Source of the DNA: Caulobacteraceae bacterium
GTDB taxonomy: Bacteria; Pseudomonadota; Alphaproteobacteria; Caulobacterales; Caulobacteraceae
Direction of reading: 5' to 3'
Assembly (NCBI GenBank): GCA_947475845.1
Contig: CANJMO010000023.1
Span: forward strand, 1 to 35,856
Length of the DNA stretch: 35,856 nucleotides
The notes below the pieces were generated by a model that was not told the DNA's origin, ran no database searches, and worked only from the letters and a program-made list of their open reading frames with translations. This document shows positions 1-35,856 of this stretch, piece after piece (the stretch's first letter is position 1; the number at the start of each line of letters is the position of its first letter). The position numbers and the translations under genes are program-made.

Positions 1-344
1 ACGCCATGCACGGTGAGGTGCATCAGGTGATATTCCAGGGACTTGCCCTGGTCGGACGCCTCGCGGGCGCAGACGCCGTAGGCCAGGACGATATCGCCGA
101 TCTGGCCCTCGGGATTAGCGGGGGCGGGGAATGACAGAACATTGGTCGGGCCGGCCTTGGCGCGGAAACGCTGGTTGAGCTCCGCCACCGTATCGTCGTC
201 GGCCAACATGACAGCCACAACCGGCTCGTCCAGATCGGTGGGCGCGATCTCGTCCAGCACTGCCTCGGCGGCGCGCCGGACCACAGCCTCGGCCTGCGGC
301 AGGGCCGCTGTCCAGGCGTCGTCCGCGATCTCGATATCGATCAT
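1..344 (-). CDS. ybeY: Endoribonuclease YbeY, rRNA maturation factor (3' end cut by window)
   Basis: YbeY is a single-strand-specific, metal-dependent RNase needed for 16S rRNA 3' end maturation and ribosome quality control. The visible 114 residues start MIDIEIADD and contain the family's conserved stretch LNQRFRAKAGPTNVLSFP, followed by GQIGDIVLAY and the beginning of the HLTVHG segment. The window ends just before the zinc-binding HGxLHxxGYDH motif, so the catalytic histidines cannot be checked. The ATG lies 5 bp after the phoH stop with no clear Shine-Dalgarno sequence, which suggests translational coupling. It is the third gene of miaB-phoH-ybeY, a common alphaproteobacterial order. Confidence 0.93.
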   Translation of the reverse strand, partial: MIDIEIADDAWTAALPQAEAVVRRAAEAVLDEIAPTDLDEPVVAVMLADDDTVAELNQRFRAKAGPTNVLSFPAPANPEGQIGDIVLAYGVCAREASDQGKSLEYHLMHLTVHG

Positions 345-349
345 GGGAG

Positions 350-1332
350 CTAGATGGACCCCGGCGATGCGTCGGCGGGCAGGCCCGCCTGGCGCGCGGA
401 GTCGGCGTCGTAGGCGCGCACGATCCGCTCGACCAAGGGGTGGCGGACCACGTCCTCGGCCTTAAAGCGGGCCACGGCCACGCCCTTGACCCCTTCGAGG
501 ATGCCGACCGCATGGGCCAGGCCGCTGTCGCCGCGGCTCTGCAGATCGATCTGGGTCGGATCGCCGGTGACCGCCATGCGCGCCCCTTCGCCAAGGCGGG
601 TCAGGACCATCTTCATCTGCAGGCGGGTGGCGTTCTGCGCCTCGTCGACGATGACGAAGGCCTGGTTGAGGGTGCGGCCGCGCATGAAGGCGATCGGAGC
701 GACCTCGATCTCGCCCTTGTCGCGGCGGCGGCGCATCTGGTCGGCGCCCATGATGTCGTTGAGGGCCTCCCAGATCGGGGCCATGTAGGGATCGACCTTC
801 TCGGTCAAGTCGCCGGGCAGGAAGCCGAGCCGCTCGCCGGCTTCGACCGCGGGGCGGGTGACGATCAGCCGGTCGACCTCGCCGCGCATCAGCATCGAGG
901 CGCCGTGGGCCACGGCCAGGAAGGTCTTGCCGGTGCCGGCCGGGCCGACGCCGAAAACGAGCTCGTGGGTGTTGAGCATATCGAGATAAGCGCCCTGGGC
1001 CCCGGTCTTGGCGGCGATGGCGCCGCGCTTGCCGACCGCCAGGGCTGGCGATCCGCCAGGACCCGGGTCGCCCGCGCGGGCGGCGGCGATGGCCTGGCGC
1101 ACATCGGCCTCGGTCACCTCGGCGCCGGCGGTGACCCGCGCGGCGATGGTCTGCACCGCCTTCTTGGCCAGACCGCGCCCACGCACGTCGCCGCGCACCG
1201 AGACCCCGCCGCCGGGGGTTTCCACCAGCACGCGGAAGGCGTCCTCGATCAGGGCGGCGTGGCGGCTGGACGGGCCGGAGATGGCCCGGGCCTGGTCTTC
1301 GCTCAGCGCCAGGAATTCCTCGCCGTCGCGGC

Positions 1333-1336
<4 letters not shown>
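350..1336 (-). CDS. phoH: PhoH-like ATPase
   Basis: PhoH family P-loop ATPase (328 aa), cytoplasmic, thought to act in RNA metabolism with YbeY. Walker A is GPAGTGKT at residues 131-138 and Walker B is FVIVDEAQN at 227-235. The stretch [19 protein letters not shown] (158-176) and the sensor-like [10 protein letters not shown] are typical of the family. The N-terminal ~110 residues form a less conserved, KH-like region. The ATG overlaps the miaB stop by four bases (ATGA at 1333-1336), and the stop is 5 bp before ybeY, so all three genes should be co-transcribed. The length is normal and no key residue is missing. Confidence 0.96.
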
Positions 1337-2733
<1,397 letters not shown>

Positions 2734-2850
2734 AGGAAAAGGGTTATGGGGACCGCGCGGCGGCTTCGCAAGCGGCGGAGATCATGGGCTAATGTCCGCA
2801 GGCTCGCCCAGGCGTCGTTTTTCCGGCGGGTCCGTCAGCGGAGTAACCCC

Positions 2851-4251
2851 GTGAAGCTGATCTTGCCCCTCCTCGCGCTCGTCCTGACCGTGGCCTCTGT
2901 CGCGCAGGCCCAGCCGCTGGGCGGCGAGCAGCCCCTGCTCCGAAACATCGCGGGCCAGGTGTCCGTCGACGCCCTCAAGGCCACCGACACCCGCCTGGTC
3001 GGCTTCGGCACCCGGCACACCCTGTCGGACACGGTCTCCGAGGTGCGCGGCATCGGCGCCGCGCGGCGCTGGGTCGCCGCCCAGTTCGCCGCCCTGGCGG
3101 CTCAATGCGGCGGATGCCTGAAAATCGAGACCCCTTCGCAGATGTTCACCGGGCCCCGCGTCCCGACACCTACCGCGATCGTCGATGTCCTGGCGATCCA
3201 GCGCGGAACCACCGATCCGGACCGGGTGATCGTGATCTCGGCTCACATCGACAGCCTGATGAGCGACTTCCTCGACGGCAAGTCCGACGCCCCGGGGGCC
3301 AACGACGACGGCTCCGGCGTCTCGGCGGTGATGGAGGCGGCGCGGGTGCTGTCGGCCCACAAGTTCCCAGCGACCATCGTCTACGCCGTGCTGTCGGGCG
3401 AGGAGCAGGGGCTGTACGGCGGCAAGGTGCTGGCCGACTACGCCGTGGCCCAGGGCTGGCGGGTCGAGGCCACGCTCAACAACGACATCGTCGGCAACAC
3501 CCACGGCCAGAGCGGGGTGGTCGACAACACCCATGTCCGCGTCTTCTCCGAGGGCAGCCGCACCAACGAGACGCCCGCCCAGATCAAGGCCCGGCACGAT
3601 TCCGGCGGCGAGCTGGACAGCCCTTCGCGCAATGTGGCGCGCCTGATGCAGACCCTGGCCGACCGCTATCTGGCCGATCTGCAGGTGAAAATGGTCTATC
3701 GACCCGACCGCTTCGCCCGCGGCGGCGACCATATCGAGATGCTCAACCAGGGCTTCCCCGCGGTGCGCGTGACCGAGGCGGTGGAGGACTATACCCGCGA
3801 GCACCAGAGGGTGAGGATCGAGAACGGGATCCACTATGGCGATGTGCTGGAGTGGGTCGATTTCCCCTATCTGGCCAAGGTCACCCGGCTTAACGCGCTG
3901 TCCCTGGCCACCCTGGCCAGCGCCCCCGAGCCCCCGCGCGCGGTGGCGATCTCCGGTGCGGTGACGCCCGACACCACGGTCAAATGGACCGCCGTCCCCG
4001 GCGCCGCCGCCTACCGGGTATGGTGGCGCGACACCACCGAGGCGCAGTGGCGCTACAGCCGCGTGGTCGCCCAGGGCGCCGAGACCAAACTGGCGGGGAT
4101 CAACATCGACGACTGGTTCTTCAGGGTCTCCAGCATCGGTCCGGACGGGTTCGAGAGCCCGGTCGCGACCCCGGGGGCATCGGGCGGGTTCGAGCGCCTG
4201 GCCCCCGCAGCCCCGACGCCGTCCTTCATCACCGCGCCGCCCGTCAAATAG
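2851..4251 (+). CDS. Secreted M28-family metallopeptidase with C-terminal Fn3-like domain
   Basis: Predicted exported di-zinc aminopeptidase-type enzyme (466 aa). I chose the GTG at 2851 because GGAG (2840-2843) sits 7 nt upstream and the product then begins with a clean signal peptide (KLILPLLALVLTVASVAQA). Starting at the upstream ATG (2746) would add 35 Arg-rich residues. All expected M28 metal and catalytic residues are present: H132 (SAHIDS), D152 (GANDDGSG), E184/E185 (SGEEQG), D212 (NNDIVGN) and H294 (GGDHIE). Residues ~362-446 resemble a fibronectin type III fold (VKWTAVPGAAAYRVWWRD). The substrate is unknown. The gene is followed at 65 bp by the cupin and MFS genes on the same strand. 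Confidence 0.88.
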   Translation: MKLILPLLALVLTVASVAQAQPLGGEQPLLRNIAGQVSVDALKATDTRLVGFGTRHTLSDTVSEVRGIGAARRWVAAQFAALAAQCGGCLKIETPSQMFTGPRVPTPTAIVDVLAIQRGTTDPDRVIVISAHIDSLMSDFLDGKSDAPGANDDGSGVSAVMEAARVLSAHKFPATIVYAVLSGEEQGLYGGKVLADYAVAQGWRVEATLNNDIVGNTHGQSGVVDNTHVRVFSEGSRTNETPAQIKARHDSGGELDSPSRNVARLMQTLADRYLADLQVKMVYRPDRFARGGDHIEMLNQGFPAVRVTEAVEDYTREHQRVRIENGIHYGDVLEWVDFPYLAKVTRLNALSLATLASAPEPPRAVAISGAVTPDTTVKWTAVPGAAAYRVWWRDTTEAQWRYSRVVAQGAETKLAGINIDDWFFRVSSIGPDGFESPVATPGASGGFERLAPAAPTPSFITAPPVK

Positions 4252-4316
4252 CCCGCCTTTCCCTGGCGGCGGTTAGCGCGCTAGTGTCGGCTCAAGAACA
4301 AAATCGGGAGGACGTC

Positions 4317-4799
4317 ATGGTTCAACACATCTGGTCCGTGCGCAGCATGGCCTTGGGCGCGGCGGCTTTGGGCCTGTCGGGTCTCGGCGCAGCCGCCCAG
4401 GCGCAGGGGGTCGAGCACCACTACACCGCCGAACAGTTCGAGGGCTTTTCCGCCAACATGAAGGAAGGCCTGTCCAACGTGACCATCCCCACCGGGCCCG
4501 GCGCCGTGGTGATCTCGGTCCGCCGCGACCGCGACGGCGAGGTCGAGGTGCACAAGAAGATGGCCGACCTGATCACGGCCCGCAAAGGCGCCGCTCAGAT
4601 TCGCGTCGGCGGGACCGCCGAAGGTCAGCGCCAGACCGCGCCGGACGAGTTCCGCGGCGGCAAGCAGGTCGGCGGCAAGGTCTACGACCTGAAGCCCGGC
4701 GACACGATCTACATCGCCCCCGGCCAGCCGCACCAGATGCTGGTCAAGAAGGGCGCGGAGTTCCGCTACATGGCCGTCAAGTTCGGTCCCACGCCGTAG
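4317..4799 (+). CDS. Exported cupin-domain protein
   Basis: Small exported protein (160 aa) with an Ala-rich signal peptide (to about residue 30, AAAQAQG) and one cupin beta-barrel. The two cupin motifs are degenerate but visible: VEVHKKMADL in the first half and LKPGDTIYIAPGQPHQ in the second, so at least one His of each motif is kept for metal binding. A strong Shine-Dalgarno sequence (GGGAGG, 4306-4311) precedes the ATG at 4317. The stop shares a base with the GTG of the MFS gene, indicating co-translation. Whether it is an enzyme, a sensor or a binding protein cannot be told from sequence. Confidence 0.8.
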   Translation: MVQHIWSVRSMALGAAALGLSGLGAAAQAQGVEHHYTAEQFEGFSANMKEGLSNVTIPTGPGAVVISVRRDRDGEVEVHKKMADLITARKGAAQIRVGGTAEGQRQTAPDEFRGGKQVGGKVYDLKPGDTIYIAPGQPHQMLVKKGAEFRYMAVKFGPTP

Positions 4800-6049
4800 T
4801 GGCGCCCCGCCCCCTCGGCCGCCGCCGACTGATCGCCAAGGTCCAGCGCCGGTCGGTGGGCCTGCTGGTCCTGGCGGCCCTGCTCAACTATTTCGACCGC
4901 TCGGCCCTGGCCATCGCCAACCCGCTGATCCGCAAGGACCTCGGCATATCGGTGGCCGAGATGGGCCTGCTGCTGTCGGCCTTCCTGTGGACCTACGCCT
5001 TCGCCCAGCTTCCGGTCGGAGCCTTGCTCGACCGGGTTCGCCCGCGCCGTAGTCTGGCCATCGGCATGATGCTGTGGTCGGCGGCCCAGGCGGTGGGCGG
5101 CTTCATGCAGGGGTTCGCGCCGTTCGTCTGGGCGCGGGCTTTGCTCGGCCTGGGTGAAGCGCCGATGTTCCCGACCGCCGCCGCCGTGGTCCACGACTGG
5201 TTCCCGCCGGACAAGCGCTCGGGACCTACCGGCATCTGGAACAGCGCGTCGGCCGGGGCTCAGGCCCTGGCGCCGCCGATCCTGACCATGCTGATGCTGG
5301 CGGTCGGCTGGCGCGCCATGTTCGTGACCCTGGGCGCGGTCGGCTTCGTCGTGGCCGGGGTCTGGTTGTTCGCGTACCGGGACCGCCGCCGCCATGTTGT
5401 GCGTGGGCGGGGGGCGCACAAGGCGGCCAGCTGGGCCGACTGGACGCGGCTGTTCCGCAAGCGGATGACCTGGGGCCTGATGGCCGGCAACTTCGGCATC
5501 ATCTACGTGCTGTGGCTCTATTCGACCTGGCTGCCGGGCTATCTGGAGATCGAGCGCGGCCTGTCGATCAAGAACGCCGGCATGCTGGCCGCCCTGCCCT
5601 TCTGCCTGTCGGTGATCGGCAGCATCACCAGCGGCCAGGTCGTCGACCGCCTGGCCCAGCGGATGGAGACCCCGGTTCCGGTACAGAAGGCCCTGGTGTG
5701 CGGCAGCCTGATCGGCATGGGGCTGTTCACCTTCGCCGCCGCCCATGCCGAGACCCTGCACGTGGCGATCGCCTGCATTTCGGCCGCCCTGTTCTGCAAC
5801 GGCTGCGCCACCTGCATGGCCTGGGCCATGGCCACCACCGTGGCCCCGCGCGGCTATATCGGCACGCTCGGCGGCATCCAGAATTTCGCGGGATATTTGG
5901 GCGGGGCCCTGGCGCCGATGATCACCGGGTTCATCGTCCAGGCGACGGGCAAGTTCACCATGGCCCTGGTGACCGGGGCGGTGATCGCCTTCATATCGGC
6001 GGCGTCCTACATCCTGATCGTGCCGAAGCGGCCGATGGTGCTGGACTAG
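4799..6049 (+). CDS. MFS transporter, anion:cation symporter (ACS)-like
   Basis: Inner-membrane transporter (416 aa, about 12 hydrophobic segments). TM1 has NYFDRSALAIANP and the loop between TM2 and TM3 has the MFS motif GALLDRVRPRR, both characteristic of the ACS family that carries sugar acids and other organic anions. GEAPMFPTAAAVVHDWFP is also ACS-like. The start is GTG at 4799, overlapping the cupin stop by one base; no separate Shine-Dalgarno sequence is visible, so it is probably coupled. Its stop codon and that of the convergent fur gene share the palindrome CTAG at 6046-6049. The substrate is unknown. Confidence 0.88.
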   Translation: MAPRPLGRRRLIAKVQRRSVGLLVLAALLNYFDRSALAIANPLIRKDLGISVAEMGLLLSAFLWTYAFAQLPVGALLDRVRPRRSLAIGMMLWSAAQAVGGFMQGFAPFVWARALLGLGEAPMFPTAAAVVHDWFPPDKRSGPTGIWNSASAGAQALAPPILTMLMLAVGWRAMFVTLGAVGFVVAGVWLFAYRDRRRHVVRGRGAHKAASWADWTRLFRKRMTWGLMAGNFGIIYVLWLYSTWLPGYLEIERGLSIKNAGMLAALPFCLSVIGSITSGQVVDRLAQRMETPVPVQKALVCGSLIGMGLFTFAAAHAETLHVAIACISAALFCNGCATCMAWAMATTVAPRGYIGTLGGIQNFAGYLGGALAPMITGFIVQATGKFTMALVTGAVIAFISAASYILIVPKRPMVLD

Positions 6050-6459
6050 GCCTCTTCGTCGAGCGGCACGCCGTAGAGTTCCAGCCGGTGATCGACCAGT
6101 TTGAAGCCCAGGCGGCGGGCGATGGCCTTCTGCAGGGCCTCGATCTCGTTGTCCATGAACTCGATCACCTTGCCGGTGCGCATGTCGATCAGGTGGTCGT
6201 GGTGCTCGTCCGGAGCCTGTTCGTAGCGCGAGCGGCCGTCGCGGAAGTCATGGCGCTCGATGATGCCGGACTCTTCGAACAGACGGACCGTGCGGTAGAC
6301 CGTGGCGATCGAGATGTGAGTATCGACCTCGTGCGCGCGGCGGTACAGTTCCTCGACATCGGGGTGATCGGTGGCCGACGACAGCACCCGCGCCACGACG
6401 CGGCGCTGGTCGGTCATGCGCATGCCCTTGTCGACGCAAAGTTTCTCGATCCGGTCCAC
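6046..6459 (-). CDS. fur: Fur-family metalloregulator (Fur/Mur)
   Basis: DNA-binding metal-responsive repressor (137 aa from the GTG at 6459). The winged-helix part includes MTDQRRVVARVL and the recognition helix ISIATVYRTVRLFEESGII. The metal site HHDHLID (86-92) is present. The CxxC pair that forms the structural zinc site in E. coli Fur is absent (DMRTGKVIEF instead), as in alphaproteobacterial Fur/Mur proteins. I prefer the GTG start giving MDRIEKLCVDKG, which has GAGG just upstream; a TTG at 6483 would add eight residues. It lies 39 bp after rimI and may be partly in that operon. Iron versus manganese specificity cannot be decided here. Confidence 0.92.
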   Translation of the reverse strand: MDRIEKLCVDKGMRMTDQRRVVARVLSSATDHPDVEELYRRAHEVDTHISIATVYRTVRLFEESGIIERHDFRDGRSRYEQAPDEHHDHLIDMRTGKVIEFMDNEIEALQKAIARRLGFKLVDHRLELYGVPLDEEA

Positions 6460-6498
6460 GACGCCTCGCCCAAGCCGCAACAATAGGATTGTCCCTGA

Positions 6499-6966
6499 TC
6501 AAGGATAGACGGAAGGCTCGCCCCTGTTAAGGGCGCGCCGCAGCACGAGCGCGTCAACGGCCGGACCATCCGGACGGGCATAGTATCGGGCCCGGCGTCC
6601 GGCCGACTCGAACCCGGCGCCGGTATAGAGCGCGATGGCCGCCTCATTGTCCGCCGCCACTTCGAGGAACGCCGTCTGCGCCCCGGCCGCCATGGCCAGA
6701 TCGAGCCCGGCGGCCAGCAAGCCCGCCCCGGCGCCGCGCCGCTGATGGGAGGGCGATACAGCGAGAGTCAGGACCTCTGCTTCGCCTGCGATGGCGCGCA
6801 TCAGGATCAGGGCCACGGGGCCGCTTTCCACCGCCGCCAGGGCGAACACGCCCGGCGAGGCCAGCAGGGCGACGAAGGCCTCCGGCGGCCAGGGCGATGC
6901 GAAGGCCTCGGCGTGCACGCGGGCCAGGGCGGTGGCGTCCTCGTGATCGGCGGGGCGCAGCTTCAT
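6499..6966 (-). CDS. rimI: Ribosomal protein bS18-alanine N-acetyltransferase-like GNAT (RimI)
   Basis: GNAT acetyltransferase (155 aa), here named RimI because of its fixed association with tsaB. The acetyl-CoA loop is SPSHQRRGAGAGLL, preceded by the beta-strand EAEVLTLAV, and the C-terminal AIALYTGAGFESAGRRARYY is typical of RimI-like proteins. The ATG overlaps the tsaB stop (ATGA, 6963-6966). RimI N-acetylates the N-terminus of ribosomal protein S18 in E. coli; in alphaproteobacteria the exact substrate is less certain. Confidence 0.88.
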   Translation of the reverse strand: MKLRPADHEDATALARVHAEAFASPWPPEAFVALLASPGVFALAAVESGPVALILMRAIAGEAEVLTLAVSPSHQRRGAGAGLLAAGLDLAMAAGAQTAFLEVAADNEAAIALYTGAGFESAGRRARYYARPDGPAVDALVLRRALNRGEPSVYP

Positions 6967-7622
6967 GGCGCGGGCAGGTCGCGGCCGCCCGGCAGTTTGG
7001 CGTCGGGCGCGCGCAGATAGAGCGGGCGGGCGGGAACGCCGGCGGGGTGCAGGGCCGCGAGCCGGGCCAGGGCGACGGGGTCGGGCGCCGCCCGCTCGCG
7101 CACCTCGGCTTCGGGCAGTACGCCGGCCAGCAGGGCGGCGCCCGGTCCGACCAGGCGGACGGGACCGCCGCGCCAAAGCTCGGCCAGACGCGCGGCGGCG
7201 GTCTCGGTTGGCAGGACGTCGGGCGCCATTAGGGACGCGCCGCTGTCGAAGACCTGCAGGTAGACCTGCCCGCGCTTGGCGTCGATCACGGCGGCGATCA
7301 GGCCCGGCCCGGGATCGGAGGCGGCCAGGGCCTCCAGCGTGCCGATGCCGATGCAGGGCTTGCCAAGCGCCAGCCCCAGTCCCTTGGCGAAGGCCAGGCC
7401 GACGCGCAGGCCGGTGAACGAGCCCGGCCCCACCGTGACGCCGATGCGGTCGATCTCGGAAAAGGCGATCCCGGCTTCGGCGGCCACATCGCGCACCATC
7501 GCGGCCAGCCGCTCCTGATGCCCACGCAGCATGGGTTCGGATTGAACGGCCAGGACGGCGCCGTCCTTGAGGATGGCGACGCTGCAGGCGCCGACGGCGG
7601 TGTCGAGGGCCAGACCGATCAT
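6963..7622 (-). CDS. tsaB: tRNA threonylcarbamoyladenosine biosynthesis protein TsaB
   Basis: Actin-fold (ASKHA) partner of TsaD in the complex that makes t6A37 in ANN-decoding tRNAs (219 aa). The N-terminus MIGLALDTAVGACSVAI and the segment VTVGPGSFTGLRVGLAFAKG are diagnostic. It is shorter than TsaD and lacks the HxxxH metal site, as expected for TsaB. The ATG overlaps the stop of the Rieske-type gene (ATGA at 7619-7622) and its own stop overlaps rimI. TsaD is in the same transcription unit, three genes upstream. Confidence 0.94.
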   Translation of the reverse strand: MIGLALDTAVGACSVAILKDGAVLAVQSEPMLRGHQERLAAMVRDVAAEAGIAFSEIDRIGVTVGPGSFTGLRVGLAFAKGLGLALGKPCIGIGTLEALAASDPGPGLIAAVIDAKRGQVYLQVFDSGASLMAPDVLPTETAAARLAELWRGGPVRLVGPGAALLAGVLPEAEVRERAAPDPVALARLAALHPAGVPARPLYLRAPDAKLPGGRDLPAP

Positions 7623-7987
7623 GCGGTGCGCACCACGCCGTCGATCACGTCGACGGGCCACGGCGTGAGCGAGTCTCCGGCGCAGGAGCCGGCGACGCAG
7701 AAGCCGTCCTCGATACGGAACAGGGCGCCGTGACCGCCGCAGAAGATGCGCTGGCCGTCGCGGGTCAGATAGCGGTCTGGCGCGGCGGCCAGGGGCCAGC
7801 CGGCGTGGGGGCAGCTATCGACATAGCCCAGCGCCAGATCGCCCTGGCGCACGACGAAGCCCATGAAGATCGCCTCGCCCTCACGGAAATCGAAGCCCTT
7901 GCCGCCGGGATCGGCGATCTCGTCGAGGCGGCAAAGGTCCAGGCCCGGCGAGGGCCGGGCGGGGTTGAAGGTCCCCGTCAGGACCAC
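7619..7987 (-). CDS. Small Rieske-type [2Fe-2S] protein
   Basis: Stand-alone Rieske-like protein (122 aa from GTG 7987). Cluster ligands are visible as C59-x-H61 (CPHAGW) and C83-x2-H86 (CGGHGALF), the C-x-H ... C-x2-H spacing of Rieske centres. Two more cysteines (C97, C102) follow. There is no signal peptide or membrane segment, so it is probably a cytoplasmic ferredoxin-like electron carrier. It overlaps the YciI-like gene by 10 bp and tsaB by 4 bp. Proteins of this size are often called Rieske 2Fe-2S domain proteins of unknown partner. The start is inferred from overlap; no ATG is available. Confidence 0.8.
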   Translation of the reverse strand: MVLTGTFNPARPSPGLDLCRLDEIADPGGKGFDFREGEAIFMGFVVRQGDLALGYVDSCPHAGWPLAAAPDRYLTRDGQRIFCGGHGALFRIEDGFCVAGSCAGDSLTPWPVDVIDGVVRTA

Positions 7988-8265
7988 GAGCCCATGGTCT
8001 TGGTGAAGGCGTTGATCTTCACGGCGCCGAACACGCCCGCCTTGGTGAAGGGATCGTTGTCTGAGAAGGCCTTGGCGCCTGAGATGTCGTCGGCCTCGAC
8101 CACGAAGACCGAGCCGCACATCTTGCCTTCGGCGTCGAACAGAGGCCCGGCCACGCGGATGATCGGCTCCTGGGTCTTCAGATACTCGACGTGGGTCGGG
8201 CGCAGCGCCAGGCGTTGGTCCAGGGCACCGGGCTTGTCGGCGCAGACGACGGCGAAGAAGGCCAT
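7978..8265 (-). CDS. YciI-like (YCII domain) protein
   Basis: Small ferredoxin-like alpha/beta barrel protein of the YCII family (95 aa). The segment PGALDQRLALRPTHVEYLK and the later AKAFSDNDPFTKAGVFGAVKI match the family, including the His near position 25 and the Asp in SDNDPF that are proposed active-site residues. A Shine-Dalgarno-like AAGGGA lies upstream of ATG 8265. It is 17 bp after gpsA and overlaps the Rieske-type gene. YciI proteins have been linked to hydrolase or dehalogenase-type chemistry, but no role is established for this one. Confidence 0.88.
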   Translation of the reverse strand: MAFFAVVCADKPGALDQRLALRPTHVEYLKTQEPIIRVAGPLFDAEGKMCGSVFVVEADDISGAKAFSDNDPFTKAGVFGAVKINAFTKTMGSWS

Positions 8266-8282
8266 GGGAGTTCCCTTGTTTT

Positions 8283-9284
8283 CTAGCGTTCGGATTTGAG
8301 CGGCCGCGACAGCAAGCCGTCGATGGCCTTGTTGAGGGTGATCTCGCCGGCCAGGACGGCGGCCATGGCCTCGCAGATCGGCATCTGCACGCCGAGCGAT
8401 GCGGCCAGGGCGCGCACGGCGGGGGCGGTCGCCACCCCTTCGGCTACCGACAGCTTGCCCGACAGCGCCTGCTCCAGGCTCCTGCCCGACCCCAGGGCCA
8501 GGCCGACGCTCATGTTGCGCGACTGCGGGCTGGAGCAGGTCAGCACCAGGTCGCCGAGGCCGCACAGACCGGCCAGGGTCTCGGCCTTGGCCCCCTTGGC
8601 CACCGCCAGACGGACCATTTCGGCGAAGCCCCGAGTGATCAGGGCGGCATGGGCGCTGCGGCCCAGTTGCAGGCCCTCGACCACGCCGCAGGCGATGGCC
8701 AGGACGTTCTTGACCGCTCCGCCGGCCTCGGCCCCGATCATGTCGTCCGCGAGATAAGGGCGGAAGGCGGGGCTGGCGATGGCGGCGGCCAGGGCCTTGC
8801 CGAGTTCGGCGTCCTCGCAGGCCAGGGTCACGGCGGTGGGCAGGCCGCGGGCGACCTCGCCGGCGAAGCTGGGCCCAGACAGCACCGCGGGCCGCGCCTG
8901 GGGCAGCAGTTCCTGCATCACCTCGGTCATCAGTTTGAGCGAGCCCTGTTCGATGCCCTTGGCGCACAGCAGCACCGGCAGGCCTTCGCGCACATGCGGG
9001 GCGAAGGCGGCCAGGGTCGGGCGTAGGAACTGGGCGGGCGGCACCGCCAGCACCATGTCGCAGGCGGCCAGGGTTTCGAGATCGCCGGTGACGGTCAGGT
9101 CGGGCGATAGCTGCACGCCCGGCAGGAACAGGCCGTTCTCGCCGGTAGCGGCGATGCTTTCGCGCACCTCGGGCTCGCGGGCCCACAGCGTGGTCTTGAG
9201 GCCGGCGCGGCCGCAGACCTCGGCCAGGGCCGTGCCCCAGGCGCCGGCGCCGATCACCCCCGCCGTGCGGAAAACCTCAGTCAT
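8283..9284 (-). CDS. gpsA: Glycerol-3-phosphate dehydrogenase [NAD(P)+] GpsA
   Basis: Reduces dihydroxyacetone phosphate to sn-glycerol-3-phosphate for phospholipid synthesis (333 aa, normal length). The Rossmann motif GAGAWG is at residues 12-17, [11 protein letters not shown] follows in the NAD domain, and the [24 protein letters not shown] and [14 protein letters not shown] motifs of the catalytic domain are all intact, including the catalytic Lys in KNVLAI. The ATG overlaps the tsaD stop (ATGA, 9281-9284), an arrangement common in Caulobacterales and relatives. Confidence 0.97.
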
Positions 9285-10387
9285 GCCTTGGCGCCCTTGC
9301 GACCGAATGCGTGGGTAGGATTGGCCAGGGCGGCGGCTTCGTCCAGCGGCCAGCGCGGACGGGCGGGCGCGTCGAGCCCGTCCTGCAGCCCGGCCCGCAG
9401 GCGCTCGGCCCCGGCCAGGGCGATCATGGCGGCGTTGTCGGTGCAGTAGGCCATCGACGGGGCGAAGAAGGAAAAGCCGCGCGCGGCGGCCGTGGCGGTC
9501 AGCACCCGGCGCACCGTGGCGTTGGCGGCGACGCCCCCGGCAACGACGAAGCGCAGGTCGCGGCCATCGTGCTCGCGGGCGTACTGAGCCATGGCGCGGT
9601 CGGTTCGCTCGGACAGCTGGCGAGCGATTGCGGACTGCACGGCGTCGGCCAGGTCGCGCCGATCTTGTTCAAAACTCTCCCGCTCGGCGGTCAGGCCCTC
9701 GGCGAGGCGGGCGGCGGCGGTCTTGAGGCCCGAGAACGAAAAATCGCAGCCGTCGCGGCCCAGCAGCGCGCGCGGCAGGGGAAAGCGCGCACCGTCGCCG
9801 CCCTCAGCCAGCTTTTCCAGAGCCGGGCCGCCGGGATAGGGCAGGCCCAGGGTCTTGGCGATCTTGTCGAAGGCCTCGCCGGCGGCGTCGTCGATGGTCG
9901 AGCCCAGCCGGCGGCAGGCGCCGATGCCGCCCACTTCGAGCAGCTGACAATGCCCGCCGGAGACCAGCAGCAGCAGGAACGGATAGGCGATGTCCTCGGA
10001 CAGACGCGCCGAGACCGCATGGCCTTCCAGATGGTTGACCGCCACCAGCGGCAGGCCGCGGGCCAGGGCGATGGCCTTGCCCGCCGACAGCCCGACCATG
10101 ACCCCGCCGACCAGGCCCGGCCCGGCGGTGGCGGCGACGCCGGTGAGGTCTTCGAAGCCGACGGCGGCGCGGGTCATAGCCTCGCCGATCACCCCGTCGA
10201 TGGATTCCACATGGGCGCGGGCGGCGATCTCGGGCACCACCCCGCCGTAGGGCGCGTGGGCGGCGATCTGGGTCGAGATGACCGAGGACAGCACGGTCAC
10301 CGTCCCGTCGGACCCCAGGCGCACCACGGCCGCCGCGGTCTCGTCGCAGCTGGTCTCGATACCGAGAATGGTGAGCGGGGCCGTCAG
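9281..10387 (-). CDS. tsaD: tRNA N6-adenosine threonylcarbamoyltransferase TsaD, probable CTG start
   Basis: Catalytic subunit for t6A37 formation in tRNA. The conserved N-terminus [12 protein letters not shown], the metal-binding H119-x3-H123 (NHLEGH), LVSGGHCQL and FSFSGLKTA are all present. No ATG, GTG or TTG occurs in frame close to the conserved N-terminus. The CTG at 10387 has AAGGA (10396-10400) 8 nt upstream and yields 368 residues starting [11 protein letters not shown]. The only other nearby candidate is GTG 10495, which would add 36 residues and overlap the divergent hemC start. The gene therefore looks complete with a non-canonical start. Its promoter must lie in the 92-bp gap to hemC. 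Confidence 0.95.
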
Positions 10388-10479
10388 TTGGACTATCCTT
10401 GTTGGCGCCGCCCGATTGCGGCCCGCGCGCCGCTCCTGTAGCGAGGCGGCGTCAGTCCCTTCGAGGTAGCTTGCCGCCC

Positions 10480-11427
10480 ATGCCTGCGCAACCACTCGTC
10501 CGTATCGGTTCGCGCGCCTCGCGCCTGGCCCAGGCCCAGGCGCGCCAGATGCAGGCCGCAATCACCGCCGCCCTCGGTTTTGGCGCCGACCGGGCCGACG
10601 AGATCGCGCCGATCACCCTGTTCTCCACCGCCGGCGACCGCATCCAGGACCGCCGCCTACTGGAGATCGGCGGCAAGGGCCTGTTCACCGAGGAGCTGGA
10701 GGCGTCCTTGCGCAAGGGCGAGATCGACTGCGCCGTGCACTCGCTGAAGGACGTGCCCTCGGCCATGCCCGAGGGCCTGGTGATCGCCGCCACGCCCGAG
10801 CGCGAGGATGTGCGCGACGCCTTCCTGTCCAATAAGTATGGCTCGTTCGAAGAGCTGCCCCAGGGCGCCAACCTCGGCACCGCCTCCCTGCGCCGGCAGA
10901 CCCAGGCCCTGCACCGCCGCCCGGACCTGCAGCTGACCAACCTGCGCGGCAATATCGACACCCGTCTGGCCAAGCTCGACCGCGGCGACGCCGACGGCAT
11001 CCTGCTGGCCTATGCCGGCCTACGCCGGCTGGGGCTGGAGGACCGGGTCAAGCAACTGCTCGACCCCTATGATTTCCCCACCGCTCCCGGCCAGGGCGCC
11101 CTGGCGGTGCAGACCCGCATCGAAGACGCCCGCAAGGATTGGGTGCTGGCGCTGAACCACGAGCCCACCGCCCTGCGCATCGCCGCCGAGCGCGGCGCGC
11201 TGGAGGCGCTGGAAGGGTCTTGCCGCACCGCCGTGGCCGGCTACGCCGTGCTGGACGGGACCAGCCTGACCCTGGTGGTCGAGGCCCTGACGCCCGACGG
11301 CAAGGACCTCTATCGCCGCGAGGCCCGCATCGACAACGTCACCCGCGCCAGCGCCGACGCCCTGGGCCGCAAGCTCGGGGCCGAAATCCGCGCCGAGGCC
11401 GGCGACAAGCTGCTGCTGCCGGTCTGA
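10480..11427 (+). CDS. hemC: Porphobilinogen deaminase (hydroxymethylbilane synthase) HemC
   Basis: Polymerises four porphobilinogens to hydroxymethylbilane in haem biosynthesis (315 aa). The N-terminal [12 protein letters not shown], catalytic Asp in [11 protein letters not shown] (residues 84-94), [17 protein letters not shown] and the dipyrromethane-cofactor Cys C248 in LEGSCRT are all present. The chosen ATG gives the standard N-terminus; an upstream in-frame start would overlap tsaD regulatory sequence. It is followed 21 bp later by hemD, forming a hemCD pair. Confidence 0.97.
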
Positions 11428-11448
11428 TTTTTCCGTCATGATGAGCGC

Positions 11449-12093
11449 ATGAAGGTCTGGGTCACGCGCGCCGAACCGGGAGCCAGCCGCACAGCCGAGC
11501 GGCTGCGCGAGATGGGCCATGAGCCGCTGACGGCGCCGGTTCTGGAAGGCCTCCGGCTGCTGACCGAGATCGATTTGAAGGGCGTCGGCTCCCTCGCCTT
11601 CACCAGCGGCAACGGCGTACGCGCCTTCGCAGGGATGAATCCGGAGCGCGGCCTGCCGGTGTTCGCCGTGGGCGAGGCGACGGCGCGGGCCGTCCGCGAC
11701 GCCGGCTTCGGCATCATCATTTCCGGCGGCGGCGATGTCGCCGCGCTGGCGAGGACCATCGCCGGGGTCAGCTTCAGCCCGGGCGGCGAGGTGCTGTTTG
11801 CCGGCGCCGCCGAGCCAGCCGGGGACCTGATCGGCGACCTGACGGCGCGCGGCGTGCCCGCGCGGGCCGTGGCGGTCTACGAAATCCTGCCCACCGGCGC
11901 CCAGCCGCCGCCAGGCGCGGAGGCGGTGCTGGTGCATTCGCCCAAGGCGGGGGGCATGTTGGCGGCGATCGAAGGCCTGGACCTGCCGGCCTTCTGCATC
12001 TCTCCCGCCGCCGCCGCGCCATTGGCCGGTTGGACCCATGTCAGAGCCGCCGCGGCGCCCACCGAAGCCGACCTTCTGGCCCTGCTGTCCTAG
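11449..12093 (+). CDS. hemD: Uroporphyrinogen-III synthase HemD
   Basis: Cyclises and inverts ring D of hydroxymethylbilane to give uroporphyrinogen III (214 aa). The family is poorly conserved, but WVTRAEPGASRTAERL at the N-terminus, AFTSGNGVRAF, VFAVGEATARAVRDAGF and the C-terminal VLVHSPKAGGMLAA match the two-domain HemD fold. Position directly after hemC supports the call. A tRNA-Thr gene follows 59 bp downstream. Confidence 0.92.
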   Translation: MKVWVTRAEPGASRTAERLREMGHEPLTAPVLEGLRLLTEIDLKGVGSLAFTSGNGVRAFAGMNPERGLPVFAVGEATARAVRDAGFGIIISGGGDVAALARTIAGVSFSPGGEVLFAGAAEPAGDLIGDLTARGVPARAVAVYEILPTGAQPPPGAEAVLVHSPKAGGMLAAIEGLDLPAFCISPAAAAPLAGWTHVRAAAAPTEADLLALLS

Positions 12094-12152
12094 CGCCTTG
12101 GCAATCGGGGCCGGTCCCGGTAAAAGCCGCCACCCACCAGAGTCCTCCGGAC

Positions 12153-12228
12153 GCCGCTTTAGCTCAGCTGGTAGAGCACCTCATTCGTAATGAGGGGGTC
12201 ACAGGTTCGAGTCCTGTAAGCGGCACCA
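12153..12228 (+). tRNA. tRNA-Thr (anticodon CGT)
   Basis: Complete cloverleaf of 76 nt with encoded CCA. The acceptor GCCGCTT (12153-12159) pairs with AAGCGGC (12218-12224); the discriminator is A12225 and CCA is 12226-12228. The D-arm contains GCTCAGCTGGTAGAGC, the anticodon stem CCTCA/TGAGG encloses TTCGTAA with anticodon CGT (12186-12188, reads ACG), and the T-arm has GGTTCGAGTCC. Its 3' end is the integration point of the accessory region that follows. Confidence 0.97.
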
Positions 12229-12230
12229 TC
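12206..12230 (+). repeat. attL-like site: 3' end of tRNA-Thr, copy 1
   Basis: The T-loop to CCA end of the tRNA plus two more bases is repeated in the same orientation at 19261-19284. Seventeen bases (TTCGAGTCCTGTAAGCG) match exactly; one G is then missing in the distal copy, and CACCATC matches again. Duplication of a tRNA 3' end is the usual scar of tyrosine-recombinase integration. Confidence 0.75.
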
Positions 12231-12482
12231 TTCCTCCAAATAAAACAAATATTTGCGAGGCGATGCCTAGGCGTAACGGTTCGGGGAATTTTCTTCCGAT
12301 ACCATATCGATACCTGGCGGGCGAAACTCAGTCGCCGTATCTGAGCCGAAATGGTTACCCCCACCCCCTATCGACCCCGACGGGGGGCTACCCGCATATC
12401 TACATATCGGCCTTACAAATGGGCTGCCGTTTTTGGATGTTGAGTTTCGCGAATGCCCGGCGGGCCTTGCCGCCCAGGCTGC
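12231..12482. other. Gene-free stretch after tRNA-Thr
   Basis: About 250 bp without a credible gene. The first ~70 bp are notably AT-richer than the surroundings (runs such as CAAATAAAACAAATATTT), unlike the host genes. No integrase reading frame is present next to the tRNA. I see it as eroded island DNA. Confidence 0.5.
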
Positions 12483-12678
12483 CTAACGCGCCACGGCCCC
12501 GTTGAGCATCGCTGCGAGCCTCAGCCCGTGCTTGCGGCATAAGTCCGCCACCGGCACGCCCGGCTCCTGCTCGCGCAGGATCGCGATGATCTGCTCTTCC
12601 GTGAACCTTGATCGTTTCATTCGTCCGTCCCTTACTTGTGGCGGACCTAATTATTTCTGGAGGAGTTTCAGGGGGTCA
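12483..12678 (-). mobile_element. IS3-family insertion sequence remnant (5' end with truncated orfA)
   Basis: On the minus strand a 45-codon frame begins at ATG 12620 and encodes MKRSRFTEEQIIAILREQE followed by PGVPVADLCRKHGL, the standard N-terminus of OrfA (HTH_Tnp_1) in IS3/IS407-type elements. After KHGL the sequence leaves the family and stops at 12483, so roughly two thirds of orfA and all of orfB are missing. Upstream, GTAAGGGACGGACGA (12621-12635) is a normal leader, and the element probably ends near TGACCCCCTGAAAC (reverse of 12665-12678). It is a dead remnant. It abuts a broken membrane-protein gene to the right. Confidence 0.82.
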
Positions 12679-12688
12679 CGTCACCGGC
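12671..12688 (+). repeat. 18-bp inverted repeat, left copy
   Basis: GGGGGTCACGTCACCGGC is found here on the plus strand and, exactly, on the minus strand at 18642-18659. The two copies face each other and enclose 5.99 kb that contains the whole receptor operon. Part of this copy overlaps the inferred IS edge and the start of the PepSY-like fragment. Confidence 0.8.
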
Positions 12689-12826
12689 GTCGGCGGCCTG
12701 CCCTACCGGGTGCCGGTCAGCGCCCTCGGTCTGATGACGGCGATTCTATCGGCCACCGGCGTGATCCTGTTCACTCGCCGCCAGATCAGGAAGCTGCTCT
12801 CGCCGGCGCTACTGCGCCGCCGCTAA
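12679..12826 (+). pseudogene. C-terminal fragment of a PepSY/PiuB-like membrane protein
   Basis: An open frame continues from the IS edge to TAA at 12826 and encodes GLPYRVPVSALGLMTAILSATGVILF followed by TRRQIRK. This matches the last transmembrane helix and tail of PepSY-associated TM proteins (PiuB-like), which usually end GLPxRxxxxxxGLxxAxLSxTGVxxxxRR. No start codon belonging to it remains; the IS remnant occupies its 5' side. PiuB-type proteins normally accompany TonB siderophore receptors and a PiuC-type oxygenase, which fits the neighbours. Its stop overlaps the stop of the convergent oxygenase gene by two bases. Family assignment rests on about 45 residues. Confidence 0.55.
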
Positions 12827-13428
12827 CGCAACGGCGGGCCTGAAACCCAGATGGCCATGGTGCGCCGAACGCCCTTGGTGACGGGCGTGACGCGATGCAG
12901 CACATAGGATGGAAAGGCCACGATCCTGCCCAGCGGCATGGCGACGGTCGTCGGCTGGTGATCGTAGAACAGCTGCAGCTCTCCGCCTTCGTATTCGGAC
13001 GGGTCGCTCAACGGCACCACCAGGCTCAGCTTTCGGTTGGCTAGGCGGCCGGCGCCGATATCCACGTGCCAGCCATAAAATCCGCTGTCGGTCGCCCGGT
13101 AGGTCGCGATCTGAAACGGCTCTTCGAACCCGCTCAGGTCCATCCGGAAGACCTGTTTGTTGGCGTGCAGCGCGAACTGCGCGATCAGCTCGAACACCGG
13201 CTGCGACTGCTGGTCTTCCTGCAGCCACAGAATGTCGGAGCGGCGGATATGCTCAGATATTGCGGCGGTCGCATCGCTCTTCACGATCGAGCCCCGGTCG
13301 AGCTCGGTTCGGTCGGACAGCGCGTTCAGATAGTCGATCAGCGGCCTCGGGAAGACATTGTCCGCCGTCACCGTACTGGCGCCTGACTGCTCGCCGCGGA
13401 CCGCCGGCCCCTTGCTGTTGTCGGTCAC
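12823..13428 (-). CDS. 2OG-Fe(II) oxygenase, prolyl-4-hydroxylase-like
   Basis: Non-haem iron, 2-oxoglutarate-dependent oxygenase (201 aa). The facial triad is visible as H121-x-D123 (GWHVDIG) and H178 (YVLHRVTP), and the 2OG-binding Arg is R188 or R189 (GVRRTMAIW). PLSDPSEYEGGELQLF is typical of the P4Hc/PKHD group. It lacks a signal peptide. It is related to PiuC-type hydroxylases found beside TonB receptors, but its N-terminal half differs and the substrate is unknown. It is last in the receptor operon, 58 bp after the amidohydrolase gene, with a hairpin in that gap. Confidence 0.85.
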   Translation of the reverse strand: MTDNSKGPAVRGEQSGASTVTADNVFPRPLIDYLNALSDRTELDRGSIVKSDATAAISEHIRRSDILWLQEDQQSQPVFELIAQFALHANKQVFRMDLSGFEEPFQIATYRATDSGFYGWHVDIGAGRLANRKLSLVVPLSDPSEYEGGELQLFYDHQPTTVAMPLGRIVAFPSYVLHRVTPVTKGVRRTMAIWVSGPPLR

Positions 13429-13462
13429 CCTATCGATCCTTAGGCGATCTGGCCGGCCCCGA

Positions 13463-13478
13463 CGGCGTGGTCACGCCG
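13463..13478 (-). other. Intercistronic hairpin, amidohydrolase/oxygenase gap
   Basis: CGGCGTG (13463-13469) and CACGCCG (13472-13478) form a 7-bp inverted repeat around GT. It occupies the 58-bp gap between the two genes and has no following T-run, so it is more likely an mRNA processing or stability element than a terminator. Confidence 0.45.
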
Positions 13479-13486
13479 CCGCCCGC

Positions 13487-14794
13487 TCAGCGCTGAGGCG
13501 GACGCACATAGGGCAGCACCTTCACCGTCTTCAGCAAGGCGCGCTTGTCCACCACGATCGCGCCGCCCTTGGCGACCAGGACGACCGTCGTGAAATTCCA
13601 GGGCCCTTCGAGCGGGTTGCCGGTCAGCATCAGCAGGTCGCCCAGTTTTCCGGGCTGCAGGGTGCCCAGGTCCTTGCCCTTGTCCAGGAAGTCGGCCGAG
13701 TTCTGGCCCATCACCTTGACCAGGTCGATCGGCGACATGACCAGGCTCAGCACCCGGATTTCATGGGCGATGGCGGCCGGCGCGTAATAGGTGGTGTCGG
13801 TGCAGAAGCCGAAATCGACCCCGTTGTCGTAAAGCGTGCGGCCGTTGACCGGTTTGTATCCCGCCTCGCGGCCGCGGCCCTCGCCGTCCAGAACCTGTTC
13901 CGGCCACGGCTTGCCGTCGCGGAAGGTCGGCTTGTTCTCGCGGTTATAGACGTCGAACACCGGCGCGCCGAACCCGGTGCAGGACGACACCCAGGCGCCG
14001 GCGTCGCGCACCTGCTTGGCCTCGGCGTCGGTCAGCCAGCCGAAGTGGGGCGTATGCACTAGCTTCTTGGCCCCCAGTTTCAGGGCGGCGAGCATCGGCG
14101 CCGGTGCGGACGCGTGAACCTGGAAGTTGACGCCGAGTTTCTTGGCCTCGTCGATGCCGGCGGCGAGGTTGCGGCTCTCCTGCTCGGTCGGGACGTTCTT
14201 CTGCGGCGGTTCGGTGATCGGATAGTGCACCTCGGCGATGGAATCGGCGCCCTCGGCCACCACCTTGCGCACGGCGGCGCGGACCTCTTCCTCGTTCTTC
14301 AGGTTGGCCGTCGGCACCCGGCCTGACGTGATGATGCGCGGGCCGACGATCTTGCCGCTCTCGACCATCGCCTTCAGCGCGCGCACGCCTTCATCGTTGT
14401 CGCCGCCGGACTGGACGGTGGTGACCCCCGCCTCGAGCAGTTCGCGCATTCGGGTCGCCGCCTGATCCTTGAGGAAGGCGGCGGGCGGGCCTTGGATCAG
14501 ATGGCGGTGGTCGTCGATGTAGCCCGCGATCAGCGTCATCCCTGCGCCGTCGACGCGGTTGGGCCCCTTCAGCTTGGCCGCCGACGCCGGCGGCGGACCG
14601 GCCGCAACCGAAGCGATGCGGCCGTCCTTGACCACGATCGAGCCCTTGTCGATCACCGTCCCGTCACCGACGATGATGCGCGCGTTGGCGACCACCAGAT
14701 TCTGCGCCAGCGCCGGCGCGGCCGCCGTCGAGGCGCCCAGCATGGACGCGGCCAACAGGGCGCGGCGGATAAATGACGCTGCGGATGTTCTCAT
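13487..14794 (-). CDS. Secreted amidohydrolase, imidazolonepropionase-like
   Basis: Metal-dependent hydrolase of the amidohydrolase superfamily (435 aa). A signal peptide precedes about residue 31 (AAPALAQN). The beta-sandwich segment VVKDGRIASVAAG is followed by the first metal motif D95-H96-R-H98 (YIDDHRHLIQG). Later His residues appear in SIAEVHYPI, FQVHASAP and LVHTPHFGWL, and an Asp in GFCTDTTYYAP fits the final metal ligand. C-terminal LGTLQPGKLGDLLML and GNPLEG are family hallmarks. Related enzymes act on dipeptides, cyclic amides or lactones; the substrate here is unknown. It follows the unnamed 271-aa gene by 88 bp, with a 10-bp-stem hairpin between. Confidence 0.88.
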   Translation of the reverse strand: MRTSAASFIRRALLAASMLGASTAAAPALAQNLVVANARIIVGDGTVIDKGSIVVKDGRIASVAAGPPPASAAKLKGPNRVDGAGMTLIAGYIDDHRHLIQGPPAAFLKDQAATRMRELLEAGVTTVQSGGDNDEGVRALKAMVESGKIVGPRIITSGRVPTANLKNEEEVRAAVRKVVAEGADSIAEVHYPITEPPQKNVPTEQESRNLAAGIDEAKKLGVNFQVHASAPAPMLAALKLGAKKLVHTPHFGWLTDAEAKQVRDAGAWVSSCTGFGAPVFDVYNRENKPTFRDGKPWPEQVLDGEGRGREAGYKPVNGRTLYDNGVDFGFCTDTTYYAPAAIAHEIRVLSLVMSPIDLVKVMGQNSADFLDKGKDLGTLQPGKLGDLLMLTGNPLEGPWNFTTVVLVAKGGAIVVDKRALLKTVKVLPYVRPPQR

Positions 14795-14812
14795 CGGAGC
14801 CCTCGGATGTGA

Positions 14813-14845
14813 CCGTCCGGCGTTTGCGGTGTCGCCGCCGGACGG
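14813..14845 (-). other. Intercistronic hairpin, orphan/amidohydrolase gap
   Basis: Perfect 10-bp stem, CCGTCCGGCG (14813-14822) with CGCCGGACGG (14836-14845), and a 13-nt loop. It lies in the 88 bp between the 271-aa protein gene and the amidohydrolase start. No T-run follows on the minus strand. Confidence 0.6.
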
Positions 14846-14882
14846 GCCGGGTTGAAAGTCGCTGGACCGTATCGTGCGGATG

Positions 14883-15698
14883 CTACTGTTCTTTGTCGAT
14901 CGGCTTGCCGTCTCCGCCGAGCGTCAGCGTCTTGCCGCTGGGCGCCACGAGGTTCCGGTTGTTTTCCGAGCAGGCGTAGTCGTAGGCGCGCGTGCCGGCC
15001 GGCAGTTTGCGATAGCGCTTGGTCACGCTCCAAGGCTTGGTGAAGGCCACCGGATCCTCGAGCGTCATGTTCGCTTCCATCGTGTTGGCGTCGACCTTGT
15101 GCAGTCGGGTGACGACATGCAGGGCGTTGGAGTGGATCACCCCGGTGCGGTCGATGATCGTCGAGCCTTCGCCCAGCATGGCGATGGTGTCGAACACCAG
15201 GGTGGCGCCTTCCCAATGGCCGACGGAATCGCCGCTGAAGGTGTTCCAGACGTCGTCTGTCGCCGGATGGGCGCGCCCGTCCGTGTAGATCCGCACGACG
15301 TTGGGTCCGTTCTCCGTTAGGATCCAGGCCTGCTCCGGCCGCACCACGAACTCATAGGTGTCCGGCACGTTGAGCGCCCGCGGGAACCCGGCCGGAACGC
15401 CGCAGAAGGTCAGCGGATCGGGCCAGCGGTCGGCCGCAATCTTCTTGATGTTGGCCTGGTACTTGGCTTCCCATTCGGCGTTGTAAGGGGGGTGTTCGCG
15501 CACATTCGCCACCCCGGCGGCGCCGTTGGCCGGCTCCACCGACGCGCGGTCGAACACCGTGTTGCCGTTCATCTGCCAGACGCCGCTCCAGTCGGGCAGG
15601 GCCGTGTACGGCAGGTTGACCCCCTGGGCGCGGGCGGGAGTCCAAGCCGCGGCGGCCAGAAGCGCGACGGCGGCCAGGGCCGATTTCGATGCAGTCAT
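14883..15698 (-). CDS. Exported protein of unknown function (WSGVW-type)
   Basis: Protein of 271 aa with a signal peptide (AAWTPARAQG, cleavage near residue 25). I do not recognise a named domain. The mature protein starts with PDWSGVWQMNG, then has DPLTFCGVPAGFPRAL, EFVVRPEQAWILTENGPNVV, RIYTDGRAHP, WNTFSGDSVGHWEGATLVFD and, near the end, TKPWSVTKRYRKLPAGTR and DYACSENNR. The many Trp/Tyr residues and repeated beta-type pattern suggest a lipocalin-like or beta-barrel periplasmic protein; that is inference. I recall similar proteins beside TonB receptors and amidohydrolases in Caulobacter and sphingomonads. Two cysteines remain in the mature chain. ATG at 15698 gives the clean signal peptide. 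It sits 86 bp after the receptor gene. Confidence 0.8.
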   Translation of the reverse strand: MTASKSALAAVALLAAAAWTPARAQGVNLPYTALPDWSGVWQMNGNTVFDRASVEPANGAAGVANVREHPPYNAEWEAKYQANIKKIAADRWPDPLTFCGVPAGFPRALNVPDTYEFVVRPEQAWILTENGPNVVRIYTDGRAHPATDDVWNTFSGDSVGHWEGATLVFDTIAMLGEGSTIIDRTGVIHSNALHVVTRLHKVDANTMEANMTLEDPVAFTKPWSVTKRYRKLPAGTRAYDYACSENNRNLVAPSGKTLTLGGDGKPIDKEQ

Positions 15699-15741
15699 CG
15701 GGCGATTACCTTGATTGAAGTCAGTGCTGCAGGGCCGGGTT

Positions 15742-15775
15742 GGGTCCCGGAGCCGTCGAAACGGCGCCGGGACCC
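15742..15775 (-). other. Strong UUCG-loop hairpin between receptor and downstream genes
   Basis: GGGTCCCGG (15742-15750) pairs with CCGGGACCC (15767-15775). After one A/G mismatch, GCCGT (15752-15756) pairs with ACGGC (15761-15765), leaving a four-base loop. In the minus-strand transcript the loop reads UUCG, an extra-stable tetraloop. It lies 9 nt after the receptor stop codon. There is no T-run, so partial attenuation or 3' protection of the receptor message is more likely than full termination. Confidence 0.7.
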
Positions 15776-15784
15776 GCTGTCCGG

Positions 15785-18520
15785 CTAGTAGCGGTAGTTG
15801 ATCTGAACCCCGATCGTCCGGGGTCTGAACGTCGTCTGGCTGATGAACGGCGTGAAGGTGGTGAACACCGCGCAGCTCGGGTCGGAGTTGGGCGTGCACC
15901 CGCCGCGTCCGCCGGTCTTGGACAGCGAATCCTTCGAGGCCGTCAGGTTGTAGACGAAGGCGCTGACGTCGATCTTGTCGTTCACCGAAATGCCCCAGCG
16001 GGCATTGAACAGGTTGGTCGCAGGCAGGTTGCGCGAGTCGGGGATGTAAGCGTTCACCCCCGGGCCGTAGCTGCCGTAGTACGACGACGTGTATTGCCAG
16101 TCGCCTCTCAGGAACATGGGCAGGGACAGGCCGGTGAACCGGTACGTCGCCCCCAGGCTGACCGACAGCGGCGGCACCGGGATGGCGTCGCCCTGGTTGA
16201 TCACCGCCGTCGCCGCTGAGCCGTTGGCCGGCTTCGGCCCCGTCGCCGTCGTGACGAACTTGGCGTCGTCATAGCCCATGGCCAGATCGACCGTCAGGCT
16301 GTCGAAGAAGCGGCCTTGGACCTGCAGGTCGGCGCCCTGGCTGCGCGCCTTGCCGGCGTTCATGATGAAGTTCGGTCCGCAGCCCGGGATGGTCACGGCC
16401 AGTTGGACGTCGCTCCAATCGATGCGGTAGGCGCTGGCGTTGATCTGGAAGGTGTCGGCCACACGGAATTTGCCGCCGACTTCGTAGCTCCACACCGAGT
16501 CCGAGTTGTAGGTGGCCGGCGCGTCGGCGACGGTCAGGCCCACAAGCGCCAGGCCCTGGCCGCAGATGGCCACGGGCAAGGGCACGTTGACGCCGCCGGC
16601 GCGATAGCCCTTGGCGGCGCTGAAGTAGACCATCTTGCGGTCGGCGATCTCGTATTCGAGACCGAACTTCGGGGTCAGAGGCGTGCTCTTGGTCCGGCCC
16701 ACGGTGATGCCGGTGTTGGCCACCGTCGGGACGTTCCAGCCGGACGCCGGGCCGTCGAAGACCTGGGTGTAGTTCAGGTCGTTGGACGAATAGCGCAGGC
16801 CCAGGTTGATCTTCAGCTTGGGCAGGACCCAGTAATTGACCTCGCCGAACCCGGCCAGTTCCTTCTCCCGCAGCTGCTGGTCACGCTCGGTGGTGACGTT
16901 GCCGGGCAGGGGCGGCAGGCCGACAAAGCACGCGCCCGCAGAATCCAGGAACGGCTGATTGGCGGCCAGGCCGAGGCTGGCGCAGGTCTGGCCCGCCGCC
17001 AGGGCGAAGCGCTGCGAATACCGCTGAATGGCCGGGATGTTATAAAGCAGCTGGGAGATCTGGTTGATGTCTTCCGGCAGCTGGTAGAACGTGTGGTTGT
17101 GGATGTCGGAATAGTAGACGCCCGCAACCCAGCTCAATGGCTTGGGATCGCCCGACGACGTCAGGCGGATTTCCTGGGTCCAGCCATCGCGGCGGTTGCG
17201 CGACTTGAAGGCGCCGGCATAGTCCGGGAACGGGCTGAACAGGGTCGAGCCGGTGGCGATGTTGGCGGCGCCTGCCGAGAACGCGACCGTGGAGCCGGGC
17301 GTATAGTAGTTGCCGGTCTTGTCGACGAAGCCGGAGACGGCCGAGACCTGATTCTGCTCCCAGTTGATGCTGTTTTCTTGGTCGTTGATGTTCGACGTGA
17401 TCGCCTTGATGTTCATGAACGGCAGATCGTAGTCGATCGTCAGGCTCGGGGCCGTGAACCGCGACGACGCCGGGTTGTTGGCCATCGTCGAGTTGTTCGA
17501 CAGGATCTGGAACGGCTTGAAGTTGAACGGTCCATAGGTCTGCGACGGACGAATGTACTGGTTCACGCCGGTGCAGACGTTGGGGGCGATCGAGCTGCTG
17601 GTGCTGTACAGGGTCGTCGCGGACTTGTTGGTGATGCAGTAGGACGGCGTGGTCAGGGTGCGGTTGACCGGCAGGGTGTACGCCGAGCTGACTTCGCCCG
17701 CCCGGTTGCTGGTGGTGAAGTACGCGAAGTTGACCTTCAGCTTGTCGGTGACGGCCCACTGCAGAGCAAAGCGATAGGAGTCGATCTTGCTCCAGTTGGC
17801 GTCCTTGAACCGGACCTGGCTGGGGTTGTAGGGGTTGACCTCGTCGATGTAGCCGCCGTTGTAGCGGGTGTAGATCGTGCCACGGAAGCCGAGCTTGTCC
17901 TTGATGATCGGGCCGCCCGCGGCGATGCCGAACTCAGCGCTTGGGCTGCCATATTCCGTGCTCGACGCTTCCGTGCGCGCCGAGACGGAGTAGGTCGTCA
18001 GGCTCGGCTGGGGCGAGATGAAGCGGACCGTGCCGCCTTCGGAAGACCCGCCGAACAGCGTGCCCTGCGGGCCGCGCAGCACTTCCACGCGATCCAGGTC
18101 GAACAGCGGGGGCGCCGGGGTGCCGTTGTTCTGCGAAACCCCGTTGGTGGCGCGCTTTTGCAGGGGAATATCGTCAAGGTAGACGCCCGTGGTGGCGGCC
18201 GTCGCGCCGGTGCCGACGATGCCGCGCAGCGAGAAGGTGGCGACACCAGCCGTCACGCCGCTGATCGAGAGGGCGGGAACCGTGCGTTGCAGGTCGCCGA
18301 CGTTCTTGATGCCTTGCTCGTCCAGGGTTTTTTGGGTGACGGCCGCGATGCTGAGCGCGACCCTGTTGGCCGAGCTGGCTTGCCTGGTCGCGGTGACGAC
18401 CACGTCGTCGAGCTGAACCGCGGCGCCGGCCGGCGCCTGGGCGAAGGCGGGAAAAGCCAACATCCCCGAGCCCAAGACGCTCGAAACCATAAGCAATTTG
18501 AACTTGTCGTTCCTCATCAT
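15785..18520 (-). CDS. TonB-dependent outer-membrane receptor
   Basis: Outer-membrane active transporter (911 aa). A signal peptide ends near residue 28 (FPAFAQAP). A TonB-box-like region LDDVVVTATRQ is followed by a plug domain with KNVGDLQRTVPALSISG, VYLDDIPL and RVEVLRGPQGTLFGGSSEGGTV. The rest forms a 22-stranded barrel with typical segments (QEIRLTSSGD, LGLRYSSNDLNY, YFSAAKGYRAGGVNVPL) and ends in an aromatic strand IGVQINYRY. No N-terminal signalling (STN) domain is present. Shine-Dalgarno-like GAGGGGG precedes ATGATG. The substrate is not known; co-transcribed hydrolase and oxygenase genes hint at a specific organic compound or siderophore. It is the first gene of the island operon. 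Confidence 0.95.
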   Translation of the reverse strand: MMRNDKFKLLMVSSVLGSGMLAFPAFAQAPAGAAVQLDDVVVTATRQASSANRVALSIAAVTQKTLDEQGIKNVGDLQRTVPALSISGVTAGVATFSLRGIVGTGATAATTGVYLDDIPLQKRATNGVSQNNGTPAPPLFDLDRVEVLRGPQGTLFGGSSEGGTVRFISPQPSLTTYSVSARTEASSTEYGSPSAEFGIAAGGPIIKDKLGFRGTIYTRYNGGYIDEVNPYNPSQVRFKDANWSKIDSYRFALQWAVTDKLKVNFAYFTTSNRAGEVSSAYTLPVNRTLTTPSYCITNKSATTLYSTSSSIAPNVCTGVNQYIRPSQTYGPFNFKPFQILSNNSTMANNPASSRFTAPSLTIDYDLPFMNIKAITSNINDQENSINWEQNQVSAVSGFVDKTGNYYTPGSTVAFSAGAANIATGSTLFSPFPDYAGAFKSRNRRDGWTQEIRLTSSGDPKPLSWVAGVYYSDIHNHTFYQLPEDINQISQLLYNIPAIQRYSQRFALAAGQTCASLGLAANQPFLDSAGACFVGLPPLPGNVTTERDQQLREKELAGFGEVNYWVLPKLKINLGLRYSSNDLNYTQVFDGPASGWNVPTVANTGITVGRTKSTPLTPKFGLEYEIADRKMVYFSAAKGYRAGGVNVPLPVAICGQGLALVGLTVADAPATYNSDSVWSYEVGGKFRVADTFQINASAYRIDWSDVQLAVTIPGCGPNFIMNAGKARSQGADLQVQGRFFDSLTVDLAMGYDDAKFVTTATGPKPANGSAATAVINQGDAIPVPPLSVSLGATYRFTGLSLPMFLRGDWQYTSSYYGSYGPGVNAYIPDSRNLPATNLFNARWGISVNDKIDVSAFVYNLTASKDSLSKTGGRGGCTPNSDPSCAVFTTFTPFISQTTFRPRTIGVQINYRY

Positions 18521-18572
18521 GTCCCCCTCGGGATAGAAAGCTGGCGGACGTCGTTGACGTCACCGAAGCGTA

Positions 18573-18602
18573 ATTATCCCAAATGGCGCAACTCGGGCGC
18601 AA
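18573..18602 (-). promoter_or_regulatory. Candidate sigma70-type promoter of the receptor operon
   Basis: Read on the minus strand, TTGCGC (18602-18597) and GATAAT (18578-18573) are 18 bp apart, about 52 bp before the receptor ATG. Two copies of GTTGCGCC (18596-18603 and 18585-18592) lie 11 bp apart across the -35/spacer region, a possible regulator site one helical turn apart. A palindrome TGACGTCA is at 18555-18562. Confidence 0.4.
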
Positions 18603-18641
18603 CCCGCAATAGCAATCTTTGCGGTTCCCGTTTGATTTGCG

Positions 18642-18659
18642 GCCGGTGACGTGACCCCC
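18642..18659 (-). repeat. 18-bp inverted repeat, right copy
   Basis: Exact reverse complement of 12671-12688, facing inward, just upstream of the receptor promoter. The base run GTTTC follows immediately outside (18660-18664); GTTTC also occurs one base outside the left copy (12665-12669). Confidence 0.8.
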
Positions 18660-19260
18660 GTTTCTCATCCAGCCACAACGAGGGTCCTAGGTTGATTTGG
18701 GCCTGGGTTTAGGTTGATGGCTGGGGCTGACAGCGTAAGTGCGGGCTGGACGCCTGTGCTAGGTAGACGGTGCCAGCCTAGGCGACCAGATGCGGGGAAC
18801 TGGTGCGAAAGAAGGCGGTCGGGGGCGGTAGGCCCACCTCTCCACCACTCGCTAGCCGCTGAACCTCTGCGATCTCAGCGATCCGGTTACCAAGACGAGG
18901 CAGGACGAGGCGGTCGCAGACATAGATGAGGAATTGGTCGCCTGAGCGCCTTCCGCTTGCATGACTGTTAAGCCTGCCCAAGGGACCTTTGGCTCGCGCA
19001 GACTGGGTAAAGCAAACCGGTGTCTTAGTGATGCGCGCATGGCAGAGCGCGAGGTCGCCGTTCGACGAACAGCCCAGCTGAAGCGAAGATAGCGCCTGGA
19101 ACCGTTGGCTGGCCGCTCCCCGACAGGGTTCGTGCCGTATTCCGGAAGGCAGTAGTAGACAAAAATGGTGGGCCAGACTGGAGCTTGGGGGTCACATTGG
19201 GGGTCACGCGCCCTGTTTCTTGGAAAGAAATAACTACAATTCAAGCGCTTAAGAAGAAAT
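18660..19260. other. Gene-free distal end of island with repeated GGGGGTCAC motifs
   Basis: No credible gene in about 600 bp; open frames are short and unlike known proteins. GGGGGTCAC occurs at 19187-19195 and 19199-19207, 12 bp apart and about 55-75 bp inside the distal tRNA repeat, where arm-type integrase sites would be expected. The last 50 bp before the repeat are AT-rich (TTCTTGGAAAGAAATAACTA). An integrase gene is not present. Confidence 0.5.
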
Positions 19261-19284
19261 TTCGAGTCCTGTAAGCGCACCATC
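19261..19284 (+). repeat. attR-like site: duplicated 3' end of tRNA-Thr
   Basis: Second copy of the tRNA-Thr 3' end (see 12206-12230), same orientation, 7.05 kb away, with one G missing from GCGGC. It marks the distal boundary of the accessory region; ordinary dense genes resume at 19323. Confidence 0.75.
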
Positions 19285-19322
19285 CGGCTTCGCTCCTGCT
19301 GAGCTTCGCAGGACACTCGCCC

Positions 19323-20315
19323 CTACTCACACATCTTGAAGCTCGACTGCCGGCAGTCGTCGGCCTGGGCCGTCGCGGTCTGCAACTGCTCCGCCGTCAG
19401 GGCGGAGGCTAGCAGGTCGCGGTTGAGCACGGCCTGGTCGCGGACGCGGGCCTCGGTCGCCTCGGTGGCGGCGAGGTCGAACCATTTGCGCGCCTGCACA
19501 TAGTCCTGCGCCATGCCCTGGCCGCCGGCGTAGAGCACCGCGAGATTGAACTGCGCCGGGGCGTGGCCCTGCTGCGCCGCCTTGCGATACCACTGCGCCG
19601 CCGCGCCGTAGTCCTGCGCCACGCCCTGACCTCCCTCGTACATCAGGGCGAGATTGTGCTGGGCCAGGATATTGCCCTGATCGGCCGCCTTGCGCATCCA
19701 CCCGGCGGCCGCGGCCATGTCGCGCGGCATGCCCCGGGCGCGGATATAGTAGACGCCGAGGTTGAACTGGGCGTCGGGATTGCCCTGTTCGGCGGCCTTA
19801 CGATACCAGCTCGCCGCCAGCACATCGTCCTGCGACACGCCCAGGCCGTGATCGTACATGCCCGCGAGATTGAACTGGGCCAGGGCGTTGCCCTGTTCGG
19901 CCGCCTTGCGGAAGAGGTCGGCCGAGACCGCGAAACTTTGCGGCGCGCCCTGCCCCCGCCCGACCAGCACCGCCAGATTGAACAGCGCTTCGATATGGCC
20001 CTGGTCGGCGGCCTTGCGATACCAGCCGACGGCCACGGCATAGTCCTGGGCCACCCCCAGGCCGCCGTCGTAGATCACCCCGAGACCGAACTGCGCGCGG
20101 GCATTGCCCTGCCCCGCCAAAGGCCGCCAAAGGCGCATGGCGGTGGCGAAGTCCTTCTGCCCGAAGGCGGTAACGCCTTGCTCATAGGCGGCGGCGGCCG
20201 CGGTCAATCCAGGCTTGGGGGTAAGCTTCCTCGGCGCGACGGCGGCGGACGCCGGGCCAAACGCCAAGGCCATGACGGCAAGACAGATCGGCAGGCGGAT
20301 CCGGTTCATGGCCAT
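19323..20315 (-). CDS. Exported Sel1-repeat (SLR/TPR-like) protein
   Basis: Solenoid protein of 330 aa with an N-terminal signal peptide (MALAFGPASAAVAP). Six Sel1-like repeats of about 36 residues follow from about residue 72, each of the type AQFNLGxxYxxGxGVxxDxxxAxxWYRKAAEQGN; the third-to-fifth are the most regular. The repeats give a matching periodicity in the DNA. A C-terminal tail with two Cys (DDCRQSSFKMCE) could form a disulfide. Such proteins usually act as periplasmic adaptors. The start is ATG 20315; ATG 20309 is possible. It lies just outside the distal att copy and is divergent from the next gene. Confidence 0.9.
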   Translation of the reverse strand: MAMNRIRLPICLAVMALAFGPASAAVAPRKLTPKPGLTAAAAAYEQGVTAFGQKDFATAMRLWRPLAGQGNARAQFGLGVIYDGGLGVAQDYAVAVGWYRKAADQGHIEALFNLAVLVGRGQGAPQSFAVSADLFRKAAEQGNALAQFNLAGMYDHGLGVSQDDVLAASWYRKAAEQGNPDAQFNLGVYYIRARGMPRDMAAAAGWMRKAADQGNILAQHNLALMYEGGQGVAQDYGAAAQWYRKAAQQGHAPAQFNLAVLYAGGQGMAQDYVQARKWFDLAATEATEARVRDQAVLNRDLLASALTAEQLQTATAQADDCRQSSFKMCE

Positions 20316-20495
20316 GCTCTACACCATCTCGATAGGCATCGTGGCGCTGGCCTGGTCGCGGTCCCCACTCAGCGCTTCCTATCCCCGCCTGAATTTAGGC
20401 ACGCCCCGCCGCATCGTCAAAAGCGGCCCTCTTGCGGCGCCTCGGCTATGGGAGGATGCTGACCGCACAATAACAAGCCGCACGGGGAGCTGATC

Positions 20496-21149
20496 ATGTT
20501 GCCGATCTTCGCCTGCATGATGGGCTGCGGCGTGCAGATGACCGTGACCGTCGAAGCCACCGCCGTACCCGAGGCCCGCGCACAGACCCACTTCGTCATC
20601 GTCGCCGAGAACCCCGCCGTCGCGCCGGACAACCGCCTGTTCCTCGAGTGGGCCGCCGATGTCGGCCGGGCCATGACCTCCCAGGGCTTCCAGAAGGCCG
20701 AGTCCACGGACGCCGCCGACGTGATCGTCAAGCTGGACTGGGATGTCGGGCCGCCCAAGACCGTGACACGCCACCTGACCACCGCCCAGTTGCAGAATGC
20801 CGGCAATGTGCAGATGGCCCCTGCGGGCAAGAGCGGCACCGTCGCCGGTCCGCACAACAAGGCCGGTTTCGACTGGGTGCAGAGCCCGGTCGACGTCCAG
20901 CAGACGACCTATCTGCGCAGCCTCTCGATGAGCGCGGTGGACAAGGCCGGCAAGCCGCTGTGGCGGACGGTGATGACCAGCGAAGGCGTCGAGGACGACG
21001 TAGGTCCGGTGGTCCCCAATATGGCCGCGGCGGGCGCCGCGTTCTTCGGCCACAACGCCGGCAAGGGACAGAAGCGGATGGTCGGCGACCAGGAGACTCT
21101 GGTGAAGGTCGTACGCGGCGATATCCCGGCGCTGGCCGCCAAGAAGTAG
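20496..21149 (+). CDS. Exported or lipoprotein-like protein of unknown function
   Basis: Protein of 217 aa. A strong GGGGAG (20484-20489) precedes ATG. The N-terminus is short and contains IFAC and MMGC, either of which might be a poor lipobox, then a beta-rich domain: THFVIVAENPAVAPDN, EWAADVGRAMTSQGFQKAES, ADVIVKLDWDVG and RSLSMSAVDKAGKPLWRT. The alternation of a variable 'old protein' domain with an internal insertion (about 95-130) resembles DUF4136-type lipoproteins, but this is a weak resemblance. No operon partner: the downstream methyltransferase gene is convergent. Confidence 0.7.
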   Translation: MLPIFACMMGCGVQMTVTVEATAVPEARAQTHFVIVAENPAVAPDNRLFLEWAADVGRAMTSQGFQKAESTDAADVIVKLDWDVGPPKTVTRHLTTAQLQNAGNVQMAPAGKSGTVAGPHNKAGFDWVQSPVDVQQTTYLRSLSMSAVDKAGKPLWRTVMTSEGVEDDVGPVVPNMAAAGAAFFGHNAGKGQKRMVGDQETLVKVVRGDIPALAAKK

Positions 21150-21156
21150 GGCGGGT

Positions 21157-21910
21157 CTAGGCCCGGATCAGCGGCGCCACCCAGTAGGGGATCATCCGGC
21201 ACAGGAAGTGCTGGTTGTCGTTGAAGCTGCCGAAGCGCCATCCGTGCTGCTCGGCCAGCAGCACCAGGCTAGCCTTGCTGAAGACGCTGACATGGCCGTT
21301 GCGCGGCGCGACGTACCACCAGTTGATCCGCTCGCCGCGCCGGATGTGGGTGTCGTGGGTCAGGGTGGTGAACACCACGAAGGTGGAGGAGTGGGACAGG
21401 GCGCTGATCTCGCGCATCAGGCCGTGCACATCGACGGCGTGCTCGAACACCTCGAAGGCGGTGATCAGATCGAACGGCTCGCCCGCGGAAGGCGGCGCGG
21501 CGCGGTCGTAGAAACGATCGTAGGACCGTGAGGTCCCGCCGACGCCGGCCAAGGCCTGGCTGAGCTGGCCCGTGCCGCCGCCATAGTCCAGGTGGCGGAT
21601 GCGGTCCTTGTGCGCACCGAACACGCCGTGCAGGAACTGGGCGTTGGTGTGCGGCCGCAGGCCGGTGTGGTGAGGGTCGATCTCGGTGTAGCCGTCATTG
21701 TAAATGACGCCGCCCGAAGTCCTCGTCGGTCCAGGACTGGAACTGGGGGGCGAACAGGAAGCTGCAATGGGTGCAGGCGGCATAATAGACCGGGTCGCCG
21801 GACAGCGGCAGCAGCTTGCCGTTGGCCTCCTCGCAGGATTTGTTGAAATCGACCACGTCGAATAGGGCCGCCGGTTGGGCGCAGACCGGGCAGCCGAGAT
21901 TTTCCAACAT
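21157..21910 (-). pseudogene. Class I SAM-dependent methyltransferase with N-terminal zinc ribbon, frameshifted
   Basis: Two reading frames join to one 250-residue protein if a single base is removed. The first part (from ATG 21910) has MLENLGCPVCAQPA and CTHCSFLFAP, a CxxC...CxxC zinc-ribbon-like unit, and runs to SWTDEDF. The second starts GGVIYNDGYTEID and contains the SAM motif HLDYGGGTGQLSQAL, FDLITAFEVFEHAVD and FTTLTHD. The break is an extra base in the CCC run at 21713-21715 (GGG on the coding strand), so the reading should be TTC-GGC-GGC. It could be a real inactivating mutation or a sequencing error. The rest of the gene is well preserved, so any damage is recent. Confidence 0.85.
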
Positions 21911-22003
21911 AGGCGGTCCCCCAACCCCGCGGCGACCCTAGGGCCAGGGCGTGATCTCGTCAAAATCCCCGGGTAGCGGTAGGCCGGGCGATTGTTTAAG
22001 TCG

Positions 22004-22015
22004 TTGACCAGTCAA
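22004..22015. promoter_or_regulatory. Inverted repeat upstream of ABC operon (candidate operator)
   Basis: TTGAC-CA-GTCAA, a perfect 5-bp dyad, ends 17 bp before the start of the binding-protein gene and just before its Shine-Dalgarno sequence GGGGAGAGG. The layout resembles GntR-type operators. No regulator gene lies beside it. Confidence 0.35.
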
Positions 22016-22032
22016 GTTGGGGAGAGGCGCGG

Positions 22033-23016
22033 ATGAAGCCGAAGTGGACAGCGCTGCTGACCGTGCTGATCGCGATGGCGGCGCCCGCCGCAGCCCTGGC
22101 CAAGGGCCAGCAGATCGTCGTCAGCAACTACGGTATCGCGGCCAACGGCATGCCCTACGCGGTGGCCATGGCCAAGGGCTTCTTCAAGCAGTCGGGCGCC
22201 GACGTCACCGGCATCCTGTCGTCGTCGGGCGGCGGCACCACCATCCGCAACCTGGTGGGCGGGAACCTGTCGTTCGGCGAGGCGGACCTGGCCGGCACCC
22301 TGGCGGCGATCCAGCAGGGCGCCGACCTGCACATCATCAGCGACGACGTCCTGACCGTGGGCGAATTCGTCTGGGCGGTGAAGCCCACCTCGCCGATCAG
22401 GATCGTGAAGGACTTCGCCGGCAAGAAGATCGGCTACACCTCGCCGCGGGCCACCAGCCAGGCGCTGGACGTGCTGTTGCTGCAGACCAACAAGGTGACC
22501 GCCCTGCCGACCAAGGTCGGCGGCTTCGGCGAGCAGATCGTGGCCCTGAATCTGGGCGCCATCGACGTCGCCACCCTGGCCGAGCCGGTGTTCTCCAAGA
22601 ACGCGGGCCGCCTGCGCGCCATCGTCCGCGCCGCCGACGTGCTGCCGCCGATGGCCAATGTGGTCGGGGTCGCCACCGGCAAGGCGATCAAGCAGGACGG
22701 CGAATTCCTGAAGGCTGTGCTGCGCGGCCGGCGGATGGCGGTGGAGTTCATCTACGCCCATCCCGACGAGGCCGCCGCCATCGTCGCCAAGGCCTACAAC
22801 ATCGACCTGGCGACCGCGCGGATGTCGATCAGGAACCTGACCGCCCCGCCCAAGCCCGGCCACCTGCCCTACTGGGGGAGCGGACGCTTCGACATGGCCG
22901 GGATGAAGCGGATGATCGCCGCGCAGAAGATGGTCGGCGGCTTTTCCGGCAGCATCGATCTGAACAAGATCATCGACCGCCGCTTCCTGCCCGCCGACCT
23001 GCAGAAGGACTACTGA
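22033..23016 (+). CDS. ABC transporter substrate-binding protein, SsuA/NMT1-like
   Basis: Periplasmic solute-binding protein (327 aa) of the group that includes SsuA, TauA and THI5/NMT1-like proteins. Signal peptide to about residue 23 (AAPAAALAKG). The NYGIAANGMPYAVAMAKGFF segment, SSSGGGTTIRNLVGGNLSFGEADL and the YTSPRATSQALDVLLLQ stretch fit the fold, where the GG-rich loop faces the ligand. The C-terminus has FSGSIDLNKIIDRRF, typical of the group. The ligand is unknown; sulfonate, pyrimidine and aromatic-acid importers all use this fold. It is the first gene of a four-gene operon, and its stop overlaps the ATPase ATG by one base. Confidence 0.88.
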   Translation: MKPKWTALLTVLIAMAAPAAALAKGQQIVVSNYGIAANGMPYAVAMAKGFFKQSGADVTGILSSSGGGTTIRNLVGGNLSFGEADLAGTLAAIQQGADLHIISDDVLTVGEFVWAVKPTSPIRIVKDFAGKKIGYTSPRATSQALDVLLLQTNKVTALPTKVGGFGEQIVALNLGAIDVATLAEPVFSKNAGRLRAIVRAADVLPPMANVVGVATGKAIKQDGEFLKAVLRGRRMAVEFIYAHPDEAAAIVAKAYNIDLATARMSIRNLTAPPKPGHLPYWGSGRFDMAGMKRMIAAQKMVGGFSGSIDLNKIIDRRFLPADLQKDY

Positions 23017-23807
23017 TGGCGGCGCCTCACGTCAGCATGCGCGGCGTCACCCGGGTGTTTCCCACGCAGAAAGGCGCCCTGCACGCCCTGGGTCCCGTCG
23101 ATCTCGATCTGAGGAAGGGCGAGTTCTTCGCCGTGGTCGGCCCGTCCGGCTGCGGCAAGTCCACCCTGCTGGAGATGATCGCCGGCCTGGCCCCGCCCAG
23201 CGCCGGGACCGTGGAGTTCGAGGGCCGCGCTATCGGGTCCGACGTTCCGGACGGCGTCGGGGTGGTGTTCCAGGAGAACGCCTGTTTCCCGTGGTTGAAC
23301 GTGGCCGACAACATCACCTTCGGCCTGCGCCGCTTGCCGGTAGCCAAGGACGAGGTCGCCAGGCGCCTGGATTACGCCCTAGGCCTGATGGGCCTGCGCG
23401 ACTTCGCCGCCGCCTATCCCGCCCAGCTATCCGGCGGCATGCGCCAACGGGTGTGCATCGCCCGCACCCTGGTCACCCAGCCGCGCCTGATCCTGCTGGA
23501 CGAGCCGTTCGGAGCCCTGGATCAGCAGACGCGGCTGCTGATGGGCGATGAGCTGCTCAACCTGTGGCGCGCCACTGGGGCCACGGTGCTGCTGATCACC
23601 CACGCCCTGGACGAGGCCGCCATGCTGGCCGACCGGGTGGCGGTGATGTCGTCGCGGCCCGGCTGCATCCTGGAAATCATCGAGACCGGCTGGAGCGCGG
23701 ACCGCGACAGCCGCATCGTCTCCGACCCCGCCTTCGGCGCCGTCACCGGCAAGCTGTGGGGCCTGCTGCGCGACCAGTCCTTGAACGCCTTAGGACCCGC
23801 CGCTTGA
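23016..23807 (+). CDS. ABC transporter ATP-binding protein, SsuB/TauB-like
   Basis: Cytoplasmic ATPase of a nitrate/sulfonate/taurine-type importer (263 aa). Walker [10 protein letters not shown] is at 42-50, Q-loop at Q86 ([10 protein letters not shown]), signature LSGGMRQR at 138-145, Walker B LILLDEP at 158-164, D-loop GALD and H-loop H196 ([10 protein letters not shown]). The sequence [15 protein letters not shown] is characteristic of SsuB/TauB. ATG overlaps the binding-protein TGA (TGATG). All catalytic residues are intact. Confidence 0.95.
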
Positions 23808-24568
23808 GCCGAGCCCGCCGCATCGCACTCTATCAGGCGCTGGCTGTCGCGATCCCCGTCCTGCTGCTGGAGGTCGCCTGCCGCGTCGGCCTGATCCAGC
23901 CCCTGACCATGCCGACGCCGAGCAGCATGGTGGTCGGCCTGGTGGAGATCCTGGCCTCGGGGCGGATCAACGCGGCGATCCTCAAGACCCTGGCCAATGT
24001 GGCGGCGGCCTTTGTTCTGGCGTCGGTGGCCGGCGTCGCGCTGGGCGCCCTGCTCCATCGCGCCGCGCCGGTGCGGCGGCTGCTGGAGCCACTGTTCTCG
24101 ACCTACTACGCGATCCCGATCTACGCTTTCTACCCGCTGTTCATCGTGGTGTTCGGCCTGGGCGACGCACCGCAGGTGCTGATCGGCTTCATGCTGGCGC
24201 TGGTGGCGGTGATCGTCAGCACTCTCAATGGCCTGGACAGCGTGCCCAGGGTGCTGATCAAGACCGCCCGGGTATGCAGGATGAACGCGGTGCAGACCGC
24301 CACGCAGGTGACCCTGCCCTATGCCGCCCCGCATCTGTTCACCGGGGTCAAGCTGGCCGCGGCCTACAGTTTCATCGGCGTGATCGGGGCCGAGTTCATC
24401 ATGTCCCAGAGCGGGCTCGGCTACGAAATCCGCTTCGCCTTCGACAACCTCGACAACCAGGTCATGTACCCCCTGATCCTGCTGATCCTGGTGGTTTCGG
24501 TGACGGTCAACTTCACACTCGATCACTGGGACAAGGCGTTGCGCGCGCGACGGGGGGCGGCGCGATGA
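23804..24568 (+). CDS. ABC transporter permease 1, SsuC/TauC-like
   Basis: Inner-membrane permease (254 aa, about six TM segments). The start is a TTG at 23804 that overlaps the ATPase stop (TTGA); AGGA at 23792-23795 is 8 nt upstream. The cytoplasmic coupling segment PRVLIKTARVCRMNAVQTATQVTLP and the following PHLFTGVKLAAAYSFIGVIGAEF match BPD_transp_1 permeases of the SsuC group. GLGYEIRFAFDNLDN is also a family feature. It overlaps permease 2 by four bases. Confidence 0.92.
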   Translation: MSRARRIALYQALAVAIPVLLLEVACRVGLIQPLTMPTPSSMVVGLVEILASGRINAAILKTLANVAAAFVLASVAGVALGALLHRAAPVRRLLEPLFSTYYAIPIYAFYPLFIVVFGLGDAPQVLIGFMLALVAVIVSTLNGLDSVPRVLIKTARVCRMNAVQTATQVTLPYAAPHLFTGVKLAAAYSFIGVIGAEFIMSQSGLGYEIRFAFDNLDNQVMYPLILLILVVSVTVNFTLDHWDKALRARRGAAR

Positions 24569-25293
24569 AGGCGCCCCTAGCGCTGATCGTCCTGCTGCTG
24601 CTGCTGCTCTGGCAGGGCGTCCATATGCTGGCCGGGCCGGACGCCCTGGCCCCGCCGTTGCAGACCATCGCCTACCTCGGCGCCCAGCTTCCGACCCCCG
24701 AATTCCAAGCCCACATCCTGGCCACAGGATCGGCATTCGCCCTGGCCGTTGCCATCGCCATCGCCGGCGGGCTGGCCATCGGCCTTGCGACGGGATTGAG
24801 CCAGACCGCCACCGAGGTCGTCGAGCCCCTGCTGCTGGCCGGCAATTCGATCCCCAAGATCGCGCTCTACCCCATCGTTCTGCTGCTGTTCGGCATCGGC
24901 ATGCCGGCCAAGGTGGCGTTCGGGGCCATTCATGGGGTGATCCCGGTGGCGATCTTCACCATGAGCGCCTGCCGCAACATCGCCCCGGTGCTGCTGAAAT
25001 CCGCCGCCGTGATGCGGCTGTCGCGCCTGGACCGGATCGGATCGATCCTGCTGCCCGCCGCCCTGCCGGAAATCGTCACCGGCCTGCGCATGGGCTTCTC
25101 CCTGACCCTGATCGGCACGGTCCTGGGCGAGATGTTCGGCGCCCAGAGCGGCCTCGGCTACCTGTTGATGACCGCCATCGGCTTGCAGAACACCCAGGTG
25201 ATCATGGCGGTGACCTTGCTTCTGGTGGTGTTCGCCGCCGGTGTGTCGACGGCGCTGCTGGCCTACGAGCGGCGGCTGCGCAGCCGAACCTGA
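24565..25293 (+). CDS. ABC transporter permease 2, SsuC/TauC-like
   Basis: Second, distinct permease of the same transporter (242 aa, about six TM segments). It begins with a Leu-rich helix encoded by a short CTG run. The coupling motif is LLKSAAVMRLSRLDRIGSILLP, followed by LPEIVTGLRMGFSLTLIGTVLGEMFG and GLGYLLM. It is clearly related to but not a duplicate of permease 1. ATG 24565 overlaps the preceding stop (ATGA). Together the two would form a heterodimeric pore, whereas SsuC is normally a homodimer. Confidence 0.92.
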   Translation: MKAPLALIVLLLLLLWQGVHMLAGPDALAPPLQTIAYLGAQLPTPEFQAHILATGSAFALAVAIAIAGGLAIGLATGLSQTATEVVEPLLLAGNSIPKIALYPIVLLLFGIGMPAKVAFGAIHGVIPVAIFTMSACRNIAPVLLKSAAVMRLSRLDRIGSILLPAALPEIVTGLRMGFSLTLIGTVLGEMFGAQSGLGYLLMTAIGLQNTQVIMAVTLLLVVFAAGVSTALLAYERRLRSRT

Positions 25294-25383
25294 CAGGCCA
25301 AGATGTGATCGGAACCTGTGGAGCCTATTCGCTTCCAGGCCGTTGGGTTGGGCAAGGACCTCTACCCAGCAAGGAATTTTCCG

Positions 25384-25821
25384 ATGACCACCCAAAACCG
25401 CATCCGCAGCCTGGCCCTGGGCGGTTTCGCCCTGATCCTGGCCGGCGCCCCCATGACCGCCGCCGTCGCCCAACCCTATTACAGCGGCGACTACTACCAG
25501 CAGCAGCGCGAATACGAGGCCCGTCAGGCCCAGTACGAACGCGATCGCGCCGAATACGACCGTCGCTACGGCGGCGGCGCCTATGACCGCTACTATGCGG
25601 CCGGCGCCCTCTCGTCTCGCGAGGAACGCCGCGCCTGCCGCGAAGAGCGGAAGGGCAACGCCGTCGGCGGCGCCATCCTCGGCGGCATCGCCGGCGCGGT
25701 GATCGGCTCGAACGTCGCGCGTGGCGGCGGCCGTGAAGGCGGCGCCATCATCGGCGGCGTCGGCGGCGTCGGCGGCGCGGCGCTGGGCTCCAGCATCGCC
25801 AAGAACTCGACCAACTGCTGA
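25384..25821 (+). CDS. Exported glycine-zipper 2TM-domain protein
   Basis: Small exported protein (145 aa). Signal peptide to about residue 29 (APMTAAVAQP), then a Tyr/Arg/Gln-rich linker (YYQQQREYEARQAQYERDR), then a C-terminal glycine zipper (GNAVGGAILGGIAGAVIGSNVARGG and GGVGGVGGAALGSSIA regions), the Rick_17kDa_Anti-like outer-membrane anchor. AAGGAA precedes the ATG. It is probably an envelope-associated protein. A strong terminator hairpin follows at 25844-25882. Confidence 0.9.
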   Translation: MTTQNRIRSLALGGFALILAGAPMTAAVAQPYYSGDYYQQQREYEARQAQYERDRAEYDRRYGGGAYDRYYAAGALSSREERRACREERKGNAVGGAILGGIAGAVIGSNVARGGGREGGAIIGGVGGVGGAALGSSIAKNSTNC

Positions 25822-25843
25822 TCGACTGACCAACGCGATCGAG

Positions 25844-25882
25844 GGGCGCGCCGGCTGAAGTCGGCGCGCCCTTGTTCGTTTT
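25844..25882 (+). terminator. Rho-independent terminator after glycine-zipper gene
   Basis: Perfect 10-bp stem GGGCGCGCCG (25844-25853) / CGGCGCGCCC (25862-25871) with an 8-nt loop, followed by TTGTTCGTTTT. It lies 22 bp after the stop codon at 25821. Confidence 0.85.
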
Positions 25883-26072
25883 GGGCGCCAACGACGCCTC
25901 GCCGACCCGGATTGGGGCGTCGAAAACCGCCTTTCCTACCGGGCGGACTAAAATTCCGGCAAGCGTTGCCGTAATGCAACTTCCTTGTGGCCGATCCCGT
26001 ACTACATGCAGCTGACCCGACGCCCGGCGCCTCCTCGCGCTCTCCACGATCGGGTTTGCTGGAGTGGTCTCG

Positions 26073-26531
26073 ATGACCCGCACGTCGCTTCTGTCCGTCT
26101 TGTCCGCCGCCGCCGTCCTGTCCCTGCCGATGGCCGTTCATGCCCAGACTGCCGCAAAGCCCGGCGTCGCGGTGGCGGGTGCCTTTATCGCCCCGACCCA
26201 GGCCCAGGACCGCCAGGCCGCTCTGCAGCTGCTCGACAAGAAGGTCTCGATCCAGTTCACCGGGGGTTCGGCCCAGGCCGGTCACGGCGAAGGGCAGCCG
26301 TTCGTGATCGGTTACCTCGACGGCCTGTTCTACGGCCAGTGCCCGGTCAGCCTCGACGGCGGCGGGGCCCAGCAAGGCGCGGTCATGCGCTTCCATGCCC
26401 ATGACGCGGGCTATCACCAGCACTACGCCATCGATGTCGAGGTGCGAAACGAGCGTGTCGTACGGGTCACGGTGAACGTCGAGCCGACCGCTTCGGTCGG
26501 CCAGGCGGTGGCCAGCCTCGATCCGTCCTAG
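26073..26531 (+). CDS. Exported protein of unknown function
   Basis: Protein of 152 aa with a clear signal peptide (VLSLPMAVHAQT, cleavage near residue 25). GGAG at 26061-26064 supports ATG 26073. I do not recognise a family. The mature part has QFTGGSAQAGHGEGQPFVIG, YLDGLFYGQCPVSLDGG and VMRFHAHDAGYHQHYAID, rich in His, then a beta-type VEVRNERVVRVTVNVEP. The four His in HAHDAGYHQH may bind metal; that is inference. A single Cys remains. It is convergent with the pseudouridine synthase gene, 3 bp apart. Confidence 0.75.
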   Translation: MTRTSLLSVLSAAAVLSLPMAVHAQTAAKPGVAVAGAFIAPTQAQDRQAALQLLDKKVSIQFTGGSAQAGHGEGQPFVIGYLDGLFYGQCPVSLDGGGAQQGAVMRFHAHDAGYHQHYAIDVEVRNERVVRVTVNVEPTASVGQAVASLDPS

Positions 26532-26534
26532 GGT

Positions 26535-27308
26535 CTAGCGGGCGATCGATTCGCCGATCAGGAGTTCGCGCTCCTGCGGCGTGATCGGCCGCCAGTTACC
26601 CTCGGGCATGTCGCCGAGCTCGAGCGGACCGACCCGCACGCGGAACAGGTCGACGACCTTCAGCTCGACAAGCTCGCACATCCGCCGAATCTGACGGTTG
26701 CGGCCCTCCTTGAGGACGAAGCGCAGACGCTGGTCGGAAATCACATCGACCTCGGCGGGGCGCAGCTTTCGGTCGTCCAACTCCAGGCCATGGCGCAGCA
26801 GGGCAAGCTTGGCTTCGGTCAGTTCGCCCAGCACCGCCACCCGGTATTCCTTGTCCAGGTCCGACGCGGGGCCGATGACGGCCTTGGCCAGGACCCCGTC
26901 CTCGGACAGGATCAGCAATCCCCGAGACTCCATGTCCAGCCGCCCGACCGGAGCCAGCCTGGTGTCCGCGGCGGGGATGGTCCTGCTCGGCGCCCATAGC
27001 CGGTGACGGGTCAGCAGTTGGACGGCGGGCGTCTGGCCGGGTTCCGGATGGGCCGAGACGACGCCGCGCGGCTTGTGCAGCAGGACGCTCATCTGGGAGT
27101 CCAGCTGGTGCTCGGCCTTTTCGGCCAGCACCAGGGTCTGGCCGGGCAGGATCTTGCGGCCGACATCGGTCACGGTCTCGCCGTCGATCGACACCAGGCC
27201 CTGGGCGATCAGTCCCTCGGCCTCGCGGCGCGAGCAGACCCCGCTCTGGGCCAGCCACTTGTTGACCCTCTGGGGCTCGGATTCGTCGTAGCGGCGGCGG
27301 AAAGCCAT
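26535..27308 (-). CDS. RluF/RluB-like pseudouridine synthase with S4 domain
   Basis: RsuA-group pseudouridine synthase (257 aa). Residues 14-60 form an S4 RNA-binding domain (VNKWLAQSGVCSRREAEGLI). The catalytic motif is VGRLDMESRGLL with D125. The C-terminal EGRNRQIRRMCELV is the family's third motif. Overall it resembles E. coli RluF more than RluB by the C-terminal MPEGNWRPITPQE, but the target base (23S rRNA or tRNA) is not certain. ATG 27308 has AGG 8 nt upstream; GTG at 27317 would add three residues. It is divergent from the flavoprotein gene with 47 bp between. Confidence 0.9.
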   Translation of the reverse strand: MAFRRRYDESEPQRVNKWLAQSGVCSRREAEGLIAQGLVSIDGETVTDVGRKILPGQTLVLAEKAEHQLDSQMSVLLHKPRGVVSAHPEPGQTPAVQLLTRHRLWAPSRTIPAADTRLAPVGRLDMESRGLLILSEDGVLAKAVIGPASDLDKEYRVAVLGELTEAKLALLRHGLELDDRKLRPAEVDVISDQRLRFVLKEGRNRQIRRMCELVELKVVDLFRVRVGPLELGDMPEGNWRPITPQERELLIGESIAR

Positions 27309-27355
27309 GTCGGTCACCTAAACGCAATGGCCGTCCTGTGCCATACCCGCCTTGG

Positions 27356-28534
27356 ATGGAACAGTTCGACGTAGTGGTGATCGGCGCCGGCGCCGCGGGG
27401 ATGATGTGCGCCATAGAGGCGGGCGGGCGCGGGCGGCGCGTGCTTGTGCTCGATCACGCCAAGGCGGCCGGCGAGAAAATCCGCATCTCCGGCGGCGGGC
27501 GCTGCAACTTCACCAATATCCATACGTCTCCCGCAAATTTCCTGGGCTCCAATCCCGGCTTCTGTATCTCGGCCCTGCGCCGATACCGGCCGCAAGCCTT
27601 CATAGCGCTGGTGGAGAAGGCCGGCATCGCCTGGCATGAGAAGACCCTCGGCCAGCTGTTCTGCGACGACAGCGCGACCCAGATCGTCGACATGCTGCTG
27701 AACGCCATGCGCCGCGAAGGCGTGGTCTTGCGTCTGTCCACCACCGTCGAGCGCATCGAACAGGCCGACGGCGGCTTCCGGCTATGGATCGGCGGGGCGC
27801 CGGTTTCGTGCGCTTCGCTGGTGATCGCCAGCGGCGGCAAGTCGATCCCCAAGATGGGCGCGACCGGCTTGGGCTACGAGATCGCCCGGCAATTCGGCGT
27901 GGCCGTCACCGAAACCCGCCCCGCGCTCGTGCCCCTGACCTTCGAGACCGGATTGCTGCAACGGCTGAGCCCGTTGTCGGGCGTCGCCCTGCCCTGCCGA
28001 GTATCGAGCGGCAAGGCTCGCTTCGAGGAAGCCATGCTGTTCACCCACCGCGGCCTGTCGGGGCCGGCGATCCTGCAGATCTCCAGCTATTGGCGCGAGG
28101 GCGACGACATCACAGTCGATATGGCGCCGGGGCATGACGTCTATGCCCTGCTGCGCCAGGCCCGGTCCGAACACGGCCGGCAGGCGCTGCACACCGTGCT
28201 CGGCCACTCCTTGCCCAAGCGGCTGGCCCAGCTGATCGCCGAAAACGAGGGGGCCACGGGCAATATCGCCGACGCCTCGGACGCCCGCCTGCGCGCCATC
28301 GCCGAGGCGGTCAATCGGTGGCGGGTCAAGCCGGTGGGGTCGGAAGGCTACCGCACCGCGGAGGTCACCCTGGGCGGCGTCGACACCCATTGCCTGGACT
28401 CCCGCACCATGGCCGCCAAGGCCGTCCCAGGTCTGTATTTCATCGGCGAGGTGGTGGACGTGACCGGCTGGCTGGGCGGGTACAACTTCCAGTGGGCCTG
28501 GGCCAGCGGCTGGTGCGCGGGCCAGGCCGTCTAA
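27356..28534 (+). CDS. BaiN/HI0933-family FAD-dependent oxidoreductase
   Basis: Flavoprotein of the BaiN/RdsA (HI0933-like, YhiN) family, 392 aa. The dinucleotide-binding motif is GAGAAG at 10-15. KIRISGGGRCNFTN and the later SLVIASGGKSIPKMGATGLG and PGLYFIGEVVDVTG are characteristic. The C-terminal LGGYNFQWAWASGWCAG closes the FAD site. The chosen ATG gives the normal N-terminus MEQFDVVVIG. Members include a bacterial bile-acid reductase, but most have unknown substrates, and I cannot assign one. Confidence 0.92.
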   Translation: MEQFDVVVIGAGAAGMMCAIEAGGRGRRVLVLDHAKAAGEKIRISGGGRCNFTNIHTSPANFLGSNPGFCISALRRYRPQAFIALVEKAGIAWHEKTLGQLFCDDSATQIVDMLLNAMRREGVVLRLSTTVERIEQADGGFRLWIGGAPVSCASLVIASGGKSIPKMGATGLGYEIARQFGVAVTETRPALVPLTFETGLLQRLSPLSGVALPCRVSSGKARFEEAMLFTHRGLSGPAILQISSYWREGDDITVDMAPGHDVYALLRQARSEHGRQALHTVLGHSLPKRLAQLIAENEGATGNIADASDARLRAIAEAVNRWRVKPVGSEGYRTAEVTLGGVDTHCLDSRTMAAKAVPGLYFIGEVVDVTGWLGGYNFQWAWASGWCAGQAV

Positions 28535-28540
28535 CGCCCG

Positions 28541-28692
28541 TCCTGGAACCGGGCCCAAAGGTCTACATCAACGTATCGCGCGATCTCTACGACAACGACG
28601 TACGTCAGCTGTCGATCAATGAGCAGGACAGCCCGATCAACATCGTCCCCGGCACGCCGCAGGCGGCTTTGCTCAGGGCTTTCTGTTCTTAG
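28541..28692 (+). pseudogene. Coding-like fragment without start
   Basis: Between the flavoprotein stop and the XRE gene a plus-strand frame of about 50 codons has coding-type third positions and reads KVYINVSRDLYDNDVRQLS then INEQDSPINIVPGTPQ to a TAG at 28692. No start codon or Shine-Dalgarno sequence is visible, and it overlaps the XRE gene 3' end by 20 bp. I do not recognise it. It may be the 3' scrap of a lost gene or chance. Confidence 0.25.
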
Positions 28693-28936
28693 GCGCCGGC
28701 GCGGGCGCCTCTTCCGGCGGCTCGGGCGCGAAGCCCACCGGAGCGAAGCCGTGCAGGAACGACTCCACAGCCACCGTCACCGGCCCGGAGATCATCCGCT
28801 TGCCCGCCTCCATCTCGCGCACCCGCTTTTCCCCCTGCGAACGGTCGCCCGCCAGGCGCAAGGCGCGCGCCATGTCCGAGGGCGACCAGCCCAGGGCTTC
28901 GCGCGCCTGCTTCAGATGGGTTCCGTTTTCGATCAT
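28673..28936 (-). CDS. Small XRE-type helix-turn-helix protein
   Basis: Predicted DNA-binding protein (87 aa). Residues 5-50 (HLKQAREALGWSPSDMARAL ... RVREMEAGKRMISGPVT) fit an HTH_XRE fold, with the ENG/ALGW-type turn and the EMEAGKR helix usual in Cro/CI-like regulators. The C-terminal 20 residues are Pro/Ala/Glu-rich and probably disordered. I used ATG 28936, which begins just before the HTH; an upstream ATG (28981) would add 15 unlikely residues. It is divergent from the three-domain polysaccharide enzyme, separated by 235 bp, and could regulate it; that is inference. Confidence 0.75.
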   Translation of the reverse strand: MIENGTHLKQAREALGWSPSDMARALRLAGDRSQGEKRVREMEAGKRMISGPVTVAVESFLHGFAPVGFAPEPPEEAPAPAPKNRKP

Positions 28937-29171
28937 GGCGGGCTCGGATGTTGCGAAGTGGCGCGGGCGACATGCACGCATCGCGCGGCGGGATCAACCC
29001 ATCCAGGGGTGCAGAGCTGATGGGAAGAGGCTACGCAAGGCCGCTTGACGTGTCCAGGCGAACCGTGGCCCGACGGTGCCAGCCAACTGGCGCGCGGGCG
29101 GGCGACGAGGCTAGCATGGGGCGGTGGGCCGACACTGTTGCTGACCCTTGGGATCGGATCGTCTGAACGGT

Positions 29172-32100
29172 ATGCCCGGCTTCGTTTTCCATGACCCCTC
29201 GGGCCGCCGCGGCCGCCGCGCAGGCCTGGCCGTGGGCCTGGTGCTGGCCACAATCGCCGCTGTCGGCGCGGGCTTCGCGGCGACCCTGGCTCTTGCCCCG
29301 CGCCTGCCGATCCTTCAACTCAAGGACCCCAACGTCCGCTCGGCCCTGCACGAGGAGACGCCGCGCAAGAAACTGCGCCGCCTGCCCTGGACCCGCGTCC
29401 CGCGCCCGGGGGTGCTGACCTCGGTCAATTCCGGCGCCGAGCGGCCGCTGACCCTGGCCTTCTACGTCAGCTACGACCAGTACTCTCGCCAGTCCCTGGC
29501 CCAGAACATCGCCAAGATCGATGTGGTCTCGCCGCAGTGGATCACCCTCAACGGCGCCGCCGGCGATATCGCCGTGGCCGACGACCCCCAGGCCAATGTG
29601 ATCATCGCCGCCGCGGCCAAGCCGCCATCGGTCCTGCCCTCGATCACCAATATCCGCGACGGGGTGTGGGACAGCGCCCAGGCCTCGTTCGACATCATCA
29701 ACCCGGCCGCGCGCCGCAACATGATCGCCAAGCTGGTCGATCAGGCCGGCAAGCGCGGCTTCGCCGGCTACGTCTTCGATCTGGAGAACCTGTCGCCGGA
29801 GGCGGTCAAGGCCTATCCCGGGTTCCTGGTTCAGGTCCGCGCCGCCCTGCGCCCGCTCGGCCGCGAAGTGTGGGTGACCGCGCCGTTCGACGACCGCGAG
29901 TGGGACCTCAAGGCGATCCAGGCGGCCACCGACACCGTGGTGCTGATGGCCTATGACGAGCATTGGCTGACCAGCGATCCCGGTCCGCCCGCCAGCCAGG
30001 AGTGGTATCAGCAGAACCTGTCCGAGACCCTCGGCAAGATGGACCCGACGCGAACCATCGTCGCCCTCGGCAGCTATGGCTACAACTGGGTCAAGCGCGG
30101 CCAGCAGTGGGCCTCGGCCGAGGCCAAGTCGTTCCACGAGTCCACCATCATCGCCAACGACTCCGGCGTAGCCATCGACTTCGATTCCGACGCCCTCAAC
30201 CCTCACTTCAGCTACGAGGACGAGGACGGCCAGACCAACCAGCTCTGGTTCCTGGATGCGGTCACCGTCTACAACCAGATGAAGGTCACCGCCCCGTTCA
30301 AGCCGCGCGGCTACGGCCTGTGGCGGCTGGGCACCGAGGATCCGGGGGTATGGAGTCTGTTCGGGCGCGGTTACGGGCGGGCCGACACCGCCGATCTGCA
30401 GATCCTGCCCGGCGGCAACGACGTCGACTTCGACGGCACCGGCGAGGTGCTCAAGATCACCCAGACGCCCAAGCCCGGTCAGCGCGCCCTGACCATCGAC
30501 CGCGACACCGGCCTGATCTCGGGTGAGCAGTACCAGGTGATCCCATCGAGCTACATCGTCTCGCGCTACGGCGCCCATCCGGGCCTGATCGCCCTGACCT
30601 TCGACGACGGCCCGCACCCCAAGTTCACCCGCCAGATCCTCGACGTCCTCAAGGCCAAGAACGTCAAGGCGACCTTCTTCGTAATCGGCGATCAGATGGC
30701 CAATTGGCCGGGCCTGGTCCGGCGCGAACTGGCCGAGGGCCATGTGGTGGGCAGCCACAGCTTCACCCACCCCAATATCGGGGCGATCACTACCCCCCAG
30801 GTCGATATCGAGCTGAACGCCACCCAGCGCCTGTTCGAGGTGGTCACCGGCCGCTCGATGCGCCTGTTCCGACCGCCCTATTTCGGCGACGCCGAACCCT
30901 CCACCGTGCCCGAGGTCCTGCCGCTGCTGAAGGCCCAGGCGCTCGGCTACCTGATCGTCGGCCTGCGCATCGACACCGACGACTGGAAGAAGCCCACCAG
31001 CCAGCAGATCATCGATAATGTCCTGAAGCGCCTGCCGGACAGCAATCCGGAGACGGCGGGCCAGGTGGTGCTGCTGCACGACTCCGGCGGCGACCGGAGC
31101 AAGACCGTGCAGGCCCTGCCCGGTCTGATCGACGCCCTGCGCGCGCGTGGCTACCGCCTGGTGACCGTCGCCGAACTGGCCGGAATGACGCCGCAGCAGG
31201 CGATGCCCGCCTCGGGCCGTAACCCGGTGGAGCTGACCCTGGACCGGATCGGCTTCGGCTTCGTGCATGGGGTCGAACTGGGCATGGAGACCCTGTTCAT
31301 CGCCGCCATCGCGCTCGGCCTCGCCCGCCTCACCTTCCTTGGCGTCCTGGCCCTGTGGCACAGCTTCACCAGCCGGGCGCCGCCCAAGCTCGATCCGTCC
31401 AAGGGGCCGCTGGTAAGCGTGCTGATCCCCTGCTTCAACGAAGAGAAGGTGATCGTCTCGTCGACCGAGCGGATCCTGCAATCCGACTGGCTCAACATCG
31501 AGGTCCTGGTCCTCGACGACGGCTCCAGCGACAACACCGCCGCCGAGGTGCGCCGCGCGTTCGCCGACGATCCCCGGGTGCGCCTGCTCAGCTTCGAGAA
31601 CGCCGGCAAGGCCCATGCCCTGAACCGCGGCCTGAAGGAGACCAAGGGCGCGATCATCGTCGCCCTGGACGCCGACACCCTGTTTCCGAAAGACACGATC
31701 GGGCTGCTTGCCCGCTGGTTCGAGGACCCGCGCATCGGCGCGGTCGCCGGCAACGCCCTGGTCGGCAACCGGGTCAATATGGTCACCCGCTGGCAGGCGC
31801 TCGAATACGTCACCGCCCAGAACCTGGAACGACGGGCGCTGGATGCTCTGGGCGCCGTGACCGTGGTGCCCGGCGCCGTCGGGGCCTGGCGGCGCGAGGC
31901 GCTGGAGGCGCTCGGCGGCTATCCGGCCGACACCCTCGCCGAAGATCAGGACCTGACCATCGCCGTGCAGCGCGCCGGCTGGCGGGTGGATTTCGACCCG
32001 GACGCCCGCGCCTATACCGAGGCGCCGGACACCATCAATGGCCTGCTCAAGCAGCGCTTCCGCTGGTCGTTCGGCACCCTGCAGTGCCTGTGGAAGCACC

Positions 32101-32528
32101 GCCCCGGCCTGTTCGACCCCAAGCATCCGGTGCTGGGATTCTTCGCCCTGCCGCAGATCTGGCTGTTCCAGATCGTGCTGACCGTGGCCGCGCCCCTGGT
32201 CGACCTGGGCGCCCTGTGGAGCGTGATCGCGGCGATCATGACCCACTATTCGCACCCGGTGGAATGGTCGTCGGACGACCTGCTGCACACCCTGTTCTAC
32301 TGGTGCGCCTTCGTCCTGGTGGACATCTCGGCCGCCATGCTCGGCATGGCCCTGGAGAAGCGGGCCCCGTGGAAGGAGCTTATCTGGCTGCCGGTGCAGC
32401 GCTTCGGCTACCGGCAGATGATGTACTACGTCGTGGTCAAGGCGGTGGTCACCGCCGTGCGCGGCCCACGCGTAGGCTGGGGCAAGCTGGAGCGGCGCAA
32501 CAGCGCGGCCATGGAGGGCCAGGGTTAG
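29172..32528 (+). CDS. Three-domain polysaccharide enzyme: GH18-like, NodB deacetylase, GT2 synthase
   Basis: Membrane protein of 1118 aa. A TM helix at about 18-42 anchors an outer GH18-like domain (about 92-400, YaaH-type) with VFDLENL, keeping D203 and the likely catalytic E205. A NodB/CE4 domain follows (about 470-670): TFDDG with D479, HSFTH with H529/H533, RPPY at 567-570, DTDDW at 601-605 and LLHDSGG with H636. A TM segment at about 706-730 leads to a cytoplasmic GT2 domain (746-980) with LDDGSSD, DADT (833-836), AEDQD (923-927) and QRFRW (961-965), then further TM helices. All catalytic motifs are intact. This joins functions of PgaB (deacetylase/hydrolase) and PgaC (synthase) in one chain. 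The start is ATG 29172; TTG 29148 is less likely. Confidence 0.93.
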   Translation: MPGFVFHDPSGRRGRRAGLAVGLVLATIAAVGAGFAATLALAPRLPILQLKDPNVRSALHEETPRKKLRRLPWTRVPRPGVLTSVNSGAERPLTLAFYVSYDQYSRQSLAQNIAKIDVVSPQWITLNGAAGDIAVADDPQANVIIAAAAKPPSVLPSITNIRDGVWDSAQASFDIINPAARRNMIAKLVDQAGKRGFAGYVFDLENLSPEAVKAYPGFLVQVRAALRPLGREVWVTAPFDDREWDLKAIQAATDTVVLMAYDEHWLTSDPGPPASQEWYQQNLSETLGKMDPTRTIVALGSYGYNWVKRGQQWASAEAKSFHESTIIANDSGVAIDFDSDALNPHFSYEDEDGQTNQLWFLDAVTVYNQMKVTAPFKPRGYGLWRLGTEDPGVWSLFGRGYGRADTADLQILPGGNDVDFDGTGEVLKITQTPKPGQRALTIDRDTGLISGEQYQVIPSSYIVSRYGAHPGLIALTFDDGPHPKFTRQILDVLKAKNVKATFFVIGDQMANWPGLVRRELAEGHVVGSHSFTHPNIGAITTPQVDIELNATQRLFEVVTGRSMRLFRPPYFGDAEPSTVPEVLPLLKAQALGYLIVGLRIDTDDWKKPTSQQIIDNVLKRLPDSNPETAGQVVLLHDSGGDRSKTVQALPGLIDALRARGYRLVTVAELAGMTPQQAMPASGRNPVELTLDRIGFGFVHGVELGMETLFIAAIALGLARLTFLGVLALWHSFTSRAPPKLDPSKGPLVSVLIPCFNEEKVIVSSTERILQSDWLNIEVLVLDDGSSDNTAAEVRRAFADDPRVRLLSFENAGKAHALNRGLKETKGAIIVALDADTLFPKDTIGLLARWFEDPRIGAVAGNALVGNRVNMVTRWQALEYVTAQNLERRALDALGAVTVVPGAVGAWRREALEALGGYPADTLAEDQDLTIAVQRAGWRVDFDPDARAYTEAPDTINGLLKQRFRWSFGTLQCLWKHRPGLFDPKHPVLGFFALPQIWLFQIVLTVAAPLVDLGALWSVIAAIMTHYSHPVEWSSDDLLHTLFYWCAFVLVDISAAMLGMALEKRAPWKELIWLPVQRFGYRQMMYYVVVKAVVTAVRGPRVGWGKLERRNSAAMEGQG

Positions 32529-32570
32529 CCCACGCCATCGCGGCCTTGCTGCATAATTCATCACCATAGC

Positions 32571-32613
32571 CTGCTCGATTGTTGAGCAGACCCCCGACCA
32601 TCGGCTATAGCCG
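32571..32613. promoter_or_regulatory. Two dyads upstream of the ammonium transporter gene
   Basis: CTGCTC/GAGCAG (32571-32576 and 32584-32589, 7-nt loop) is followed by the perfect palindrome CGGCTATAGCCG (32602-32613), 37 bp before the amt ATG. The first may end transcription of the upstream gene weakly; the second looks like an operator. No sigma54 (-24/-12) promoter is evident. Confidence 0.35.
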
Positions 32614-32650
32614 GTTGCGGCCGTTCGCGGCCCCGGGGGAAGGGAAGCCG

Positions 32651-33952
32651 ATGGCATTGGTTCGCAAGGTGTTTTCGGGCGCGGCAGTGGCTGCTGCGGC
32701 GCTGTTCATACCGGCCGCCGCTCTCGCCCAGACCCCGGCTCCTGCGCTCGACCCCGGCGACACCGCCTGGATTTTGACCTCCACGGCCCTGGTCCTGTTC
32801 ATGACCCTGCCGGGCCTGGCCCTGTTCTACGGCGGGCTGGTGCGGTCCAAGAACGTGCTGTCGGTGATGGCGCAGTGCGTGGCCATCGCCTGCCTGGCCT
32901 CGGTGCTGTGGCTGGCGGTCGGCTACTCCCTGGCCTTCTCTGGCGGCGGACCTCTGATCGGCGACTTCGACCGGGCCTTCCTGCACGCCGCGCGCGGGCG
33001 CCTGCACGGGACCATTCCCGAGAGCGCCTTCTTCATGTTCCAGGGGGCGTTCGCGATCATCACCCCGGCCCTGATCGTCGGCGCCTATGTCGAGCGCATC
33101 CGCTTCCCCGCCGTGCTGCTGTTCTCCGGCCTGTGGCTGCTGATCGTCTATGTCCCGGTCACCCACTGGGTGTGGGGCGGCGGCTGGCTGATGCAACGCG
33201 GGGTGATGGACTACGCCGGCGGGCTGGTGGTGCACGCCACCGCCGGCATCTCGGCCCTGCTGGCCGCCATGGCGGTCGGCCGGCGTGAGGGCTTTCCGCG
33301 CGATCTGCACCCTCCGCACAACCCGGGCCTGACCATGATCGGCGCCGGCATGCTGTGGGTCGGCTGGTACGGCTTCAACGGCGGCAGCGCCCTGGCGGCC
33401 AACGGCGACGCGGCCATGGCCCTGATGGTCACGCACCTGTCGGCCTCAGCGGCGGGCCTGACCTGGGCCCTGATCGAGTGGAAGAAATTCGGCCGCCCGT
33501 CGATGGTCGGGCTGGTCACCGGCGTGGTCGGCGGCCTGGCCACGGTGACCCCGGCGTCCGGCTATGTCGGCCCGGTGGGCGGTCTGGTGCTGGGCGTTGC
33601 CGGCGCGGCGGTGTGCTTTCAGGCGGTGGAGATCGTCAAGCACCGCTGGAAGGTCGACGACAGCCTCGACGTGTTCGCCGTGCACGGCGTCGGCGGCATC
33701 CTCGGCAGCCTGCTGGTGGCGGTGCTGGCCCATCCGGCGCTGGACGGCGTCGGCTACGGCGTGGCCGGCGGCATGGCCGGACAGGCCCTGGTGCAGCTGA
33801 CCGGGGTGGCCGCCGTCCTGGCCTGGTCGGGCGTGATGACCGCGCTGATCCTGTTCGTGGTCAAGAAGGCCACCGGCCTGCGCGCCCGCGACGAAGAGAT
33901 TGAAGACGGCCTCGACGTTTCCACCCACGGTGAGCGGAGCTTCAGTATCTAG
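32651..33952 (+). CDS. amt: Ammonium transporter, AmtB family
   Basis: Inner-membrane ammonium channel (433 aa) with a signal-like N-terminus (PAAALAQTPAP) and about 11 TM segments. The extracellular FYGGLVRSKNVLS, the DYAGG motif with D187, the twin His pair H195 (VVHATAG) and H345 (VHGVGGILG), and FNGGSAL are all present, so it should be functional. GAAGGGAA precedes ATG 32651. A PII gene (glnK) is often next to amtB but is not seen here. Its stop is 3 bp from the stop of the convergent sugar transferase. Confidence 0.96.
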   Translation: MALVRKVFSGAAVAAAALFIPAAALAQTPAPALDPGDTAWILTSTALVLFMTLPGLALFYGGLVRSKNVLSVMAQCVAIACLASVLWLAVGYSLAFSGGGPLIGDFDRAFLHAARGRLHGTIPESAFFMFQGAFAIITPALIVGAYVERIRFPAVLLFSGLWLLIVYVPVTHWVWGGGWLMQRGVMDYAGGLVVHATAGISALLAAMAVGRREGFPRDLHPPHNPGLTMIGAGMLWVGWYGFNGGSALAANGDAAMALMVTHLSASAAGLTWALIEWKKFGRPSMVGLVTGVVGGLATVTPASGYVGPVGGLVLGVAGAAVCFQAVEIVKHRWKVDDSLDVFAVHGVGGILGSLLVAVLAHPALDGVGYGVAGGMAGQALVQLTGVAAVLAWSGVMTALILFVVKKATGLRARDEEIEDGLDVSTHGERSFSI

Positions 33953-33955
33953 GCC

Positions 33956-34549
33956 TCAGTGGGTCACGCCCTTGGCGGCGACGACACCCGCCGCCGTCAT
34001 CAACAGGACCCTTAGATCGAACAGCCAGGAGCGGCGGTGCAGATATTCGACGTCGAGCGCCACCTTGTCCGGGATCGGCAGCTCGTCGCGGCCGTTGACC
34101 TGGGCCCAGCCGGTGACGCCGGGGCGCAAGGCCTCAACGCCCGATGCGGTGCGCAGGGCTATCAAGTCGTCCTGGTTGAACAGGGCTGGGCGCGGCCCCA
34201 CCAGGCTCATGTCGCCTTTCAGCACGCTCAGCAGCTGGGGCAGTTCATCCAGGCTGGAGCGGCGCAGGAAGCCGCCGATCGGAGTCAGCCAGCGGGCCGG
34301 ATCGTCCATCAGGTGGGTGGCCACCTGGGGCGTGTCGATGCGCATGGTGCGGAACTTGGGCATCAGGAAGACGGCGTTGCCCCGGCCTACGCGCTTGGAC
34401 CAGTGAACCGCCGGTCCCGGCGAGGTCGCTCGCACCCATCCCGCCAGCAACACCAGGGGGACCGCCAGCACGATTAGCGCCGCGCCAGACACGGCGACGT
34501 CGGTGAGACGCTTCAAAGCGTCTGAGGGTTGGGCGGTCGGCGCGGTCAT
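33956..34549 (-). CDS. Bacterial sugar-phosphate transferase (monotopic PGT, PssY/HfsE-like)
   Basis: Short phosphoglycosyltransferase (197 aa) that moves a sugar-phosphate from a nucleotide sugar to undecaprenyl phosphate, starting exopolysaccharide or O-antigen repeat synthesis. One reentrant membrane helix at 18-40 is followed by KFRTMR (65-70), the catalytic SSLDELPQLLSVLKGDMSLVGPRP (Asp-Glu at 101-102) and GVTGWAQVNGRDELP. It lacks the N-terminal TM bundle of WcaJ-type enzymes, so it is the PglC-like minimal form. No other polysaccharide genes are directly beside it except the GH18-CE4-GT2 enzyme two genes away. Confidence 0.93.
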   Translation of the reverse strand: MTAPTAQPSDALKRLTDVAVSGAALIVLAVPLVLLAGWVRATSPGPAVHWSKRVGRGNAVFLMPKFRTMRIDTPQVATHLMDDPARWLTPIGGFLRRSSLDELPQLLSVLKGDMSLVGPRPALFNQDDLIALRTASGVEALRPGVTGWAQVNGRDELPIPDKVALDVEYLHRRSWLFDLRVLLMTAAGVVAAKGVTH

Positions 34550-34666
34550 CAGTCCCTATAAATCGCCATCCGCCGGTTTGGCGAAACGAAATCCCCAGGG
34601 GCCGCGCGCTCGACAATCGGGGCGCCGCGGGATAACTCGGCCCAGCCTTCGAGAAGAGCCCGTCCC

Positions 34667-35707
34667 ATGTCCGATACCCCTCCGGTCGTCTATGCCGGCC
34701 CCAAGCGCATCCTGTCGGGGGTGCAGACCTCTGGCCAGCTGCACCTGGGCAATTACCTGGGTGCCATCGTCAAGTTCGTGCGTCTGCAGGAAGAGGCCGA
34801 GTGCTTCTATTTCCTGGCCGATATGCACGCCATCACCGTGTGGCAGGATCCGGACAAGCTGGCCGACCAGATGCGCGAAGTGGCCGCCGCCTTCATCGCC
34901 TCAGGCGTGGACCCGGCCAAGGCCGCGATCTTCCCGCAGTCGGCGGTGCCCGAGCACGCCGAGCTGGCCTGGATCTTCAACTGCGTCGCCAGGCTCGGCT
35001 GGCTGGACCGCATGACCCAGTTCAAGGAGAAGTCCGGCCAGCACAAGGAGCGCTCGTCGGTGGGCCTCTATACCTACCCGGTGCTGCAGGCGGCCGACAT
35101 CCTGGTCTACAAGGCCACCCACGTGCCGGTGGGCGAGGACCAGAAGCAGCACCTGGAGCTGACCCGCGACATCGCCCAGAAGTTCAACAACGACTTCGGA
35201 GCCCAGGGCTTCTTCCCGATCACCGAGCCGGTGATCGAGGGGCCGGGCGCGCGGATCATGTCGCTGCGCGACGGGGCGGCGAAGATGAGCAAGTCCGATC
35301 CGTCGGACAATTCGCGCATCAACCTGCTGGATGACGCCGACGCCATGGCCACCAAGATCCGCAAGGCAAAGACCGACCCGGAGCCTTTGCCCGAGACCCT
35401 CGACGAGCTGAAGGCGCGGCCCGAGGCCGATAACCTGGTGGGCATCTACGCGGCCCTGTCCGGCGTGACCAAGGCGCAGGCCCTGACCGAGTTCGCCGGC
35501 AAGGGTTTCGGCGCCTTCAAGCCGGCCCTGGCCGATCTGACCGTGGCCAAGCTGGGACCGATCGGGGCCGAGATGCGACGCCTGCTGGCCGATCCGGCCG
35601 AGATCGACCGGGTGCTGAAAATCGGCGTGGAAAAGGCCCGCGCGGTGGCCGCGCCGGTGGTGGCCGACACCAAACGCCTGGTCGGCTTCTGGTCGCCCAA
35701 GCCGTGA
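34667..35707 (+). CDS. trpS: Tryptophan--tRNA ligase TrpS
   Basis: Class I aminoacyl-tRNA synthetase (346 aa). The HIGH-type motif is HLGN at 26-29 ([11 protein letters not shown]) and KMSKS is at 206-210 ([11 protein letters not shown]). [14 protein letters not shown] and [18 protein letters not shown] are TrpRS signatures. The length and ends are normal. It is followed with overlap by the gene for a copper chaperone. Confidence 0.97.
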
Positions 35708-35856
35708 GGGCGCGCATTCTGATACTGGCGGCGGCGATGACGGCTTTTGCCGCCGTTGCTCATGCCCAGACGGTCAAGGCCGGCGCCCTGATCCTGGACG
35801 GCATGGTGGTGCGCGCCTCGCTGGGCAATGTCCCGACCACCGCCGCCTATCTGACC
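35704..35856 (+). CDS. PCu(A)C-type copper chaperone (3' end cut by window)
   Basis: Only the first 51 codons are present. GTG 35704 overlaps the trpS TGA (GTGA). A signal peptide ([17 protein letters not shown]) is followed by [27 protein letters not shown], which matches the start of DUF461/PCu(A)C periplasmic copper chaperones (usually WxRAT...AAYLTI). The metal-binding His/Met residues lie beyond the window. Confidence 0.65.

Follow-up and report, generated by a model that had tools for sequence, protein, structure and literature searches.

Probable remnant of an integrase-less genomic island at tRNA-Thr(CGT) in a Caulobacteraceae bacterium

An ssrA integrase of the P4 subfamily was reportedly suggested, in Williams's 2003 study of traffic at the tmRNA gene, to promote routine damage to its att sites, and such damage is said to be possibly adaptive. 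Displaced fragments with a deletion '3 bp upstream of the discriminator' are described in the Islander paper (PMC4383910, which cites Williams 2003). The islands sought by Islander have a tRNA gene with a same-strand 3′-end fragment downstream of it, span 2–200 kb with the fragment outside a conserved domain, occur sporadically, and contain or overlap an integrase reading frame; the filter demands such a frame, and candidates without one are rejected (PMC4383910). A composite transposon of the IS3 family has two IS copies, at least one of them complete, flanking its cargo.

The locus that we compare with these systems lies in a window of 35,856 nucleotides (the whole stretch of DNA that was analysed) from a Caulobacteraceae bacterium, the assembly of which is fragmented (2.65 Mb in 101 contigs). 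Positions 12229–19284 of the window are very probably the remnant of a genomic island inserted by a P4-type tyrosine integrase into the 3′ end of tRNA-Thr(CGT). An earlier note had proposed a tyrosine-recombinase island at this tRNA, and in substance the proposal is supported by a sister genome (G002), a clade of integrases at the same tRNA and a shared missing G; it is amended in that the base missing from the distal repeat is a recurrent, known feature and in that the TonB-receptor operon may be a later passenger. The features of the locus are as follows.

12153–12228, forward strand: intact tRNA-Thr(CGT) identified by ARAGORN, the target gene (attL side)
12206–12230, forward strand: attL repeat, the 3′ end of tRNA-Thr(CGT) and two further bases
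12231–12357, no strand: 127 bp behind the tRNA, GC 0.48, in the place of the relatives' integrase leaders and with no recognisable homology to those
12358–12686, reverse strand: IS3-type remnant, 329 bp as aligned to its copies, with the IS terminus at about 12683
12483–12620, reverse strand: transposase start within the IS3-type remnant (HTH_Tnp_1, E 1.9e-10)
12686–12826, forward strand: broken gene, 3′ end only, weakly similar to PepSY_TM (E 0.0027, which does not reach Pfam's cut-off)
12823–13428, reverse strand: 2OG-Fe(II) oxygenase, PKHD-type (PF13640; NCBIfam matches below cut-off)
13487–14794, reverse strand: amidohydrolase (PF01979)
14883–15698, reverse strand: protein without a Pfam match, with relatives (28–34% identity) in the G002 insert
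15785–18520, reverse strand: TonB-dependent receptor (PF00593 and PF07715)
18647–18721, forward strand: end only of a second IS copy, with terminal TGACGTGACCCCC and its body away from the operon
19261–19284, forward strand: attR repeat, the displaced tRNA 3′ end without one acceptor-stem G
19323–20315, reverse strand: Sel1-repeat protein (PF08238), taken as flank beyond the island

ARAGORN found one tRNA gene in the window, the tRNA-Thr(CGT) at 12153–12228 on the forward strand. Its last 23 nucleotides and the two bases that follow (25 nt, 12206–12230) recur on the same strand ~7 kb downstream as 24 nt (19261–19284) that lack one base, just as the earlier note had described; the tRNA reads AAGCGGC-A-CCA where the distal fragment reads AAGCGC-A-CCA, and the missing base is G70 or G71. 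When the tRNA tail was aligned along 17.7 kb, the distal copy scored 20.2 and the second-best place 10.2, and the best score among 200 first-order random sequences of about 7.1 kb was 14.0. A 17-nt core of the repeat, searched with up to two mismatches, has exactly two sites in the bacterium's own genome, which are these two copies, and so the repeat is not common elsewhere in that genome. Because it is unique in this way and scores far above random, we regard the repeat as real and as no dispersed element. The explanation that the two copies match by chance or belong to a dispersed repeat, with no island involved, can draw on the repeat's having only 24 nt and on the window's left arm being non-homologous to the relatives' arms; against this stand the score (20.2 versus at most 14.0 in the random sequences), the restriction of the 17-mer to two places, and islands at the same tRNA in two relatives (G124 and G117) that are closed by the same G-lacking form, and we consider this explanation exceedingly improbable.

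G124 and G117 are without the same G in their distal tails, which lie 19.6 kb and 17.2 kb, respectively, behind tRNA-Thr(CGT). Perfect matches to GAGTCNNNTAAGCGCACCA occur exactly three times in 299 genomes of the family, namely in the window, G124 and G117; allowing one mismatch yielded three more, and a reversed control pattern yielded five at the same tolerance. A similar site lies at 10.2 kb in G236 but is weak and by score alone within background, and G160 has no distal tail in about 111 kb, which slightly weakens our main reading. For a wider view, tails were aligned in the window and in 30 stretches from relatives, the latter taken from matches to a search with the G002 integrase; of these 31, three had no tRNA at the integrase and 28 were left. 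A tail that scored at least 16 and reached CCA was present in 14 of the 28, 13 of them in relatives, the limit of 16 having been fixed after the scores were seen and the rest, including G236, being uncounted. One or two bases are absent at the same place in 6 of the 13 relatives' tails and no base is absent in 7; by tRNA, the gap is found in 2 of 2 tails at Thr(CGT), 3 of 4 at Leu(CAG), 1 of 3 at Phe and 0 of 4 at Leu(CAA), and no other indel falls within the aligned 16–25 nt of any of the 14 tails. Judged from these alignments, the missing base is a recurrent property of such sites, already described and far from universal. Random decay, which we considered as a source of the missing G, was rejected because the same gap recurs in the relatives' tails.

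A more specific proposal is that the integrase makes the one-base loss on insertion (or that the loss is built into attP) and that it acts as a lock, the damaged tail being its fossil mark. If this were true, the lock would spoil the displaced tail and the restored tRNA would stay the only good target. We hold this proposal to be rather unlikely, at perhaps one chance in a few. In G117 one acceptor base differs between the tRNA and the distal tail, but acceptor stems vary in the family, so the difference does not decide between a G absent in the circle and one lost on integration. The gap recurs at three tRNA types in the family, and under this proposal a damaged tail might serve to recognise islands without an integrase and to link them to an integrase clade.

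The absence of an integrase from the island, claimed earlier, was borne out: an HMM of 30 family integrases had no match at E 1e-3 in window frames of at least 30 codons. This negative result led us to reject an integrase remnant behind the window's tRNA, and we also gave up the idea that an ATG near 12350 is where an integrase began before the IS interrupted it, since it showed no similarity. A search of 12101–12720, which includes the 127 bp behind the tRNA, with an nhmmer model built from the integrase leaders of six relatives gave no match; that this left arm is unlike the six leaders speaks against the island reading. Two Phage_integrase matches at E 0.001 in the bacterium's own genome are both Xer-like: the first, which passes NCBIfam's model NF001399 for a tyrosine-recombinase subfamily, is nearest to XerD, the second is nearest to XerC, and both lie slightly below the XerD and XerC equivalog cut-offs. 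Because its own assembly has no phage-type integrase, the island should be immobile unless an integrase is supplied in trans, and integrase loss would have fixed it in place.

Relatives of the G002 integrase were found at E 1e-30 in 44 of the 299 family genomes, and ARAGORN was run on 30 of the integrase loci, a part of all matches. The four best-scoring of the 30 (G002, 100% identity; G236, 82%; G160, 71%; G124, 65%) lie directly behind tRNA-Thr(CGT), and none of the other 26, with identities of at most 54%, does; the tRNAs at those 26 are Leu (16), Phe (3), Lys (2) and Thr(TGT) (2), with none at 3. Two further loci outside the 30 carry broken forms: G117 has an integrase relic with stops (55–58% identity over about 110 residues) behind tRNA-Thr(CGT), and G132 has a frameshifted integrase (70% over 108 residues) behind a lone tRNA-Thr-type 3′ end at which no tRNA gene was found. 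The intact, integrase-bearing relative that the earlier note had suggested looking for exists, in that G236 and G124 have integrases with all three domains at this tRNA; the frame in G160 is short, at 321 aa. We call these integrases P4 type on the basis of their domain make-up (Arm-DNA-bind_3, Phage_int_M and Phage_integrase). More distant integrases with the same domain make-up lie at the far end of insertions behind tRNA-Thr(CGT) in G064 and G199, which have longer tail copies. When the DNA behind 38 relatives' tRNA-Thr(CGT) genes was scanned, these two were the only stretches with a tail copy within 3 edits (the G124 copy lies beyond the stretch covered), so such a copy is not normal behind this tRNA. 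From these observations we infer that an integrase of the G002-type clade made the insertion in the window.

The DNA at tRNA-Thr(CGT) in relatives also carries anti-phage genes, a Type IIG restriction-modification gene in G236 and Drt3a/Drt3b in G199, among ten chosen proteins that were scanned for such genes (two proteins from G064 were without a match). Given these genes in two relatives, the site may be worth mining.

The flanks of the island were compared with those of G002, which belongs to the same genus. The genes before the tRNA are kept there (hemC at 90% and hemD at 65% protein identity), as are those beyond the island (Sel1 at 58%, further frames at 51–91%), while the DNA between these syntenic flanks differs from that of the window and begins, immediately after the same tRNA, with an integrase. 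The gene names agree with the flanks given earlier, hemD (PF02602) and the Sel1 protein (PF08238) by Pfam and hemC by eye from its translation and by synteny. The G002 integrase has Arm-DNA-bind_3 and Phage_int_M, is cut off within its catalytic part, and continues into a gene whose product resembles the 14883–15698 protein (30% identity), where the contig ends; the G002 assembly is fragmented, with the locus split over two contigs, and a misassembly could account for the truncated integrase. The other contig carries a TonB receptor and two relatives of the 14883–15698 protein, on the strand opposite to Sel1, and then Sel1; in the window, unlike in G002, the TonB receptor and Sel1 are on one strand. 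No distal tail scored above 13.2 in the first 9 kb of this Sel1-side contig, through Sel1. Sel1 genes near TonB-receptor genes or near relatives of the 14883–15698 protein also occur on contig C464 of G001 and on contig C16 of the bacterium's own genome, which raised the possibility that Sel1 is cargo; it was rejected because synteny with G002 continues beyond Sel1.

Conservation of the gene order from tRNA to Sel1, which would have spoken against an island, is thus not seen in G002, where the flanks are kept and the middle is different; together with the downstream stretches of the 38 genes from other genera (40 fetched, less two without a tRNA, some of them short), G002 led us to reject conserved gene order as an explanation. 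The Sel1-side flank is in none of these 38 stretches, which gave weak single-gene matches only. For comparison within the genus there are two other genomes, G001 and G002, and in G001 (79% complete) neither hemD beside the tRNA nor the Sel1-side flank appeared among the matches listed and the loci examined. The locus thus appears, as far as one sister can tell, to be variable between fixed flanks, as an integration site would be. Among the genomes compared, the search for an empty site with one tRNA 3′ end, proposed in the earlier note, came back negative, and this weighs against the island reading.

Alternatively, homologous recombination in the conserved flanks might have exchanged the variable DNA as a preformed block, with no site-specific event in this lineage. 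The missing integrase and the conserved flanks would suit such an exchange, by which whole islands could be swapped; however, the distal tRNA fragment marks a past site-specific integration, and an exchange merely moves a finished island. We judge this alternative improbable and retain site-specific insertion at tRNA-Thr(CGT) as the preferred reading.

Between the two tail copies lie the transposon remnant, the broken gene (the weak PepSY_TM match) and the TonB-receptor operon that had been pointed out earlier. The 127 bp behind the tRNA have a GC content of 0.48, compared with 0.68–0.70 in the flanks. Parts of the IS3-type remnant occur on eight other contigs of the bacterium's own genome, with one other copy, 94% identical, at full length. 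No recognised gene lies between the second IS end (18647–18721) and the distal tail, and for an ORF that overlaps this tail (18852–19316) a Pfam search at E 0.01 gave nothing. The cargo is untraced, since none of the other 298 genomes has a match to the TonB receptor below 1e-200.

The IS ends at the two borders of the operon carry TGACGTGACCCCC, the terminal sequence of an IS DNA that is multicopy in the bacterium's own genome; each IS body faces away from the operon, and each end adjoins CCGG. Bracketed in this way by IS3-type ends, the operon may be a later passenger. A further possibility is that it arrived as an IS-bounded unit, either a composite transposon or an IS-carrying circle, and that the tRNA fragment stems from an older, vanished island, the 7 kb being a nested composite. 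The shared termini, the outward IS bodies and the CCGG at both borders fit this possibility and form the pattern that a circle carrying a single IS would leave on recombining with another IS copy, and the GC content of the operon (0.657) differs from that of the outer parts (0.48 and 0.59). Yet both IS copies are broken, so that no unit can be defined, and CCGG also precedes the same IS terminus in an unrelated copy (L088) on contig C25 of the same genome, so it may reflect target choice and not a duplication, which weakens the nested composite. We regard the latter as a tentative possibility with somewhat less than an even chance of being right; it is compatible with the att evidence and merely splits the history of the locus in two.

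Under the island reading, a tyrosine integrase of P4 type would have inserted the element into the 3′ end of tRNA-Thr(CGT), the element's tail copy recombining with the chromosomal tail to leave an intact tRNA on the left and the other tail copy on the right. The known 'damage' would be the lack of one G in the right-hand tail, about 3 bp upstream from the discriminator. IS3-family elements would have inserted afterwards. The island would then have lost its integrase along with most of what it first carried, perhaps through an IS-linked deletion by which the PepSY-like gene was truncated as well; the TonB-receptor operon, bracketed by IS ends, now fills it. This order of events is proposed here as the probable course, with IS activity as a possible cause of the integrase loss.

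Taken across the family, several stages of integrase decay stand side by side at this one tRNA: a gene with all three domains, a shortened one, one interrupted by stops, and none at all. A small known scar in the displaced tail ties an integrase-less island to the integrase clade that was probably responsible for it.

Compared with the described systems, the window element is a fossil of a well-known kind of tRNA-targeted island. Like the Islander islands, it has a tRNA gene and a same-strand 3′-end tail fragment 7 kb downstream of it, a length of 7.0 kb within the 2–200 kb range with the fragment outside a conserved domain, and intervening DNA that differs in a sister, so that its occurrence is sporadic as judged from the content of one sister, G002. 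Unlike them, it has no integrase reading frame inside or overlapping it; because Islander demands one, the element would be discarded, and such fossils are missed by that search. A P4-type integrase next to attL is absent from the window and present behind the same tRNA in G002, G236, G160 and G124. From an IS3-family composite transposon, which it resembles in having its operon bracketed by IS ends in direct orientation, the element differs in that neither IS copy is whole and a complete transposase is missing, what remains being IS ends and a transposase start only. With the islands that have damaged fragments it shares a small deletion about 3 bp upstream of the discriminator, where the missing G fits the deletion described in the Islander paper, and relatives at the same tRNA that carry P4-type integrases; it differs from them in that its target is tRNA-Thr(CGT) and its integrase is gone, whereas the work cited there reportedly dealt with ssrA.

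Within the island of the window lies a 329–330-bp IS3 derivative (12358–12686), and a second copy, 94% identical, is found on another contig of the same assembly (C16:36711–37040). Two copies at this identity, both shorter than a whole IS, suggest a small non-autonomous element. Five further contigs of this assembly (C11, C21, C25, C30 and C74) end within about 270 bp of IS ends, and a multicopy IS therefore probably broke the assembly at these points. Besides the Sel1-repeat gene taken as the flank of the window's island, Sel1-repeat genes stand close to genes for TonB receptors or for proteins related to the 14883–15698 product on three other contigs, two of them from genomes of the same genus (G001 and G002):

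L057, G001:C464
L058, contig C16 of the window's own assembly
L056, G002:C154

Insertions behind tRNA-Thr(CGT) were observed in other genomes of the family. The insertion in G199 (locus L154, C1:2506000–2522000) spans 8.4 kb, carries the reverse transcriptases Drt3a and Drt3b and has its integrase at the far end. The same placement of the integrase was seen in the 15.8-kb insertion of G064 (L153, C88), in which the displaced copy of the tRNA 3′ end (the tail) begins in the anticodon arm, and which encodes ParA-like and resolvase-like proteins (identified by eye). An insertion of ~10 kb in G236 (L155, C1) has two recombinases: an integrase in which the three domains are all present, and a second protein that matches Phage_integrase at 2.6e-7. 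It also encodes a Type IIG restriction-methyltransferase, scored at 890 bits by PADLOC, and a large protein that matches Cas3/PbeA weakly, and its right end is a weak tail at 10.2 kb.

In G132 (L218, C1) a tRNA-Thr-type 3′ end stands alone around 9386, without a recognised tRNA gene, and is followed by a frameshifted integrase of the tRNA-Thr(CGT) clade. The 19.6-kb island of G124 (L157/L204, C1) seems, from inspection of its translation by eye, to carry Kdp potassium-transport genes. Past the distal tail, similarity to its tRNA-side end, or left arm, extends for ~40 nt, a pattern that would fit an older island once having occupied this site.
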